Assembly: GCA_000965745.1 (NCBI GenBank)
Contig: CP009479.1
Coordinates: forward strand, 506,457-570,456
Direction of reading: 5' to 3'
DNA length: 64,000 nt
From: an uncultured archaeon
GTDB taxonomy: Archaea > Thermoplasmatota > Thermoplasmata > Thermoplasmatales > Thermoplasmataceae
The notes under the pieces are model-generated. The model ran no database searches, was not told the origin of the DNA, and worked only from the letters and a program-made list of their open reading frames with translations. Within the stretch, counting starts at the first letter, position 1. Every line of letters starts with the position of its first letter. Positions 1-64,000 of this stretch are shown here, one piece after another. Made by a program: the position numbers and the translations under genes.

Positions 1-3000
1 TCCTCCACATTTCTGTTCGTGCCAAACATCCTGTACCCGACTATTGACGCTGCTACTGCCGGACCGGCTATGTATGGTATAAGCCCGACGAAAATGATTT
101 TCCTGCTGAGGTGAATAGTCTTTCCCTGATACGTAAGAGTAGCACTGATTGTGTGCACGCCATACGTCAAGGATTGATTGAAGCTCAATCCGGTGGAAAC
201 CTTCTTGCCATCAACATACCATTCAACGTGTACACGGCTTATGCCGTTTCCCTGCCCGGTGATAAGGAAATGCCATGTGCTCCCGGATTCGTATGCTTTT
301 ATTTCAGGAGAAGCCAGGTGGATGTAATATGAAACGTTTACAGTGATGTTGCCCGTGCTGTTGCGATTTCCACATTCATCTGAAACGAAGAGCGATATGC
401 TGTAATTCCCGTTGTGAGGGAACCGGATCAGCTCAGAGCCATTTGACGTGTTAAGAGACTCGTTGATGCCATTGACATCAAGGATGATCCTGGTCACTTT
501 TGCCTCGTCCGAAATGCTGTAATTTAGGAATGTGTAATTCCTGCCCACAGCATTCTTTGCTATTGTATAGCTTATAGCTGGTGTCGCGTTGTAATACGAT
601 ATCGTGACTTCACTGAAGTTGTGGTTTCCGCTTTTCGAGTACGCTGTAATATTGAGGGTGTAGATTCCCTGGCCAAAGAGGAGTGTGAAGCTTGTGAGAT
701 TTTCTGGTGATATAAGCTCACTTTTTGCGCCTGATGTGAGAAGGATGCTATAGCCCATTCCGGCCTTCTCCACCAGACTTATGTGAGCATGGGAAGAGTT
801 TGTGTAGAACGATGTGCCGTTCGTCTCCGGTGCTCCAGGTATTGTGTTGTTCACCATAAATGTGAACACGGATTGCGCCCATGTTCCACTCATTGTGGTT
901 GCACGCACCTTTACCACATACCTCCCATTGAGTGAGAGATCACTGATGAAGTAGGAGGAGTCAAAGACTATTCTGTCTTCTCCGGACGTGTTGTATACCG
1001 TCATGTTATGAGGGCCGTATAGCGACAGTTGCATTTCTGCTGAAATATTGCTCGTGATTTCTGTGATGAAGTGGTTTTCGTTGGAGTTTCCCATGAATGA
1101 GTATTCACCAGACGGTTCACCTGTTATGTTAAGAGAAGGGGAAAATGCAATGACTGTTACATTTGCATCAGCCAACTTTACCGTCTTGTCGTCCAGGAGC
1201 CTGGCAAAGAGAGTTACACTGTGATCGCCGTTTCCAAGATTAAGAATCATATAATCATGGCTGGTCGTGAAGTTTCGGGATGAGTTGTTCGAACTGACCA
1301 TTACATCGTAAGTGGTTGCGTTCTTTTCAGGAGCCCATGAAACATTCACACTGGATGAGTTCAGGAATTCACCGTTCCAGATGCTGAGACTTGAAGTGGT
1401 GTTATAACCCACAACATAGTATATGAAATGAGCCCGGAACTCCATACCGAACCGGTCCGTTACGTTCATTTTAATATTTATTTTTCCGGTGACGTTTCCA
1501 GTTTCTATGTAAAAAGATCCGTTGCCAGTGTCGAAGGAGAGATTGCTTGAAAGATAAGTGATGTGTACAGCCTTCACTCCTATAGTGTCGTTTACACTGA
1601 ATGATTCCCGTGTACTGTTTGAAATATAGGTTCCATTCCTGATGCTGACAGACACAACTGGAATGGCGTTGTCAACCTCCAGGGTTATCGTTTCATTTGA
1701 AGAGAAGCCTGCTTGATTGGTGGCATTTACGTATGCTGTATCAGCCCCTTCCGGCAGAAGTGTTGAGTTGAAGTGAAACGAGCTTCTGTTTTTCAGGGTG
1801 AGAGAAAGTCCAGAGACCTGGAGGGATATCTTGTACTGGAGTGATGATTCGACTGATAAGTTAACATAGGATTCGCCCCTGGCTAAGTAGGTTCGGTTCC
1901 CCGTAATCTTTATTTTTGAATTTGAGAGGGGCAGGGATGATCCACTGTAGTAAACTGTGATTTCATTCCCGTGCAGAGACAGAATTACAGAATTGTTGGC
2001 GTTGGATGAAACAAGATATCCGGAATCTTGCTGTTCAATGTTTGTGCCTTGCAAAATTCCTCCGGGTGATAGTCTGTACATTCTGTTTTTCCAAAGAATC
2101 AGGTAATAAGTGCCCGTAGAGTACAGAACTGAAGACAAGGATCTGTTTCCAGGAGATGTGTAAATATTCCCGTAATTCGTCTCCAAATAAGACTGGGAAA
2201 GATTGTCTGCCACGGTAAACATTCCCGCCAGGCCTGTTAGGGAGTATCCATATGAAACTAAGCTCAAAGAGCCGGTAAGGAAAGAGTAATTTGTCCGGCG
2301 TTCAGAAATCGCCGAAAGTGTGCTGAAATTGAGTTTATCCTGTAAGAATATTCTTGATTCGTTTGAAAACCCTGTAACAGAAAGTGTGTTGTCCTTGAGG
2401 TTCATTCCAAGGAGCCTGAAACCGTATACGGAGGTCCCAGGGCCTAATGTGGCCGTCTTGTAGATGGACCCAGAAGAGATGTTATATTCTACAATGCTAC
2501 CTGTGGTGTTGTAGAAAAGGACCCGTTTTCCTGAAATTACAGCACCGACCTTTCCGCTTAATGCGATACCGGTATGGAAATCCTTCATCGAGAGGTTTTC
2601 TGTTCCAATTTTCACAAGGTTGATGCTTCCTCCGCTCTGCCAGTAATATAAACTTCCATTGCTATAGATCCCTCCTGAGAGATTGGTAATTTCCGAGGAG
2701 ATGTTCACGAAAGATGAATTGTAATAATCGAAGGATACTATCCTGACGCCCTCTGAATAGTAGATTATCGAATTTATACCTGTGTCCATATAAGGTGAGA
2801 CTGTCGAGGCCGTATCAGGGATGAAGCCATTTCCTGCCCTAAATGAAGTATTGTTGAACTGGATGCCACTTTTCTCAAGATGTGGTGCGTTTCCCGCAGC
2901 ACCTTTGACGCACTCAATGTTGAAAATTGTCAGGTTAGAGTACATTCCTCCAATTCTCAAAGATAAGGCTGACCCTGCTGAACCCTTAAACCCTACCTTG

Positions 3001-3587
3001 ACAGGAAATGCGGTTACGTTTTTTCCGGCTTGCTTAAGTGTCACGAATGAGAACCCGGGAGTTGACTGATTGAAGGTTGCGGATAGTGTGATCATCTGAT
3101 TCGGAGCAGGTTCAATGCCAAGGATCTTGCTTTCCGAACTGTTGATTAGATGTGTATCAAATGATTTTACCGGGCCGAAAGAGAGATCGAACAGATTGGA
3201 AGAGCCACCGTAGAAATTTATGTTATCCTGGGTCACACCATAATACCCGTTTGAATTCCATGTGAAATTCATGTAGAGCGTGTAGGTGGAATAAGATGAG
3301 ATATTAGCTTCCAGATAACTTGACTGTGCCTGGTCGGTTGTAAGGATGTCAAGCCCATTTCCGTAAGAGGTGCTTACTACCTGATCCTGAAAATAGCTAC
3401 CGTTGTGTATAGCCGAAAACGATATCCAGCTCCTGTTTACAGGATATGATCCAACCGATAGGTTAGAAAAATTGTACGATAGATTGCCCGAAGTAAGAGA
3501 CTGCATTTTCATTGCATTGCCGGATTCAACCCCTATTGGTAATAATAACAATATGACCAGAATTACAATAAAAATATGTTTTCGCAT
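1..3587 (-). CDS. Giant secreted surface protein, 3' end beyond window
   Basis: An uninterrupted minus-strand frame runs from ATG 3587 to the window edge (about 1195 codons), so the stop is not seen. It opens with a signal peptide (MRKHIFIVILVILLLLPIG), then roughly 230 residues that read like a jelly-roll/LamG-type domain, a beta-propeller-like middle rich in short hydrophobic strands, and several Ig/Fn3-like repeats. N-glycosylation sequons (NxS/T) are very frequent and cysteine is rare, as in acidophile surface proteins. The last visible residues contain a hydrophobic stretch (IIFVGLIPYIAGPAVAASIV) that looks like a C-terminal membrane anchor, so the stop is probably close beyond base 1. 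A TATA-like box lies 26 nt upstream of the ATG. The exact function (adhesin, S-layer-associated or binding protein) is unknown; domain names are inference from pattern. Confidence 0.85.
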   Translation of the reverse strand, partial: MRKHIFIVILVILLLLPIGVESGNAMKMQSLTSGNLSYNFSNLSVGSYPVNRSWISFSAIHNGSYFQDQVVSTSYGNGLDILTTDQAQSSYLEANISSYSTYTLYMNFTWNSNGYYGVTQDNINFYGGSSNLFDLSFGPVKSFDTHLINSSESKILGIEPAPNQMITLSATFNQSTPGFSFVTLKQAGKNVTAFPVKVGFKGSAGSALSLRIGGMYSNLTIFNIECVKGAAGNAPHLEKSGIQFNNTSFRAGNGFIPDTASTVSPYMDTGINSIIYYSEGVRIVSFDYYNSSFVNISSEITNLSGGIYSNGSLYYWQSGGSINLVKIGTENLSMKDFHTGIALSGKVGAVISGKRVLFYNTTGSIVEYNISSGSIYKTATLGPGTSVYGFRLLGMNLKDNTLSVTGFSNESRIFLQDKLNFSTLSAISERRTNYSFLTGSLSLVSYGYSLTGLAGMFTVADNLSQSYLETNYGNIYTSPGNRSLSSVLYSTGTYYLILWKNRMYRLSPGGILQGTNIEQQDSGYLVSSNANNSVILSLHGNEITVYYSGSSLPLSNSKIKITGNRTYLARGESYVNLSVESSLQYKISLQVSGLSLTLKNRSSFHFNSTLLPEGADTAYVNATNQAGFSSNETITLEVDNAIPVVSVSIRNGTYISNSTRESFSVNDTIGVKAVHITYLSSNLSFDTGNGSFYIETGNVTGKINIKMNVTDRFGMEFRAHFIYYVVGYNTTSSLSIWNGEFLNSSSVNVSWAPEKNATTYDVMVSSNNSSRNFTTSHDYMILNLGNGDHSVTLFARLLDDKTVKLADANVTVIAFSPSLNITGEPSGEYSFMGNSNENHFITEITSNISAEMQLSLYGPHNMTVYNTSGEDRIVFDSSYFISDLSLNGRYVVKVRATTMSGTWAQSVFTFMVNNTIPGAPETNGTSFYTNSSHAHISLVEKAGMGYSILLTSGAKSELISPENLTSFTLLFGQGIYTLNITAYSKSGNHNFSEVTISYYNATPAISYTIAKNAVGRNYTFLNYSISDEAKVTRIILDVNGINESLNTSNGSELIRFPHNGNYSISLFVSDECGNRNSTGNITVNVSYYIHLASPEIKAYESGSTWHFLITGQGNGISRVHVEWYVDGKKVSTGLSFNQSLTYGVHTISATLTYQGKTIHLSRKIIFVGLIPYIAGPAVAASIVGYRMFGTNRNVE

Positions 3588-3604
3588 TTTTTCATTATTT
3601 CGTC

Positions 3605-3615
3605 AAAAAATAAAA
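3605..3615 (-). promoter_or_regulatory. TATA-like box for the surface-protein gene
   Basis: On the minus strand this reads TTTTATTTTTT and is centred about 24-26 nt upstream of ATG 3587, which predicts a leaderless transcript. The 3588-3735 gap is a divergent promoter region shared with the GAPDH gene. Confidence 0.5.
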
Positions 3616-3703
3616 GGTTTTCATGGGGAGAATCAGCAGTCTTGGAATTAATGGAAACCCCACATTTTCAATTACTTTCACATTTTCAACTGCTTGAGAT
3701 AGC

Positions 3704-3709
3704 TTTATA
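3704..3709 (+). promoter_or_regulatory. TATA box for GAPDH
   Basis: TTTATA centred at about 3706.5. Transcription would start near 3733, which places ATG 3736 at the very 5' end (leaderless) and puts the alternative ATG at 3724 upstream of the transcript. This decides the GAPDH start. Confidence 0.6.
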
Positions 3710-3735
3710 ACTCCAATCAAAATATGCTCTCGTTC

Positions 3736-4752
3736 ATGATAAAGGTTGGAATTAATGGCTATGGAACGATCGGGCGTAGGATCGCACATGCAGTGAGCTT
3801 GCAACCGGATATGACAGTTATAGGCATAGTTAAAACCAAGCCTGACTACATCTCGAGGATAGCCAGCAATACATTCAATATTTTTATTAATGACTTAAAA
3901 AACAAGGAGGATTTCAACAACAGGGGAATCAAAGTCAAAGGCACACTTGAAGATCTGGCTGGAGATGTTGACATTATGATAGACTCGACTCCTGAAGGTG
4001 TAGGGGAAAAAAATAAGCAACTGTACGATGAAAATAACATAAAAGCAATATTCCAGGGTGGAGAGAAAAGCACAGTCGGCGAGTCAAGCTTTAATGCGTA
4101 TTCAAATTTCAATGAGTCTGTGAACAAAAGATTTGTAAGGGTGGTATCCTGCAATACCACAGGTCTTGCCAGAACGCTTTTCCCGATCTACAACAGGTTT
4201 GGCATAAAACATGTTGACGCTACCCTGATCAGGAGAGCAACAGACCCCAACGACAGCAAGAAGGGGCCTATAAACTCAATCGAGCCCAGCCTCAAGATTC
4301 CGTCTCATCATGCCCCCGATCTTAAGACGGTGATCAACGGAATAAATATTGACACAGTAGCCATAAAGGTTCCAACCACACTTATGCACGTTCACGTGGT
4401 TAAGGCACAGCTAAAAGAGAAGGCATCCAGGGAAGAGGTCGTTGAAGAGTGGAACAAATACCACAGAGTTCTCAGAGTGTACGGGAAAGAAGGGCTCTCC
4501 TCTACTGCCCAGATAATGGATGCGGCAAGGGAGATGCAGTCAAACAGATCAGATCTGTATGAAATAGCCCTGTGGGATGAGAGCGTAAGCCTGTCAGGAG
4601 ACACACTCAGTTATATCCAGGCTGTGCACCAGGAGAGTGATGTCATCCCAGAGAATGTTGATGCAATAAGAGCAATGTTTAATCTTGAAGATAAGGAAAA
4701 ATCAATTGAAATGACAGATAAAAGTCTTGGAATTGGAAGGAGGAATATATAA
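3736..4752 (+). CDS. gap: Glyceraldehyde-3-phosphate dehydrogenase, archaeal type
   Basis: Phosphorylating, NAD(P)-dependent GAPDH of the archaeal type II family, acting in the lower EMP/gluconeogenic pathway in the cytoplasm. The protein starts [15 protein letters not shown], the Rossmann dinucleotide fingerprint, and carries the catalytic cysteine in SCNTTG at about residue 139, the archaeal version of the SCTTN motif. Length (338 aa) is normal for the family. I prefer ATG 3736 over ATG 3724 because the family begins at this methionine and the TATA box at 3704 predicts leaderless transcription from here. The stop overlaps the next gene's start by one base (TAATG), so gap and radA are translationally coupled. 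Confidence 0.95.
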
Positions 4753-5714
4753 TGGTGGAAAAAGAAGAGAAGAAACTCACGATAGAAGACCTTCCCGGTG
4801 TTGGTGAAGCAACTGCTGAGAAGTTAAGAGAGAATGGTTACGACGACATAATGAACCTGGCTGTGGCATCCCCAAAGGACCTTTCAGAATTGAGTGGAAT
4901 AGCTGAAGGTGCTGCAATCAAGATAATAGCTGCTGCCAGAAAATCTGCAGACATAGGAAATTTCGAAACCGGCGAGCAGATCCTTCAGAGAAGGAAAGAT
5001 GTCATGAAGCTCACTACCGGGAGCAAAAACCTGGATGAGCTTTTGGGCGGGGGATTTGAAACACAGTCAATAACAGAATTTTTCGGTGAATTCGGGTCCG
5101 GTAAGACCCAGATAATGCATCAGGCTGCAGTAAATGCCACAATGTCTGAAGAACAGGGAGGTTTCGACTGCGATGTCCTTATAATCGATTCTGAGAACAC
5201 ATTCAGGCCTGAGAGGATTATCCAGATGTCAAAGGGAAAAGATCTCGACCCTGATGTTGTCCTGAAGAGGATCCATGTTGCTAGGGCTTACAACTCGCAC
5301 CACCAGATACTCCTCGCTGAGAAGGCGGGGGACCTGGCGAAGGAGTTTCCCATAAGGCTCATGATTGTGGATTCCCTGACATCCCATTTCAGATCAGAAT
5401 ACATGGGAAGAGGATCGCTTTCAGAAAGACAACAGCTGCTCAACAGGCATATGCACGATCTGCTCAGGTTCGGAACTGTCAACAATGCAGTTATTGCAGT
5501 CACAAACCAGGTTTCTGCAAGGCCAGACGTATTTTTTGGAGATCCTATGGCACCTATCGGGGGAAACATAGTTGGACATACCGCTACTTTCAGGGTTTAT
5601 TTGAGAAAGGGGAAGGCCGGAAAGAGAATTGCAAGGCTGATAGATTCCCCCTATCTTCCTGAGGGAGAGACGGTAATCCAGCTTTCGGAGAACGGCATAC
5701 TGGACGGAGTGTGA
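4752..5714 (+). CDS. radA: DNA repair and recombination protein RadA
   Basis: Archaeal RecA/Rad51 recombinase that forms filaments on single-stranded DNA and catalyses strand exchange. Domains in order: N-terminal helix-hairpin-helix region ([17 protein letters not shown], residues 14-30), a linker with the polymerisation-type segment around [12 protein letters not shown] (residue 70-80), then the RecA ATPase core with Walker A GEFGSGKT at 112-119 and Walker B LMIVDSL. At 320 aa it is full length. No intein is present. ATG 4752 shares its first base with the GAPDH stop codon, so the two are expressed as one unit; coupling of recombination with a glycolytic gene is a lineage-specific arrangement, not a functional link I can support. 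Confidence 0.97.
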
Positions 5715-5747
5715 CCTCCTTCCACCTTTTTACACTGCAATCAGATT

Positions 5748-5755
5748 TTTATATT
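5748..5755 (+). promoter_or_regulatory. TATA-like box upstream of the ACT-domain gene
   Basis: TTTATATT, lying after the radA stop. Its centre is about 19 nt before the TTG start at 5770 and about 70 nt before ATG 5821, so the spacing is slightly short for the first and long for the second start. Confidence 0.4.
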
Positions 5756-5769
5756 ATCAGACGGCAGGA

Positions 5770-6333
5770 TTGCCAGAAAAAGAAGATTTAACATACCAAT
5801 TCAGGGTACATGGTTATCCAATGTGGAAATACATTAAAGATGAGTTTTCCAAACAGCCATCTCAGCTGAAAGTGGTAATGAAGCTGATATCAATCGGCCT
5901 TCGTGTCGTAAATTCCGACGGCGAGGTAAAAATATTCTGCGACGACATAGAGATAAAGCCAAACAGCCTCGCAAAGGCCCTCAAAGTAGACAGGAGGGTG
6001 GTTGTGGAGGTGATGGAGAAAATAGTCAGGGACAGTACACTCGGCCCGTTTTTCAAAGAACTATTCCCAGTTGCCAACCTCGGAAGGGCAAGCTCAAAAA
6101 TGGGATTTGGTGTTATCCAGATAGTCCCCGATTCAGCAACCAGGCCTGCAATAATTTCCGGCGTATCACAGATTATAGCGCGTGAAGGGATCAGCATAAG
6201 GCAGGTCATAATGGATGATCCGGAAATAAATGAAGATCCAAGGGGAATAATAGTCACTGACAGCCCCGTGCCTGCCACACTTCTTCCTGAAATCCGCAGG
6301 GTGCCCGGCGTCGAGGCTGTAGTGATACTCTGA
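5770..6333 (+). CDS. ACT-domain regulatory protein with N-terminal helical DNA-binding-like region
   Basis: A 187-aa protein. The N-terminal two thirds look like a winged-helix module (residues about 30-95, including SLAKALKVDRRVVVEVMEKI), and the last 75 residues (from GFGVIQIVPDSATRPAIISG to VPGVEAVVIL) have the beta-alpha-beta-beta-alpha-beta pattern of an ACT domain. This matches the archaeal family annotated as predicted allosteric regulator of homoserine dehydrogenase or amino-acid metabolism (COG2061-like); the ligand is not known. The start is uncertain: TTG 5770 opens the longest frame, and ATG 5821 would remove 17 residues. It stands alone and ends 4 bases before the convergent dipeptidase gene. 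Confidence 0.7.
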   Translation: MPEKEDLTYQFRVHGYPMWKYIKDEFSKQPSQLKVVMKLISIGLRVVNSDGEVKIFCDDIEIKPNSLAKALKVDRRVVVEVMEKIVRDSTLGPFFKELFPVANLGRASSKMGFGVIQIVPDSATRPAIISGVSQIIAREGISIRQVIMDDPEINEDPRGIIVTDSPVPATLLPEIRRVPGVEAVVIL

Positions 6334-6337
6334 AATC

Positions 6338-7270
6338 TCATAGATTCGCTTTCAGGACACGGTAAGCGTTCTTCCAGAAAACATCCTCTGCATGCTCGCC
6401 AAGCTTTTCAGCGAGGTTGTTGAGTTTTGACAGGTTCTCGAAATCTTTTGGTGTATCAGGGATTCCCAGAAAATCAGTCCCTAGAGAGACGTACTGCCAT
6501 CCGAATGTATCTCCGATGTAATTTACGTGCTTCACCATGTCTTCTATGCTAGGGTCGTCGGATAGAGTGGCCCTGATAGCTGTCACCCCTATCGTTCCGT
6601 TCTTCTTCACGACCGCCTCAATTGTCTCATCGTCCAGGTTTCGGGCATGGTCGTGCACACCCTTTGCGTTAGTGTGGGACACAAGAATAGGCTTTGAAGA
6701 GACTTCAGCTGCTTGAATGATTGAATTCTTGCTTGCATGAGCCCCATCTACAACAATTCCGTTCTCGTTGCAGATCTTTATGGCGTCCTCGCCCGATCCG
6801 GTAAGCCCGTAATCCTTTCTTGACATGCATGAGGCCGCAAATTTGTTGTCGTAATTCCAGCAGAGGCCCATTGACCTCATGCCCAATTCCTTCAGCATGT
6901 ATACGTCGTATGGATCCGTAAGCGCGTCAAGCCCCTCCAGGGCTATGAGAAATTTCAGGCCCCCCTTGTCGAGATCTGGCGCACTTCGTACTATGGTTCC
7001 AAGATTTGCCCTCTCGAAATAGTGATAAAGTTTGATCTGCTCCATCATTATGTGGAATAGTGGTGCAGTCGATGGCTGCTTTGACCCATATTTCTTTGAA
7101 AGCATGTCGCTTCTCTCATTCCATGTGCCGACGTGCGGAAACAAAACCGAGAAAACTGTAGCGTCACCCAGGTCGGCCAGAGCTTTGATGCTTGACTGCT
7201 TTGAATCCTCCCGGACGTCTGTGGTCTGGGACGTAAAAGCAAGGTCTTCGTGCAGATCAATAACTTTCAT
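6338..7270 (-). CDS. Membrane dipeptidase (renal dipeptidase) family metallohydrolase
   Basis: An amidohydrolase-fold dipeptidase of the peptidase M19 family (COG2355), 310 aa. Zinc-ligand positions are visible: DLHEDL at the N-terminus (H and D), a glutamate in ALEGLDAL, and the two late histidines in LVSHTNAKGVHDHARN. Such enzymes cleave dipeptides, sometimes D-amino-acid containing ones, and fit an organism that grows on peptides together with the tricorn-associated aminopeptidases found downstream. No signal peptide is seen, so it is predicted to be cytoplasmic. A TATA box 26 nt upstream of ATG 7270 predicts a leaderless mRNA. Confidence 0.9.
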   Translation of the reverse strand: MKVIDLHEDLAFTSQTTDVREDSKQSSIKALADLGDATVFSVLFPHVGTWNERSDMLSKKYGSKQPSTAPLFHIMMEQIKLYHYFERANLGTIVRSAPDLDKGGLKFLIALEGLDALTDPYDVYMLKELGMRSMGLCWNYDNKFAASCMSRKDYGLTGSGEDAIKICNENGIVVDGAHASKNSIIQAAEVSSKPILVSHTNAKGVHDHARNLDDETIEAVVKKNGTIGVTAIRATLSDDPSIEDMVKHVNYIGDTFGWQYVSLGTDFLGIPDTPKDFENLSKLNNLAEKLGEHAEDVFWKNAYRVLKANL

Positions 7271-7293
7271 GTGACCGCAATCGCCTTTTTATC

Positions 7294-7299
7294 TATAAA
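7294..7299 (-). promoter_or_regulatory. TATA box for the dipeptidase gene
   Basis: TTTATA on the minus strand, centred 26.5 nt upstream of ATG 7270. The spacing is exactly that expected for a leaderless archaeal transcript. Confidence 0.6.
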
Positions 7300-7360
7300 T
7301 GTGAGGCTATGCCTGCATTGCTTCCCTCAATTGATGAATTCTGAGATGGTCTCATTGTGT

Positions 7361-8533
7361 TTACCCTGATTTACGTCGGTAGATTATGGCAGTAAATACT
7401 GCTGCTGCTATAACAACCGGCACTATGACATAGAACACATAGAAACTGTTCGGGGGATGAGGTTTGCTGGCTGCCTGATTCACGTATATGGCACTCAGAG
7501 TACCCTTGCCGGAGTCTACCACATAGAGGTACCCCTTTTCAGAGACGTAGCAGGCACCTGTTGGCCCCGAACTCAGGTTCAGCGTCTCCAGGGCCCTGAA
7601 TGTTGTAAGATTATAGACTGAAAGCGTTCCCGCCAGCTCGTTTGTAACAAATAGATAATTCCCGGCATATGATGCCGATATGCTCGAAGGGTAGGCGCCC
7701 GTCGTCATATTTCCCTCAATGCCGTAAGTAGCTGCATTAATGGCGTACACCTGCTGCACCAGAGGAACTGCAGCATAAACTGCGTCTGTCCCTGATTCAT
7801 AGAAGAGGTCCCCCACCTGTGCCGGGAATGTTATATTTCTAAGGATCTTTCCCGTCGTTGCATCCAATACAACGACAGTCCCGTTTTCAAAGTTTGAGGC
7901 AAAAACTGTATTGTTTTGAGGATCATAGGCTATCCCTGGAACTGGATGCCTGTAGGTGCCATTATACAATCCTATGCTCACATTTCCAGACAGTTTCCCT
8001 TTCGAGAGATTTATCTTTTCATAGGTGAGGTTCAGCAGGTTCAGCAGGTAAATTGTGTCGGCATTGCCATTTATGGCCATCCTGCTGGAGAAAACTCCAG
8101 TGCTTATGTTCCCGCTGATTCTCAAGGTTTTCCCGTCAATAATGCTCAGCTTCTGGTTCAGGTTGCTGGCGTAAATATTTCCGTTCATGCTGTCATAAAT
8201 TACGTCGAACGGCTCTCCACCGACGTGTAGAGTTTTCTTGAGTGATAATTTGCTGCTGGAAATCACCGATATGTTTTGGAGCAGATTGGTAACGTAGAGG
8301 TCACCGGTGCTGTTGTCGTAAGCGATTCCAGCTTCTCCCTGGCTTGCAACAAGGTTGCTTTTTGGTACATAATTACCGTTGAAGACCGTACCGTTTCCCA
8401 ACAATACAGTGTATTTAACGTAGGGGAGAGTGGATGCGGCATCTGATGTAGTACCCGCAACTGATGCCCCAAGCAGCCCGGGAAGCAACAGGGTTATGAT
8501 AGCAGCTGCCGCCAGTGTACGTTTGCTGTCCAC
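7361..8533 (-). CDS. Secreted YVTN-type beta-propeller surface protein
   Basis: About 390 aa. It has an N-terminal signal peptide (SKRTLAAAAIITLLLPGLLG), six or more propeller-like repeats with blocks such as GIAYDNSTGDLYVTN, PFDVIYDSMNGNIYASN and GIAYDPQNNTVFASN, and a C-terminal membrane anchor (FYVFYVIVPVVIAAAVFTAI) followed by RRKSG. The repeats match the YVTN/NHL beta-propeller pattern of archaeal cell-surface proteins; NxS/T sequons are common. It is expected to be anchored outside the membrane and to bind a protein or carbohydrate partner, but no ligand can be inferred. Start choice: the frame opens at GTG 8545, but a TATA-like element centred near 8562 predicts transcription from about 8537, so GTG 8533, directly before the basic n-region, is preferred. 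Confidence 0.85.
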   Translation of the reverse strand: MDSKRTLAAAAIITLLLPGLLGASVAGTTSDAASTLPYVKYTVLLGNGTVFNGNYVPKSNLVASQGEAGIAYDNSTGDLYVTNLLQNISVISSSKLSLKKTLHVGGEPFDVIYDSMNGNIYASNLNQKLSIIDGKTLRISGNISTGVFSSRMAINGNADTIYLLNLLNLTYEKINLSKGKLSGNVSIGLYNGTYRHPVPGIAYDPQNNTVFASNFENGTVVVLDATTGKILRNITFPAQVGDLFYESGTDAVYAAVPLVQQVYAINAATYGIEGNMTTGAYPSSISASYAGNYLFVTNELAGTLSVYNLTTFRALETLNLSSGPTGACYVSEKGYLYVVDSGKGTLSAIYVNQAASKPHPPNSFYVFYVIVPVVIAAAVFTAIIYRRKSG

Positions 8534-8612
8534 TAGATAAAACACAGCAACATGTTAGATATATATTTTGAATTGAAACGCTTTCATGGATCGTTCTTCC
8601 AGTGTGCAAGGG

Positions 8613-9695
8613 TCAGATATAATCCTCAAGCATCCCTCTGTAGAGTATATCTGAAACCGCGTCCAATTTACTCTTCAGGGTCATGTAGTCTTCGGATGTG
8701 ACATTAACATGGCCGACTTTCCTCTTCCTCCTTACCCCGTTCTTGCCATACCAGTAGTACCTTGTCCCCTCTATAGACAGGATTTTTCTGATCTGCCATT
8801 CGTCCGGCTCTGTGCCTATTATGTTCTGAATGCCGCTTGGCAGGAAGAGTTCAGGATCGGGTATCGGCATCCCGGATATTGCCCTGATGTGTTGTTCGAA
8901 CTGTGAAATGGAAGAGCCGTGAAGCGTGTGATGGCCTGTGTTATGGACTCTCGGAGCAAATTCATTGATGATGGGCTTCCCTCCTGAAATGTAGAACTCT
9001 ATTCCCATGACACCAACGTATTCGAGCTTCTGCATAAGGTTGCGGGCAATTTTCACCATGCCATGGTCCTCTATGGGGGCAGCATTATTGATCAGGATTG
9101 CAGATTTGTTCAGGTTAAAGGAGGGGCTGTGCCAGGCAAAATTGCCGTCTAGGTCTCTAGATGCTATCAGGGAAGCTTCATACTCGTAGTCTATGAACTC
9201 CTCTATGACATACTTGCCCTCGGGGATATCCCCTGAATGTGTTTCTTCCTCCTCGAAAAAGTATTGCCCTTTTCCATCATAGCCTCCGCTCACAGACTTG
9301 ATGACACATTTCCCGAAGTCCCTCCTTGCATTCCAGAGTTCCTCGAGATTACCGGCTACCTCATACCGGGCAACGGGAAAGCCATTCTCCCTGAGATATT
9401 CCTTTTCAAGGGCCCTGTCCTTCTTCAGTTCCACGGGGAGGATCGACGGAAAAAGCTTTCCCTTGGACTCAGCATATTCAAGGGCTTCCTGCGAAACATG
9501 CTCGAATTCGTATGTAACTACGTCACACTTGTCAACAAATTCCCTGTAATCCCCAAGTTCAAAGAATCCGTCAGCTATCTTTGATGCGGGTCCGCCACGG
9601 TCCCTGTCCAGGACAAAATACCTGTTCTTGAGTTTTCGGCCTTCGAGTATCATCATCCAGCCAAGCTGGCCTGAGCCCATTATTCCTATGTCCAT
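8613..9695 (-). CDS. purK: N5-carboxyaminoimidazole ribonucleotide synthase PurK
   Basis: ATP-grasp enzyme that carboxylates AIR with ATP and bicarbonate to N5-CAIR in purine synthesis. It starts MDIGIMGSGQLGWMM, the PurK preATP-grasp fingerprint, and continues with ATP-grasp blocks (CVIKSVSGGYDGKGQYFF, YVIEEFIDYEYEASLI, NEFAPRVHNTGHHT). Length is about 360 aa, as expected. The frame opens at GTG 9704, but ATG 9695 is preferred because a GGTGAT ribosome binding site, complementary to the 16S 3' end, sits 4 nt before it. It follows purE by 30 nt and is cotranscribed with it; PurE converts its product. Confidence 0.96.
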   Translation of the reverse strand: MDIGIMGSGQLGWMMILEGRKLKNRYFVLDRDRGGPASKIADGFFELGDYREFVDKCDVVTYEFEHVSQEALEYAESKGKLFPSILPVELKKDRALEKEYLRENGFPVARYEVAGNLEELWNARRDFGKCVIKSVSGGYDGKGQYFFEEEETHSGDIPEGKYVIEEFIDYEYEASLIASRDLDGNFAWHSPSFNLNKSAILINNAAPIEDHGMVKIARNLMQKLEYVGVMGIEFYISGGKPIINEFAPRVHNTGHHTLHGSSISQFEQHIRAISGMPIPDPELFLPSGIQNIIGTEPDEWQIRKILSIEGTRYYWYGKNGVRRKRKVGHVNVTSEDYMTLKSKLDAVSDILYRGMLEDYI

Positions 9696-9725
9696 TGAGA
9701 TCACCCGTTTATCTTTCTGAATCTG

Positions 9726-10205
9726 TCATTCAGTGTCGAGTTTCTGGTTGAGAACTGAATTCTTCTGATTCTCCATGAATTCAGACACCTTTCTGCGTAT
9801 CGCCTCATGCTTGATAGAGAGAATTCTCAAGGCGAGTAATGCCGCATTTTTAGAGTTTCCTATTGCCACTGTAGCAACTGGTATTCCTGATGGCATCTGG
9901 ACAATCGACAGAAGCGAGTCGATTCCCTTCAGGTTCCTTGTCGGAACCGGTACGCCGATTACTGGCAGAGTGGTCATTGACGCAGTCATGCCAGGAAGGT
10001 GAGCTGCTCCACCAGCTCCTGCTATTATAACCTCAATCCCCCTGTCTGCGGCTGAGGAGGCGAATTCATACATGAGCTGCGGAGTCCTGTGTGCAGATAC
10101 AATCCTTGCCTCAACTTCGACACCAAATTCCCTCAGGGTGTTTATCGCATCGCTCATATGCTCGTAATCGCTCTTGCTACCCATTATGACTGCAGCCATG
10201 GCCAT
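9726..10205 (-). CDS. purE: N5-carboxyaminoimidazole ribonucleotide mutase PurE
   Basis: Class I PurE (159 aa), which moves the carboxyl group of N5-CAIR to give CAIR. Diagnostic blocks are [10 protein letters not shown] (phosphate loop), [13 protein letters not shown] (catalytic histidine region) and [14 protein letters not shown]. The presence of purK next to it supports the two-step bacterial-type route over the class II PurE route. The first gene of the purE-purK operon. ATG 10205 or the in-frame ATG 10199 could be the start; a TTTAAA element at 10226-10231 is compatible with either as leaderless. Confidence 0.97.
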
Positions 10206-10308
10206 GTTTTTAGATGCGGTTCGGCTTTAAATGATTGCCGATAACCACTTGAATTCAAAAAGGGAAAATTGGAACTACGCCCGAAGAATCGAGGAATTGC
10301 ATGAAAAA

Positions 10309-11439
10309 TCAGCTTGAAAGGATGTTTTCAATTTCGCCGTTGTAGAATCCAAGAAATTTGAGCCTGTCCGCAACCTTCTGGTTGTCAAGTTCAAGGGCAT
10401 ACATCCTTTCCTGGTCTGCAGTGAAGGTCTTCATGCCATCCTTTATTCTATCTCCGAGCAGCTCAAATACACGTTCTGACAGTTTTCCAAAGTTCTGGCT
10501 GGTAAGAATGTCTTCCCCGTCCACAGTCAGTGCGGAGAGCCTTACCGGATTGGATCTGAGGGACCTGATGGAGTTGGAGAGAAGAGTGAGGGAGGTCTTT
10601 ATTGCTTTTCCGTCCACATAGTTCTGGAGTGCAGGGTGTGAATTTATGTCCACAGTCTCATGCTCGTCCTTGTACTCTATCGCAAAAACTGCCTGTTGCC
10701 CGCTCCCTGACAGAACAAACCTCACATCGGACCTGCTTTCCTCGTCCCTGAATACTGCAATCATCGTTCCATGTGCAAATTCAGCGTTCACGAGTAGGTA
10801 ACTGTCAAGTTTTTCCCTGTCTATTACGGTCTCCTTCGTGATCCACGATGAAGACTGCCTTATCGGGATCCTCATTCCCTTGTACAGTCCCGAAAAATAT
10901 AGAGGGCCTTCGAGAAGTTCTGTTTCAGCAGTGTTCAGGATAATCTCATACTGGATGTTTCCCTGGCACTGCACCTTTCTTACTGCCTTGTATCCGCCGC
11001 TCACGTACCTTATGTACATAGCACTTTCTTCAATCGGGACGGGATTGTCAAAGAGGAATGTCTCAGCCCCTTTCAGAGCCTTTGTAACGTATGAGGTGTT
11101 TGTGGAAGCAATCTCGTCTTCCTTTGAACGGAACTCGGCATTGATCTTTTCCTTGTACTGCTCGAGTGCCGTCCTTGCAAACTTTGTAATGGCTTCGTTT
11201 GTCTGCTTGAATGGTTCAGAGGGATTTGCTTCGAAGTATTTCCTCAGGGGTTTTGTGATGTTTCTAAGGAGTTCGTCCACATCTGCTATCTTTTCAGAAT
11301 GCTTCGTGTTGAGCTCATCCATCTGTTTTGAGGACAAATCCTGCCTGCTTGAAAACAGAACTGCCTCGTATAGATCCGTTATAACGCCCCGGAATAATGA
11401 TGCGTTATCCTCTGTTCTTGTCTGAGTGTCAGGGATCAT
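10309..11439 (-). CDS. Unrecognised cytoplasmic coiled-coil protein
   Basis: A 376-aa soluble protein that I do not recognise. Residues about 20-130 are rich in charged heptad-like helices (LSSKQMDELNTKHSEKIADV, then a long E/K-rich stretch), followed by an alternating hydrophobic beta-rich middle (residues 145-270) and a helical C-terminus with a second coiled-coil-like segment. There is no signal peptide, membrane segment or cysteine pair. A TTATTAA element 25 nt upstream of ATG 11439 supports this start over GTG 11445 and predicts a leaderless mRNA. It stands alone between purE and a divergent membrane operon. The domain order resembles a structural or scaffold protein more than an enzyme, but this is only an impression. 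Confidence 0.75.
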   Translation of the reverse strand: MIPDTQTRTEDNASLFRGVITDLYEAVLFSSRQDLSSKQMDELNTKHSEKIADVDELLRNITKPLRKYFEANPSEPFKQTNEAITKFARTALEQYKEKINAEFRSKEDEIASTNTSYVTKALKGAETFLFDNPVPIEESAMYIRYVSGGYKAVRKVQCQGNIQYEIILNTAETELLEGPLYFSGLYKGMRIPIRQSSSWITKETVIDREKLDSYLLVNAEFAHGTMIAVFRDEESRSDVRFVLSGSGQQAVFAIEYKDEHETVDINSHPALQNYVDGKAIKTSLTLLSNSIRSLRSNPVRLSALTVDGEDILTSQNFGKLSERVFELLGDRIKDGMKTFTADQERMYALELDNQKVADRLKFLGFYNGEIENILSS

Positions 11440-11460
11440 TGCCACTATAGATCAAACTAC

Positions 11461-11467
11461 TTATTAA
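11461..11467 (-). promoter_or_regulatory. TATA-like box for the coiled-coil protein gene
   Basis: TTAATAA on the minus strand, centred 25 nt upstream of ATG 11439. It excludes GTG 11445 only weakly but fits the local leaderless pattern. Confidence 0.5.
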
Positions 11468-11604
11468 GTGCTACTTTCAAAAGGTAAGGGCTGAGACACG
11501 ATTCCTTGATCGCGCATAATTAATTCTGATTGGCAATTGTTTGTTTCTTTTCGTAAATATACTTATTAATCCGTAATCTCTCTTATGAAGCCGAGGTTGT
11601 AACA

Positions 11605-12072
11605 ATGGAACAGGCAGAAAATGGATTGGATGAGGAAATTGGAAGTCTTGTTCTCTCCGTTAAGGCGGTCATGCTGCTTTGCGGGAATTCAGTGGAATGC
11701 AAAAATGCATTAAGGGAAAGAATAAATACTATGCAGGACGAGGAAATAAACTCGTTCATAGACATATTCCAGAAACCTCCCAGAGGTATTGTGCCACAGA
11801 TTTCAATAGCCATAGGCGAGGTTATACTCGCCTCCATACTACTCTTCGTCGGAGTTGGCATACTCACTCCTGCCCTAATTGGTTTCCAGGGGCCTGATGC
11901 TTTTCTGCACTACTTCGTGAGCACACAGATAGCGCTCATAAACGCGTTCCCGTACTTCCCCTTTGTAATTCTTACAGACTTCATAATAGCAATTGCACTG
12001 CTCTCAGCAGCCTTCTATGCCCTGAGGGAGTCTGCAGATCTCTTTGCAGACGCCGGTTTGAGGTACAGGTGA
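11605..12072 (+). CDS. Small two-helix membrane protein, first gene of transporter operon
   Basis: A 155-aa protein of unknown function. The first 65 residues are polar and helical with two cysteines (LLCGNSVEC); two strong membrane helices follow (IAIGEVILASILLFVGVGIL and FPFVILTDFIIAIALLSAAF). A GAGGTT ribosome binding site precedes ATG 11605. A TATA-like element near 11560-11568 would give a short leader. The gene ends 3 bases before the transporter gene, and its stop codon lies inside that gene's ribosome binding site, so the two are coupled. It may be an accessory subunit of the transporter; that is inference from position. Confidence 0.75.
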   Translation: MEQAENGLDEEIGSLVLSVKAVMLLCGNSVECKNALRERINTMQDEEINSFIDIFQKPPRGIVPQISIAIGEVILASILLFVGVGILTPALIGFQGPDAFLHYFVSTQIALINAFPYFPFVILTDFIIAIALLSAAFYALRESADLFADAGLRYR

Positions 12073-12075
12073 TTC

Positions 12076-13908
12076 ATGGTCTCGGTGAAGAGGGTCCTGA
12101 GAAGACTTGCGTTTGCATACAAGATTGCAGCGTCCATTGTTGGGGCTGGGATCACTTTCTTTGCTTCAGACTACCTGATTGGGACAATAGCAGGATTCTT
12201 TGTCAAGGGGGACGTTGTCCTCTACGCCCCGGTTTTCCTCCTCTCCCTTTTTGCTGCCCTGATTACAGGAATAGAGCTTATATCATCACTGACCGGTTCA
12301 ATAAAGGTCCGTTTTATACGGCCTGTAAGAAGGGCAGTAAGCAAGCCCATCCTTGGCTTCTTCAGCGTACTTTCCATAGGAATGGCCGCCACAATAGCTT
12401 CTCCCCTCTTTGTTCTTATCCCTGAGAACGTGATGCAGTTTGAGCTCATTTCCATTGCCTCGCTCATCATCTCCGCAACGCTCTCCACACTCATGGCACG
12501 GAATTACGGCACTCTTTACAAGTACTCCCATGAAAGAAATCTGGATTCAGTGGGTGGCCCGTCTTTTGTGAGATCCGCCACAGGCCCCAAGAGCCTCAGG
12601 TACTTCCTCACCAGGCTTTCCCTTTGGCTTGCAAACACTGCTCTGGCCGCTTATTCAGCACTTCTTTTCAGCGATTTTGATTTCCAGATATTTCCGGGAG
12701 TGCTCAGCAGTTTTTCAATCGGGCCCATAACTGTCAACATCATTGTTGTTGTAGTGATTGCTCTCTTTGTATTCTGGTTCATAATAAACGCATTCTTCGA
12801 GAAGAAGTACACAAAGCTCATCGGGCTTGTGCAGGTCTTCCTTGTTGCCATTCTTGGTGTGATAATGATAAGCCAGACAATTCTGCTTGGAAGCAAGACT
12901 GGCTGGAATATGGCGCACCTGCTTCCGGTCCCGAAGAACTGGGCGTTTGACCTTATAATAAACGTTGGCTACGTGTATCTGCTTTTCTTCGGATTCCAGG
13001 AGATCCAGAGCGTTGAGAAGGAATCGATGCCTGAAGTGGAGATAAACCTGTTCAACTGGAAGAAGTTCAGGATAACAAAGGAAAACTACCTTCCGCTTAC
13101 AATGGTGCTGGCCGTATCAGTTGGCTCCGCTATAGAGATATTCTACGCAATAGCTGTGTTCTCAACGCATCCGAGCCAGCAGCTCATCGAGAAGGCTGCC
13201 ATACCGGCAGTCACAATCTCCAGGCTGGTCCTGGGCAACGTGGGGGCCCTTACCATATCCATTGCATTCCTCATATCCACTGTCGGAACCTTTGTAACTG
13301 CTTTCGTCGCCTCGTCAAGGCACCTCAGGTCTCTGGGAGAGGATGGCTTCCTGCCCCAGTCCATGAGTTCTGCGTCCTGGATTTTCAGCATACTCTTCAT
13401 AGCGATCCTCTCGCTTGCAGGAGAGAATTTCCTTGTAAGCATAATTGATTTTATGGCACTGATAAGCCTCTCAATCATTAACCTGTCACCCCTCTGGCTG
13501 AGAAAGGCGACCCTGACCACGCTCAAACGCTCGGATGGACTGCCGCTGTTCGTGGCGATGTTTTCCTTTGTTACCGCAATTGCTGAGTATTTCATCACCC
13601 CGTCGGTTGTGCTGTTCGGAGTGCTTGCGCTTGTTTTCGGGTACCTGATATACGACCTGTTCCGGCTCGGCTCAATTGGGGTGCAGATCTTCACAATACT
13701 ATTCGATCTGGTGTCTTTTCTGCTGTTATCCCTCATATCCACAACGTCGTTCATACCTGAGACTCCGTATATTGCGCTTCCTGCATTCCTCACGACGCCC
13801 CACTTATTCCTGTTTCAGGCAGCCCTCATAATAGGGCCTGTGCTTATAGCCGAAAATCTGCTCATAGACATATTCATCCTTAAAAGAACAGGGCTTGTCA
13901 GCAAATGA
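12076..13908 (+). CDS. Polytopic APC-superfamily-like transporter
   Basis: A 610-aa integral membrane protein with about 14 hydrophobic segments. The first segment (YKIAASIVGAGITFFASDYL) resembles TM1 of amino acid/polyamine/organocation permeases, where the GxG-type break binds substrate, and the central block (GYVYLLFFGFQEIQSVEKES) resembles the TM6 region followed by a charged loop. The overall size and the loop after TM6 fit an amino-acid permease relative, although it is divergent. A GGTGAT ribosome binding site (12068-12073) lies 2 nt before ATG 12076 and contains the stop codon of the upstream gene. The substrate cannot be predicted. It ends 5 nt before the convergent sua5 gene. Confidence 0.75.
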   Translation: MVSVKRVLRRLAFAYKIAASIVGAGITFFASDYLIGTIAGFFVKGDVVLYAPVFLLSLFAALITGIELISSLTGSIKVRFIRPVRRAVSKPILGFFSVLSIGMAATIASPLFVLIPENVMQFELISIASLIISATLSTLMARNYGTLYKYSHERNLDSVGGPSFVRSATGPKSLRYFLTRLSLWLANTALAAYSALLFSDFDFQIFPGVLSSFSIGPITVNIIVVVVIALFVFWFIINAFFEKKYTKLIGLVQVFLVAILGVIMISQTILLGSKTGWNMAHLLPVPKNWAFDLIINVGYVYLLFFGFQEIQSVEKESMPEVEINLFNWKKFRITKENYLPLTMVLAVSVGSAIEIFYAIAVFSTHPSQQLIEKAAIPAVTISRLVLGNVGALTISIAFLISTVGTFVTAFVASSRHLRSLGEDGFLPQSMSSASWIFSILFIAILSLAGENFLVSIIDFMALISLSIINLSPLWLRKATLTTLKRSDGLPLFVAMFSFVTAIAEYFITPSVVLFGVLALVFGYLIYDLFRLGSIGVQIFTILFDLVSFLLLSLISTTSFIPETPYIALPAFLTTPHLFLFQAALIIGPVLIAENLLIDIFILKRTGLVSK

Positions 13909-13913
13909 TCTGG

Positions 13914-14969
13914 TCATCCTGAATGAAGCAGGGCCTCCAGTTCTTCCTTGGAATTTATGGTTCCGGAAGAGGCTTTCCTGATCCTGTTCATTATTGCAAG
14001 CCCCACTCCCCTTTCTGGAAAGGACTGAATCAGCCCGAAAGCCTTTGGGGTGCGCTCAAGTTTCCTGAACGCAGTAAAAAGGTTCCTTGCAATCTCGTAG
14101 AGGTTCTCTTCACTGCCCAGCGAGATTCCATCGACCGAAAGGCCCTCGAATTTTTCACTGCTCATAATAAGCATAGCTTTTTCGCCGACAGCCCCCGTGG
14201 GAAAGGACTTGATCAGTCCAGCATCAGAAAGTATGTACAACTCCCTGTCGGGAGAGTAATGCCTGTACTTCATGCCTGGCGTGATCGCTATTTCCGATGC
14301 GGATATGCCCCTGGCAACATCGCTTACAACAATATTGTCAAAGTACGGTTCCAGATCCGCATGATCAAATGCTCCCGGCCTGAGCAGCTCGACCGGCTTC
14401 TTCATAGTGTTGATTATTGTTGACTCTATGCCGAAGAATGTGGGCCCGGCGTCAAGAATCATGTCAACGAGCCCGTCAAGTTCAGCTATCGCGTCTGCGG
14501 AATCCACGATACTTGGTCTTGTTGCTATGTTGGCGGAAGGGGCCGCTATCGGTACGCCGGACATCTCTATAAGCTTCAGGGCCAGGGGGTTTGCCGGCAT
14601 CCTGACTGCCACGGTATCAAGGCCTGCCGTTACGTTGTCAGGTATTCTGCTGCTCCTCTTCATCAGGACCGTGAGAGGGCCGGGCCAAATGCTGTCGAGA
14701 GCTCTCATCACTTCCGGGTCCTGTTCCGATGTGCAATCAAGCAGCTGACGCCTGTTAGCTACGTGGACGATCAGCGGATTGTCTTCCGGCCTGTTCTTCG
14801 CCTTGAAAATCTTGCTGCATGCCTCTGCCGAGTAGGCGTTCGCACCAAGCCCGTACACCGTTTCAGTCGGAAAAACAACTGTACCGCCGTTTTTGATCAC
14901 GCCTGATGCTTCCTTGAGAACCCCGATATCCGGATCTACCTGGTCGACTTTGACTACCCTGGTCTTCAT
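13914..14969 (-). CDS. sua5: Threonylcarbamoyl-AMP synthase Sua5
   Basis: Makes threonylcarbamoyl-AMP from threonine, bicarbonate and ATP, the first step of t6A37 tRNA modification. The N-terminal YrdC domain shows GGTVVFPTETVYGLGANAYS, KAKNRPEDNPLIVHV and RMPANPLALKLIEMSGVPIA; the C-terminal Sua5 domain follows a linker containing TPGMKYRHYSPD. At 351 aa it is the long Sua5 form, not the YrdC-only form. It stands alone and converges with the transporter gene with a gap of only 5 bases. Confidence 0.95.
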   Translation of the reverse strand: MKTRVVKVDQVDPDIGVLKEASGVIKNGGTVVFPTETVYGLGANAYSAEACSKIFKAKNRPEDNPLIVHVANRRQLLDCTSEQDPEVMRALDSIWPGPLTVLMKRSSRIPDNVTAGLDTVAVRMPANPLALKLIEMSGVPIAAPSANIATRPSIVDSADAIAELDGLVDMILDAGPTFFGIESTIINTMKKPVELLRPGAFDHADLEPYFDNIVVSDVARGISASEIAITPGMKYRHYSPDRELYILSDAGLIKSFPTGAVGEKAMLIMSSEKFEGLSVDGISLGSEENLYEIARNLFTAFRKLERTPKAFGLIQSFPERGVGLAIMNRIRKASSGTINSKEELEALLHSG

Positions 14970-15127
14970 GGAATTTTATGGCAATAGTGTCAAGCGGATT
15001 AACTGTTTTGTTTCCCCTGTCCAAGGGGCCCGGCTAATTTTCCCGGTCCCGAAAGTCTGTTTGCTGATCCCTATAACATCATAAGAAGAACATTATATTA
15101 CAATCGGCTAATTCTGATACTGGTATT

Positions 15128-17512
15128 ATGGAATTCAAAAACTATGACATCAAGATCAGCATTGACGATGTTAACAGGAAATTCACGGGAAGAGAGACTG
15201 TCCGCTTGAGTGCTTCGAATGAGGAGATTCTGCTCAACGCGGTGGACCTTGACATATACTTCATCAGGATAAACGGGAAGGATGTGGAATTCAAGGTCCT
15301 GAAAGATGAGGAGGAGATAAGGATCAGTGGAAAATTTGACGGTGATCTTACCCTTGAGACGGAATTCAGCGGATCGATACAGGACATACTTATGGGGCTT
15401 TACTTTTCGCAGACCTCATCTGGTGATTTTTACACGACTCAGTTCGAGAGCACAGGGGCCAGGAGAGTGTTTCCGTGCATGGACAACCCTGGATATAAGG
15501 CCGAGTTCAGCCTGACACTTGCCATCAGCAAAGATCTGAATGCGATTTCCAATATGCCGGTCGAATCCGAGAAGGCAGAAGGTGAGAGTAAGATCGTAGC
15601 ATTCCAGAAGACGCCAAGAATGTCGACATATCTCCTGTATATTGGGGTTGGAAAACTGGATGAGAGAAGTGAGAAGTTCAATGATGTTGATCTCATCATA
15701 GCCGCCCCGAAGGGGCATCTCGGGGAGGTAGAGCTCCCGTTCCAGTTCGCGAAGGATTCTATCAGGCACTTTGAGGAGTATTTCGGGATCAAGTACGTGC
15801 TCCCCAAAATGCACCTGATTTCGGTGCCGGACTTTGGTGCAGGCGCGATGGAGAACTGGGGTGCAATAACCTTCAGGGAAGTTCTTCTGAACGTGAGTCC
15901 GAGCACCAGCGCACTGATCAAGAGAACAATAGCGGAAGTGATATCCCACGAAATTGCACATCAGTGGTTTGGAAACCTTGTCACCATGAAATGGTGGAAT
16001 GACCTCTGGCTGAATGAGAGCTTTGCCACTTTCATGGCATACAAGACAGTTGACCGGTTCCACAAGGACTGGGACATGTGGGGGCTTTTCCTGCTTTCTG
16101 AAACCTCGGGTGCATTGAGCGGTGATGCCCTGAAGGGGTCACACCCGATCGATGTGGAAGTCAGGGATCCCAACTCCGTGGCCCAGATCTTCGATGAGAT
16201 AAGCTACGGAAAGGGGGGAAGCATCCTCAGGATGATTGAATCCTTCGTGGGGGAGGACAATTTCAGGGACGGAATAAGGAAGTACCTCAAGGAACACCAG
16301 TTCGGGAATGCCGTTGGAAAGGACCTGTGGAGTTCAATAGCGTCTGTTTCTGACCAGCCGGTTGAGGAAATAATGGGTGCATGGGTAAAGAAACAGGGAT
16401 ATCCGGTGATTACTGCCACAAGAAATGGAGACAAGATACACCTCGAACAGAGGAGGTTCCTAATCAGCGGAGAACAGACGGAAGATCTCTGGCCGATTCC
16501 ACTGACCGTAAAAAATGAGAGCGGCGTAAAAAGCGTCCTGTTCAAGGACAGGTCCATGGATATTGACGCAGAGGGCTTCATGAAACTTAATGCGGACCAG
16601 ACAGGGTTCTACAGGGTAAACTATGGGGATGACCTGTTCAGCGCAGTCATGGGAAAGGGTGATAATCTCACAGGTCTTGATAAGTGGGGGCTTGCAAATG
16701 ATCTCTATTCCTTCCTGAGTGCCGGAAGGATCAGCGTGGATGATTATTTCGACAGGATAGCCGCGTTCCTTGAGGATGTGGATCCCATTGTAGCAGAATC
16801 AGTAGCCGGGCAGCTTCTCAGCCTGCACCTCATAATACCTGAAAACAGGAGGCTCAAGGATATTGCCGACATGTTCTTCAGGAAACAGCTTGAGCGTATT
16901 GGCGAAAAGAAGGATGGCGAGAAGGACAGGATTTCCATTCTGCGAGGCACTCTTTCAAACGCCTACGCAGTCATAAACGAGGATTATGCGAAACAGCTGG
17001 CGCCACTGTTCAAGAAGTTCGAAGAAACAGACCCGGATTTGAGAAGCGCGATTTCAGCCTCTTTTGCGATCAGCAGCAATGAACTTGGAACACTTGCGGA
17101 GAAGCTCAAGGCAATGAAAAGCGATGAAGACCGCATAAAGATCATAGGAGCCATGGGATGGCTCTCCGGGAAGAACAGGTATGACGGGGTGATGGAGCTC
17201 ATAGAAAATAATACGATAAAAAAGCAGGATATGATCAGGTTCTTCATGTCTGCAGCCATGAACCCTGCCGGAAGAGATTTCATGCTTGAAAATTATGAAA
17301 AGATGGCTGATGAAATGAACAGGTACTTTGTCGGGACCGGCTATACCGGAATGATCATAGAGGCCACCCTGCCCTATCTCGGGCTCAGGAACTACAGCCT
17401 TACACGGGAAATAGCGGAGAAGGTCAGGCAGCCGGAAACCGAGAAGGGTGTGCAGAAGGGCCTTGAACTCCTGGAAGTCTATGCAAGGATCAGGAAAGGG
17501 TCCGGCCAGTAG
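15128..17512 (+). CDS. Tricorn protease-interacting aminopeptidase (M1, F2/F3 type), copy 1
   Basis: Zinc aminopeptidase of peptidase family M1, 794 aa, closest by size and context to tricorn-interacting factors F2 and F3 of Thermoplasma. These cytoplasmic enzymes trim the short peptides released by tricorn and the proteasome to free amino acids. Motifs: exopeptidase GAMEN at 239-243, zinc site HEIAHQW at 274-280 with the third ligand E297 in NESFA, and a long alpha-helical C-terminal domain. A TATTA-rich TATA-like element (15093-15100) lies about 31 nt upstream of the ATG. A close paralogue follows 128 nt downstream, and two tracts of DNA are identical between them. Which is F2 and which is F3 cannot be decided here. 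Confidence 0.92.
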   Translation: MEFKNYDIKISIDDVNRKFTGRETVRLSASNEEILLNAVDLDIYFIRINGKDVEFKVLKDEEEIRISGKFDGDLTLETEFSGSIQDILMGLYFSQTSSGDFYTTQFESTGARRVFPCMDNPGYKAEFSLTLAISKDLNAISNMPVESEKAEGESKIVAFQKTPRMSTYLLYIGVGKLDERSEKFNDVDLIIAAPKGHLGEVELPFQFAKDSIRHFEEYFGIKYVLPKMHLISVPDFGAGAMENWGAITFREVLLNVSPSTSALIKRTIAEVISHEIAHQWFGNLVTMKWWNDLWLNESFATFMAYKTVDRFHKDWDMWGLFLLSETSGALSGDALKGSHPIDVEVRDPNSVAQIFDEISYGKGGSILRMIESFVGEDNFRDGIRKYLKEHQFGNAVGKDLWSSIASVSDQPVEEIMGAWVKKQGYPVITATRNGDKIHLEQRRFLISGEQTEDLWPIPLTVKNESGVKSVLFKDRSMDIDAEGFMKLNADQTGFYRVNYGDDLFSAVMGKGDNLTGLDKWGLANDLYSFLSAGRISVDDYFDRIAAFLEDVDPIVAESVAGQLLSLHLIIPENRRLKDIADMFFRKQLERIGEKKDGEKDRISILRGTLSNAYAVINEDYAKQLAPLFKKFEETDPDLRSAISASFAISSNELGTLAEKLKAMKSDEDRIKIIGAMGWLSGKNRYDGVMELIENNTIKKQDMIRFFMSAAMNPAGRDFMLENYEKMADEMNRYFVGTGYTGMIIEATLPYLGLRNYSLTREIAEKVRQPETEKGVQKGLELLEVYARIRKGSGQ
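15980..16046 (+). repeat. 67-bp tract identical to copy 2 (gene-conversion tract, copy A)
   Basis: These 67 bases, covering the codons around the zinc-site glutamate (TMKWWNDLWLNESFATFMAY), are identical to 18487-18553. A second identical tract of 32 bases is at 16247-16278 and 18754-18785. Third codon positions are identical within the tracts but diverge outside. Confidence 0.85.
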
Positions 17513-17640
17513 CCCGGCTTCCGCTCCTTATTCCCTGATACCCCATTTTCCCAATTAATCTGGCCTTGTTTGAAAGGTATTGACACTGCTGTTCTGGCCC
17601 TACGGCAAACGTAAAGTCAACTGATCTGCTTACAGTGATT

Positions 17641-20019
17641 ATGCGTGTTGAGTCCTATCAGATTTTGTTGAAGATCGATGAAGAAGCTAACAAGTTTTCA
17701 GGCTCTGAAGAAATAACACTCAATGCCGATCCTGGAAAACTTGTTCTGGATTCGGTGGATCTTAACGTGGAAAAAGTAGAAGTTGACGGAAAGCCTGCAA
17801 AATTTTCTGCGGGAAAGGCAAGCCTTGCGGTGGAGAACATCCCTTCCGGGGACCATGTTGTCCACGTGGAGTTTGAAGGGACAATAGGGCAGAATCTCAC
17901 AGGCCTTTACCTGGCAAAGACTGACGAGGGCGATATGTTCACGACCCAGTTTGAATCAACAGGGGCACGGCGTGTCTTTCCATGCATCGACAACCCAGGG
18001 TATAAGGCAGAATTCGAGCTTTCGCTTGATATCGCGAAGGGCCTTGGCGCAATTTCTAACATGCCTCCCCTTGAGATTACAGAACAGGGCGGCAGGAAAA
18101 CAGTTCGCTTCATGAGGACCCCGAGAATGTCAACGTACCTTCTTTACATAGGAGTTGGAGAGTTTGAGGAAAAGAGACTTGACTACAACGGCAAGGATGT
18201 TATACTTGCAGCCCCCAAAGGCCACCTCAGCCCGTCGGATTTCCCGCTGGAGGTCGCAGAGAAGTGCCTTAAGCTTTTCGAAGACTACTTCGGGATACAT
18301 TACATGCTTCCGAAAATGCATCTTATTTCTGTTCCCGAATTTGCAGCCGGAGCGATGGAAAACTGGGGAGCCCTGACTTTCCGCGAAGTCCTGCTTTATG
18401 CTGACAATTCCACCGGTTCCCTCACGAAGAAGAGGATTGCTTCAGTAATAGCACATGAAATTGCACACCAGTGGTTCGGTGACCTGGTCACCATGAAATG
18501 GTGGAATGACCTCTGGCTGAATGAGAGCTTTGCCACTTTCATGGCATACAAGATGGTCAATGAAATCTACCCTGAAATGGATGCTTTCGGCGAGATGATA
18601 ATGACCAGGACATCTGGTGCGCTCATGGACGATGCGCTTCTGAATTCCCACCCGATCGACGTGGAGGTTGAAGACCCGAATTCGGTAGCTCAGATTTTTG
18701 ACCAGATCAGTTACGGCAAGGGCGCGAGCGTACTAAGGATGATAGAAGCCTTTGTGGGGGAGGACAATTTCAGGGACGGAATAAGAGAATACCTGGAAGA
18801 AAACAAGTACTCCAACACCAGGGGAGCCGACCTTTGGTCTTCAATTTCAAAGGTTTCCGGAATGCCAGTGTCCGAGATCATGGAAGCTTGGATCACAAAG
18901 CAGGGATATCCGGTTGTCCATGCGTCCAGAGAAAACGGAGAGATAAGGCTGGAACAGCACAGGTTCCTTCTGGGCTCATCCGGTGACTCGATCTGGCCCG
19001 TTCCGCTCACGGTGAGAAGAGAAAGTTCCGTAGAGAGCACAGTACTCGATAAGAAAACAGGCAGCATCCCGGCTGCAGGCTTCATAAAGGCAAACCATGA
19101 GAACACCGGATTTTACAGGGTGCAGTATTCAGACGACCTCATGCGCAACCTTATTGGAAACAGTGGCAAGCTCAGTTATCTCGACAAATGGGGCCTGGTG
19201 AATGATTACTATGCGTTTCTGCTCTCCGGGAGAATAGGGCTTGATGATTACATTTCAATCTTGGGCTCCTTTGAGAATGAGGAGCACCATATAGTTGTGG
19301 AAGAAATAGCGTCCCAGCTTCTAAGACTTCACATGAAGGCACCGGACAACCGGACGGTGAAGGATACTGCGCTCAAGCTCCTGGGAGGCTTCCTCAAGGG
19401 AATCGGCGAAAAATCACCGGGAGAGGATATGAACACCTCCATACTGAGAGGGTCGCTCAGCCAGAAGCTCGCGATATTGGATGGAAACTTTGCCTCAAAG
19501 CTTGCCGGGAAGTTTTCCGCCCTGGATACCGTAGACCCCGACATGCGGAGTGCAGTAGTGCTCTCCTATGCAATATCGGAAAATAACTTCGACGGGCTGA
19601 TTAACAGGCTTGGCAGTTCCAGAAAAGATGAGGAAAAGACGAGGATCATCAGTGCGCTTGGCTGGCTCAGGGACAGCGACAGCCTTGAGAAGGCAAACAT
19701 GATGGTTCTGGATGGAAGGATAAAAAGGCAGGATTCGATGAGCTTCTTTGCTTCGGTTGCAGCAGCACCCCATTCCAGGGACTTCAGCTTTGAGCACCTA
19801 GAGGAGTCCATAGAATTCCTTAAGAGGACTTTTTCAGGCAGCAGGAGGGCTTCAGCAGCGCTTGAAGGAATAGTCCCCCTGGTCGGAATGGGCAGAAAGA
19901 GTGAGATGGAAGAACTGCTTGAGAAGATAAGAGCGCCTGAGACCGAGAAGGGGATACTGAAAGGAAAAGAGCTTCTTGAGATAAATGAGTCATTCAGGGA
20001 GAAATACGGAGGTGCGTGA
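17641..20019 (+). CDS. Tricorn protease-interacting aminopeptidase (M1, F2/F3 type), copy 2
   Basis: Second M1 zinc aminopeptidase, 792 aa, paralogue of the gene directly upstream with the same architecture: N-terminal beta domain, GAMEN motif, HEIAHQWFGD zinc site (ligands near residues 272, 276 and 295) and helical C-terminal domain. In Thermoplasma F2 and F3 differ in residue preference, so two copies with diverged C-termini fit a pair of complementary specificities. The frame opens at GTG 17635, but ATG 17641 is the better start. No clear TATA box is seen in the 128-nt gap, so it may be cotranscribed with copy 1. Confidence 0.92.
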   Translation: MRVESYQILLKIDEEANKFSGSEEITLNADPGKLVLDSVDLNVEKVEVDGKPAKFSAGKASLAVENIPSGDHVVHVEFEGTIGQNLTGLYLAKTDEGDMFTTQFESTGARRVFPCIDNPGYKAEFELSLDIAKGLGAISNMPPLEITEQGGRKTVRFMRTPRMSTYLLYIGVGEFEEKRLDYNGKDVILAAPKGHLSPSDFPLEVAEKCLKLFEDYFGIHYMLPKMHLISVPEFAAGAMENWGALTFREVLLYADNSTGSLTKKRIASVIAHEIAHQWFGDLVTMKWWNDLWLNESFATFMAYKMVNEIYPEMDAFGEMIMTRTSGALMDDALLNSHPIDVEVEDPNSVAQIFDQISYGKGASVLRMIEAFVGEDNFRDGIREYLEENKYSNTRGADLWSSISKVSGMPVSEIMEAWITKQGYPVVHASRENGEIRLEQHRFLLGSSGDSIWPVPLTVRRESSVESTVLDKKTGSIPAAGFIKANHENTGFYRVQYSDDLMRNLIGNSGKLSYLDKWGLVNDYYAFLLSGRIGLDDYISILGSFENEEHHIVVEEIASQLLRLHMKAPDNRTVKDTALKLLGGFLKGIGEKSPGEDMNTSILRGSLSQKLAILDGNFASKLAGKFSALDTVDPDMRSAVVLSYAISENNFDGLINRLGSSRKDEEKTRIISALGWLRDSDSLEKANMMVLDGRIKRQDSMSFFASVAAAPHSRDFSFEHLEESIEFLKRTFSGSRRASAALEGIVPLVGMGRKSEMEELLEKIRAPETEKGILKGKELLEINESFREKYGGA
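18487..18553 (+). repeat. 67-bp tract identical to copy 1 (gene-conversion tract, copy B)
   Basis: Partner of 15980-16046, base for base identical over 67 nt in otherwise diverged paralogues. Confidence 0.85.
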
Positions 20020-20041
20020 ATGCACCCCCAAATGCCCAGAT

Positions 20042-21346
20042 TCAGAATGACCTGGTGATGTTAACATTCTCAACCAGTGCGTAGGGCATTATGGATGGCT
20101 CAATCTCGAGCCACCATTTAGTGTTCTTTGTTTCTCTCGACACTTTGGAAACGTTCCCGAGAATGTTCAAAACAGAGTCGCTTATCCTTATTCCTGACCA
20201 TGACTCCTGGATCCGGCCGTCCTTTATTCTGAAAACACCGTCTCTTGGGACAGTAGAAAATACTCCGTTTCTATAGTCCTGGAACCTTGTGTACCATGTG
20301 TTGTTTATGAAAAGGCCGTCCTTTATCTCCGAGAGCATGTCCTCCATGCTTTCTGTCCCTTTCTCCAGTTTGAGCTGCCAGGGGACAGGGAAAAGGATCC
20401 CCGCATTCCCGGTCGATTCTGTTGAGTTCAGCTCTGCAGTGGAATAAGAGTGGAGAAAGGTCTTCAGCCTGCCTTTCTTTATCAGTGTGTTCTTTCTGGT
20501 TGGAGTCCCCTCATCATCAACAGGCCTCACACCTTCGCCTGACCTGTCAGTTGGGTCGTCAACGAGTGTGACGTTCTCTGATGCAACATCTTCTCCGAGC
20601 CTGTTCATGAATGGACTCAGGCCTGTCCTGGCCATATGCGATGACAGGAAACCTCCGCTGCAGGAAAGAATGTTGCCGAGAACGTATGGAGACATTAAAA
20701 CGGTGAGCTTTCCCTCGTCACCCTGCCTGACATCCCTCCCCTTCCTTGCAGTCTCCGCCGCGCTTCTTCCCATCTCGCCGGGGTCAACTGCTGGCAAGGA
20801 GAGTCCGGGTCCGAAGTGAAAGCTTTCCTGCCCGCTGTATTCACCAATGAAGGACCTTATTACTAGTTCAGTGCCGCCTCTATCATATACCAGATCATTG
20901 TACCCACTTCTGAGATGTATCCTGGAGAATCGCGAGTAAACAACACCAGCTGACCTTTCTGAACCAAATTCAACCGATCCGTCGATCATGCTCCGGGCGT
21001 ATTCCATCACCTTTTCAGAGTCCAGAGGAGTAACCTCCTGGGCCCCAAGGCTCGCCTTCTCATGGTTGATCCCCATAAATTCTGGATTTTCAGGGACTTT
21101 TGAGCAGAGGCCTGCTATCTCCTCCACCAATTCATCTATCCTGCTGTAATCCTTTATGGCCGCGTTTGCAACACGCTTTCCACTGCTTGCAAACACTGAT
21201 ATTGTACTTTCGCCCCATGTGTTGAAGAGGTCCTTGGTGCTTTCTGAAAAACGAATCTGGTGTACCTGGCTGTCAGACTGTTCAACAACAACTTCATCCA
21301 GGCCCTTTCTCACCAGTTTGCTGTAAATTTCATCAGTATAGTCCAT
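20042..21346 (-). CDS. tldE: TldE/PmbA family protein
   Basis: The 434-aa, metal-site-lacking partner of TldD in the TldD/TldE metalloprotease, which degrades unfolded or modified peptides and in bacteria matures microcin B17. It carries the PmbA-type pattern of a divided N-terminal domain and a C-terminal domain with VDDPTDRSGEGVRPVDDEGT and GDRVTR-like glycine-rich segments, but no HExxxH. It lies 9 nt downstream of tldD in the same operon, as needed for a heterodimer. Its peptide substrate in this organism is unknown. Confidence 0.92.
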   Translation of the reverse strand: MDYTDEIYSKLVRKGLDEVVVEQSDSQVHQIRFSESTKDLFNTWGESTISVFASSGKRVANAAIKDYSRIDELVEEIAGLCSKVPENPEFMGINHEKASLGAQEVTPLDSEKVMEYARSMIDGSVEFGSERSAGVVYSRFSRIHLRSGYNDLVYDRGGTELVIRSFIGEYSGQESFHFGPGLSLPAVDPGEMGRSAAETARKGRDVRQGDEGKLTVLMSPYVLGNILSCSGGFLSSHMARTGLSPFMNRLGEDVASENVTLVDDPTDRSGEGVRPVDDEGTPTRKNTLIKKGRLKTFLHSYSTAELNSTESTGNAGILFPVPWQLKLEKGTESMEDMLSEIKDGLFINNTWYTRFQDYRNGVFSTVPRDGVFRIKDGRIQESWSGIRISDSVLNILGNVSKVSRETKNTKWWLEIEPSIMPYALVENVNITRSF

Positions 21347-21355
21347 TTTCCAGCC

Positions 21356-22741
21356 TCACTGTATGTAAAGACCCCTCAGTCTCATGTGCGGGCCACCCAT
21401 CCATACATCAACACCCTGCTCCGGATCGCCTTTTCCGCAGGTTCCCGCGTTGAATTGCAGATCACTGCCTATTGCGTCAATGGAACTGTAGAAATTTATT
21501 GTGTTGGTCTCTATTATTGGTCTCTTTACCCTTCCGGTGAGATCCCCGTTTTCTATGAAGTATGCTTCCTTCCCGACGTACTTCTCGTTGAATCTGATAT
21601 CATCAATGTTCCATTCAGTGAATGACTTAATGTATATGCCTCTCCTGATTCCGTCAAACAGTTCATCGAATTTATGGTCTCCAGGTTCGATGTATGTTGT
21701 ACTCATTCTGGCAAGCGGCTCAAGGTTCCATGAGCCTGACCTTCCGCCTCCGTTTGATTCCACGCCAAGGCGTGCTGCACTCTCCCTGTTGAGTATATAT
21801 TCATTCGTCAGGCCGTTCCTGTAGAGGTATCTCTTTCTGGCCGGGATACCTTCGTCATCATACTTGTAATACCCATAGCTCTTTGGCATGGTGGGATCGT
21901 CGACCACACTTACCATGTCCGATCCTATCCTGAAATGATCCGGCTTTCCTGCCAGGAATGATTCCCCTGCCTGAGCACCTTCCCTGCCCAGGATTCTGTC
22001 ATATTCAGCAGGGTGCCCGCAGGACTCATGCGCAACTATACCTGAAATTTCAGGCCCGACTACCACGTCGAATTTTCCAGGATTTGGCCTTGGAGCTACC
22101 AGGCTTTCCCTCAGATCCCTGAGATCGTTGGATATCCTGTCTTCAAGATGCAGCCCATCTATAACCTCATATCCGCCCGTGCCGCCAAATTCCTCGGCGG
22201 ACTGTTCAAATTCACCGCCCTCCATTACCCCTGCCAGGTAAAAATATGACACCCTGGAGGTCTCGCCCTCTATTCTTGAGCCAGCGGAATTCTCATAAAT
22301 CTGCCTTATCTTCTTGTCCCCGACCGCATTCATCCTCACCGCAGCGTCGAATGATTCCTGCAGCTTGTCCATGTCCTTCACGATCTCAATGCGATCATCT
22401 ATGGGCACATCCTCAATTTTCCTTTTGCCTTCAACTTTCCAGGAATCTCTGATTGCCTCCCCCTCGTATAAGCTGTTCTTTCCCGGGAAGTGAGAGTGCT
22501 TGAGGGCTTCGCCAATCAGCTCTTTTGCACGGTCCCAGTCCTCCGAATCCACATAGGCCATGCTGATTGACTCGTTCACAACCCTTACCGCGTAGCCTTC
22601 CTCCTTGACAGAAGCTGTTCCCTCGAAAATACCATTTCTGTAGGATACACCCCTTGAATCCAGGGACATGAACCTTGCCTCTGCGTACCTTGAGTTCCGG
22701 GAAGCGTAGTCCAGGAGCTTGTCAAGGAGCTCGCCGCTCAT
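21356..22741 (-). CDS. tldD: TldD metalloprotease subunit
   Basis: The catalytic subunit of the TldD/TldE protease, 461 aa. The zinc motif HExxxH is present as HESCGH at residues 238-243 (in VGPEISGIVAHESCGHPAEY), followed by the conserved DDPT and DDEG segments (VVDDPTMPKSYGYYKYDDEG). It overlaps the upstream CBS/HPF-like gene by 4 bases (ATGA), and tldE follows at 9 nt, so the three are translated as one unit. Confidence 0.95.
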   Translation of the reverse strand: MSGELLDKLLDYASRNSRYAEARFMSLDSRGVSYRNGIFEGTASVKEEGYAVRVVNESISMAYVDSEDWDRAKELIGEALKHSHFPGKNSLYEGEAIRDSWKVEGKRKIEDVPIDDRIEIVKDMDKLQESFDAAVRMNAVGDKKIRQIYENSAGSRIEGETSRVSYFYLAGVMEGGEFEQSAEEFGGTGGYEVIDGLHLEDRISNDLRDLRESLVAPRPNPGKFDVVVGPEISGIVAHESCGHPAEYDRILGREGAQAGESFLAGKPDHFRIGSDMVSVVDDPTMPKSYGYYKYDDEGIPARKRYLYRNGLTNEYILNRESAARLGVESNGGGRSGSWNLEPLARMSTTYIEPGDHKFDELFDGIRRGIYIKSFTEWNIDDIRFNEKYVGKEAYFIENGDLTGRVKRPIIETNTINFYSSIDAIGSDLQFNAGTCGKGDPEQGVDVWMGGPHMRLRGLYIQ

Positions 22742-23838
22742 GTGCTGCCTTTCTCCTTGTACTTCTTCAGCCTCTTTTCATATGCGTCAAATATTTCAGA
22801 AAGCACTTCACCGTAATTCCACCCGGAATAATTTTCGGCCAGAACTATGGGTTCGGAAATGAGTTTTGTCCTGATTGAGTACTTGCTAACGCCCTCCCTG
22901 TGGTATTTCATTACGTGGACTTCCAGTTTTCCGTAGGACTGGTTGGTGAGGTTTGCAAACTTAGAAGTGAACTTGCTCGCAAGGAAGTATGTTATGTCAT
23001 AAAGATCTGTTTCGTAGGGGGTGAGGCCGCTGATAGAGATCAGGATTCCCTCGTCTTTGCTGTCTGTCTCAATGATTTCAAGAATGTCCCACAGGTCTAT
23101 CACACCGACAACCTTGTCGGAGTCGTCCACTACGGGAAGCATGTGGAGCTGCTTTTCAGTCATCAGCTTTGAGGCCTGGGAAATGCTGTCGGTCTTCCGT
23201 ACCGAGAAAGGATTATCCATGATCGAGGCGCTTGTCACCTTCACCTTCTCCCTTTCTCCCCTTACTTCTCCAACTGTGGTCTTGCTCTTGTCCCGTATGA
23301 TCATGTCCATGATGTCATCGAGCCTTAGAATTCCCTTGAGCATCCCCTCCTTGGAGACCACGGGTATCTCATACTCATACAGTCCGCGTATCTTTTCAGC
23401 AGCAGAGAGTATATCCTCGTCCACCTTCGCAAGAACGGGATCTGTTGTGGCGATATCCCTCACCTGCAGGTCTGCCGTAATAATGCTGTCTATATTCCTT
23501 ACAATATCTGTTTCAGACACTATTCCCACGAGTTTTCCCTTTCTCAGGACTGGCAGAGCAGGAAGCCCGGATTCCTTGAGCTCTCCTACAGCAGCGAGCA
23601 CATCCTGCTTCTCAGAAAGCTCTGGCGTCTTGACAGCGAAGTTCCTTGCCTTCGATTTGAGCCTGACACTCTTCCTTCTCATCAGTTCCCTGTAGTTTAT
23701 TGCACCGAGATAGGTGTTCCCGTTCACCACAGGCAGGTGATGAATGCGAAGATCACGCATTTTCGCTATGGCTTCCGATATCCCGTCATCACCATTCAGG
23801 TATACCGGGTCCTTTGTCATTATCTCTTCCACTTTCAT
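22738..23838 (-). CDS. Four-CBS-domain protein with C-terminal ribosome-hibernation (HPF)-like domain
   Basis: A 366-aa protein. Four CBS modules occupy about residues 1-55, 65-115, 125-180 and 205-260, each with the usual PVV/PVL...LVGIV/VVGVI-type repeat; pairs of CBS modules normally bind AMP, ATP or SAM. The remaining hundred residues (from ISISGLTPYETDLYDI to AYEKRLKKYKEKG) follow the beta-alpha-beta-beta-beta-alpha order and spacing of the HPF/YfiA (S30AE) fold, ending in a basic helix, so the protein may be a nucleotide-sensing ribosome hibernation or dimerisation factor. The CBS part is clear; the HPF-like assignment is inference from the residue pattern. It follows the SHMT-like gene by 6 nt and overlaps tldD by 4 nt. 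Confidence 0.8.
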   Translation of the reverse strand: MKVEEIMTKDPVYLNGDDGISEAIAKMRDLRIHHLPVVNGNTYLGAINYRELMRRKSVRLKSKARNFAVKTPELSEKQDVLAAVGELKESGLPALPVLRKGKLVGIVSETDIVRNIDSIITADLQVRDIATTDPVLAKVDEDILSAAEKIRGLYEYEIPVVSKEGMLKGILRLDDIMDMIIRDKSKTTVGEVRGEREKVKVTSASIMDNPFSVRKTDSISQASKLMTEKQLHMLPVVDDSDKVVGVIDLWDILEIIETDSKDEGILISISGLTPYETDLYDITYFLASKFTSKFANLTNQSYGKLEVHVMKYHREGVSKYSIRTKLISEPIVLAENYSGWNYGEVLSEIFDAYEKRLKKYKEKGST

Positions 23839-23844
23839 GCCCGA

Positions 23845-25014
23845 TCACTCACAATACTGGATAGACAGTTCTGAGACTATCTTCCTGACTTCATCCTTGA
23901 CGTCTCCGCCCTTCATTGCTTCCGCCATCAGGGGGCCTACCCTCTCGATGTCCCTGATGCCCATCCGGGTTACCTCAGCTGATCCTATCCTTCCTTCCCT
24001 GTCCACGATCATGCCGTTTGCCTCCAGCTTCTTGCTGAATTCCAGGAAGCTAAGGCCCATTTCCTTGAGTTTTTCACTGTTAAGAAGGCTTTGGTGAGAC
24101 TCTGAGTACCATGGGGCGTGATCCACAGGTATCCCGCTTTCGTCCATGGACCTGGCGAGCTTTTTTGTGTTTGATACGACATTTGCGGCATATTCCTTTC
24201 CGTACTTTTTCATCTCCTCAAGTGCGACGCCTAGAGCTGCAACCCTGGAAATGTGGTAATTATCCATGGTTTTCCAGATGAGGCTTTTTCGGACTGAGTC
24301 CATGATGTGCCTGTCGTTGGTAAGAACTATCCCTCCCTGTGGGCCGAAGAAAGTCTTGTGGGTTGAGCCGTAGAGGACGTCGCAGTACTCCAGCACATCT
24401 GGCTGGAACTGTTTTCCCGCGATCAACCCCATAACATGCGACCCGTCGTAGGCGATCAAGGAATCGAACCTGTCTGCGATCCTCCTTATCTGCTTCAGGT
24501 CGTAAGGCTTGACGAAGAAGGACTGGCCGAGCACTATGAGCTTCGGGCTGATCTCGTCCATCACCTTCTCGAAACTGGCAAGATCAATTTCCTGCCTGCC
24601 CCCGTTGAAAGGTATGTAATAGCTCTGAAACCCGTACATGTGCGGAAGGTAGCCCTGGGCATATCCTGTGTATCCCCCATTCTTCTCGGCTACTGCCATT
24701 ATGCTTTCCCTCTTTCTGATGAGCCCCAGGAGGACAGCAGAGGCTGCAATATGTCCTCCAATAGTCCTCACTTCTGCATACCTTGCCCCGTAAACATCGC
24801 AGGCAAGGCGTTCCACCTGTGCCAGGAGCTCGGTTGAGTAGCGTGTGCCTCCGTAGGCGTCATCACTGTCAATAACAAGCGAATACCTTGAAGCCATGTC
24901 GGATGAAAGTGCCTCCCTGGCCTTCTGGCTCAATACATTCTCAGATACCTGCAGGTTCAGCGTGGCCGCCCTATAGCTGTTATGATTTCTAACAATATCC
25001 ATGACATCTGTCAT
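23845..25014 (-). CDS. Serine hydroxymethyltransferase-like PLP enzyme
   Basis: A 389-aa fold-type I PLP enzyme related to SHMT. The PLP lysine is visible in YGSTHKTFFGPQGG (compare TTTTHKTLRGPRGG of SHMT), with AYDGSHVMGLIAGKQFQ upstream as the cofactor-binding aspartate/histidine region and LNLQVSENVLS near the N-terminus in place of LELIASENFVS. It is 30-40 residues shorter than standard GlyA and divergent in the substrate regions, so it may be a true SHMT of this lineage or a paralogue with another aldolase-type activity. It heads the operon with the CBS/HPF-like, tldD and tldE genes. A TATA-like element about 25 nt upstream of ATG 25014 predicts a leaderless mRNA. Confidence 0.8.
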   Translation of the reverse strand: MTDVMDIVRNHNSYRAATLNLQVSENVLSQKAREALSSDMASRYSLVIDSDDAYGGTRYSTELLAQVERLACDVYGARYAEVRTIGGHIAASAVLLGLIRKRESIMAVAEKNGGYTGYAQGYLPHMYGFQSYYIPFNGGRQEIDLASFEKVMDEISPKLIVLGQSFFVKPYDLKQIRRIADRFDSLIAYDGSHVMGLIAGKQFQPDVLEYCDVLYGSTHKTFFGPQGGIVLTNDRHIMDSVRKSLIWKTMDNYHISRVAALGVALEEMKKYGKEYAANVVSNTKKLARSMDESGIPVDHAPWYSESHQSLLNSEKLKEMGLSFLEFSKKLEANGMIVDREGRIGSAEVTRMGIRDIERVGPLMAEAMKGGDVKDEVRKIVSELSIQYCE

Positions 25015-25112
25015 AAAATTTTGAACTCCTTTTTATGTTCACACCGGAATAGTATTTCAAGCACATCAAAACAAAAAATTTCCGGGTGCACGGTTATGAA
25101 TCTCAATGAGAA

Positions 25113-25119
25113 TATTTAA
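25113..25119 (+). promoter_or_regulatory. TATA-like box for the predicted structured RNA
   Basis: TATTTAA, centred at 25116. A start about 26 nt downstream falls at about 25141, just before the first predicted stem. Confidence 0.4.
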
Positions 25120-25140
25120 CATTTTTGAGTTGTATCATTC

Positions 25141-25365
25141 AGGAAATCTGCCTTCAAGGAGACCCGGTTGAATTTGGAAACGGGTTGATCCATACGGCTT
25201 GCCCGCGTATGGCAGTGTTGGAACTATGCCCCGGGGCAGTACCTCCTTCCGATGCCTCGAAGTCTCCTCCCTAATGCCCTGGGCCATAGCTTCCGGCAGG
25301 CTGTATGGAATAGGTTATTGAAAGGAAACTTTCCACTGCCAGAGGCTCTTCCTCTCCTCATGCCA
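25141..25365 (+). ncRNA. Predicted structured RNA of unknown class
   Basis: A GC-rich gene-free stretch between two leaderless genes (SHMT-like and polB), so it is not needed as a leader of either. Pairings seen: GGAGA 25158-25162 with TCTCC 25263-25267 enclosing three arms: CCCG 25163-25166 with CGGG 25181-25184, CCATACG 25190-25196 with CGTATGG 25206-25212, and TTGGAA 25218-25223 with TTCCGA 25247-25252. Then CCATAGC 25284-25290 with GCTGTATGG 25300-25308 (bulged), GAAAG/CTTTC around a GAAA tetraloop (25320-25333), and AGAGG/CCTCT (25341-25355). One stem uses a U-G pair that would be C-A on the other strand, which favours the plus strand. It lacks the conserved cores of SRP RNA, RNase P RNA and 5S rRNA as I know them. 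Confidence 0.45.
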
Positions 25366-25394
25366 TAAAATTATGGGTATGGTACCAAAAAGAA

Positions 25395-25400
25395 TTATTA
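25395..25400 (+). promoter_or_regulatory. TATA-like box for polB
   Basis: TTATTA, centred 27 nt before ATG 25425, predicting a leaderless polB mRNA that excludes the structured stretch upstream. Confidence 0.5.
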
Positions 25401-25424
25401 GGCGTACGGAGTTAGGATGTTGTA

Positions 25425-27845
25425 ATGCAGATTCAGATGAGGATAATTACTGCGTCATACAGAAGAGAGGACGTAGTTGTGGAGCTTTACGGCAAGACCA
25501 GGGATGGAGAGTCTGTCACAGCCCTTTACTACGGATTCAAGCCATATTTTGACGTTGTTGAGCCTGATGAGCTTTACATAAATTCAATCAAGCAGCATCC
25601 CGAATTCATCAGGATGGAGGAGAAGATACTCTGGGACGAAGGATCCGACAAGAGGGTAGTCAGAATATACATCAAATACCCGTGGAAAGTTCCGGAATTC
25701 AGAAAGGATTGCCAGTTCAGGGTCCTCGCCGCAGATATTCCTTTTCATCACAGGTTCATCTATGATTTTGATCTCGGTTCATGCGTGGAGATGGAATGCG
25801 AGCCTGCAGATGAAGAGAAGGGGAAGTATACAACAGACATCGTTGTGAGAATGAAGAGCGCAGGGACCGTTGAGGCCTTCAATCCAGTCCTGAAAATTCT
25901 AAGTTTCGACATAGAAAATGCCATTGTGTTTGATGGCTCAGAAGACTATGGCAGGCTCCTGATGATAGGGTACTCCATAGCAAAGGGGGAGGAAAACAAA
26001 AAGGGGAGCATCTATGGAGATGAAGAGAGGATAATAAGGGAATTCATCGAACTGGTACACGAAGAAGACCCCGACGTAATAACCGGATACAACATAGACG
26101 GCTATGATCTTCCCGTCCTGGAGTACAGGGCCAAGAAGTACAGGATACCACTCAGGATAGGAAGAGATTACAGTCCACCCACGAGGATAATGGGGCAGTT
26201 CTGGAGGCTGCATGGGAGAATAGTTAACGACACATGGTGGAGCGTGAAGAGAGTTCTCCATCCAAAACATGAAACTCTCAATTATGTCGCAAAAATGCTT
26301 CTTGGAGAAGGGAAAGACAACATCAACAGGCTCAAGATAGAGGAGGAGTGGGAGAACAGGAGAGACGACGTCATAAAGTACTGCATCAAGGATGCTGACC
26401 TGACCCTTCAGATATACAGGAAGATTAGGATTCTAGACAGGAACATGGATATGTCCACCGTCACGAAGCTCCCACTTGATGATGTTACAAATGGAGGGAC
26501 CAGCAACTATGTTGACTCCATACTGATAAGGCGCGCCGACAGGGAAAACATAGGAGTGCCAATGACAACCAGGTCGATGAAGCAGGATGTCATCGAGGGG
26601 GGTTATGTCCATTCCGTAGAGCCTGGCCTTTATGATTTTGTCATAGTGCTCGACTTCAAGAGCATGTACCCTTCGATGATCATGAAGCACAACATCTGCT
26701 TCACCACCCTTAACGAGAAAGGGGCAATCGTGTCCCCGACCGGCATAAGATTCCTGGAGAAAAGTGAGAGAGAGGGCCTGATCCCGAGAATTCTCAAAGA
26801 CCTCATGGACGAACGTGACCAGGTAAAGAAGAAAATGAAGAATGCCAGGGACGATGAAGAGAGGGATTACTATGACGGTGTCCAGGGAGCGTTGAAGATC
26901 CTTATGAATACATTCTACGGGGTCCTTGCCTCGTACTTCTACAGGTTCACTAATGTACAGATTGGAAGTGCCATAACAGCCTTTGCCAGAACTACCATCA
27001 AGGATGTCATTTCAAAACTTGAAAATGAGAGTTTCAATGTGATATACGGGGATACCGACAGTGTCTTCATAGAGTCCGGCCAGACCACCGAGGAAGATAC
27101 CATAAAGATGGGGCATGATCTCAGTGAGAGGCTTTCTGCGGAAGAGAGCATATCCCTCGAGTTCGAGAAAGTACTGAACCCGTTCTTCTCCAGCGGCGCC
27201 AAGAAAAGGTACATCGGGAGGATTATATACCCTGATGATCAGAAAGGGGAGACTCTCGTAAGAGGCTATGAAGTCAGAAGAACAGACTCCTTTGACCTGC
27301 AGAGTGAGACTCTTTCAAGACTCTTCGAGTATGTGCTGGACCGGGATGTGGAAGGGGCGGTCAAGTATTCAAGGGACATGGTCGAAAGGGTGAGGAAGGG
27401 AGATGAATCCATACCCATTGAAAAGCTCGTTATCTCAAGAAGCGTAAAGAAATTCGGGGACTACAAGGATGGAAAATCACTCGCGAACGTAAGGGTAGCC
27501 CAGAAGCTCATAGAAAGAGGTGAAACATTCATCCCCGGAATGAAGGTCTCATGGATAGTGGTAGACCACAAGAAGAACCCCCAGGTCGTGGAGCCCTTCA
27601 TTGACGGGAGCACCTTTGAATTCAAGCCTGACTGGGAATACTATGCCAGAAGGGTGGAGGAAACACTGAACCGTGTCCTCGAAGCATTCAAGGAAGAGAT
27701 AAACATTTCACAGAAAGATCCCGGGCAGCAGACCCTTACTGGAATGTCAGATGAAGAACTGCCTTCAGTGCCTAGCAGCAACTCTGCTCAGAACAATGAG
27801 AAAAAAGAGAGGAAAACAGGGAACATCACCCTGGACAGTTTCTGA
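25425..27845 (+). CDS. polB: DNA polymerase, family B
   Basis: Replicative/repair DNA polymerase with 3'-5' exonuclease, 806 aa, no intein. Exonuclease motif I is SFDIE (D162, E164), exo II lies in VITGYNIDGYDLPVL; polymerase motif A is DFKSMYPS (D410), motif B follows in ALKILMNTFYGVLAS, and motif C is YGDTDS (541-546). The tail after the thumb carries a short, low-complexity linker and ends GNITLDSF, which resembles the degenerate PCNA-interacting peptide at the C-terminus of archaeal PolB proteins. The gene stands alone and faces the permease gene tail to tail. Confidence 0.97.
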   Translation: MQIQMRIITASYRREDVVVELYGKTRDGESVTALYYGFKPYFDVVEPDELYINSIKQHPEFIRMEEKILWDEGSDKRVVRIYIKYPWKVPEFRKDCQFRVLAADIPFHHRFIYDFDLGSCVEMECEPADEEKGKYTTDIVVRMKSAGTVEAFNPVLKILSFDIENAIVFDGSEDYGRLLMIGYSIAKGEENKKGSIYGDEERIIREFIELVHEEDPDVITGYNIDGYDLPVLEYRAKKYRIPLRIGRDYSPPTRIMGQFWRLHGRIVNDTWWSVKRVLHPKHETLNYVAKMLLGEGKDNINRLKIEEEWENRRDDVIKYCIKDADLTLQIYRKIRILDRNMDMSTVTKLPLDDVTNGGTSNYVDSILIRRADRENIGVPMTTRSMKQDVIEGGYVHSVEPGLYDFVIVLDFKSMYPSMIMKHNICFTTLNEKGAIVSPTGIRFLEKSEREGLIPRILKDLMDERDQVKKKMKNARDDEERDYYDGVQGALKILMNTFYGVLASYFYRFTNVQIGSAITAFARTTIKDVISKLENESFNVIYGDTDSVFIESGQTTEEDTIKMGHDLSERLSAEESISLEFEKVLNPFFSSGAKKRYIGRIIYPDDQKGETLVRGYEVRRTDSFDLQSETLSRLFEYVLDRDVEGAVKYSRDMVERVRKGDESIPIEKLVISRSVKKFGDYKDGKSLANVRVAQKLIERGETFIPGMKVSWIVVDHKKNPQVVEPFIDGSTFEFKPDWEYYARRVEETLNRVLEAFKEEINISQKDPGQQTLTGMSDEELPSVPSSNSAQNNEKKERKTGNITLDSF

Positions 27846-27865
27846 CCAGTAGAATCAACGGGAGT

Positions 27866-29354
27866 TTACAGGGAGAATTCCCCGATTGCCTCCAGTTTGT
27901 GCTTGTACTTTACAAAGGTGACAACAAGCGCAACGCATATCACTGCTATCCACACCAGAGATCCGTAAACCCCGTAGATATACGGTGCTTCAAGGTTCAG
28001 GTACACTGCTACAACTATCGCGAACAGAAGCGTTATTGTAGATATTGAAGGAATAACGAGATGCTTTATGTAGGATATCTTCAGCCTGTTTTTTCTCATG
28101 TAAACGAAGAGTGAAGTGTTTGTCAGTATGTGTACCAGGTACATAATCGGGCTTTCAAGGATGAGCAGGAACACTGACCCGTACAGGAGTGCCTGATCAA
28201 GGTTCCCGGGATAAAAGTACATGAAGACGAATCCGGTTGCCAGGACTATCACCGCTGAAATGGATCCAACGACTGCTATGGCCACGGTTGGAGTGCCGTT
28301 TTTGGCCCTTGTTTTAGAAAGTGCAGGCGGGAGCACATTTTCCCTTGAAAGGGAGAAAAGAACCCTAGTTGCATTTGTCCCGAGAGAAACTGTTGCTGTG
28401 AAGAAGGAGTTTGAGACTATGATCAGCAAGAGTCCGTAGAAGACTATGCTCAAGAATCCGAAATCGTGCCTGTATATCTGCATAACCGGATACACAACTG
28501 TTGTTCCGAAGGTACCCATGTTTGCCGCTCCCCATACGATGACCTGTGCATAGGAGGATACGATGATAGTGATCCCAAGTATAGCCACTGTAGCAAGAAT
28601 CGCCCTTGGAACGTTCCTCTTCGGGTCTCTTGTTTCCTCCGCTATGGGTATTGACCCCCCTATTCCCACAAAGGTTCCAATCGCATACACCATCATTGTT
28701 GCAAGTATGAGCGGATTGTTTCCCACGGGAGCCGCAGTAAACGGTGCGGGTGTAAGGGAGGAGTAGTTCTTTGCCAGGAGATAAATGGAGGTCGTGAGGA
28801 AAAATACCACTTCGATCACTATGATGTAGGACACGATTTTCATCGAAGGCCTGATGCCTGCATAAATGAGGAAGGACACAAGGCCTATCATGCCAGCTGT
28901 AATGAAAACCCAGAGAAGGGCAGGATCAGGGATGGATATCCCCAGGGAAGGAAAAATTCCGTATATGAACCCTAGGAAACCCAGGAGCCCGAAGCCAGTG
29001 AAACTAAGAACCTGATAACTCAGGTACGACAGTGCCGTTACGAACCCTGCATATTTCCCCAGCCCCCGGGTTACAAAGGTGTAGTACCCCCCCTGAACTG
29101 GACAGGTATCGGGAGAATTCGTACATTGAGAACGTCATCATGGCATATACAGCAAGGGAAAGTACCAGGATCAGAGGGATGGAAAATGCACCCTGCGGAT
29201 ACTGGGAAAAAGTAAAAGTCATCAGAGCAGCGGTTCCTATCACATAGAGAACAATTGTTCCTCCAGGCGCATTGAGGGCAACCGCCTGCGAAACTGCATG
29301 CCGTAATCCAAGCTGGCCAACATTCAGACGTTTGAACCGACGAGGAGCTTCCAT
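27866..29354 (-). pseudogene. APC-family amino-acid permease with a single-base frameshift
   Basis: Two minus-strand frames together make one APC permease of about 495 aa. The first covers 29354 to 29094 (MEAPRRFKRL...YLSSSGG), starting at the ATG 26 nt downstream of a TATA box; the second continues with GYYTFVTRGLGKYAGFV down to the stop at 27866. The frames meet in a run of seven C on the plus strand (29087-29093, seven G in the coding strand); six would restore one frame. Everything either side looks intact, with TM1-like APGGTIVLYVIGTAALM and the substrate-binding TM6 region present. It is therefore a recent pseudogene, a phase-variable gene or a sequencing error. It is divergent from the acylase gene, with which it shares the promoter region. 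Confidence 0.8.
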
Positions 29355-29377
29355 TTTTTTCAGGAATAATGGTGCAT

Positions 29378-29385
29378 ATATAAAA
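29378..29385 (-). promoter_or_regulatory. TATA box for the frameshifted permease
   Basis: Minus-strand TTTATATA, centred 26-27 nt upstream of ATG 29354. It fixes that ATG and not the upstream in-frame codon at 29429 as the start. Confidence 0.6.
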
Positions 29386-29482
29386 CTGTGTTTGCAAGGG
29401 AGGTAGTGTTTTACCTGTTTGTCATACAATTTGCCCCTGTTGTGCTCGAACCTCCTGCATCATTTAGCCGGCGCAACAAAAG

Positions 29483-29490
29483 TATTTTAT
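29483..29490 (+). promoter_or_regulatory. TATA box for the acylase gene
   Basis: TATTTTAT, centred 27 nt before ATG 29514: leaderless transcript predicted. Confidence 0.55.
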
Positions 29491-29513
29491 TGCGAGAATA
29501 TGTATAAATTTCA

Positions 29514-31988
29514 ATGAAGGTAAGGTGGCTTATAATTGTAGTAGTAGCGATTGTTGTCCTGTCTTACTTCACTCAAAGTTATAATTTCTTGAATCCCCGA
29601 GAAGGTGTCTGGTCAGTTGCCGGGAATACTAACTACACTTCGGGCAGTTATTCAGTTCCGGGCCTTGTGCAGCCGGTAAATGTCACGATAGACCAGTCTG
29701 GGGTTGCACACATTTCCGCACAGAATCTGCATGACCTGTTTCTGGCACAGGGATATTACTCAGCCAGCAACAGGCTGTTTCAGATGGAGCTTCAAGGCCT
29801 GCTTGCTACCGGAAACCTCAGCAAATACATAGGACAGAGCGGTTTAGGGTCAGACATGGCGATCAAGCTAATCGGGCTGCCGGAAAATGCCGTCAAGCTT
29901 CAGCACGCCTACGAAAGCCAGTACCCGACATACTATTCTTACCTGCAGGATTATGCATCAGGCGTGGATGCATACATCAACCACACAGGAAATGCAGTCC
30001 CCCTGGAGTTTAAGCTTCTTGGAATAAAGCCGTACCAGTGGACGGTTTATGACACACTCGCCTGGCAGCAGTACATGGCCTGGTCACTGACCACGGGAGC
30101 AATGGAGCCCTTGCAGTCGGCACTCCTTTACAGTGCATTCGGTTTCAGCAACACTACTCAGATATGGCCCTATTATCCATACTATACCGAAAATGTGACT
30201 GTGGTGCCTGGTGACGGTACTGTGAACGGGTTTAACCTCTCCCAGCAGGGCATATCCCCATCATATCTATGGTCACTCAACTGGTATCAACAGTGGGCGA
30301 CAGGAGTTAACGATACCTTGCTTAAGAGCCTGAATGGCCTTATAAAGGCAGCGATAAGCAATATATCAGATCCCTACAATTTCCCCGGAGCACATGGAAT
30401 AGGTTCAGCGGTTGGAAGCAACAGCTGGGAGGTAACATCCGGATACGCAAAGAATGGTTTTCCGATACTTGCAAATGATCCTCACCTGCCACTGTCTGTG
30501 CCTTCTCTCTGGATTCCAATGCAGCTGTCTGCAGGGCCGGTGAATGTGACGGGATGGGACCTTGCCGGAGTCCCGGGAATACTGATTGGGCATACTCCAA
30601 AAACAGCCTGGGGTCTTACCACACCGGAGGGTAATTCGGCCAATGACTATCTGGAGATGCTCAATGGCACAAATTACCTTTTCAACGGTTCCTGGCACAG
30701 AATGGCCGTCTACAACTACACTCTTCTTGGAGCGCAGCACAGCATCTATTACACAAACAACGGTCCCATTATAGCAAGAGAAGGAAATTATGGAATCAGC
30801 CTCAGATGGACCGCGTCAACTCCTTCCTTTGACCTGATAACTGAGATCATGCTTGATCAGTCTGCCAACTACTCCGATATGGTGAACGCCCTCAAGCACT
30901 GGGGATCCCCTCCGCAGAATTTTGCAATGGTTTCGGACGCCTCTGCTGGAACGCTCACAGCCGGGATATATCCCCTGATAAAGGAGACACTGCCGGACAA
31001 CCAGACCTTGTCAGTTGTTGGTTCGAGGACGCTCCTAAACGGGACCCTCCCGGCATATGAGCCAGCAGGAAACGTTCAATTTGATCACCTGCCGCAGGCA
31101 AAGAACCCTGCTAGGGGGTATATGCTTGCGCCAAACCAGCCAACGGCGTGGAAGAATTACCCGGACCCGTTCGTGGGAGGGTTCTGGGCATCTGGCGGGA
31201 GAGCACAGACAATTTACCACTTTCTCAGGGCAAACCCAAACATGACTGTCCAGAAGATGATGAACCTGCAGTCTAATGTCTCAGATTACTGGGCTACTCA
31301 ACTTACTCCGATGCTGCTGAATGCCCTCAAGGGCGTGGGCATGAATTCCACTGAACAGTCGGCATACACATACCTCTCAGACTGGAACTACACCACTTAC
31401 CAGAGCCAGATCGGGATAACCGTGTACTGGTATCTCGTATCCTCAATATACAACAACACCTTTGACAGGATATACAAGGAAAACGGGGTGTCAGGAGAGC
31501 CACTCCCGTTCGTGAGTTCGCTCATTCATCTGGCAAGGACCGAGCCAAACTCAACCTGGCTGAACGGGAACTTCACCCAGCTTGTGCGCAGTTCGTTTGA
31601 GCAGGAAGTGTCGCTCCTCTCAGATAAACTTGGATCTACATCAAACTGGCAATGGGGCAATGTCCACAAGCTTGTCATATCGAGCCAGACCGGGCTCTCA
31701 TCCCTTTCAATAGGCCCACTGCCAATATGGGGTGACAGCCATACAGTGAGTGTGGGTTCCGTTCCCCTTTCCATGGAGGTGCCAGAGCCCAATGTTGCGG
31801 TTGGGTCATCTCTCAGGCAGATCTCCTCGCCAGGGCAATCCACCTTCTACGGGGTGTTTCCGGGCGGGCCGAGCGGCAATGTGATAAGTTACTATTATTC
31901 AAACCAGCTCAGTGACTGGCTGTCACATTCCTACTATAACATGAATGACCAGAAGACGGAGGTGAAAATCAGATATGTGGCTGCGTAG
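29514..31988 (+). CDS. Penicillin acylase family Ntn-hydrolase, secreted
   Basis: An 824-aa member of peptidase family S45 (penicillin G acylase/AHL acylase/cephalosporin acylase). It begins with a membrane-spanning signal or anchor (WLIIVVVAIVVLSYF), has an alpha-subunit-like part, a spacer with sequons, and the beta subunit that would start at the catalytic Ser302 of GSNSWEV, preceded by a glycine as autoprocessing requires. Downstream NDPHLPLSVPSLWIPMQL is the family's conserved block. The enzyme would act outside the cell on amides; the acyl substrate is unknown. Sequons are abundant. Its last 14 bases overlap the next gene. Confidence 0.9.
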   Translation: MKVRWLIIVVVAIVVLSYFTQSYNFLNPREGVWSVAGNTNYTSGSYSVPGLVQPVNVTIDQSGVAHISAQNLHDLFLAQGYYSASNRLFQMELQGLLATGNLSKYIGQSGLGSDMAIKLIGLPENAVKLQHAYESQYPTYYSYLQDYASGVDAYINHTGNAVPLEFKLLGIKPYQWTVYDTLAWQQYMAWSLTTGAMEPLQSALLYSAFGFSNTTQIWPYYPYYTENVTVVPGDGTVNGFNLSQQGISPSYLWSLNWYQQWATGVNDTLLKSLNGLIKAAISNISDPYNFPGAHGIGSAVGSNSWEVTSGYAKNGFPILANDPHLPLSVPSLWIPMQLSAGPVNVTGWDLAGVPGILIGHTPKTAWGLTTPEGNSANDYLEMLNGTNYLFNGSWHRMAVYNYTLLGAQHSIYYTNNGPIIAREGNYGISLRWTASTPSFDLITEIMLDQSANYSDMVNALKHWGSPPQNFAMVSDASAGTLTAGIYPLIKETLPDNQTLSVVGSRTLLNGTLPAYEPAGNVQFDHLPQAKNPARGYMLAPNQPTAWKNYPDPFVGGFWASGGRAQTIYHFLRANPNMTVQKMMNLQSNVSDYWATQLTPMLLNALKGVGMNSTEQSAYTYLSDWNYTTYQSQIGITVYWYLVSSIYNNTFDRIYKENGVSGEPLPFVSSLIHLARTEPNSTWLNGNFTQLVRSSFEQEVSLLSDKLGSTSNWQWGNVHKLVISSQTGLSSLSIGPLPIWGDSHTVSVGSVPLSMEVPEPNVAVGSSLRQISSPGQSTFYGVFPGGPSGNVISYYYSNQLSDWLSHSYYNMNDQKTEVKIRYVAA

Positions 31989-32334
31989 ACTTGGATCCAT
32001 TGGCCTCTCGATTGTCCTCTCCTATGTCGCACTTCTGACGATACCGTACCTCTGGATGGCAGTTCCGGCAGCCCTGCCGTTCCTTGCACTCAAGAGCTGG
32101 AAGAACGCGTTTACCGGGTTTGGAATAGGAGCGCTTTCAGCGGCATCAGTATACCTGTTCTACCCGCTTGGCCTTGTCTCAGAGCTTTCAAACATCCTCG
32201 GTTCAATTGCCGGGCAGCCCCCGATAATAGTGCTTGCACTGTATCCCCTCATTTATGGCGTAATATTTGCACTTTCAGCGTTGCTTTGGTCTGGAGTTGA
32301 CTATAAAACACTGAAGATAGGGGTTCCTAAGTGA
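31975..32334 (+). CDS. Small polytopic membrane protein coupled to the acylase
   Basis: A 119-aa protein made almost entirely of three to four membrane helices (SIVLSYVALLTIPYLWMAVP, NAFTGFGIGALSAASVYLF, IIVLALYPLIYGVIFALSALL). It starts inside the 3' end of the acylase gene (14-nt overlap in another frame), which implies coupled translation. I recognise no family. A role in anchoring or exporting the acylase or in taking up its product is possible, from position only. Confidence 0.7.
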   Translation: MWLRRLGSIGLSIVLSYVALLTIPYLWMAVPAALPFLALKSWKNAFTGFGIGALSAASVYLFYPLGLVSELSNILGSIAGQPPIIVLALYPLIYGVIFALSALLWSGVDYKTLKIGVPK

Positions 32335-32341
32335 TCAGGGT

Positions 32342-32863
32342 TCAGGATCTCCCGGCGTTCATGATCTCATCGAGCCTCTTTCGTGCAGCCTGATGGATCG
32401 GTATGTATCCTGTGCACCTGCAAATATGGCCGGTAAGCCCGTCTTTTATGTATTCGTCCAGGTCCCCCCCATGAATCGATTCCACAACTCTCGGGTCCTT
32501 CCTTACCTCTGATTCCATAGCTTTTACAGCCATTATGAAACCTGGAGTGCAGTATCCGCACTGGAAAGCCCATTCGTTCATGAATTCATACTGTATCCTG
32601 TCAAGTTCCTGCTCGCTTCCAAGACCGTCAATCGTTGTTACATCTTTTCCATCCGCATTCATGGCCGGGAACATGCAGGAGTAAACGTTTTCAGAATTCA
32701 CCAACACCGTGCAGGCACCACATCCCTCAGCCTCACAGCCATGCTTTACCCCCCTCTTCTCCAGCTTTTCCCTGAGTATGTCCTGAAGTGTATCCCTGAT
32801 GTCTGCCTGGACAGTCACCTTTTCGCCGTTTACCCTCATCGATATTTCTCTCTTTTCAGACAT
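32342..32863 (-). CDS. Molybdenum hydroxylase small (2Fe-2S) subunit
   Basis: The iron-sulfur subunit of a xanthine dehydrogenase/aldehyde oxidase/CO dehydrogenase-type enzyme. The plant-type 2Fe-2S cluster is seen in HGCEAEGCGACTVLV plus a downstream cysteine, and the second cluster in FQCGYCTPGF and HICRCTGYIP. Length about 173 aa is typical. The frame opens upstream, but ATG 32863 is preferred because a GGAGGTG ribosome binding site lies 9 nt before it. The gene overlaps the end of the medium subunit by 8 bases. In Thermoplasmatales and Sulfolobales such three-subunit enzymes oxidise glyceraldehyde in the non-phosphorylative Entner-Doudoroff pathway; that role here is inference. Confidence 0.93.
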   Translation of the reverse strand: MSEKREISMRVNGEKVTVQADIRDTLQDILREKLEKRGVKHGCEAEGCGACTVLVNSENVYSCMFPAMNADGKDVTTIDGLGSEQELDRIQYEFMNEWAFQCGYCTPGFIMAVKAMESEVRKDPRVVESIHGGDLDEYIKDGLTGHICRCTGYIPIHQAARKRLDEIMNAGRS

Positions 32864-33728
32864 GTGCTGCAACACCTCCCGTGAGTTTTTTCACGCCTCT
32901 CCTGAGCATTGTCCCCACCATCCGTTTTCTGTAATCAGACGAAGATTTGTGATCGGAATAGAATTCAAGACCAGTGCTATTCAAGATGGAGTCAAAACCC
33001 ATATCCAGCAGCTCCTGGTCAATTTCATTTCCTCTCATGGCCCCTTCGACGTGCGGCAGCTTGATCGGCTCTGAATCCAGAGAGCCCCCTCCAACTGCCA
33101 AACTGATGTCCTCGATGAAATCGCCTTCAACCCTCATTGCAATGGCAAGGCTGACATCGCTGAACCCATGTTTTGTGTAGCTGAACTTCTGGTATGTAGT
33201 TCTGTTGAATTTTGTTGCCGGAGCTTCCACCGATTCTATTATGGAGCTTCTTGGAATCGCCGGGTCGAACATAGCATTGTATACATTTGACATCGCAATT
33301 TCCTTATCCCTGTAACCGTCTGTGACTGAGATTGATCCGTTCAATGCCAGCAGGCACACTGAAAGATCAAATGCCGGGAATGCAGTGAATATCTGCCCTC
33401 CCATTGTACCCATGTGCCGCACTTCCTTGGGAATCGACTGAACCGCCTCGTCCAGCATCTGTATGCCAGTGATTCCTGCCCCCATGTCACTGAGCCTGGT
33501 TGTTGCACCAATCCTGATTTTTTCCCCGTCTTTTTCAACGAATGAAAGGTTGAGTTTTCCCAGATTGACCAGAGTGTCAACGTTGCTCATCATTCCTTTG
33601 TTCGAAAAAATATAGATTCCGGTCCCTCCGGCGATAGGCATTGAATTTTCTTCTGAAGCCAGTATATCGCACGCTTCTCTCGTTGAAGGCGGAGCATGAT
33701 ATTTTTTTAGATCCAGCTTAAAGGGCAT
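32856..33728 (-). CDS. Molybdenum hydroxylase medium (FAD) subunit
   Basis: The FAD-binding subunit of the same enzyme type, 290 aa. The two FAD loops are PIAGGTGIYIF near residue 35 and RHMGTMGGQIFTAFPAFDL near residue 105, corresponding to the AGGT and TIGGN blocks of the family, followed by the CO-dehydrogenase-flavoprotein C-terminal domain. First gene of a two-gene operon with the small subunit; the matching large subunit is not next to it but at 39468-41825 on the same strand, behind an SDR, an MFS gene and an IS. Confidence 0.92.
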   Translation of the reverse strand: MPFKLDLKKYHAPPSTREACDILASEENSMPIAGGTGIYIFSNKGMMSNVDTLVNLGKLNLSFVEKDGEKIRIGATTRLSDMGAGITGIQMLDEAVQSIPKEVRHMGTMGGQIFTAFPAFDLSVCLLALNGSISVTDGYRDKEIAMSNVYNAMFDPAIPRSSIIESVEAPATKFNRTTYQKFSYTKHGFSDVSLAIAMRVEGDFIEDISLAVGGGSLDSEPIKLPHVEGAMRGNEIDQELLDMGFDSILNSTGLEFYSDHKSSSDYRKRMVGTMLRRGVKKLTGGVAAHV

Positions 33729-33876
33729 AAAACTATAGACGATTAGGTCGTTATTATTCTTTTCTGCTTCAATGTGACAAAACTGTTGCAGTTTAATCAG
33801 AGAATTTAATTACCGCTTTTTGTCTGGTATAAGCAAGAAGGCAAAAATCTTAGGATAATTTTGGCTGAATTTGCGA

Positions 33877-34668
33877 ATGAGGGGATATGGGTTGACAGGC
33901 AGGCTTAAGGGTAAAGTATCCGTCATAGCTGGGGGAAGCTCCGGGATAGGAAGAGCTATAGCCCTGGAATATGCCAAAGAGGGTGCTAGAGTGGTGATCG
34001 GAGACATAAGGGAGGAGCCCAGCGAAGGAGGTTTACCTACTGAAAATGAGATAAGGAGGATCAATGGAAGAGCCCTGTTTGTGCGCGCCGATGTTTCAAA
34101 AGAAGAATCTGTCAAAGAACTCGCTCGATCCGCAGTGAGGGAGTATGGCGGGATTGATGTGCTTGTTAACAGTGCCGGTATCCCCATGAAGAAGAGTCTC
34201 GCTGAGACAACCGCTGAGGATTTCGACACGATGCATGGGGTTACGGTCAGGGGGGCTTTTCTGGCCGCAAAACACTGCATGCCATACCTTCTGAAATCGG
34301 GAAATCCGAAAATAATCAACATAGCTTCCAACTTCTCCTTCACGGCCCTTCCCGGAATGAGTGCATATGCCTCTGCAAAAGCTGCGGTCATAGGCCTTAC
34401 TAAGTCTCTTGCCCTTGAGTTTGGCCAGCAGGGTGTAAACGTCAATGCAATATGCCCCGGTGCAACCAAAACGGAGATGTCAAGGCCATTCTGGGGAACG
34501 GATGAGGGACTGGATCTGCTCAGGGCAAGAACCCCTTTGAGAAAGGGCGAAAGATTCATCGCTTACCCTGATGATGTGGCAAAACTGGCTGTTTTCCTGG
34601 CCTCAGAAGACTCTGACATGATTACAGGCGAGAGTATCCTGATTGATTCTGGCTGGAATGTGCCATGA
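33877..34668 (+). CDS. Short-chain dehydrogenase/reductase
   Basis: NAD(P)-dependent SDR of about 263 aa. Classical motifs are present: GGSSGIGRAIALEY cofactor loop, NSAG in LVNSAGIPMKK, the catalytic Y-x-x-x-K in YASAKAAVIG with the serine upstream, and the ICPGATKTEM loop. The acidic residue after strand 2 (IGDIRE) suggests NAD preference. Glucose or sugar dehydrogenase and 3-oxoacyl reductase are both possible; I would not choose. The frame opens at TTG 33871; ATG 33877 or TTG 33892 are the likely starts. It is divergent from the molybdenum-hydroxylase operon. Confidence 0.9.
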   Translation: MRGYGLTGRLKGKVSVIAGGSSGIGRAIALEYAKEGARVVIGDIREEPSEGGLPTENEIRRINGRALFVRADVSKEESVKELARSAVREYGGIDVLVNSAGIPMKKSLAETTAEDFDTMHGVTVRGAFLAAKHCMPYLLKSGNPKIINIASNFSFTALPGMSAYASAKAAVIGLTKSLALEFGQQGVNVNAICPGATKTEMSRPFWGTDEGLDLLRARTPLRKGERFIAYPDDVAKLAVFLASEDSDMITGESILIDSGWNVP

Positions 34669-34786
34669 GGTAAAATGTCTAGCAGGCGACTTGTTAATTT
34701 CCCCTAGAGAATGCGAAGTTTCTATGCGGTCTCTCTTTGATTATGCTATTTTAATGTGTAAGTTTTCATATAACCTTTAGCAAACA

Positions 34787-34794
34787 TTTATAAG
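34787..34794 (+). promoter_or_regulatory. TATA box for the MFS gene
   Basis: TTTATAAG, centred about 47 nt before ATG 34837, so this mRNA has a leader of roughly 20 nt. Consistently a GGAGAT ribosome binding site is present at 34828-34833, unlike the leaderless genes around it. Confidence 0.55.
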
Positions 34795-34836
34795 TCATCA
34801 GTTTACTACCATTATCTATTAGGAATAGGAGATAAA

Positions 34837-36195
34837 ATGGTAGATGTACAACAGGATTTTCAGGTGAGTGAACGTCTGGAACGTTTCAGGACTTGGCCTT
34901 GGCCCTACACCGTTCTGGTGATAGTGGGTGCGGCCTACTTTTTTGGTCTTTTTGACGTCTTGACTATTGGAACCGCTGCGCCCACCATAGGCGCACAAAT
35001 GGGAGTGGCGGGGGAAGTAGTCGCCTCAAACGGAACTGTGTTCTCACTGGTAGGATATGCGGTAGGAGCTTTCTTGTTCTCCCACATATCAGACACACTC
35101 GGAAGAAAGAGGGGGCTGACTGTCTCATTAATAGCTTATTCAGTAGGCTCTATTCTGACAGCTACAGCGACGGATATCACTCAGGTCTACGTATGGAGAT
35201 TTGTGACCGGTATAGGGATTGGCGCTGATCTGGCGATAGCTGCTGCATATCTCAGTGAGCTTGCACCGCACAACAACAGGGGAAAATTCCAGAGCCTTGG
35301 AACCTTCTTCGGTTTTACTGGAGCCGGTGTTGCACCGCTTATAGGTTATTTCCTCATACCTCCATTAGACATAGGGTGGAGGATATTCTTCATAATTGGT
35401 GCACTTGGAGGAATATTTGTTCTATTCATAAGGAAGAACGTACCCGAAAGCCCACGTTGGCTCCTTAGTAAAGGAAGAGCGAAGGAAGCGTCCGAGCTTC
35501 TCGATAAAATAGAGATTACATACAAATCGAAATATGGTGATCTTCCTCCATTGAGCGAAATGAAGGCTGAGATAGTCGAAAGTGAGATGAAAGTCCCACT
35601 GCTGCATCTTTTCTCCAAAAAGCACGGGCTCAGACTGGCTCTGGTTCTTGCAGTGTTTCTGTTCTACTATCTTTACACGTATCCCTTCCTGGCACTGACG
35701 ACCTCGCTCCTTGTCCATTCTGGGTTTTCCATAGTTGCCAGCCTGTTTATGGTAGGTCTCGGTGGTCTCGGGTATGCAGTAGGTGCTTTTTCAGCGTTCC
35801 TTACGACAGAGAGGATAGAGAGGAAGTATCTGATATCAATTCTCTTTGTTCTTCAGGGAATCTGTATGTTCGGCATAGCCATCAAGCTGAACACCGCGGA
35901 AATTATAATTTCTGACTTCTTCGGGTCCCTTACGAACACCTTCCTTGCAACAACGCTCTATGTGTACGCTGCAGAGAACTTCCCGACAAGAGCAAGGAGC
36001 AACGGCGTGGCTGCAACCGATGGAGTAGGCCATCTTGCACCAGTATTCGGCCTGCCATTCATGATAGGCTTCTTTGGAATGAACGGGTTCTTCAACACAT
36101 ACCTGCTCATCGGGATAATAGCCATAGTGGGAGGAATAGTTGTTCTGGCAGGCATAAGATCCACAGGAAGGAAGCTGGAGGAATTGTCAGAATAG
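34837..36195 (+). CDS. MFS transporter, sugar/aromatic-acid porter type
   Basis: A 452-aa major facilitator with 12 predicted helices. MFS signature loops are seen: FSHISDTLGRKRG between TM2 and TM3 (a G-x-x-x-D-x-x-G-R-K-R variant), RFVTGIGIGADLAIA in TM4, and PESPRWLLSKGR after TM6, a hallmark of the sugar/metabolite porter branch. Substrate unknown; proton symport is typical for acidophiles. It has a leadered mRNA with a ribosome binding site. The ISL3 element inserted 47 nt after its stop without disturbing it. Confidence 0.9.
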   Translation: MVDVQQDFQVSERLERFRTWPWPYTVLVIVGAAYFFGLFDVLTIGTAAPTIGAQMGVAGEVVASNGTVFSLVGYAVGAFLFSHISDTLGRKRGLTVSLIAYSVGSILTATATDITQVYVWRFVTGIGIGADLAIAAAYLSELAPHNNRGKFQSLGTFFGFTGAGVAPLIGYFLIPPLDIGWRIFFIIGALGGIFVLFIRKNVPESPRWLLSKGRAKEASELLDKIEITYKSKYGDLPPLSEMKAEIVESEMKVPLLHLFSKKHGLRLALVLAVFLFYYLYTYPFLALTTSLLVHSGFSIVASLFMVGLGGLGYAVGAFSAFLTTERIERKYLISILFVLQGICMFGIAIKLNTAEIIISDFFGSLTNTFLATTLYVYAAENFPTRARSNGVAATDGVGHLAPVFGLPFMIGFFGMNGFFNTYLLIGIIAIVGGIVVLAGIRSTGRKLEELSE

Positions 36196-36234
36196 TTCAT
36201 GAATAGTGTTTGGGAAACCAATCCTATTTTTTAT

Positions 36235-36242
36235 AAATTTTA
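36235..36242 (+). repeat. Left 8-bp target-site duplication of the ISL3 element
   Basis: AAATTTTA, identical to 37545-37552 on the other side of the element. Eight bases is the usual duplication size of the ISL3 family. Confidence 0.9.
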
Positions 36243-37544
36243 GGTTCTTCCTAGTTTTGTGTGGGCTCATGGATAAAGCTCCAGATTTCCGCATTTGAAA
36301 TATATTGCTGTCTTGAGATGGCCTCTGTTCCTGAATCCATACGCCATCTTCTCTATCAGCGCGATCTTTGAATTGATTCCCTCTGCCTTTGCGTTTGTTA
36401 TCCTGTGGATGAAATAGTTCAGTATCTTGTCGATGTGCATTCGCATCATCTTCGCCACCTTCTTCATTGCATCAATCGAGGAGTGCACGATCCAGGAGTG
36501 CCATCTCTTCCAGTAATCCATTGCATCCTCCATTGAGGGGAGATTCCACAGGTTCCTTATGTTCTCCTTCATGGAGTACGCCTTGCCCGTCCTTAGATCT
36601 GAATTCCTTAGCTCATTGTACCGCTCCCTGTACCTTTCGGGAAGGCGATCGCCGGAATAGAGCCATATGTACCTTGATCCTTTGAGGTCCATGATACCCT
36701 TCTTCACCAGTTCACGATTCTCCTCCTTCCTCACCGCATCAACCGCTTCATTCACATGGCGCATGACATGAAACCTGTCGAAGACGATCTTTGAATGAGC
36801 CTGTGGTACATGCTCAAGCGTGGATGATATGTACGGATCCCACATGTCCATTGATACCGCATCTATGCGAGATAATTCATCATCACTCATCGTTTTGTAA
36901 TACTCATCGAGTGATGATTTCCTCCTGTCCATGGAGATGAACTCAACACCGCTGTTCTCCATGTCCATCACCAGCGTGATGTACTTGTGCCCCTTCCTGT
37001 ACGATTTGTCATCAACGCCTATGATCCTTGGCCTTGATGTTTTCCTTGACAGTCCTCTCTTAACCGCATGATCGATGATGTTCCATGCCCGGCTCCAGGA
37101 AATGTCCATTACCCGGGTGAAATTCTCAACATCCATGTTCTGGAGCATCCTTATGGATCTTGATTCGAATCTGAGAGTGAACCTTGATCTCTTCTCGGAG
37201 AGGGGCATGACCGCCTCTCTTATGCCATGCTCCGGACACTGTATCCTTGGTGATCTGGCATGAATGAATGTCTTGAACCCTATGCTGTCAAGATCCCTCC
37301 AGACCCTTTCCCTCAGATGATCGTAGACCATGCACTCCCTCCTGCACTCGGGACATGGGAGCTTAGCTCCCCTGTCGTGTGCTATGAAGACTTCAACAAC
37401 CTTGTCATTTGAATCAAGTGAAACACTCTCAACCCTCCAGGGGTTCTTGAGCCCTAAGAGCTCGGAGTACAACTGTTCAGCATCCTGCATGGCAAATATA
37501 ATGAAAAGAAGGATAAAAATACCCACACATTTCTAGGATGAACC
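36243..37544 (-). mobile_element. Complete ISL3-family insertion sequence, 1302 bp
   Basis: Terminal inverted repeats of 23 bp: left 36243-36265 starts GGTTCTTCCTAG and ends TGTGTGGG; right 37522-37544 reads on the minus strand GGTTCATCCTAG to TGTGTGGG. They differ at four positions. The element is flanked by a perfect 8-bp direct repeat AAATTTTA and holds one intact transposase. The unmutated duplication and intact gene indicate a recent insertion, into an AT-rich site between an MFS gene and a small membrane-protein operon. Confidence 0.92.
36267..37490 (-). CDS. ISL3-family transposase
   Basis: DDE transposase of about 407 aa. An N-terminal zinc-binding region (CPECRREC then a later CPEHG) precedes a helix-turn-helix and the catalytic core: first D in IIGVDDKSYRKG, second D in IVFDRFHVMRHVNEAVDA, and the glutamate in NAKAEGINSKIALIEKMAYGFRN, the ISL3 C-terminal signature. 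The frame opens at GTG 37526 inside the right terminal repeat with a hydrophobic leader; ATG 37490 (MQDAEQLYSELLGL) is the more likely start. It appears intact. Confidence 0.93.
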   Translation of the reverse strand: MQDAEQLYSELLGLKNPWRVESVSLDSNDKVVEVFIAHDRGAKLPCPECRRECMVYDHLRERVWRDLDSIGFKTFIHARSPRIQCPEHGIREAVMPLSEKRSRFTLRFESRSIRMLQNMDVENFTRVMDISWSRAWNIIDHAVKRGLSRKTSRPRIIGVDDKSYRKGHKYITLVMDMENSGVEFISMDRRKSSLDEYYKTMSDDELSRIDAVSMDMWDPYISSTLEHVPQAHSKIVFDRFHVMRHVNEAVDAVRKEENRELVKKGIMDLKGSRYIWLYSGDRLPERYRERYNELRNSDLRTGKAYSMKENIRNLWNLPSMEDAMDYWKRWHSWIVHSSIDAMKKVAKMMRMHIDKILNYFIHRITNAKAEGINSKIALIEKMAYGFRNRGHLKTAIYFKCGNLELYP

Positions 37545-37552
37545 AAATTTTA
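37545..37552 (+). repeat. Right 8-bp target-site duplication of the ISL3 element
   Basis: AAATTTTA, the exact copy of 36235-36242. Confidence 0.9.
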
Positions 37553-37625
37553 ATACCACATTCATATTTTTTGCACATTTCTTCAAATCATTAGGCCACA
37601 ATACTTAAGACACATCAAGACAGAG

Positions 37626-38162
37626 CTAGAAATTGATGGGCGGGGCCCTTCTCTTCATGAAAAGTGAAACAAGTATTGTAACAAAGCCAATGAATGCGGA
37701 TATCCCGCCAGAGGAACTAAGATAGCCTGAATACATCAGAGGGATTGACGGAGTTATGGTGAAAGCAATAACATCATTTTCTGGTTCAACAAATGCATAC
37801 GAACCGGATTTGACGTTGTTGAAATATATGTCTACGGTATTGTTATAGGGCTTTTCAACATTGTATTGCCTGAAGTTCGAAGCGTTTACGTGAGAAAGGT
37901 CAGATTGAGGTACAAGGGCAAACTGGCCAGGTACCCCTCCGCTCGAGGGCTTTGGGACAAACATCATGTCAGATTCCTGGTTTGTCAGCTTGGGTGGAAC
38001 ATCAATTACGTAAAGCCCGTTTTCCTGCTTTGTGTAGTTGGATGAGAAGTGTATCTTTGAGGATTTTCCGTGGAAATACGGGTTTATTACAAGACTTACA
38101 GAGATTAGTGATATGCCCACGATGAAGAGTGATACTCCAGCCAGGAACAATATTCTGTTCAT
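37626..38162 (-). CDS. Membrane-anchored extracytoplasmic protein, unknown
   Basis: A 178-aa protein with one membrane helix near each end (FLAGVSLFIVGISLISVSLV and GISAFIGFVTILVSLFM) and about 110 residues between them carrying several sequons (NYT, NAS, NNT), so the middle is probably outside the cell. No family recognised. ATG 38162 is used; the frame also has TTG 38165. It follows a 31-aa membrane peptide gene by 3 nt, which suggests a two-gene unit. Confidence 0.65.
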   Translation of the reverse strand: MNRILFLAGVSLFIVGISLISVSLVINPYFHGKSSKIHFSSNYTKQENGLYVIDVPPKLTNQESDMMFVPKPSSGGVPGQFALVPQSDLSHVNASNFRQYNVEKPYNNTVDIYFNNVKSGSYAFVEPENDVIAFTITPSIPLMYSGYLSSSGGISAFIGFVTILVSLFMKRRAPPINF

Positions 38163-38165
38163 CAA

Positions 38166-38261
38166 TTATTGCAAACGGGTAGAATTTATTATAGTTATCG
38201 CTCCAGCAATGCCGAAAAGAACAAGGAGGAGAAGTGCCACTGGATAACCCCTAAGATGCAT
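38166..38261 (-). CDS. Small membrane peptide, 31 aa
   Basis: ATG 38261 to TAA 38166. The peptide is a basic start (MHLRGYP), one strong transmembrane helix (VALLLLVLFGIAGAITII) and a short polar tail, a typical single-pass miniprotein. It lies 3 nt upstream of the membrane-anchored protein gene and 44 nt after the acyl-CoA dehydrogenase stop. An AAATTATT element about 28 nt upstream could serve as TATA box. It may work with its neighbour; coding status is inferred from the helix and position. Confidence 0.5.
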   Translation of the reverse strand: MHLRGYPVALLLLVLFGIAGAITIINSTRLQ

Positions 38262-38305
38262 TATCTAAGCTTAAAGCGGCAAAGAAATAATTTCAAGTGT
38301 TCTTT

Positions 38306-39448
38306 TCAGAATGATGGCGGAAGCCCAAGAGAGTGCCTCGCTATCAGTGAAAGCGTCATCTGCTCCGAAACGGGGCCGACCCTGAACAGCCTCAGGTTTC
38401 TCCAATGCAGTTCTACACCCATGTCTATGGAAAAAGACATCCCGCCAAAAACCTGCATTGCGTGATCTGCGATTTCATACGCAGATTTTGCTGAAAGGTA
38501 CGCAGCAGCATTTGCCTCAAACATTCCATCCTCTCCGGAATCCCTCTTTCTTGCTGCTTCATCTATAAGGCGCCAGCTTGCCTCCAGCATAATCCTGCCG
38601 TGGGCAAGTGGAAACTGAATGGACTGGTTTGAGCCGAGCTGCCTCCCGAAAAGTTTTCTGTCCTTCGCGTATTGTGTGGCAAGATTCAGGACTAACTCAC
38701 CGGTCCCCATGGATATTGATGCCGTTGAGAGGCGCTCAAGGTTCAGTATTCCCGTCAGTGCACGCCACCCTTTTCCTTCTTCTCCTAGGATGTCGTCTTC
38801 GGAAAGTTCCACGTTGTCAAAGAATACTTCGCATGAGCCCAGCGACCTGAGAGCAATATCGTCAATTCTTGATGAAGTTATGTTCTTGTGCTCCTTCGGG
38901 TCAATTGCGAACAGTGTCAGCCCCTTGGTACTCTTGGTGCTTTCCTTGGATGTGCGTGCAAGAACAAGCATAAGATCTGACATATGGGCCATGGTTATCC
39001 AGATCTTCCTTCCCGAAAGAACTAGCTTTCCGTTTGCCCTTTCTGCGTGCGTGGAAATGTTCAATGTGTCTGTTCCGGCGTTTGGCTCGGTAATGGCAAT
39101 TGACGATATGACCTCATTCTTTGCAACCCTGGGAAGAAACTTCTCCTTCTGATGTTCATTTCCTAGGGATGCAATGGAGTAGGCTCCGAATACGTTGTGA
39201 GCCATAACGAGGTCTCCTGCAGCGACACCATGTATGGAAGATACGTGCTTTACAATCCGCACGTAATCTGATACTGAAAGACCGCTGCCCCCATATTCTT
39301 CTGGAAGAAAGAGCGTCGTTAGGCCCAGTTCCTGTATCGATTTCAGAAACTCCGAGGGAAATTCCGCCTTCCTGTCCTTCTCCACCCAGTATCTGTTGTC
39401 AAATTTTTCAGTCCCCTGGTTTATGTAGCTGATAATTGTATCGAGCAT
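38306..39448 (-). CDS. Acyl-CoA dehydrogenase (1)
   Basis: FAD-dependent acyl-CoA dehydrogenase, 380 aa, that oxidises acyl-CoA to trans-2-enoyl-CoA. Family blocks: LFLPEEYGGSGLSVSDY near the N-terminus, AITEPNAGTDTLNIST (FAD/substrate loop), GRKIWITMAHMSDLMLVLA, and AMQVFGGMSFSIDMGVELHWRN with LFRVGPVSEQ near the C-terminus. It follows the molybdenum-hydroxylase large subunit by 19 nt, in one transcription unit. Confidence 0.93.
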   Translation of the reverse strand: MLDTIISYINQGTEKFDNRYWVEKDRKAEFPSEFLKSIQELGLTTLFLPEEYGGSGLSVSDYVRIVKHVSSIHGVAAGDLVMAHNVFGAYSIASLGNEHQKEKFLPRVAKNEVISSIAITEPNAGTDTLNISTHAERANGKLVLSGRKIWITMAHMSDLMLVLARTSKESTKSTKGLTLFAIDPKEHKNITSSRIDDIALRSLGSCEVFFDNVELSEDDILGEEGKGWRALTGILNLERLSTASISMGTGELVLNLATQYAKDRKLFGRQLGSNQSIQFPLAHGRIMLEASWRLIDEAARKRDSGEDGMFEANAAAYLSAKSAYEIADHAMQVFGGMSFSIDMGVELHWRNLRLFRVGPVSEQMTLSLIARHSLGLPPSF

Positions 39449-39467
39449 CTTTGTTCACATCCATATT

Positions 39468-41825
39468 CTATTGAGCGGCCTTTGGTTCTCTGGACTTCTC
39501 AATAGCTTTAAGAACTTTTTCTCCCCAGAATGGAAGAGAGGTAACCCTTCCATTTGTTGCATCGTACACCGCATTTCCAACTGCCCCGGATATCATGATA
39601 ATGCCCATTTCTGCAATTCCCTTGCCGCCAAATGGACCCTCTCTGCTTTCCGATTCAATGAATTCAACCTCTATCTCCGGAATTTCGGTTATGCCCGGGA
39701 CCTCGTAATCGGAGAAGCCAGTGTTGACGACCTCACCCCGCTCGGTAGCAAGTTCCTCGAATAGAGTGTGCCCCAAGGCCTGGGCAGCCCCCCCTATTAT
39801 CTGGCCCTTGGCCCCCTTCGGGTTGATGATTGTGCCGCAGTCCGCGACAACCACGATCTTAAGGGGCGTAACTGCACCGGTTTCAGTGTCGACTTCAACA
39901 AGGGCCGCGGTTGCTCCGGTCACATAATCGGACGAAATGTTCCCTTTATTGGTTTTGGTATCTGCCATCTCGGTGTCGGGATCAAAGTAATGGTAACTGA
40001 GATATGTCTTTCCATTGTTCCTGAAATGGGACTTTCTTACAAACTTGCCGAGATCCATGGTCTTTGAACTGTCAGACCTGGATTTGATTATGCCCTGCTC
40101 TATGACCAGGTCCTCCAGATCCGTTTTGAGCAGATCTGCAGCATCTTTCAGAAGAGTCTCCTTCAGCTCCCCCGCCGCCCTCTGTGCAGCGGCTCCGTTT
40201 ACAAATGTGCCTCTGCTGGCGTGTGTGGCCGTGTCCCATGGCCTGAGTTCCGAATCGCCTTTGTAAACGACGCTGACCTTTTCCAGTGGGACACCTAGCT
40301 CAGAAGCAACGATCTGTGAAAGTGCCTGTATGGAACCCTGCCCGATCTCGCTTATCCCTGTGAACAGGGTCACGTTGGCGTAATCGTCCATTTTGAGGAT
40401 AGCACCGCTTCCGTCGGTGTGGTAGACTCTTGCCCCGCCGCCTACATGGAAGAGGCCTGAGAACCCAATTCCACGCTTTTTTGCTCCATTGCCTGGTTGC
40501 ATGTGGGGGCCCTTCCAGCCGATCTTCTCAGCAGCAATTTCCAGGGCCCTCTTCAGGTTTGAGTTTCTGGCAAACATTCCCTGAGGAGTCATGTAGTCTC
40601 CCTGGTGTGCATTGACCAGCCTGAATTCAAGCGGGTCCATTCCAAGTTGTGAGGCGACCATATCATGGTGCGATTCCAGGGCGAAGTCCATCTGGGGATT
40701 TCCTGCACCCCTCATGTTGATCGTGTACACATTGTTAGTGTAAACAGCCCTGGCGTCGAACTTCACGTTCTCGACCTTATAAAGGCCTGTAACAGTAGAA
40801 GCCATCACCCTGGCATCAAAGGCTCCCCATGAAACATATGCTCCCGTGTCAAGGATGGCGTCTACCTCTCTTGCGAGGATTTTTCCACGCTTGTCCACGC
40901 CAGTTTTGATCCTGACTTTCAAGGGCTGCCTGGTTGGCGAATACTTGAAGTCTTCGGTCCTGTCCAGGACTATCTTCACGGGCCTTCCTGTCTTTAACGC
41001 CAGGGAGGCAACTATGACCTCGAAGGGATAGAGTGCCATACCCCTGCCGAACGTTCCGCCAATGTAGGGCTGGGATATCCTTATTCTTGAGGGGTCGAAA
41101 TTGATTGCCTCACCAAGCTCCCTCTTCAGCTGGAACGGCTGTTGGGTATTGGACACAAGTACCAGATTCCTCGACTCGTCAAATTTTGCCAGAGCAGCAA
41201 GTGTGCCCATTGGCGCGAATGCCACCCTGGGGACGCTAAATTCGTCCTCCCTCACCAGGAAGCTTTTGCTGAAGCCTTCCCCAATGTCTCCCGACTCCAC
41301 ATTGAAATTTGCTTTCACAACGTTTGAGCCAGTCTCCTCGTGTACGAGAGGGGCTCCTTCCCTTAGTGCAGCATCAGCGTCGAAGACCCCTTCGTACGTT
41401 TCATATTCAATCTTCACGTCCTCCTGCACATCGTGTGCCGCCCTTTCAGGATCAGTGGTTGCAATCGCGAGAATCTCGTCTCCCAGCGACCTGATCTTCG
41501 GATACTTGAGAGGCGGGTTGTCCCTCAAGGGGCCAATCATGTTGAAGCCGGAATCTTTTCCGGTTATGACAGCCTTCACATGATCTCTTTCGAGCAGCTT
41601 GCTGTAATCAATGCTCTTGATCACACCATGTGGAATTGGGCTCCTTACTATGTAAGCATAGAGCATCCCTGGCAATTCCATATCGTTTATGTACTCTGCA
41701 AAACCCCTAACCTTGTCTTCCCCGTCGAAAGTCCTTGGAACTGATGTTCCTATATACCCCTGCCTTTCTTTCTTCAAGTGTTGTATCTGCTGGGTCTCCG
41801 GATTTTCTTCAACTGCTCTTGACAT
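39468..41825 (-). CDS. Molybdenum hydroxylase large (molybdopterin) subunit
   Basis: Catalytic subunit of a xanthine dehydrogenase/aldehyde oxidoreductase-type enzyme, 785 aa. It starts its core at GTSVPRTFDGEDKVRGFAEY, has QPYIGGTFGRGMALYPFE, and near the active site reads MRGAGNPQ, not the AYRCSFR of form I CO dehydrogenase, so CO oxidation is unlikely. The base glutamate lies in GPFGGKGIAEMGI. With the small and medium subunits at 32342-33728 it would form the aldehyde (glyceraldehyde) oxidoreductase known from thermoacidophiles, but is encoded about 6 kb away and followed by an acyl-CoA dehydrogenase. An AT-rich TATA-like element lies about 26-30 nt upstream of ATG 41825. Confidence 0.92.
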   Translation of the reverse strand: MSRAVEENPETQQIQHLKKERQGYIGTSVPRTFDGEDKVRGFAEYINDMELPGMLYAYIVRSPIPHGVIKSIDYSKLLERDHVKAVITGKDSGFNMIGPLRDNPPLKYPKIRSLGDEILAIATTDPERAAHDVQEDVKIEYETYEGVFDADAALREGAPLVHEETGSNVVKANFNVESGDIGEGFSKSFLVREDEFSVPRVAFAPMGTLAALAKFDESRNLVLVSNTQQPFQLKRELGEAINFDPSRIRISQPYIGGTFGRGMALYPFEVIVASLALKTGRPVKIVLDRTEDFKYSPTRQPLKVRIKTGVDKRGKILAREVDAILDTGAYVSWGAFDARVMASTVTGLYKVENVKFDARAVYTNNVYTINMRGAGNPQMDFALESHHDMVASQLGMDPLEFRLVNAHQGDYMTPQGMFARNSNLKRALEIAAEKIGWKGPHMQPGNGAKKRGIGFSGLFHVGGGARVYHTDGSGAILKMDDYANVTLFTGISEIGQGSIQALSQIVASELGVPLEKVSVVYKGDSELRPWDTATHASRGTFVNGAAAQRAAGELKETLLKDAADLLKTDLEDLVIEQGIIKSRSDSSKTMDLGKFVRKSHFRNNGKTYLSYHYFDPDTEMADTKTNKGNISSDYVTGATAALVEVDTETGAVTPLKIVVVADCGTIINPKGAKGQIIGGAAQALGHTLFEELATERGEVVNTGFSDYEVPGITEIPEIEVEFIESESREGPFGGKGIAEMGIIMISGAVGNAVYDATNGRVTSLPFWGEKVLKAIEKSREPKAAQ

Positions 41826-41958
41826 TCAATGAAAGCTAGCGTTAGGGCTGTATTTATTTTTATGTGTCTCAGAAATGCTCTGTGCTATTCACTTATATAC
41901 CATGAATAAGAAATTAGTGGTTTTCATAGTTTCTTTTGGAAGAAATGAAAAAGAATGT

Positions 41959-42927
41959 TCAGAGATCGATCTCTGTGAATTCATTCTTCTCAATAGCTTT
42001 CTCGTAAAGGTATCTGGCGGATATCACGTCAAGAGTCGCGTATCCAACGGACTTGAAGATCGTTATGTCCCCGTCCCTCCTTTCCAGTTTGGACCTGCCC
42101 GATATAAGGCCGTCCAGTTCAAGGAAATCTTCTATCCTCAGAATTCCGTCATCAACTGCGGACATTATGTCACCGGCCTCCTTCATGACGTATTCTGTCC
42201 TGTCCAGTATCACGTGGTTTGCGCGCTCAATTGTCGTTCGGTCAAGCTCCCTTCTGTTCGGAAGTGTTCCTATACTGGAAATGTGGCATCCTTTCTTCAG
42301 GTGTTGGCCATCAAGCACAGGAACTTCAGAATCTGTAGCAACGATCAGTACGTCCGCATCCTGCACAGCCTGATTTGAATCGGACGCTTCAGAAACCTTC
42401 TGGCCCATTTTCCTGATCTTCTCTGCGAAGCTTCTTCTGTGCTCAGGGTTTGGGCTGAAAACAGTAATGCTTTCAAAGTTCCTTGATGCGATGGTTGCCT
42501 TAGTGAGGAAATCTGCTTCTAGGCCGGAGCCTATCACGCCAAGCTTCCTTGAATCTTCCCGTGATGCGTATTTTGTCCCAAGCCCAGCCATTGCCCCTGT
42601 CCTGAGGGCTGTGACGTAATTTGAGTCCAGAACTGCAAGCACTTCACCGGTGGATGCCTTGGAGAGCATTGTGAGGCCTGTTGCCTTTGGAAGTGATTTC
42701 TTAGGGTTTCCCTTGTATTCTGAAACCAGTTTCACCAGGAATGTATCCCTGGTGAAATCAACAACCGGCATTGAGAGCCAGACTGATCTGGATTCCTCAA
42801 TAGTGATGACCTGCCTCATGGGGAGAATGCCCTCAGTCTTCCTTACTATCTCTTTTTCCAGGTATCCCAGAAATTCGGCCATATCTGAAACTGATTCAGA
42901 GGTCTGGTAGTTGATGAATTTTGTCAC
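41959..42927 (-). CDS. Ornithine cyclodeaminase/mu-crystallin family protein
   Basis: NAD(P)-binding enzyme of 322 aa. The Rossmann loop is GVIGSGLEADFLTKA, preceded by GAMAGLGTKYAS and followed by ADVLIVATDSEVPVLDG. Members act as ornithine cyclodeaminase, alanine dehydrogenase or imine (ketimine) reductase; the substrate cannot be told here. It is the last gene of the operon enoyl-CoA hydratase, acyl-CoA dehydrogenase 2, and follows the latter by 6 nt, suggesting a joint amino-acid-derived acyl-CoA pathway. Confidence 0.88.
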   Translation of the reverse strand: MTKFINYQTSESVSDMAEFLGYLEKEIVRKTEGILPMRQVITIEESRSVWLSMPVVDFTRDTFLVKLVSEYKGNPKKSLPKATGLTMLSKASTGEVLAVLDSNYVTALRTGAMAGLGTKYASREDSRKLGVIGSGLEADFLTKATIASRNFESITVFSPNPEHRRSFAEKIRKMGQKVSEASDSNQAVQDADVLIVATDSEVPVLDGQHLKKGCHISSIGTLPNRRELDRTTIERANHVILDRTEYVMKEAGDIMSAVDDGILRIEDFLELDGLISGRSKLERRDGDITIFKSVGYATLDVISARYLYEKAIEKNEFTEIDL

Positions 42928-42933
42928 GCTGAC

Positions 42934-44070
42934 TCACTCCTTTGCCCCGGGCATGTTGAGGGTTCTTTCAGCTATACTGACCAGTGCCAGCTGTTCGGAT
43001 ATAGGCCCCATTCTGTAGTATCTTATGTCCCTGTACAGTTTCTCAACAAAGCCAGACAGGTATCCGCTGGCTCCCAGAGTCTGAAGAGCTGCATCTATGG
43101 CCATAGAAGCGGCATTGACCGAATGGTAATATGCGCCCATTGGAATGTCCCTGTTCCTGTCAATTTCACCGTTGTCCATCATTTCCGAACCGCGAAGGAT
43201 GTACGCCTCTGATGCTGACAGCTCAATGAAAGCTCTTGCCAATGGAAACTGGATTCCCTGGTTTGAGCCTATCTTCCGTCCAAATACTTCCCTCTCCCTG
43301 GCATATTCAGCCGCCCTGTCCAGTGCCATCCTCCCCATTCCGACAAACATGGCGCCAAGGGCAAGCCTGTCTGCGGCAAAGGTTCTTGATAGAAATGACC
43401 ACGCCCTGTCGATCTCTCCGAGCACGGCATCCCTGGATACTTTGACTCCGTTGAATGATACCGAATATAGCGGCAGAAAATTCAGCCCCATTTTTCCAAG
43501 ACTCACAAAGCTCGTTTTGGCTGGCTGCTTTTCTGTTATCACGAATGTTGTCAGGCCGTGGCTCTTCTTATCAGAAGGGGGAGATGTGCGGGCTGCAACC
43601 ATGAGGTAATCCGCACCCTTGCCGTTCGTGACACAGTACTTGTCACCGGTGATGCTGTAGTTACCGTCACCTGTCTGAACCGCCTCTGTATTTATGGAGA
43701 GTGCATCGGCCCCTGACTGCTCCTCCGTAAGGGCAAGATTCACCTTCGCCTTTCCTGCCATCACCTCTGGAAGCAGAGACCTCAGCTTCTCCGTGCCATG
43801 GTCGTCAAAGAGCTTTGCAGAAAGATTCTGCGCAACAAAATAGTAGGTGAGCGTCCCGGCTCTCCTGCTCATATCAAGAATATTCTGCACGAATTCCGAA
43901 AAACTGATTTCTGATCCTCCGTTCTTATTTGAAACCAAGAGGCCGAACCTGTTGTCCGCTCCCAAAGCAGAGAAAAAATCCTCCGGAAATTCATTCTTTT
44001 CAGAAACATGATCATAATAGATTTCATCGTACTTGGAAGTAAATTTGCTTACCCAGTCTTTTTCCAACAA
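42934..44070 (-). CDS. Acyl-CoA dehydrogenase (2)
   Basis: A second acyl-CoA dehydrogenase, 378 aa, distinct from the one at 38306. Blocks: LALTEEQSGADALSINTE, GDKYCVTNGKGADYLMVAA, VFGRKIGSNQGIQFPLA and QTLGASGYLSGFVEKLYRDIRYYRMGPISEQ. The last EQ-containing segment parallels the first enzyme (VGPVSEQ). It lies between the enoyl-CoA hydratase and the cyclodeaminase-like gene on the same strand. Confidence 0.92.
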   Translation of the reverse strand: MLEKDWVSKFTSKYDEIYYDHVSEKNEFPEDFFSALGADNRFGLLVSNKNGGSEISFSEFVQNILDMSRRAGTLTYYFVAQNLSAKLFDDHGTEKLRSLLPEVMAGKAKVNLALTEEQSGADALSINTEAVQTGDGNYSITGDKYCVTNGKGADYLMVAARTSPPSDKKSHGLTTFVITEKQPAKTSFVSLGKMGLNFLPLYSVSFNGVKVSRDAVLGEIDRAWSFLSRTFAADRLALGAMFVGMGRMALDRAAEYAREREVFGRKIGSNQGIQFPLARAFIELSASEAYILRGSEMMDNGEIDRNRDIPMGAYYHSVNAASMAIDAALQTLGASGYLSGFVEKLYRDIRYYRMGPISEQLALVSIAERTLNMPGAKE

Positions 44071-44116
44071 TCAACACCTATCCTTCTTCATAATTACATC
44101 AAACATCCATTTATTC

Positions 44117-44209
44117 TTACTGGCCGAGTATATCGCGACGGGAAATAGAAGGCGCCATGCCGGCCATTGTAAGGCCGGTAAAGGCGTACTTTGCATAAGG
44201 GCCTTCCAT
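44117..44209 (-). other. Short ORF (30 codons) overlapping a hairpin-rich gap, coding status unsure
   Basis: In the 175-nt gap between enoyl-CoA hydratase and acyl-CoA dehydrogenase 2, ATG 44209 to TAA 44117 encodes MEGPYAKYAFTGL... of 30 residues. The same stretch can fold: CCGGCC 44160-44165 with GGCCGG 44173-44178, and GGTGTG 44210-44215 with CACACC 44227-44232, while GGGAAATAG 44140-44148 can pair with CTACTTTCCC 44246-44255, the end of the hydratase gene. It may be a small protein gene, an intercistronic RNA structure or both. Confidence 0.3.
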
Positions 44210-44245
44210 GGTGTGCAGCTTCTGTACACACCGGAGAGCGGCTTC

Positions 44246-45016
44246 CTACTTTCCCGAATAATTCGCTTTTCTTTTCTCCAGGAAGGCCTTTATACCTTCT
44301 TTTAGGTCGTCAGTGTAGAAAAGTGACGAGTTCTCTTTGAGCTGGTACTCCATGCCTTCATCAATGCTCATCTCTGCCCCGTTGTTTACTACGGACTTTA
44401 TTGCGCCCATTGCAAGCGGGGCCTTCTCTGATAGTGCAGAACTTATTTCCTCAACTTTCGCCATCAGTTCATCGGGCTCCTTGACCCAGTTAACAAGACC
44501 AAAGGACATTGCGGTGTCAGCAGTCATCCATTCCCCGAGGAGAGCTATTTCCTTTGCCTTGAGCTTCCCTACTATACGGGGAAGCCTGACGAGAATCCCT
44601 GCGCCAGGGCTTATTGCCACGTTAACCTCTGGAAGCCCGAATTTCGCTTTGCTCGATGCCACAACCATGTCCACGGCCTGTATCGTCTCAAGGTTGCAGT
44701 GGCCGTTAACCGCTGCAATTATTGGTTTCCTGACATGTTCGAGCAGCCTGAACAGATCTATTACTTTCCTGTTGAAGCGCTCAATGCCTTTTGAGTCGAA
44801 AGCGAGAAATTCCTGAAGGTCGCCCCCCACCGAAAACGCCCTCCCCTTTCCTGTAAGCACAATCACTCTTGTATCATCGTCATACTTTGAATTGTTCAGG
44901 AAGTCTGTAAGTTCATCCACCAGCGCCTCGTTCCATGAGTTCAGGCTGTCGGGCCTGTTGAAATACACTGTGGCAACCTTGTTGTTCTTTATAACTTCTA
45001 TATTCTCATAATCCAT
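44246..45016 (-). CDS. Enoyl-CoA hydratase/isomerase family protein
   Basis: Crotonase-fold enzyme of about 256 aa. The CoA-binding block is SVGGDLQEF in GKGRAFSVGGDLQEFLAF, the second oxyanion loop lies in EVNVAISPGAGILVRLPRIVG, where the usual catalytic glutamates are partly replaced, so isomerase or another crotonase activity is possible. The C-terminus (GIKAFLEKRKANYSGK) is canonical. The frame opens at 45067, but ATG 45016 (MDYENIEVIKNN) fits the family length and lies downstream of a TATA-like element at 45051-45058. First gene of the operon with acyl-CoA dehydrogenase 2. Confidence 0.9.
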   Translation of the reverse strand: MDYENIEVIKNNKVATVYFNRPDSLNSWNEALVDELTDFLNNSKYDDDTRVIVLTGKGRAFSVGGDLQEFLAFDSKGIERFNRKVIDLFRLLEHVRKPIIAAVNGHCNLETIQAVDMVVASSKAKFGLPEVNVAISPGAGILVRLPRIVGKLKAKEIALLGEWMTADTAMSFGLVNWVKEPDELMAKVEEISSALSEKAPLAMGAIKSVVNNGAEMSIDEGMEYQLKENSSLFYTDDLKEGIKAFLEKRKANYSGK

Positions 45017-45176
45017 AGAACGTACCCTTCGTGACATACGGTGTTGAAGTATTAAATTTTGTTGCAATCAAATCATGAGCTAGCATTCAACGCCACCAAA
45101 CAGAAATTTTTCCCCTTTTTTTAATAAATTTTGCCTTAAAGTATGATAGAATCTATTATGTTGAAAACAGAAAAAA

Positions 45177-45183
45177 TTTATAG
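45177..45183 (+). promoter_or_regulatory. TATA box for the ADP-forming acyl-CoA synthetase operon
   Basis: TTTATAG, centred 26 nt before ATG 45205; leaderless mRNA predicted. The gap 45017-45204 is a divergent promoter region with the hydratase operon. Confidence 0.6.
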
Positions 45184-45204
45184 ATAGTCTACCGTTGATA
45201 TCTC

Positions 45205-46599
45205 ATGCTCAAAGATCTTTTCAGCCCACACGCAGTGGCCATAATAGGAGCTTCACAGGACCCCACAAAAATAGGCAATGCAATCCTCAGAAATATGATA
45301 GATTCGGGCTACAAGGGTAACATCATTCCCATAAATCCCTCGAGCCAGGAAGTTATGGGGTTGAGGTTCTACCCATCAATTGACAAAGTGGACGATACGC
45401 CGGAGCTTGCAGTGATAGCGCTCCCTGCCTCCAGGACCATTGATGCCCTCAAAGGTTGTGTTGAAAGAGGGGTCAAATTCGTAATTATCATAGCTGGAGG
45501 GTTTTCTGAGCTTGGAAAGGAAGGCAGAGACAGGGAATTGCAATTGCTCGACATCATCAAGGGGACTGATACCCGCATCATAGGCCCGAATACACTTGGA
45601 GTGTATTTTCCCCATATCGGTGTGAATACAGCCCTCACGTCACCGGGAAGAATGGCATTCCTGCCAAAAGGGGAGATTGCGTTCGTATCGCAGAGCGGTG
45701 CCCTTGGCCTTCTCACCATGGACGGCGTTTCTGAGTATAATGTTGGAATCTCTGCATTTCTCAATCTCGGGAACCGGGTGGACCTGAATGAGGTTGAACT
45801 CCTTGACTATTTTGCGGCAGATGAGCTGACAAAGAGCATAGTCCTATATCTGGAGAGTGTTCCGAAAGGAAGGGAATTCTTCAGCAAGGTCAAGGAGATA
45901 ACCATGAAGAAGCCAGTCGTAGTCCTTAAGTCAGGAAGGACAGAGGAATCTGCTGTCGCTGCATCCCTGCATACAGGGGCCATGGCTTCTGACGATGCAG
46001 TCGTAAATGGCGCGATTTCCCAGGCAGGTGCGGTTCGGGCATACGATGAGACCGAGATGATGGATTTTGGAAGAGTGCTGGCGTACTCAGGAAGGATCAG
46101 TGGAGACAGGATCGCCATAATCACCACAGCAGGGGGTGTTGGAGTCATCACTGCAGACTACATATCCTCTAAGGTCAATGGAATAGGCATGAGGCTTGCC
46201 AGCCTGTCAGATGAGACCAAGAGGAGAATCAGGGAAGTTGTTGTACCGTTTGCATCAGTTAATAACCCGATTGACCTCACAGCAGATGGAAGCGTCGATA
46301 ATTTCGACAAGGTAATAGGGATACTTGAAGAGGATGATGAAGTGGACGGCATAATTGCATATCCGCTTCCACAGACTCCTAAGATGGGTGTTGGAGTCGT
46401 TGATGTGATAAATAAGTACAAGGGTGGCAGGAAGCCCATTATTGTTGGAGTGCTGGGTTCCAAAATTGCCAAAGAACTCATCATAGAGTTTGAGAAGAGG
46501 AAGATTCCGGCATACCCGTCGGTCCACCGAACTGTGAAGGCTCTGGAGGCACTGCGCTCTTATAGCAGATATGTAGAGAGAAGGAGGGGTTCTAGATGA
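45205..46599 (+). CDS. Acyl-CoA synthetase (ADP-forming), alpha subunit
   Basis: The CoA-binding and ligase subunit of an NDP-forming acetyl/acyl-CoA synthetase (ACD), 464 aa, which makes ATP from acyl-CoA, ADP and phosphate during peptide fermentation. N-terminal CoA-binding Rossmann domain (AVAIIGASQDPTKIGNAILRNM), succinyl-CoA-ligase-like domains, and the phosphohistidine loop in ASLHTGAMASDDAV. Separate alpha and beta subunits, as in Pyrococcus, and not the fused form. The stop overlaps the beta start by 4 bases. Confidence 0.93.
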   Translation: MLKDLFSPHAVAIIGASQDPTKIGNAILRNMIDSGYKGNIIPINPSSQEVMGLRFYPSIDKVDDTPELAVIALPASRTIDALKGCVERGVKFVIIIAGGFSELGKEGRDRELQLLDIIKGTDTRIIGPNTLGVYFPHIGVNTALTSPGRMAFLPKGEIAFVSQSGALGLLTMDGVSEYNVGISAFLNLGNRVDLNEVELLDYFAADELTKSIVLYLESVPKGREFFSKVKEITMKKPVVVLKSGRTEESAVAASLHTGAMASDDAVVNGAISQAGAVRAYDETEMMDFGRVLAYSGRISGDRIAIITTAGGVGVITADYISSKVNGIGMRLASLSDETKRRIREVVVPFASVNNPIDLTADGSVDNFDKVIGILEEDDEVDGIIAYPLPQTPKMGVGVVDVINKYKGGRKPIIVGVLGSKIAKELIIEFEKRKIPAYPSVHRTVKALEALRSYSRYVERRRGSR

Positions 46600-47318
46600 A
46601 TGCACAGGATGCCAGGAAGCTGATAAAGGAGGGGGGAGTTACAGAACATCTTCTCAAGGAGATGCTTGGACTATATGGAGTGTCAGTGCCAAAAGGGGTG
46701 GTCGTCAGGTCGCTGCCAGATCGGATCGACCTGAGGTTCCCGGTGGTCTTGAAAGTTTCAGACCCCGAAATTCTGCACAAGACTGAAGTCGGCGGAGTCA
46801 AGGTAGGCATATCCAGCCTTGCTGACCTTAGGGATGAGTTCTCAAAGATGTCAGGAAAATTCACTGGAAAGGATTTCCTCATAGAGGAGATGGCTGATCC
46901 CGGGGTGGAAATCATCATCGGAGTTCTTAGAGATTCCAACTTCGGGCACGTGCTGATGCTGGGAATGGGCGGCATATACACGGAACTCTACAATGATGTT
47001 GCATTCAGGCTTCTGCCCATAGAGAGAATCGATGCAGAAGAAATGATTGAAGCTGTTGGAATAAGGAGATTTGTCGACGGCTTCAGGGGGAAAAAGATTT
47101 CAAAGCCTGACCTTGAAAACCTTCTGATCAGCATCTCTAAAATGGTTGTCGAGCTTGGGCCTGAAATAAAACAGCTCGACCTCAACCCCGTAATTCTCAG
47201 CGGGAATTCGGCGGTTGTTGCAGATGCTAAACTGTTGTCGGATAGATCGGATCAGGCCGATCAATCCTATTTTTCAACTTCTGTGAGCGGGAAATCCCCT
47301 TCCGAAAGGGAGGGATGA
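46596..47318 (+). CDS. Acyl-CoA synthetase (ADP-forming), beta subunit
   Basis: The ATP-grasp nucleotide-binding subunit of the ACD enzyme, 240 aa. Blocks: PVVLKVSDPEILHKTEVGGV near residue 48, FLIEEMADPGVEIIIGVLRD, and QLDLNPVILSGNSAVVADAK near the end. The usual family end comes a few residues after VADAK; here an extra tail of about 24 residues (LLSDRSDQADQSYFSTSVSG and on) continues into a region that looks like the relic of an IS605-type gene, so the C-terminus may have been rewritten by that insertion. Confidence 0.9.
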   Translation: MNAQDARKLIKEGGVTEHLLKEMLGLYGVSVPKGVVVRSLPDRIDLRFPVVLKVSDPEILHKTEVGGVKVGISSLADLRDEFSKMSGKFTGKDFLIEEMADPGVEIIIGVLRDSNFGHVLMLGMGGIYTELYNDVAFRLLPIERIDAEEMIEAVGIRRFVDGFRGKKISKPDLENLLISISKMVVELGPEIKQLDLNPVILSGNSAVVADAKLLSDRSDQADQSYFSTSVSGKSPSEREG

Positions 47319-47546
47319 AAGTGAACCTATTTGCGTCACAAACAGATGTAATTCCTGTTCGCTGGCAGACAGAAGTGAAAGTGGTCGGATAGCATATTGC
47401 TCCATGCATGCCTGCGTCCGTAAAGTCAGGTGGCTGAGCATGGAGGACATAGTACCTTCGGGCCAAGGGGAATTCAAGCCTGTGGAGATTCCGCCAGCAA
47501 CCTTTGAAGCAGGAAGCTCCCTGTGAAAGCTGGGAGAGGAGGTCAC
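47287..47546 (+). mobile_element. Relic of an IS605-type TnpB 3' end and right end
   Basis: A start-less open frame from 47287 to TGA 47524-47526 ends SGQGEFKPVEIPPATFEAGS, closely like the C-terminal tail (GEx.PVE...EAGS) of IS200/IS605 TnpB proteins, and upstream it has a C-x2-C pair (RCNSCSLADRSE) where TnpB has its zinc ribbon. Directly after the stop comes CTCCC (47517-47521) pairing with GGGAG (47532-47536) and then GGAGGTCAC, which resembles the right-end hairpin and tail of these elements. The rest of the transposon is missing. It abuts the thiolase stop codon. Identification is by pattern, not by search. Confidence 0.45.
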
Positions 47547-48745
47547 TAATTCGAGAGTGCCATTACCCCTTTGTTAAGAAGGTTGGAGTTGTATCCGAGC
47601 CCTCCAAGGCCGGTTACAAGGCCGTTTCTGCAGTCCTTTATCTGCCTCCCTTCAGCCTCACCGCGAAGCTGCTGTATTGCTTCTACGAACAGTGAGAAAC
47701 CGCCTGCAGTTCCTGCCTGGCCCCCTGACAGCTGGCCTCCTCCTGTGTTCACCGGCAGATCCCCCCTGAAGCTTATATCGTTACTCTCAAGGAACTTCCC
47801 GCCTTTCCCCTTCTCCGCGAAGCCCAGTGCTTCAAGCTGCATAAGAGTGATGATTGTAAAATCGTCATACAGCTGCAGGAAATCAACTTCCTTCCTGCTT
47901 ATTCCCGCCTGCTCCAGAGCACTGTCAGCAGCGTTCTTCATCCTCATGTCAGTTATGTCCCTGAGTTCATTTTTCGACTCTGTATTAAGCGCTGTCTCGA
48001 ATCCTTTTATGTAGACCGGTTTGTCTGTTAGCTTCCCAGCTTCCTCTTCACTTGAGATGAGCATTGCATATCCGCCGTTTACGGGGATAACCGCGTCCAT
48101 TACCCTCATAGGCGTGGCTATCACAGGAGATTTCATGTATTCCTCGACTGTGAGAGGTTTCTTCAGGTATGCGTTTGGATTCAGTAATGCGTGGTTCCTC
48201 GCAGCTATTGCCACCTCTGCCAGGTTCTCCCCGGTTGTTCCGTACTGGTGCATGTGCCTTTTCATGATCATTGCTCCCTCACTGAGTGGGCCGATCATGC
48301 CTATTGGCATCTCATAGTTGATCTCATACCTCCAGGTTCTCTCCGGCCTGTGGGTGGACTGAGGTGGTGCCGGAATCATTGGTGAATCCGCCCCTATGAG
48401 AAGGAAATGGTCAAATCTGCCGGATGCGATTGAAAGATACGCCTGAATCATTGAAAAGAATGCAGCTGCGCCTCCATGGTCTGAAACAAACGTAAGCCCG
48501 GGTGAGAGCCCGAGATTGGCCATGACTTCGGAAGACCAGATCATAGCGTGGGGCCACATGGGCCTGTTTAGTCCTACTCCAAACTTCATTGTTTCAAGGT
48601 CCTTTCTCTCAAGGCCCGTGTTCTGAAGAAGCTTGCTAAGTGCAAGAGCCTGATACTGCTCTGTGGTAAATGCGTCTTCGCCTTTGTCCTTCCTCCCCCT
48701 TGATGGCTTAACTATGGAATACCCTGAAACTGCAACTCTTTTCAT
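47546..48745 (-). CDS. SCP2-type thiolase family protein
   Basis: A 399-aa thiolase-superfamily protein of the archaeal acetyl-CoA acetyltransferase/lipid-transfer type. It begins MKRVAVSGYSIVKPSRGR, has the nucleophile-elbow region as VSDHGGAAAFFSMIQAYLSI, where the classical catalytic cysteine position is not cysteine, and ends with NTGGGQLSGGQAGTAGGFS (thiolase NxxGG loop). Such proteins work with a DUF35 OB-fold/zinc-ribbon partner, present at 50390. The activity may be retro-Claisen or condensing. A TTTAAGAG element about 28 nt upstream of the ATG predicts a leaderless mRNA. Confidence 0.88.
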   Translation of the reverse strand: MKRVAVSGYSIVKPSRGRKDKGEDAFTTEQYQALALSKLLQNTGLERKDLETMKFGVGLNRPMWPHAMIWSSEVMANLGLSPGLTFVSDHGGAAAFFSMIQAYLSIASGRFDHFLLIGADSPMIPAPPQSTHRPERTWRYEINYEMPIGMIGPLSEGAMIMKRHMHQYGTTGENLAEVAIAARNHALLNPNAYLKKPLTVEEYMKSPVIATPMRVMDAVIPVNGGYAMLISSEEEAGKLTDKPVYIKGFETALNTESKNELRDITDMRMKNAADSALEQAGISRKEVDFLQLYDDFTIITLMQLEALGFAEKGKGGKFLESNDISFRGDLPVNTGGGQLSGGQAGTAGGFSLFVEAIQQLRGEAEGRQIKDCRNGLVTGLGGLGYNSNLLNKGVMALSN

Positions 48746-48831
48746 AACGTAATGTTAAGAAACCTAAAACTCTTAAATCTTGTTATGCCGAGATTAGTGG
48801 CCTGATGCCGTGTAATCAGTGAATGACTGCC

Positions 48832-50316
48832 CTAGGGGTCAGGCGAAGCATTTTCCTCACTTTCAAGTAGTTTATGCAGTATTTTACCAAGTGAGGATTT
48901 TGGCAGCTCCGTTCTGAATTCCACGATTCGGGGAACTTTGTATGCAGATATCCTGCCCCTGCAAAACTGGACTATCTCGTCCTTTGTTGTGGAGCATTTT
49001 GGAACCACGAATGCCTTTACTGTTTCTCCGTAAATGGGATCCTTTACGCCTATAACTGCAGTTTCCCGTACACATTCATGCTCCATCAGGGTGTTTTCGA
49101 CCTCCGCCCTCCATATCTTGTACCCGCCTGATATGATCACGTCCTTCGTCCTGCCCAGGAGATACACACCATCATGGTTGACGTAACCGGAATCACCTGT
49201 AATCAGGTACCCGCCGCTGGTGAACACAGTCAGGTTTTTTTCGCCGTTCTTCCAGTATCCTGACATTACCTGTGGCCCCCGTGCTGCAAGCATTCCCTGT
49301 TCTCCATCGGGGAGTATTCTGCCAGCTTCGTCAACGGATACTATCTCAGTCCCGGGAAGCGGTTTTCCCACATAGTTCTCCCTGAAGGTGCCGAGGGGAG
49401 CCACAGTAAGCTGTGGAGAAGCCTCAGTAAGGCCCCATCCTATGTCTATATGCTTTCCGGTTTGGAGAAAGAATGAGTTTTCAATATTTTCCTGCATCTT
49501 TGCACCCGAGGAGAAGAACACCTTTACCGAAGAGAGGTCCCTCCCCGACAGTTCAGTGTTCTTTACAAGACTGCTGTAGACAGTGGGAACCCCGACAACT
49601 ACTGTTGCCTTCCTTTCTTCTATTATGTCGAGCAGCGCTTCCGGATCGAATTTCTCCATGAAAACTGCCTTTCCGCCGTTATACAGGCAGGTGTTCATGC
49701 TGCAGTTGAACCCCCCGCTGTGAGTCATTGGTAGAAACTGGACAAATGTTTCACTGTGTTTCTCGAGTGACCAGGCACTGCTCAGGCTCCTTATAACGTG
49801 AAGAATATTACTGTGAGTTAGCGGAACGCCCTTTGGAAACCCGGTTGTCCCTCCTGTGTAGAATATAACTGCAGGATCGTCCGGGTCATATGAAGGCCAT
49901 TGGGACAGACCTTTCGCGGTAGGGAAGTCAAACTTCCTGTTTGAGAAAATTGTTTTCCTGCAGTATGGTGATGCGCATTCCTTTTTCTCCTCATCAATGA
50001 ACTGCAATGCTGCCTCCGTGTTTTCTACAATGTATTCCAGCTCTCTTTGGCTTGACCTGTAGTCGACTGGAACTGCTATGCCGCCTGCCTTTATGATCGC
50101 GTAAAATGCAACAACGAATCTCCAGTCGCTCTTCTGAAAAATTGCAACGCGTTCCCCCTTGGAAAGTTTGCATTCACCTATCAGGTATTCAGCCAGAGCA
50201 GAAATCCTGCCAGATAACTCTCCGTAAGTCAGCGTCTCACCCTTATCGACTATGGATACGCGATTCCTGTCACTATTTGATATTATGTCGTGCAGCAGTT
50301 GTGAATCCGGCAACAT
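48832..50316 (-). CDS. Acyl-CoA synthetase, AMP-forming
   Basis: ANL-superfamily ligase of 494 aa that activates a carboxylic acid to acyl-CoA through an acyl-adenylate. Signature loop VIFYTGGTTGFPKGVPLTHS, then GWGLTEASPQLTVAP, GDSGYVNHDGVYLLGRTKDVI, and the C-terminal catalytic lysine in LPKSSLGKILHK. The acid is unknown (fatty, branched or aromatic). It lies between the thiolase and DUF35 genes on the same strand, consistent with an acyl degradation pathway. Confidence 0.93.
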   Translation of the reverse strand: MLPDSQLLHDIISNSDRNRVSIVDKGETLTYGELSGRISALAEYLIGECKLSKGERVAIFQKSDWRFVVAFYAIIKAGGIAVPVDYRSSQRELEYIVENTEAALQFIDEEKKECASPYCRKTIFSNRKFDFPTAKGLSQWPSYDPDDPAVIFYTGGTTGFPKGVPLTHSNILHVIRSLSSAWSLEKHSETFVQFLPMTHSGGFNCSMNTCLYNGGKAVFMEKFDPEALLDIIEERKATVVVGVPTVYSSLVKNTELSGRDLSSVKVFFSSGAKMQENIENSFFLQTGKHIDIGWGLTEASPQLTVAPLGTFRENYVGKPLPGTEIVSVDEAGRILPDGEQGMLAARGPQVMSGYWKNGEKNLTVFTSGGYLITGDSGYVNHDGVYLLGRTKDVIISGGYKIWRAEVENTLMEHECVRETAVIGVKDPIYGETVKAFVVPKCSTTKDEIVQFCRGRISAYKVPRIVEFRTELPKSSLGKILHKLLESEENASPDP

Positions 50317-50389
50317 TCAGCCTACTGTGAAAATCTATTTAATTCCTTCCATGCCGGAGTATGGCAAACATTCGTTCTGATCTCCCAGT

Positions 50390-50800
50390 TCAGAGCAGCT
50401 CGAATGTTGGAAGGCCTACATCCTGGTTAACCTGAACCGGTACGGACTTGACCTTGTCTCCAATAGATGCTTCCTTGTTGCCTTCATTATTTATACGGCC
50501 ATAGAGCCTGACACCTTCTTTCAGCTCAATCGATGCTATGGTGTAAGGGACTTCATCGTTGAACTCCTTGGAGTTCATGATAACCCTGTTTATGCTGGTA
50601 AGCGAGTAAATGGTGCCTTCACCTGAGCTTTCTACCCATCCAAGTTCCACAGATGAGCAGTTCACGCATATCGGCTTTGGGTAGAATTGCAGATTGCCGC
50701 ATTTTGAGCATTTCTGAATGAGGAGCCTGTTTTCACTCAGGCCTTTGAAGAATTCGGAATTGACTGGGTCCAACTCAGGTAGTGGTTTGTCGCTTGCCAT
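50390..50800 (-). CDS. DUF35 zinc-ribbon/OB-fold protein, thiolase partner
   Basis: A 136-aa protein with an N-terminal rubredoxin-like zinc ribbon (KCSKCGNLQFYPKPICVNCS) and an OB-fold domain (residues 60-136, EGTIYSLTSINRV to the end). DUF35 proteins form complexes with SCP2-type thiolases and HMG-CoA synthase and shuttle or hold acyl-CoA. Its neighbours, an acyl-CoA ligase and a thiolase, agree with this. Confidence 0.93.
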   Translation of the reverse strand: MASDKPLPELDPVNSEFFKGLSENRLLIQKCSKCGNLQFYPKPICVNCSSVELGWVESSGEGTIYSLTSINRVIMNSKEFNDEVPYTIASIELKEGVRLYGRINNEGNKEASIGDKVKSVPVQVNQDVGLPTFELL

Positions 50801-50848
50801 CGTGAAAATAAACTGCTGCCTGTTTAATAATATTTGCCTTGTTGAGGA

Positions 50849-51730
50849 TTATGGCCGTCCATAATCTCCAAGGTCAACGACATTCTCAGGGTGCCCCTCG
50901 AGGAACCGCTTGACATTTTCACACGCCTTGAGAGTTGCATCTCTGAGGGTTTTTTCCGTGAACCCTCCAACGTGTGGTGTAAGCATGGCGTTTTCGGGTA
51001 TAGGGACTGTCAGTTCCGGCTCACCCCACCAGACATCGGAAAAGTAGAACTTTTCGGGATTATCCTTCAGAAACTTGAGCATGTCGTCCTTATCGACGAC
51101 TTCTGCCCTTGCAACATTCACAATGTAAGTGCCCTTGAACTTTGAAAGGAGGCTCCGGTTTACCATACCCCTGGTTCCCTGATTAAGGGGGGTGGACACC
51201 ACAACAACGTCAGATGAGGAGAAGAGGTCTTCCGGCGTTTTCACGAGCGCATCAAGAAAGTCGTTGTTCTTCACAGATCTGGAGTAGGCAAGAGTCTTCA
51301 TGTCAAATGCCCTGGCCAGCCTGGCCACCTGCCTGCCAATCCCGCCATATCCTAGCACACCCATGCTGAGTCCTTCCAGCGTCTCAATCTGTTCCCTCTT
51401 GAAAACGCCATTCTTGGTGTCCGCCGTAAATTTGCAGATTTTTTTCATGTGCGCAAGAAGCTGTGCAAAGACCATTTCTGCCACAACGTTGGAGTATGCT
51501 CCTGCGTTGCTGCATATTGTCACCCTGTCATTTGCCCCCGAAAAATCGAGGTGATCCACACCAGCCGATGAGGTCTGAACCAATACAGTATTCTCCTTGA
51601 TTCTTAAGCGTGAAAAGCCTATGATTATCTCTCCGGCCCCGTCCCTGTCAATCGAAGTTTCAAGTCCAGTAATTTTAGAACATTTTTCAACCGTATCCCT
51701 GTCGACATTATATGTTATAGAGACTCTCAT
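50849..51730 (-). CDS. D-isomer-specific 2-hydroxyacid dehydrogenase
   Basis: NAD(P)-dependent 2-hydroxyacid dehydrogenase, 293 aa. Cofactor loop VLGYGGIGRQVARLARAF; catalytic arginine in VNVARAEVVDKDDML, glutamate in the following segment, and histidine in LTPHVGGFTEKT. It is slightly short because the N-terminal substrate domain is reduced. Candidates are glyoxylate/hydroxypyruvate reductase or lactate-type enzymes. It precedes the DUF35 gene by 48 nt. Confidence 0.9.
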   Translation of the reverse strand: MRVSITYNVDRDTVEKCSKITGLETSIDRDGAGEIIIGFSRLRIKENTVLVQTSSAGVDHLDFSGANDRVTICSNAGAYSNVVAEMVFAQLLAHMKKICKFTADTKNGVFKREQIETLEGLSMGVLGYGGIGRQVARLARAFDMKTLAYSRSVKNNDFLDALVKTPEDLFSSSDVVVVSTPLNQGTRGMVNRSLLSKFKGTYIVNVARAEVVDKDDMLKFLKDNPEKFYFSDVWWGEPELTVPIPENAMLTPHVGGFTEKTLRDATLKACENVKRFLEGHPENVVDLGDYGRP

Positions 51731-51824
51731 TCGTGCTCAAGATATAAAAAAATGATAAATAATTGATCTTGAAGACCAATTAACATTGATTCTTATTCAA
51801 AGATAAAAAAAAATAGTTTATGGT

Positions 51825-53504
51825 TTACTTCGAACCATCACCGACTACAGTGCCATCGGCTCCTGTCTGCGGTACCCTGTATGGTGCCGTATATTCCTCG
51901 TGGTAGTACTCTTCCTTGAGTCCTGATGCGACTCCCCATGGGAAGAATATCAAGGTTGTAGCGAGGAACGTAATCAGAGTCCCCCAGGTGAACGGTATGA
52001 ATCCGACGTGGACACCATACATTGTTCCTGGGCCTACTGTCTTTGAGAAGAAGACAATTACCAGCAGGAATGCGAAATACATGATGTACCAGATTGAGTT
52101 CTTTACCTGTTCGAAAGCCTTGAATGGCACTCCGAATATAATGACTCCAATAGTGATCAGGAGCATAGCATACGGGTCAGAAGGCCAGCCGCTCCAGTAT
52201 ACCACCAGTGATGATACACCCATGGCTATGGGCCCGTAGAGCAGTGCTCCGCGGAACTTCTGATCCTCCCTTGTTACACCCTGCCTTCTCTGGACCCACA
52301 TCGCAACTGGATGTGTGGAGAACCCGAGATATCCCGCAACAGTAGCATCAACGATCACACTGTAAACGCTTGGTGCCGGCGAAGATATCATGACGGTTAC
52401 TGCCCCAACAATGGCAAAGGTTATGATTGCCCAGAATGGAACTGAGTACCTCTTGTGCAGATTCTTGAAAGCGCTTCCGAGGAAACCTGATCTGCTGCTG
52501 GAGAAGAAAATTCTTGCTCCGGCTCCAGAGTATATGTATCCTGTCACGAAAGGAGCCATAAGTCCTGCAATAACTGCGAATATGAATATAATTCCAAGTC
52601 CGTTAGAGTGCGCGAGTATGAAGAACGGGTTGTCCCCATGCATCGCACCTTTCAGTCCTGCGTAGTCTCCCGGCGTCAGTCCAAGGGCGTGCCAGTTGAT
52701 ACTTGCAAGTATCGCAACCGCAATCGAGATGTAAATCAAAGTCTCGAAAAGAACAGTCAGACCTACCGCCTTGACAATTGCATCATTTTTCTCAACTTCG
52801 TTCTTTCTTGTCTCTCCAGCCAGATCCGGTATAACCCTGATTCCTCCGAAATCATACATTGTCAGTGGCATGATCAACAGTATTGCTACTGCGCCGTATG
52901 GCAGAAAACCGCCATACGCATGGTTCGCAAAGTTGCCGAAGTTGTGAACAACGAATATAAGCCCAAGGCCCATGGATACATAGAAGAACAGCTTGACTGC
53001 TCCAATGTACTTTGTACTCTTTCCGAACATTCCTACTCCGAAGTAATTAAACGGAGCAAATGCCAGTACCAGAGCTATTCCAACTAGAACTCCCTCTGCG
53101 GTTGGATATCCGGATGCCCCAAGTAACGGGGACCCCGGCACTAGATAGTTTATACCATCAACGATGGACAGTGCCTCAAGAGGCGGTATAAACACATACC
53201 ATATGATATCCGCGAACGAGTTAATCAAACTCGTTGTTCTTCCGTGCGAGTACAGTGAAAACCTGGAAGGCGCTCCCGCCTCAGGATGTACCCTCGCCAG
53301 TTCCATGTAGGTCAGTGCGATAGTGACGTAGATTGCTCCTCCGAATATGAAGGCAATAATTGCGCCGGGTCCGGCCACGGTGACCATTCCCACGGCGCCA
53401 AAAAGAGCTCCGTTACCTAGAGCTCCAGCCACTCCAATAAAGACCAACTGAACGAGAGTAAGCTCTCTCTTTAGTTGTGGTTTTTTGGATGCTGCTGATT
53501 CCAT
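51825..53504 (-). CDS. APC-family amino-acid permease
   Basis: A 559-aa polytopic transporter with about 12-14 helices. TM1 is LVQLVFIGVAGALGNGALFG with the unwound G-x-G region, and the conserved ALTYMELARVHPEAGAPSRFS follows TM2. The closest general type is the amino acid-polyamine-organocation family; substrate not assignable. It is intact, unlike the permease at 27866. It stands alone, 237 nt downstream of the sulfide:quinone oxidoreductase-like gene. Confidence 0.9.
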   Translation of the reverse strand: MESAASKKPQLKRELTLVQLVFIGVAGALGNGALFGAVGMVTVAGPGAIIAFIFGGAIYVTIALTYMELARVHPEAGAPSRFSLYSHGRTTSLINSFADIIWYVFIPPLEALSIVDGINYLVPGSPLLGASGYPTAEGVLVGIALVLAFAPFNYFGVGMFGKSTKYIGAVKLFFYVSMGLGLIFVVHNFGNFANHAYGGFLPYGAVAILLIMPLTMYDFGGIRVIPDLAGETRKNEVEKNDAIVKAVGLTVLFETLIYISIAVAILASINWHALGLTPGDYAGLKGAMHGDNPFFILAHSNGLGIIFIFAVIAGLMAPFVTGYIYSGAGARIFFSSSRSGFLGSAFKNLHKRYSVPFWAIITFAIVGAVTVMISSPAPSVYSVIVDATVAGYLGFSTHPVAMWVQRRQGVTREDQKFRGALLYGPIAMGVSSLVVYWSGWPSDPYAMLLITIGVIIFGVPFKAFEQVKNSIWYIMYFAFLLVIVFFSKTVGPGTMYGVHVGFIPFTWGTLITFLATTLIFFPWGVASGLKEEYYHEEYTAPYRVPQTGADGTVVGDGSK

Positions 53505-53741
53505 TGCCGTTACATCCGGCTACCTTATAAGACTGTTTCGCAGTAAAACTTAAATAGTCATTATTTAAATTTATCTACAGAAATGGTTTTTTGATGCTCT
53601 CTCAAGCCAGTAGTCATGGTAGTCATTAATGAATTTATCCAGCTTGAAATTTGAAGCCCAATCCGGGAAAGCAACAAAAATGAATATGCTGGAAGAATTG
53701 TAAAAAATTAAGGTAATTAAAAATGGATAAGATATGTAGTT

Positions 53742-54986
53742 CTATTTTTGTGTTTCAGGCCTGGAAATCTGGCGAGGAGGCTTTATCTGACTTATTTTCT
53801 GTATGTAGTCGTCTCCGAAGTGCATCCTGAATAGCCACTCATATCCGCCCTTGAGGGATGACCAGTAAATTCTTTCCATGAATTTCTTTTCGACATAGTT
53901 TATTGTCGACGGAAATTTCTTTTCGACAGGCCGTTCATAGGTTCCCACAACAAAGGTCGCCTGATGGTATCCTGTCTCCATGGAACATTGCATTCTACCA
54001 GTGAAGAGATACTTGTCTGTCCCTCCCTTGTAATCCTCTATTATGTTGCTGGCCACTGTGATGGCCTGAAGATGGGCTTCCACACCTGCTTTTGAAATAG
54101 GAATGTTCGTGTTGTCTCCTATTGAGAATGCATAATCGTAATCCTTTATGTGCATATCCCGCTTGTCTGTGATAACCCAGCCATACTTATCCACAAAATC
54201 CGATTTCTTCACAACATCCACTGTTCTGTGCGGAGGTACCAGGATCAACTCGTCGTATTCTAGTGAGTCTCCCTCCAAAGACAGAATCTCTTTTTTCTGA
54301 GGATCAACATAGTCGAGGTTAAACCCTGTTACGATGTCTATGTTCCTGTCCTCGTACATCGGCGTTATCACTTCACTGATCGGTTCCGCAGGGTACGCCC
54401 TGAGATATGGAGTTACAAACGTGATTTCTACCTTTTCCCTCATTTTGCGTTTGGCAAAGAATTCGTCAGCCATGAATGCGCCCTCGTTTGGTGAGGGGGG
54501 GCATTTGTACGGGAGACCTGCGATGCCGACGACTATCTTTCCAGATTTAACCCTGGACATTCTCTCGTAAAGCTCAGCAGATTTTGAGGCGTTGGTATGA
54601 AAGTCATGATTAGCTTCGGAAAGGCCGGGGATCTGGCCGGGGTCTGTCAAACACCCGGTTGCAACAACAATGGTGTCGAAATTATACCTGTTCACGCTTT
54701 TTTCAGTTATGACATACCGGTTTTCTATGTCTATAACTGAACAGTTCTCATGAACGAGCTTCACACCCGGATAGATCAACTGGGTCAGTGACCTCTGCAT
54801 CCTGCTCGGCCGGGAACCCCTGAATGCCACTCCCAGGTATCCCGGTTGAAATTCATGGTTTTGCGAACCATCAAAAATTGTTATGGAAATCCGGCCATTC
54901 CTCAACTCGTCTCCCATTTCCTTGGCAAGTTTGCTTGCCAGTATAAGGCCTCCTGCCCCTCCGCCAACTATCGCAATATCGTTCAT
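53742..54986 (-). CDS. Sulfide:quinone oxidoreductase-like flavoprotein
   Basis: FAD-dependent disulfide-reductase-fold protein of 414 aa, related to SQR and flavocytochrome c sulfide dehydrogenase. N-terminal FAD loop IAIVGGGAGGLILASKLAKE; cysteines sit in VATGCLTDPGQ, PYKCPPSPNEGAFMADEF (typical for SQR) and GRMQCSMETGYHQA, matching the active-site Cys set. The end is amphipathic and could touch the membrane. It oxidises sulfide or another sulfur species to reduce quinone. It follows tusA by 53 nt, in one cluster with dsrE and tusA. Confidence 0.88.
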   Translation of the reverse strand: MNDIAIVGGGAGGLILASKLAKEMGDELRNGRISITIFDGSQNHEFQPGYLGVAFRGSRPSRMQRSLTQLIYPGVKLVHENCSVIDIENRYVITEKSVNRYNFDTIVVATGCLTDPGQIPGLSEANHDFHTNASKSAELYERMSRVKSGKIVVGIAGLPYKCPPSPNEGAFMADEFFAKRKMREKVEITFVTPYLRAYPAEPISEVITPMYEDRNIDIVTGFNLDYVDPQKKEILSLEGDSLEYDELILVPPHRTVDVVKKSDFVDKYGWVITDKRDMHIKDYDYAFSIGDNTNIPISKAGVEAHLQAITVASNIIEDYKGGTDKYLFTGRMQCSMETGYHQATFVVGTYERPVEKKFPSTINYVEKKFMERIYWSSLKGGYEWLFRMHFGDDYIQKISQIKPPRQISRPETQK

Positions 54987-55039
54987 TTTAACTCACTCCC
55001 TCTTTTTATATGGGCATAGTAGAGGACTGGGGTGATTTT

Positions 55040-55279
55040 TCACCTCGTCCTTTTCGAAACTATTCTTATCTCTACTTTGTAGACATCATTTTCCTCAGTG
55101 ATGTTGAGTAGCTCATTCTTGGTCCTCTCGCACCAAGCCTTAGTATCCGCTTTCACTCCCGGATCGGTAGCAAGAAGTTCTATCACATCTCCATTGCTGG
55201 ATTCCCTGTAAGCCCTTATCAGATCGGTAATAGGGCCGGGGCAGGAAGTACCCCGGCTGTCCACCTTCAGAGTAGTCAT
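55040..55279 (-). CDS. tusA: TusA-family sulfur carrier protein
   Basis: A 79-aa sulfur-transfer protein with the C-P-x-P motif in SRGTSCPGPITDLIRAYRES, which carries persulfide sulfur. The frame opens at 55321, but ATG 55279 (MTTLKVDSRG) is the family start. It lies 11 nt downstream of the dsrE gene and before the SQR-like gene, the standard arrangement for cytoplasmic sulfur trafficking in sulfur-oxidising archaea. Confidence 0.93.
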   Translation of the reverse strand: MTTLKVDSRGTSCPGPITDLIRAYRESSNGDVIELLATDPGVKADTKAWCERTKNELLNITEENDVYKVEIRIVSKRTR

Positions 55280-55290
55280 TCTTAACACCC

Positions 55291-55722
55291 TTAGATGAAG
55301 ATTACCTCTCTGTCTTCGCACATCTGCAGAAATGCTGCTGCCCCAACAACATCATCAACAATCGGGTCAAGATCATTCTTCGTGTCTATCTTGAATGCGC
55401 CGGCCATCATTGAGCAGACATAGACCTTTACATCCCCCATTTCCTTGGCTTCTTTGAGCATATCGTACCAGGATGGTGCTTTCATCTCCTCCATTCCCTT
55501 CATTAGATCCGGGACAAGGTCCTCAAATTCCTTCGGCATTCTGTTAACCTTCTTGTATCCGTCTTTTCTGAATCCCTGAATTGCCCACCCTGTCACAAAT
55601 ATAGATACAGGCATCTCGAGATTAACCGCCGACTGTGTCAATACACCCAGCGGAATGAACTTATCCGCTGTTCCTGAGAACATTACAAAGTTTAGGCCTT
55701 TTTTTGCCATAGAGTCCACCAT
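55291..55722 (-). CDS. DsrE-family sulfurtransferase
   Basis: DsrE/DsrF-fold protein, 143 aa. It has NFVMFSGTADKFIPLGVLTQ after the start and a conserved cysteine in VYVCSMMAGAF, the expected persulfide site, with PVSIFVTGWAIQGF between. DsrE proteins exchange persulfide with TusA, whose gene follows. ATG 55722 lies about 22-24 nt from a TTAATA element (55741-55747), so it is probably leaderless; ATG 55710 is an alternative. The IS110 element lies about 90 bp upstream and did not remove this promoter. Confidence 0.88.
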   Translation of the reverse strand: MVDSMAKKGLNFVMFSGTADKFIPLGVLTQSAVNLEMPVSIFVTGWAIQGFRKDGYKKVNRMPKEFEDLVPDLMKGMEEMKAPSWYDMLKEAKEMGDVKVYVCSMMAGAFKIDTKNDLDPIVDDVVGAAAFLQMCEDREVIFI

Positions 55723-55740
55723 AAAACTAGTTCCAGAAAT

Positions 55741-55747
55741 CTATTAA
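55741..55747 (-). promoter_or_regulatory. TATA-like box for the dsrE-tusA-SQR cluster
   Basis: Minus-strand TTAATAG about 22-25 nt upstream of ATG 55722. Confidence 0.45.
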
Positions 55748-55812
55748 TCTGGGCACCTTATGGTTAACGTACCGTGCAGGGTTCCACCGCTAACATTCCT
55801 GCATGATGGCTT

Positions 55813-56964
55813 CTATGAAAAAAGTTCTTTCGACACTCCTTTCAGCCTATCCTCCCTAATTAATTTTACCGTGTCCTTGAGTTCCTTAGTCTGTCGGGGT
55901 TTACTTGCCCTTGCAGACATAGCCTTCATCTTCTTCTCTGTCAGTGCATCAACGTGATCAACGAATTCAACACCCCTGGAAAGCATTGTCCATATGATCT
56001 CCAGAAGCTTCCGGGCAACTGCAACAATAGCCCTCTTCATGCCAACACGTCTGACAATGCTGAGATACTTCTTCTTCATCCTTCCGGAGTACTTGATGAT
56101 GTGATGCGCTGCATTCACGAGGATGAAGCGTATCATGGAAGGTCCGTGCTTCGTTATATGACCACGGTAATCAGTTCCTCCCGACTGGTCCTGTTTCGGC
56201 ACCAGGCCGGCATAGGATGCAAGCTTCTCCTTAGATTCGAAGCGTGATACATCATCGATCTCTGAGACGATTGCAGCAGCTGAATAGACATTTATCCCGG
56301 GGATTGTCATGAGCAGCTTCACGTCGTTCCTTTCATGGCACATTCTTGCGATCTCGTCCTCCATTGTTGATTCCCGATCCTTCAGCTCCCTTATCCTTTC
56401 AATCATGTCTGAAACGATTATCCTGTCTGATGCACTCATCTTTTCAGAGGATCTCTCAATCTCACTGAGGCCACGCTTCCCGAAGATATCCGTGGCATCT
56501 ATGGAGATGCCGTATCTTCCCAGTACAGCATGAACGCGGTTCTTTATCTCCGTGACCGCATCGCCCAGGGATTTCCTGTACCTGACTATGGAGCGTAGGT
56601 CATCTGCCTCCTTTGATGGCAGGTGCACTTCCGGCAATTCTCCCAGTCTCAGGAGCTTAGCTAGCTTGTATGAATCTTCCTTATCGTTCTTCTTCGAGGT
56701 GTTGAAGATCAGTGAAAGCTTCACAGGATCTGCCATGTGCACGGAGAATCCCATGTCCCTCAGCATCCTGGTGCAGTACTTTCCTGCGGTGGACACTTCC
56801 AACGCAATCTCAGGTTCCAGGTAAAGATACCGTTCCATGAACATATTCCAGGAATCGGTGTCATTGCCCATCCTGAACTGCTGTTCAATTGTGCCGCCAT
56901 TTCCCATTTCCGTAACATACACGCTATTTTTATGTACGTCGCATCCAATATAGATTACAACCAC
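55813..56964 (-). CDS. IS110-family recombinase (transposase)
   Basis: DEDD-type recombinase, 383 aa, intact. N-terminal RuvC-like domain: first D in YIGCDVHKNSV, E in ALEVSTAGKYC, then the KNDKEDSYKLAKLL segment. C-terminal Tnp domain with MTIPGINVYSAAAIVSEIDD and KLASYAGLVPKQDQSGGTD, where the serine after Q is the nucleophile position. The start is taken as GTG 56964, which overlaps an AGGAGGTG ribosome-binding-like motif, an odd arrangement. The stop is only a few bases from the predicted element end, so nearly all noncoding sequence is upstream, as in the IS110 (not IS1111) group. Confidence 0.93.
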   Translation of the reverse strand: MVVIYIGCDVHKNSVYVTEMGNGGTIEQQFRMGNDTDSWNMFMERYLYLEPEIALEVSTAGKYCTRMLRDMGFSVHMADPVKLSLIFNTSKKNDKEDSYKLAKLLRLGELPEVHLPSKEADDLRSIVRYRKSLGDAVTEIKNRVHAVLGRYGISIDATDIFGKRGLSEIERSSEKMSASDRIIVSDMIERIRELKDRESTMEDEIARMCHERNDVKLLMTIPGINVYSAAAIVSEIDDVSRFESKEKLASYAGLVPKQDQSGGTDYRGHITKHGPSMIRFILVNAAHHIIKYSGRMKKKYLSIVRRVGMKRAIVAVARKLLEIIWTMLSRGVEFVDHVDALTEKKMKAMSARASKPRQTKELKDTVKLIREDRLKGVSKELFS

Positions 56965-56978
56965 CTCCTATGTGGTAT

Positions 56979-57148
56979 GTGAGAGTTTAAAGTCGGAGAA
57001 TGCTCGACAGTCTTCTATTCACCCTTGTTTCAGGGTAGTATGTCGAGACGAAGGGCAGCAAATCTCGGGTACGATCTCACAGATCAAGCCATCATACTGC
57101 TGCCACTCCGACTCTCACGCTATCATCGTCATGATAGCGTGGACAAAA
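56979..57148 (-). ncRNA. Predicted IS110 bridge RNA with target and donor loops
   Basis: On the minus strand (same direction as the recombinase) the RNA reads: 5' hairpin CACGCTATCAT-GACG-ATGATAGCGTG (57141-57116); a closing stem AGTCGGAG 57113-57106 with CTCCGACT 56998-56991 plus CTCAC/GTGAG; a first arm GGCAGCA 57104-57098 with TGCTGCC 57060-57054 and inner hairpin GATCT/AGATC; and a second arm CTCGACA 57047-57041 with TGTCGAG 57009-57003 and inner hairpin ACCCT/AGGGT. A 5' stem-loop followed by two looped arms is the architecture of IS621-type bridge RNAs. First-arm loop AUGAUGGCUU equals the flank at 55803-55812; second-arm loops match the element ends. Confidence 0.7.
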
Positions 57149-57309
57149 GAGCTTTTTTCATTGACATCTCCAATAAGCGTGCATCGAGAGAATATGCCTG
57201 AACTGGCGAAACGGTTTTACAGGTTTTTAAAATGATTTGATGAGGGTCAGCAAAAAAAACCCAATTGCAGAAATCCTCTTGTTTTCCATTATATATCACT
57301 TCCCACATA
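57149..57309. other. Remaining noncoding left end of the IS110 element
   Basis: AT-rich stretch between the bridge RNA and the predicted element boundary, with no gene. It includes a minus-strand CTTATT at 57172-57177, about 26 nt before the predicted RNA start, which is the candidate TATA box for the bridge RNA. Nothing else recognised. Confidence 0.4.
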
Positions 57310-57421
57310 CTCTTGGCTTTTTCGCTTGTTGTGAGAAGGGTTTTTTTTCCTTCAACGGGATAGTATAATGGCCTATGTAGGCTAGTCTTAATTCAGGTCC
57401 CTTTCAATCTCCCGAATTAAG

Positions 57422-57428
57422 TATTTAT
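57422..57428 (+). promoter_or_regulatory. TATA box for the geranylgeranyl reductase operon
   Basis: TATTTAT, centred 25 nt before GTG 57450: leaderless mRNA starting with GUG. The stretch 57312-57421 holds no other recognisable feature. Confidence 0.55.
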
Positions 57429-57449
57429 CTTTGAACCTACTAACTGTTT

Positions 57450-58586
57450 GTGCGTGACGCGATAGTGGTTGGTGCCGGTCCATCAGGCTCCTACCTTTCA
57501 TACCTTCTTTCGAAGCTGGGCTATGATGTCCTGAATCTCGAGGAGCACCAGGAGATCGGTAAACCGGTGGAGTGCACCGGGCTGGTCTCCGAGAGGGTTT
57601 TCAGCTATGTTAAGAGCAATTCAAGAATAAATTCCGTAACCGGTGCAAATGTTTTCTTCCCGAACGGAAGAAGTGTTCACGTCGAGAAGCCCGAAAGAAC
57701 AATAGTCATAGAGAGAGACACGTTCGATCGTGATGTTTCTGCAATGGCCATATCTGCAGGTGCTGACGTTAAGATTGATGCCAGGGTGCAATCTGTCAAG
57801 ACCGGGAGCGATGGAGTTACAATAAAGTACAAGGAAGGCGGCCAGATAAAGGAAGAGAGGGCAAAAATCATAGCAGGTGCAGATGGCGTCAACAGCATGG
57901 TCAGAAAGGAGCTTTACGGGGTGAAGTCAAAGAGGATAGTGTCCACCTACCAGGTAGATTCAGCGACCCCAATGGAAGACCAGGACAGCGTGGAAGTGTA
58001 TCTCGGTTCGGAATCCACAAGAGGCTTCTTTGGTTGGGCAACTCCGGCAGGGGAACTGACAAGGATTGGAGTTGGGACATACGGAATCTCTCCATTCAAG
58101 TACTTCGGCAGAATCAGCAAAAGATTTCCGAAGGACAGAATTATAGGCGTCACAGGAGGGGCTATACCAATCGCGTACCTCAAGAAGACATACGGGTACA
58201 GGAACCTCCTGGTAGGCGATGCTGGAGGCATTGTCAAGCCTTTGACCGGTGGTGGGATATACACTGGTGTTGTTTCAGCAAAGCATGCAGCGAAAACGCT
58301 TAACAATGCGCTTGAAAAGGAAGATTTCTCAGAGAAGCTCATGTCCCAGTATCAGAAGGACTGGAAGAGAGAGCTTGGGAGGGAGCTCTGGATTGACGGC
58401 AAAATTCAGAAGTATTTCTCATCCCTGAGCGACAAGACCCTGAATATGATATATGAGGCAGTATCCAGGAAGAGGATGGTAGAACTGATTAATCACATTG
58501 GAGACATAGATTACCCGTCAACTGTTGTCCTGTCACTGGCTGTGAGAAACCCGAGACTGCTTATGAGACTGATAACAAGAACCTGA
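57450..58586 (+). CDS. Geranylgeranyl reductase family flavoprotein
   Basis: FAD-dependent reductase of 378 aa, very probably digeranylgeranylglycerophospholipid reductase, which saturates the isoprenoid chains of archaeal membrane lipids. FAD loop IVVGAGPSGSYLSYLLSKLG; the family block PVECTGLVSERVF; a second FAD segment LLVGDAGGIVKPLTGGGIY. It is slightly shorter than the Thermoplasma enzyme but has all cofactor motifs. The start codon is GTG, supported by the TATA spacing. One base separates it from the downstream permease gene. Confidence 0.92.
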   Translation: MRDAIVVGAGPSGSYLSYLLSKLGYDVLNLEEHQEIGKPVECTGLVSERVFSYVKSNSRINSVTGANVFFPNGRSVHVEKPERTIVIERDTFDRDVSAMAISAGADVKIDARVQSVKTGSDGVTIKYKEGGQIKEERAKIIAGADGVNSMVRKELYGVKSKRIVSTYQVDSATPMEDQDSVEVYLGSESTRGFFGWATPAGELTRIGVGTYGISPFKYFGRISKRFPKDRIIGVTGGAIPIAYLKKTYGYRNLLVGDAGGIVKPLTGGGIYTGVVSAKHAAKTLNNALEKEDFSEKLMSQYQKDWKRELGRELWIDGKIQKYFSSLSDKTLNMIYEAVSRKRMVELINHIGDIDYPSTVVLSLAVRNPRLLMRLITRT

Positions 58587-58587
58587 G

Positions 58588-59493
58588 ATGGCATCTAGAA
58601 ACCAGTTTTTCTACCTTGGCCTTCTTCTCCTGGTTACTTTCTTCTGGGGGCTCACATTCCCACTGATAAAGAACTCCCTGGAATACATCTCCCCAGTGCT
58701 TTTTCTCTCGCTCAGGTTCCTTCTCTCATCACTCCTGCTGCTGCCATTCCTGAGAAACAAGAATGCTTTCTCCAAAACAAACATAAAATATGGTTTCATT
58801 GCCGGTGCATTTCTTTTCATAGGATACTATTTCCAGACGGTTGGCCTTGAGTTTACGACAGCAGCCAAATCAGGGATTATAACGGGGACTTACGTAGTCC
58901 TGATTCCACTGATATCATATTTCTATCTGAGAAAGAAGATCAGGAGGATGGATTCCATTGCTTCTATTCTGGCGTTCGCCGGATTGATCATAATGTCCGC
59001 AGGAAACATATCCAATACACAGGTGCAGATAGGCGATATACTCACTCTTATCTGTGCCATCGGATACGCGTTCCAGATAGCATACGTTTCAAAATACACA
59101 AAAGATCTTGACTCAACTGTATTCACTTTCTACCAAATCCTTGCTGTGGGCATTTTCTCCACAATCGCGATTCCAACATACCCCCTGGCGGGACAGGCAA
59201 TAAACTACTACGTGATCTTCACGATATTCTTCACTGCAGCTTTTGCGGGTGTTTTCGGATACTACATTAACACCAAGGCGCTCATCTTTGTCGAGCCGAC
59301 CACGGCAGGAATAATCTTCGTAGGCGAACCCATTTTTGCGGCCATAACATCGGTTCTCATCAATGGAGAAATACTCGGAGTTCTCGGCCTGATTGGCGGC
59401 GGAACGATGGTAATGGCAATGTTCTTCACAACATTCGACAAATACCTTGCAAGCAGGAGGAAAAGGGGTCTTACTCTTCAGAGGGGTCCTTGA
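58588..59493 (+). CDS. EamA/DMT-superfamily permease
   Basis: A 301-aa drug/metabolite transporter with ten predicted helices in two EamA halves (GLLLLVTFFWGLTFPLIKNS at the start of the first, GDILTLICAIGYAFQIAYVS at the start of the second). Exporter of amino acids, nucleobases or drugs in other organisms; the substrate here is unknown. It is cotranscribed with the geranylgeranyl reductase (1-nt gap). Its last 23 bases overlap the 3' end of tgtA on the opposite strand. Confidence 0.9.
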   Translation: MASRNQFFYLGLLLLVTFFWGLTFPLIKNSLEYISPVLFLSLRFLLSSLLLLPFLRNKNAFSKTNIKYGFIAGAFLFIGYYFQTVGLEFTTAAKSGIITGTYVVLIPLISYFYLRKKIRRMDSIASILAFAGLIIMSAGNISNTQVQIGDILTLICAIGYAFQIAYVSKYTKDLDSTVFTFYQILAVGIFSTIAIPTYPLAGQAINYYVIFTIFFTAAFAGVFGYYINTKALIFVEPTTAGIIFVGEPIFAAITSVLINGEILGVLGLIGGGTMVMAMFFTTFDKYLASRRKRGLTLQRGP

Positions 59494-61408
59494 TGCTCTT
59501 TATGCTGTGATGAGTTTTGACAGCAACACCGCTCCTGTAATCACCAATTTCACGCCCGGAAACGCTTGCTCTGCCTACAGCTACAACATTGTCTTTTGAG
59601 TCCACCACAATTGTCTCGTTTGAGGCCACAATGCCCCTGTCATACTCTGTTATGAACTTGAAAAACACGTTGAATCCCTTCGAGTTATATTCAGCGCTGT
59701 CGTCCGTGACTGAAACCCGGAGCCCGGGGTACTCTACTGCATCCCGGATCCTTTCGGCGCCAGCTACAGTTAGAGTGAAAAAACCATCCTGTGCACGCAT
59801 AGTGGCCAATATCTGGTCATTCAGCAGTATGTTCCTCAGCCTTCCTGTTGCACGGGACGTTATTATTCTGCAGCCGTCGGGGAAGAGTGCCTTTCCCACA
59901 CTATGCCCGAACTGGAGGTCGGCAACAGCCCTTATCTTTTCAAGGTTGAAATTCCTGGATTTTTCGGTAATATCGGAGTGATCCTTCATCTCTTTCTTCT
60001 CAAATACCCATCCCTTGCCGATTATCTTCTCCACCTTCAGGAGTTCATTCCGATGAAGCCTCTCATCAGTGATATCTGATGAGATGATCTGTTCAATGGG
60101 GTAGGTATCCTCAAGCTCAATGGGGACGTATGTGTTGCACCAGGGCACTAGGAGATTCATGTCATATTTTTCATATATGTCCCTGATAATTCCGTAATCT
60201 CTTTTTCCGGGGTTTCTTGAACCGAATGGAAGAATGACTGTTTCTTTCCTGTTCTCTGTAAGGAACCTCTCGGTGAATTCCGAAAGCCTCTTCAGAGTGG
60301 GGTGGCTGTTCGAGTAGCTGTCATAGTAATGAAAGGAGGCTTTCCTGTAAAGAGGCTCAAATCCCACCAGGTCGCCATTCCTTTCGAGTATGCGCCTGAA
60401 GGCCCTGTACAGATAGGGATGGCTGCGTGCCCTAGACTCGGCGTACTGCCATAGATTATTCTGGAATATTCTTTCCTTGATCTCGTTTATTTCCATGAAT
60501 ATGGCAGCGAGATTGTGGCGTGACAAAGCTGCTGTCCGTTCTTCACTTTCTGCATCCAGCAGTTCTTTTACTGTGTACTTACCGTATATCGGGCTCCATC
60601 GAGGAAGTGTCCTCAGCTTCACAAGGTCCCTTGTGCCATCGGGATAGAGCATTCTTCCGTCTCTGGCATACTTGACGTATGAAGCGGAATCGAAGAAGTC
60701 CACTCCAAGCAGGACCGAAATTGCCAGGAACATAGGGTGTCCTCCGCCGAACAGGTGTATTGGCTTTGAGAAATCCGAGTTCATCCTGGCCGTAAGAACT
60801 ATGTCGACGAGCTTGTCATACTGGTAAGATTCCAGAAGGGGCACCACCCCGCCCACCGGGAGATATCCTGCATCACTGGAGCTCATGAGCCTAGCCGCCT
60901 TTTCCCTCAGGTCCTGATATACGGACCCCTGCACAGGTCCGGCAATGATTTCACCGTCACCTACTTCTATTTCCCTCATTCTGCTGTATGTCTCATCGAC
61001 GGCATCCCTCGCCATCCCGTATGTATCATCAGGTTTCGAGAAAATATCCAGTATGGTGATTATATCGCTTCCTATCTTCCGCTGGAAGTCCACAATCCCC
61101 CTGTTGTCGTATTCCATGTCACCATATACGTAACTCTGAAACGTGCCGGAGTCTGTCATTATGGGCCCGTCAAAAGATACCAGGCTGTGGACGCCGTCCT
61201 TCAGTGCTTTTTCCCTAAGTGCGTCTGTTCTCCTTATAATATAGCTGTTGGTTATTATCCCCTGCGCTCCGAGAGATTTCATCTCTTCTGGCGTGATCGT
61301 GATCTTGTTGGGGTTGATTACAGGAAGCACTGTTGGAGTTTCAATCACCCCATGCTTGGTTTTGAACTTGCCTATTCTGGCCAATCCGTCTCTATGAACC
61401 AGTTCCAT
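59471..61408 (-). CDS. tgtA: Archaeosine tRNA-guanine transglycosylase, zinc cysteines missing
   Basis: Exchanges guanine-15 of tRNA for preQ0 in archaeosine synthesis. TIM-barrel catalytic domain with FDGPIMTDSGTFQSY (binding aspartate) and LFGGGHPMFLAISVLLGVDF followed by FDSASY (nucleophile aspartate), a middle domain, and a C-terminal PUA domain (last 80 residues, NILLNDQI... to FKFITEYDRGIVASNETIVV). The usual zinc site CxCxxC is replaced: the aligned segment reads LPRWSPIYGKYT, although the later histidine (RHNL) is kept. ATG 61408 (MELVHRDGLARIG) fits the family; the frame also has TTG 61432. Confidence 0.92.
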   Translation of the reverse strand: MELVHRDGLARIGKFKTKHGVIETPTVLPVINPNKITITPEEMKSLGAQGIITNSYIIRRTDALREKALKDGVHSLVSFDGPIMTDSGTFQSYVYGDMEYDNRGIVDFQRKIGSDIITILDIFSKPDDTYGMARDAVDETYSRMREIEVGDGEIIAGPVQGSVYQDLREKAARLMSSSDAGYLPVGGVVPLLESYQYDKLVDIVLTARMNSDFSKPIHLFGGGHPMFLAISVLLGVDFFDSASYVKYARDGRMLYPDGTRDLVKLRTLPRWSPIYGKYTVKELLDAESEERTAALSRHNLAAIFMEINEIKERIFQNNLWQYAESRARSHPYLYRAFRRILERNGDLVGFEPLYRKASFHYYDSYSNSHPTLKRLSEFTERFLTENRKETVILPFGSRNPGKRDYGIIRDIYEKYDMNLLVPWCNTYVPIELEDTYPIEQIISSDITDERLHRNELLKVEKIIGKGWVFEKKEMKDHSDITEKSRNFNLEKIRAVADLQFGHSVGKALFPDGCRIITSRATGRLRNILLNDQILATMRAQDGFFTLTVAGAERIRDAVEYPGLRVSVTDDSAEYNSKGFNVFFKFITEYDRGIVASNETIVVDSKDNVVAVGRASVSGREIGDYRSGVAVKTHHSIKSIKDPSEE

Positions 61409-61600
61409 TTCAATCAATTCTCTTCGCGTCAAAGGTTTTCCTTCACCTGCTGACCGAACTTGAATGCGGTGGGCAATAAATTACTTCGCAGTTCAGCGGC
61501 ATATATTCTTCACACCCATCAAGCTGTTTCATCCAGCCGGAATTACAGGTTCCGGATGCCAGTCAGGTTCTGTGTTGTAATCTAAGTGCAGTTCAGCCGT

Positions 61601-63373
61601 TCACTCAGAGTAATAATAATTGCCGGATTCCTTCTGGCTCCTGTCCAAGCTGCTGTCAGGCTTGTTTATCCTTGGCCTTTTCGTGGATTTGTCCCTCCTG
61701 AAGCTGATTCCGATGTTCTTCAGGAACCTGTTCATCCCTGTCTTCATGTCAGTGGGGCCGAATGATTCGCCACTTTTTCCCTGTTCGCCTGTAAAGACCA
61801 TCAGGCTGTCCGAGATAAGGTCGATGAAGTATACGTCGTGGTCTACTACGATGGCGCTTTTCCTGTTGTTTTCCATGGCTCTTCTTATCACCTTGGCGGC
61901 ATTCATCCTGTAGGAACTGTCAAGGTGCGCCGATGGTTCATCCAGCAAGTAGATGTCCGCGTCCCTGGAGAGTGTCAATGCGATGGAAAGCCGCTGCAGT
62001 TCACCTCCGGATAGATCCTCAACTTCATTTTCCATCATGTCGGGTATGTCCAGCGGGTGCAGAATTTCATTGTTTACAAACGGGTCCGTCACCCTTTCCT
62101 TGAGAGAAGAATAAAGGAGTTCACTCACCGTGCCCTGAAAATCTGTTGATATATACTGGGGCTTGTAGGCTATTTTCGGGGAAATTTCAACTTCTCCCGA
62201 ATCGGGTTTCATGACGCCCGCAAGTATCTTCATGAAGGATGTTTTCCCGAGAGCGTTTTTCCCCAGAACACCTATTATCTGGGTGGACTCTATTGAACCT
62301 CCATTAATCTTGAGGTGGAAGGAGTCCAGAGTCTTTTCCATGCTCCCCCAGTCTGATACTACTACGTTATGTGTAGTCCTCTTGTGGGACCTGTCCTGGA
62401 ACTTGATTTCATATGGGCGGATCCTGACATTCTCCTCCCTCAGGTATCCTGAAAGGAACGAGTTGATCGCCCTGTTGCTAGTTCTTGTTTCAGTTATTAC
62501 ACCATATGCGCCGCTTTCGCCGTAGACCAGGTGCACTGAGTCCGCGAGCCAGTCAAGAATTGCCAGGTCATGCTCCACTATCATGACTGTCCTGGTTTTT
62601 GACAGGTCCTGGATGATGTTTGCCACCCTGATTCTTTCGTTTATGTCCAGATATGAGGACATCTCATCAAAAAGATATATATCGGCATCCTTCAGGAGTG
62701 TCGTAGCGATTGCGAGCTTCTGAAGCTCTCCCCCTGAGCAGACTGATACATCCTTGTCTAGAGAGGATCCCATTGCCAGTTTGGAAACTACCTCGTCAAA
62801 TTTGCCTGAAACATCGCTGTTCCTCAGAATCTCGGAAATAGTGCCTTTGACGACCATTGGAATCTTGTCAACATACTGGTTTTTCAGAACAGCTTTTTTC
62901 TTTCCGTCATAAAGATTCTTGAAATAAGTACCCATAACTGTTCCCGCGTATCTCTCCAGAACTTCTTCCTTGCCGCCGGGTTTCTCGTAGTTCCCAAAAT
63001 TTGGAACAGTAATGCCTGCAAGAATGTTCATGGTAGTTGTTTTCCCCATTCCATTCTGGCCAAGAACGGCAGTAACCTTGCCCTCTGAAAGCTTGGGGAG
63101 GGAATATATCCTGAATGCATCAAGCCCAAACTGATGTACAAGATCCTTGTTTAGCTCATCCGGAACCGTTATGATCTTGATTGCCCCGTATGGGCACCTC
63201 TTTATGCATATACCGCAGCCTATGCAGAGTGATTCTGTTATAACAGGCTGTCCATCCGGGTCCGGAAAATCAATTGTCGGGGTTCCGCTTCTGACAGGTG
63301 GACAGTAATACTGGCACTCGTGATTGCATTTTTTCGGATGGCATTTCTCCCTGTCTAGAATGGCTATATGCAA
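61601..63373 (-). CDS. Ribosome recycling ATPase ABCE1/RLI
   Basis: Splits archaeal ribosomes after termination. Order: two [4Fe-4S] clusters in the N-terminal domain (CHPKKCNHECQYYC, then CIGCGICIKRCPYG), ABC domain 1 with Walker A GQNGMGKTTT and signature CSGGELQKL, hinge, and ABC domain 2 with GKNALGKTSF, signature LSGGELQRL and LLDEPSAHLD. 590 aa is full length. The start is TTG 63373 (reads HIAILDREKC after it); no ATG fits. It lies 9 nt downstream of a small unknown gene and is cotranscribed with it. The C-terminal tail is unusually charged and low complexity. Confidence 0.96.
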   Translation of the reverse strand: MHIAILDREKCHPKKCNHECQYYCPPVRSGTPTIDFPDPDGQPVITESLCIGCGICIKRCPYGAIKIITVPDELNKDLVHQFGLDAFRIYSLPKLSEGKVTAVLGQNGMGKTTTMNILAGITVPNFGNYEKPGGKEEVLERYAGTVMGTYFKNLYDGKKKAVLKNQYVDKIPMVVKGTISEILRNSDVSGKFDEVVSKLAMGSSLDKDVSVCSGGELQKLAIATTLLKDADIYLFDEMSSYLDINERIRVANIIQDLSKTRTVMIVEHDLAILDWLADSVHLVYGESGAYGVITETRTSNRAINSFLSGYLREENVRIRPYEIKFQDRSHKRTTHNVVVSDWGSMEKTLDSFHLKINGGSIESTQIIGVLGKNALGKTSFMKILAGVMKPDSGEVEISPKIAYKPQYISTDFQGTVSELLYSSLKERVTDPFVNNEILHPLDIPDMMENEVEDLSGGELQRLSIALTLSRDADIYLLDEPSAHLDSSYRMNAAKVIRRAMENNRKSAIVVDHDVYFIDLISDSLMVFTGEQGKSGESFGPTDMKTGMNRFLKNIGISFRRDKSTKRPRINKPDSSLDRSQKESGNYYYSE

Positions 63374-63382
63374 AAACTACAC

Positions 63383-63811
63383 CTATGTTGGGTTCCAGTA
63401 TTCGTCTGGTATTTCGTCATAAATCTGGGATTCCTTGTCTATATCTTTCCTCGTTTCCACAATCCTCATCTTGGACAATTCAATAATCTTGCTGACGTTG
63501 AGAATCCAGTAATGTATTCTCCATTCCCTTCCATCATATAGTGTAGTTTCCTCCCTTTCTGTCTGGAGGACACCTATATCTTCCATGGTGTAGAAAGCGT
63601 CCCGGTCCTCGGGTTCAAGCATGTTATCAATAACTCTGTCATTGTAGCCGAAGAAGTTTATCAGATGCTCTGCTGCTTCCACAGATTCTTCCTGGCTCAT
63701 CCTCCTTTGCTGGAGGCTCAAACCGGTTCCTATGGCTCTGGACAGTTCATCCAGATTAGTGAAATTCCTTGAGGCTTGTTCGGAATTCGAAGAGCCGTTG
63801 TTAGATTTCAT
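63383..63811 (-). CDS. Small acidic protein upstream of ABCE1, unknown
   Basis: A 142-aa protein with an N-terminal polar, Asn/Ser-rich stretch and a helical region (LSQEESVEAAEHLINFFGYN-like segment, then YTMEDIGVLQTEREETTLYD) that suggests a small helical or winged-helix fold. I do not recognise the family. ATG 63811 is used; the frame also has ATG 63820. It shares an operon with ABCE1 (9-nt gap), so a link to ribosome recycling or translation is plausible but not shown. A TTATTAAT element near 63862-63870 is the likely TATA box, giving a short leader. Confidence 0.75.
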   Translation of the reverse strand: MKSNNGSSNSEQASRNFTNLDELSRAIGTGLSLQQRRMSQEESVEAAEHLINFFGYNDRVIDNMLEPEDRDAFYTMEDIGVLQTEREETTLYDGREWRIHYWILNVSKIIELSKMRIVETRKDIDKESQIYDEIPDEYWNPT

Positions 63812-63969
63812 AGTAATCATCTCGAAGCCTTCGTGGTTAGGATAACCCTAAATGCAAGGGCATTAATAAGTTTAGCTTTTTGTCTACTTTTTGGCTGGTA
63901 TTCCGATTTATTGGCTTCATTTGGTTCATTTTTCCGTACATATATACTGAATCCGAGAATAAAAACCTA

Positions 63970-63978
63970 TTTTATATA
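63970..63978 (+). promoter_or_regulatory. TATA-like box at the right edge
   Basis: TTTTATATA followed by the window end. Spacing would put a start near 64000, so a plus-strand gene probably begins beyond the edge. The rest of 63821-64000 contains only AT-rich sequence. Confidence 0.35.
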
Positions 63979-64000
63979 CTCATGCGAATTTAGATATCAC

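What the first reader, a model, noticed from the sequence alone, without database searches (positions are those of the whole stretch)
56979..57311. Readable bridge RNA of an archaeal IS110 element with guides matching the element ends and one flank
The noncoding side of the IS110 element folds as a 5' hairpin plus two looped arms, like IS621 bridge RNAs. The first arm contains AUGAUGGCUU, identical to the flank 55803-55812 just outside the predicted left boundary. The second arm contains ACAUACU, identical to 57305-57311, and AUAGAAG, complementary to 55810-55816. All four guides share a CT core placed at 55810-55811 and 57310-57311. The other target guide (loop GUACCCGAGAUU) pairs poorly with the right flank beyond the core. 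On this reading the core CT is on the strand opposite to the recombinase gene, which should be compared with IS621.
Basis: partly seen in the sequence, partly recalled or inferred. Interest (0 to 1): 0.8.

Follow-up and report, generated by a model that had tools for sequence, protein, structure and literature searches.

The report
Jumping gene with end-swapped guide RNA
This archaeal mobile element uses a small guide RNA, encoded next to its enzyme, to choose where it inserts; the RNA is wired to the opposite ends of the element compared with the best-studied example, and a sister group has the ends swapped back, so RNA position and wiring can change independently.

Summary
The finding is real but one boundary is wrong. 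The window holds an IS110-family element at 55810-57169 (1360 bp with both core dinucleotides), not ending at 57310. Its bridge RNA lies upstream of the recombinase on the same (-) strand and folds as described (z = -4.9; covariation in relatives). The long target guide matches the flank beyond the recombinase's 3' end (ATGATGG-CT). The donor guides match the true ends, GACAT-CT discontiguously and CT-TCTAT. The second target guide is weak in this copy. Across 24-36 relatives both target guides follow the reversed polarity (p = 2e-5 each, permutation), with no IS621 signal. That is the strand order published for IS1111 elements, with long subterminal inverted repeats, yet the RNA is upstream as in IS110 elements. 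A sister group (45-50% identity) has homologous RNA and repeats but the outermost bases exchanged between the two ends, restoring IS621 polarity (p = 2e-5). The tree needs one switch. A relative's empty site is exact. Expression and activity are untested. New variant of a known kind.

The parts
55810..57169 (-). whole IS110-family element including both core dinucleotides (1360 bp)
   Evidence: ends homologous to those of 3-copy relative G064 and about 20 others; similar lengths 1353-1411; core AG/AG found by script
55813..56964 (-). IS110 recombinase (DEDD + C-terminal serine domain), 383 aa, GTG start
   Evidence: Pfam DEDD_Tnp_IS110 1e-17 and Transposase_20 2e-24; phmmer to ISCro4 4e-9 and IS621 9e-7, with the D..D and GLxP----SG motifs aligned
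55810..55811 (.). core dinucleotide CT (AG on the recombinase strand) at the gene's 3' end (RE)
55812..55830 (+). subterminal inverted repeat, RE arm (TCTATGAAAAAAGTTCTTT)
   Evidence: pair I2, 89% complementary
57146..57164 (+). subterminal inverted repeat, LE arm (AAAGAGCTTTTTTCATTGA)
   Evidence: pair I2
56979..57148 (-). predicted bridge RNA (5' end at high coordinate); transcript ends not mapped
   Evidence: fold z = -4.9; consensus fold with 15 of 40 pairs showing two-sided changes in 16 sequences; G-U 75 against A-C 30 paired cells on this strand
57116..57141 (-). 5' hairpin of the bridge RNA
   Evidence: pair I24; covariation
57054..57104 (-). target-binding arm (stem GGCAGCA/UGCUGCC)
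57086..57095 (-). left target guide AUGAUGGCUU, identical to + 55803-55812
   Evidence: 7 of 8 outer bases match, family-wide p = 2e-5
57061..57072 (-). right target guide GUACCCGAGAUU; core plus 3 of 6 outer bases match the LE flank (weak in this copy)
57003..57047 (-). donor-binding arm (stem CUCGACA/UGUCGAG with inner hairpin)
   Evidence: donor-arm inner hairpin in the consensus fold; stem pairs counted
57037..57044 (-). left donor guide GACAU(A)CU, discontiguously complementary to the LE end AGATGTC (57163-57169)
   Evidence: sequence
57012..57018 (-). right donor guide AUAGAAG, identical to the RE end (complementary to + 55810-55816)
   Evidence: sequence
55803..55809 (+). left target flank ATGATGG read by the first target guide (flank beyond the gene's 3' end)
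57170..57179 (+). other target flank CCAATAAGCG (beyond the RNA-bearing end)

Best explanation
The feature is the bridge RNA of a single-copy IS110-family insertion sequence (55810-57169) of a Thermoplasmatales-like archaeon. The RNA is made from the non-coding end upstream of the recombinase, on the gene's strand. Its first loop reads the target, its second loop reads the joined ends of the excised circle, and the guides share the CT core. The pairing geometry is that of IS621, but the gene plus RNA cassette sits the other way round relative to the element's ends: the left donor is the RNA-bearing end and the right donor is the end after the gene, so CT lies on the strand opposite the gene and the long target guide reads the flank after the gene. 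This upstream-RNA, reversed-polarity layout is shared by three related archaeal groups; a sister group has the outermost bases of its two ends exchanged and so shows IS621 polarity. The most likely cause is inversion of the cassette between the long subterminal inverted repeats. Shown by sequence: ends, RNA fold, guide-end and guide-flank matches, polarity, one switch on the tree. Inferred: transcription, RNA-guided recombination, the inversion step.
For: Recombinase family and active-site motifs. Ends fixed by three near-identical copies at different sites, about 20 relatives and a gap-free empty site for L046. RNA fold z = -4.9, 15 pairs with compensatory changes. Polarity: groups 1+3+4 LTG = reverse complement of the right flank 103/192 against 52.5 expected, p = 2e-5; RTG = left flank 118/216 against 61.1, p = 2e-5; IS621 polarity p = 0.25 and 0.7; group 2 the reverse, p = 2e-5 and 0.017. 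Controls: IS621 itself, LTG matches the left flank and CT is on the gene strand; IS5075 (IS1111 type), reversed order with the RNA downstream. Group 1 LE reverse complement CTTTTTTCATGACATCT against group 2 RE CTTCTTTCATGACACCT, 15 of 17 identical (sequences). Tree: one polarity change, 100/99 support, in all of 200 bootstrap trees.
Against: No transcript or transposition data. The window's own second target guide matches weakly (3 of 6). No empty site was found for the window copy itself, nor for group 2. Guides and core registers were set by hand, though permutations use the same registers. Some relatives match only with a 1-2 base shift (L041, L047, L052, L069). Several copies are pseudogenes. 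Relatives L049/L050 do not match in the long guide.
Confidence: 0.85

Rival explanations
1. The reader's boundaries are right (55810-57311), the region 57170-57309 belongs to the element, and the donor end is ACATA-CT at 57305-57311.
For: ACATACU in the RNA equals 57305-57311 exactly.
Against: Relatives end at the position homologous to 57168-57169 and have unrelated DNA beyond it. The terminal inverted repeat stops there. The element length of about 1360 fits relatives. The relative's empty site shows that type of end.
Confidence: 0.03
2. The RNA is transcribed from the + strand, antisense to the recombinase, so that the core CT is on the RNA's own strand.
For: The region folds equally well on the + strand (z = -4.9), and the CT core is on +.
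Against: On that strand the guides violate the pairing rule shared by IS621 and IS5075 (5' guide identical to the left side, 3' guide complementary to the right side of one strand), and the loop order would be donor then target. G-U pairs outnumber A-C pairs 75 to 30 on the gene's strand. Homologous group 2 RNAs read canonically on the gene's strand.
Confidence: 0.04
3. The polarity difference between groups is not an inversion within a working element: the group 2 ends were acquired by recombination with another element, or the two layouts arose separately.
For: No intermediate was found. The exchanged part is only the outermost 5-8 bases. In G030/G033 a group 1 and a group 2 element abut end to end with a hybrid GACAT-CT-ACTATG junction, so ends of different elements can meet.
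Against: Both exchanged ends and both donor guides stay homologous (15 of 17 bases for one end). The tree needs one change only.
Confidence: 0.3
4. A dead remnant: the element matches bridge-RNA logic by descent but no longer moves.
For: Single copy in its genome; weak right target guide; many relatives broken.
Against: Open full-length recombinase, intact RNA helices, both ends and three of four guides intact.
Confidence: 0.25

Closest known systems
IS621 (IS110 group) bridge RNA system (PMC11208160, PMC11208158)
   Same: DEDD/serine recombinase, RNA in the upstream non-coding end on the gene's strand, target loop then donor loop, CT core shared by the guides, long first and short second target guide, one donor guide pairing discontiguously
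   Different: Here LD is the RNA-bearing end, RD the end after the gene, CT on the opposite strand, the long guide reads the flank after the gene; the discontiguous pairing is in the left rather than the right donor guide; 19-nt subterminal inverted repeats instead of 2-3 bp
IS1111 family seekRNA elements (PMC11187229; IS5075 examined)
   Same: Guide strand order (top-strand complement first) and long subterminal inverted repeats
   Different: RNA is upstream, not downstream, of the transposase gene; the recombinase does not group with IS5075 in the tree
ISEc21 (IS110 family, intermediate-length transposase; PMC11187229)
   Same: Upstream RNA, transposase of similar length (345-385 aa class)
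   Different: Published guide order is bottom-strand match first, the opposite of this element
Archaeal group 2 relatives (L056-L060)
   Same: 45-50% identical recombinase, homologous RNA, repeats and donor guides
   Different: Outermost end bases exchanged between the two ends: IS621 polarity

Membership tests
[quoted passage not shown]
   both above the curated cut-offs
IS110 family (broad) | insertion without target duplication, centred on a dinucleotide core | tested here: met
   met for relative L046: gap-free empty site with a single AG; no empty site available for the window copy itself
bridge RNA system | non-coding-end RNA with two internal loops | tested here: met
bridge RNA system | loop sequences match target and donor and covary with them across relatives | tested here: met
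   p = 2e-5 for both target guides; donor guides follow the ends in groups 1-4 (by eye)
bridge RNA system | RNA is expressed and bound by the recombinase | not testable with these tools
   needs RNA sequencing and binding assays
IS110 group (narrow, as IS621) | RNA in the upstream end | tested here: met
IS110 group (narrow, as IS621) | bottom-strand guide first, CT core on the gene strand | tested here: not met
IS110 group (narrow, as IS621) | short (2-3 bp) subterminal inverted repeats | tested here: not met
   19 nt, 89% complementary
IS1111 group | RNA in the downstream end | tested here: not met
   IS5075 control
IS1111 group | top-strand complement first in the RNA | tested here: met
IS1111 group | long (7-17 bp) subterminal inverted repeats | tested here: met
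IS1111 group | transposase related to IS1111 over its full length | tested here: inconclusive
   window group is separate from IS5075/IS4321, but branches are long

The most novel reading that the evidence does not exclude
The interior of IS110-type elements (gene plus bridge RNA) inverts between the subterminal inverted repeats, perhaps by the recombinase's own inversion activity, while the ends and guides stay functional; RNA position and guide polarity are then independent, switchable traits, and the IS110/IS1111 division by those traits reflects such flips rather than two mechanisms. An alphaproteobacterial IS110 with upstream RNA and reversed polarity (L113, by eye) hints that the layout is not only archaeal.
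Probability: 0.3. Interest if true: 0.7.

Novelty: new variant of a known kind. Interest (0 to 1): 0.58.

Why it matters
Published surveys tie three traits together: upstream RNA, bottom-strand-first guides and short end repeats (IS110), against downstream RNA, top-strand-first guides and long repeats (IS1111). This lineage mixes them, and a close sister group has the ends exchanged, which separates RNA location from guide polarity and gives a natural test of whether the recombinase cares which way its own gene faces. It also matters practically: tools that predict targets of IS110 elements assuming IS621 polarity would read the wrong flank in these elements, and archaeal bridge recombinases of this lineage would have to be programmed with the strand logic given here.

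Tried and rejected
Rfam search gave only sub-threshold chance hits. A viral-contig scan found no relative. An empty site for the window copy was sought in 77 family genomes; none spans the junction. An empty site for group 2 copy L057 was sought; homologues diverge 5-7 bases before the junction, so it is not an empty site. More distant archaeal elements L101-L107 carry the long non-coding end downstream and were not analysed further. The antisense (+ strand) RNA was rejected on pairing geometry and G-U against A-C counts. IS621 polarity for groups 1, 3 and 4 was rejected by permutation. A first attempt at collecting proteins lost 15 loci because alignment rows carried locus names; repeated correctly.

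Full report
What is there. The window contains one IS110-type recombinase gene on the minus strand, 55813-56964, the only full copy in its 2.23-Mb genome. Its closest solved relatives are ISCro4 and IS621. That RNA folds far better than shuffles (z = -4.92), and an alignment of 16 related RNAs supports a 5' hairpin, a target arm and a donor-arm hairpin, with 15 of 40 predicted pairs showing two-sided changes.

Boundaries. Relatives with about 60% identical recombinases exist in the same family. Genome G064 has three copies over 99% identical at unrelated sites. They begin AG|ATGTCATGAAAAAAG and end CTTTTTTCATAGA|AG in the gene's direction, and about twenty further relatives agree. The homologous left end in the window is AGATGTCAATGAAAAAAG, which puts the core CT (+ strand) at 57168-57169, not at 57310-57311. 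The window's 19-nt inverted repeat (55812-55830 / 57146-57164) ends at the same place. For relative L046, which interrupts another transposon's gene, uninterrupted copies in the same genome and in others align across the junction without a gap and with one AG. So insertion is exact with a shared dinucleotide core, as in IS621. The match of ACAUACU to 57305-57311 is best taken as coincidence; the guide is GACAU(A)CU pairing with AGATGTC with one base looped out, the kind of discontiguous donor pairing that was described for the right donor guide of IS621 (PMC11208160).

Polarity. In IS621, checked on two E. coli copies, the first target guide AUCGGGCCU matches the left flank ATCAGGC-CT beside the RNA-bearing end, and the left donor guide ACAGUAU matches the far end. 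In the window and its relatives it is the reverse: the first target guide is complementary to the flank after the gene, the second is identical to the flank before the RNA, the left donor guide reads the RNA-bearing end, and the right donor guide reads the other end. I tested this with permutations of guides against flanks (a first version). For groups 1, 3 and 4 together, reversed polarity scores 103 of 192 (expected 52.5) for the first guide over 24 elements and 118 of 216 (expected 61.1) for the second over 36 elements, p = 2e-5 each, the floor of the test. IS621 polarity gives p = 0.25 and 0.7. Group 1 alone gives 0.00012 and 0.00012, group 4 alone 0.0006 and 0.0002. Some rows are near-copies, so the p-values are guides to strength only. 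Registers were set by hand from the RNA sequences, but the same registers serve matched and permuted pairs.

A sister group with the ends exchanged. Group 2 (L056-L060 and others; 45-50% identical recombinase, RNA upstream on the same strand) begins CT-ACTATGAAAGAAG and ends CTTCTTTCATGACAC-CT. Its left end resembles the group 1 right end in reverse complement (CTTCTATGAAAAAAG), and its right end the group 1 left end (CTTTTTTCATGACATCT against CTTCTTTCATGACACCT, 15 of 17). The donor guides are homologous in both groups (GACA... and AAUAG-AG). Group 2 shows IS621 polarity (first guide p = 2e-5 over 11 elements with offsets 4-8 allowed; second p = 0.017 over 5) and no reversed signal (0.7, 0.56). 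So relative to the ends, gene plus RNA face opposite ways in sister groups. In a maximum-likelihood tree, groups 1 and 3 form a clade (100/97), group 2 is its sister (98/98), group 4 lies outside, and one polarity change suffices, in all of 200 bootstrap trees (first tree). With the root outside, group 2 is the one that switched. The exchanged part is the outermost 5-8 bases, just outside the shared inverted repeats, so an inversion of the interior between those repeats is the simplest account. That step is inferred.

Which strand is the RNA. The region folds equally on both strands, so folding does not decide. On the opposite strand the guides would break the rule shared by IS621 and IS5075 (5' guide identical to one side of a strand, 3' guide complementary to the other side of the same strand). 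In the aligned helices there are 75 G-U against 30 A-C paired cells when read on the gene's strand, some of them in dubious pairs; the direction is as expected for an RNA of that strand.

Comparison with what is known. Two 2024 papers define the field. PMC11208160 places the RNA upstream in the IS110 group with 2-3-bp subterminal repeats and downstream in IS1111 with long repeats. PMC11187229 reports that the order of the strand matches is reversed between four IS1111 elements and one IS110 element (ISEc21), and lists exceptions in RNA position but, in the text read, not in polarity. My IS5075 control (IS1111 type) shows the reversed order with a downstream RNA. The window's lineage has the RNA position of IS110 and the polarity and long repeats of IS1111. 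I found no description of this combination in the open-access library searched, which lacks most subscription papers, preprints, figures and (here) supplements, so an earlier report cannot be excluded. A bacterial relative (Pseudosulfitobacter, L113) looks the same by eye: second guide GTTGTTATC equals the left flank, first guide matches the right flank as TGAGATA. Not tested statistically.

What is weak. In the window copy the second target guide matches only 3 of 6 outer bases. A few relatives need a 1-2 base shift, and L049/L050 fail in the long guide. No empty site was found for the window copy or for group 2. Nothing here shows expression or movement.

Verdict.

Noticed in passing
L118/L119/L140/L141 (genomes G033 and G030): A group 1 and a group 2 element abut head to head with a hybrid junction GACAT-CT-ACTATG, as if one inserted exactly at the end of the other; the group 1 second target guide (AGU-AG-AU) fits that junction.
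   Followed up: partly
L189 730-784 (window's own genome, G000:C1:1500229-1500283): A decayed second left end with 5' hairpin of the same element group in the window's own genome; no recombinase match was found there.
   Followed up: partly
L048, L052 and L151: Three elements from different genomes carry the same target guide and sit in nearly the same left flank (GATTTGATTAATGTTTTA), so the target preference is kept across species.
   Followed up: no
L046 and L163: A group 1 element interrupts another transposon's gene (reading WDNIMIH at the site), and uninterrupted copies persist in the same genome, suggesting that conserved transposon genes serve as targets, as reported for ISEc21.
   Followed up: partly
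L062 and L064: Group 3 copies whose first target guide carries UU instead of CU at the core, one of them (L064) inserted at AA instead of AG: possible natural change of the core.
   Followed up: no
L075, L077, L079, L098 and L109: A more distant archaeal group from the same order carries the long non-coding end downstream with long inverted repeats; by eye its polarity is reversed as in IS1111.
   Followed up: no
window 55040-55722 (-) and 57450-58586 (+): The element lies between a DsrE-like gene (next to a small ORF of about 93 aa) and an FAD-binding protein gene; it is intergenic and breaks no gene.
   Followed up: no
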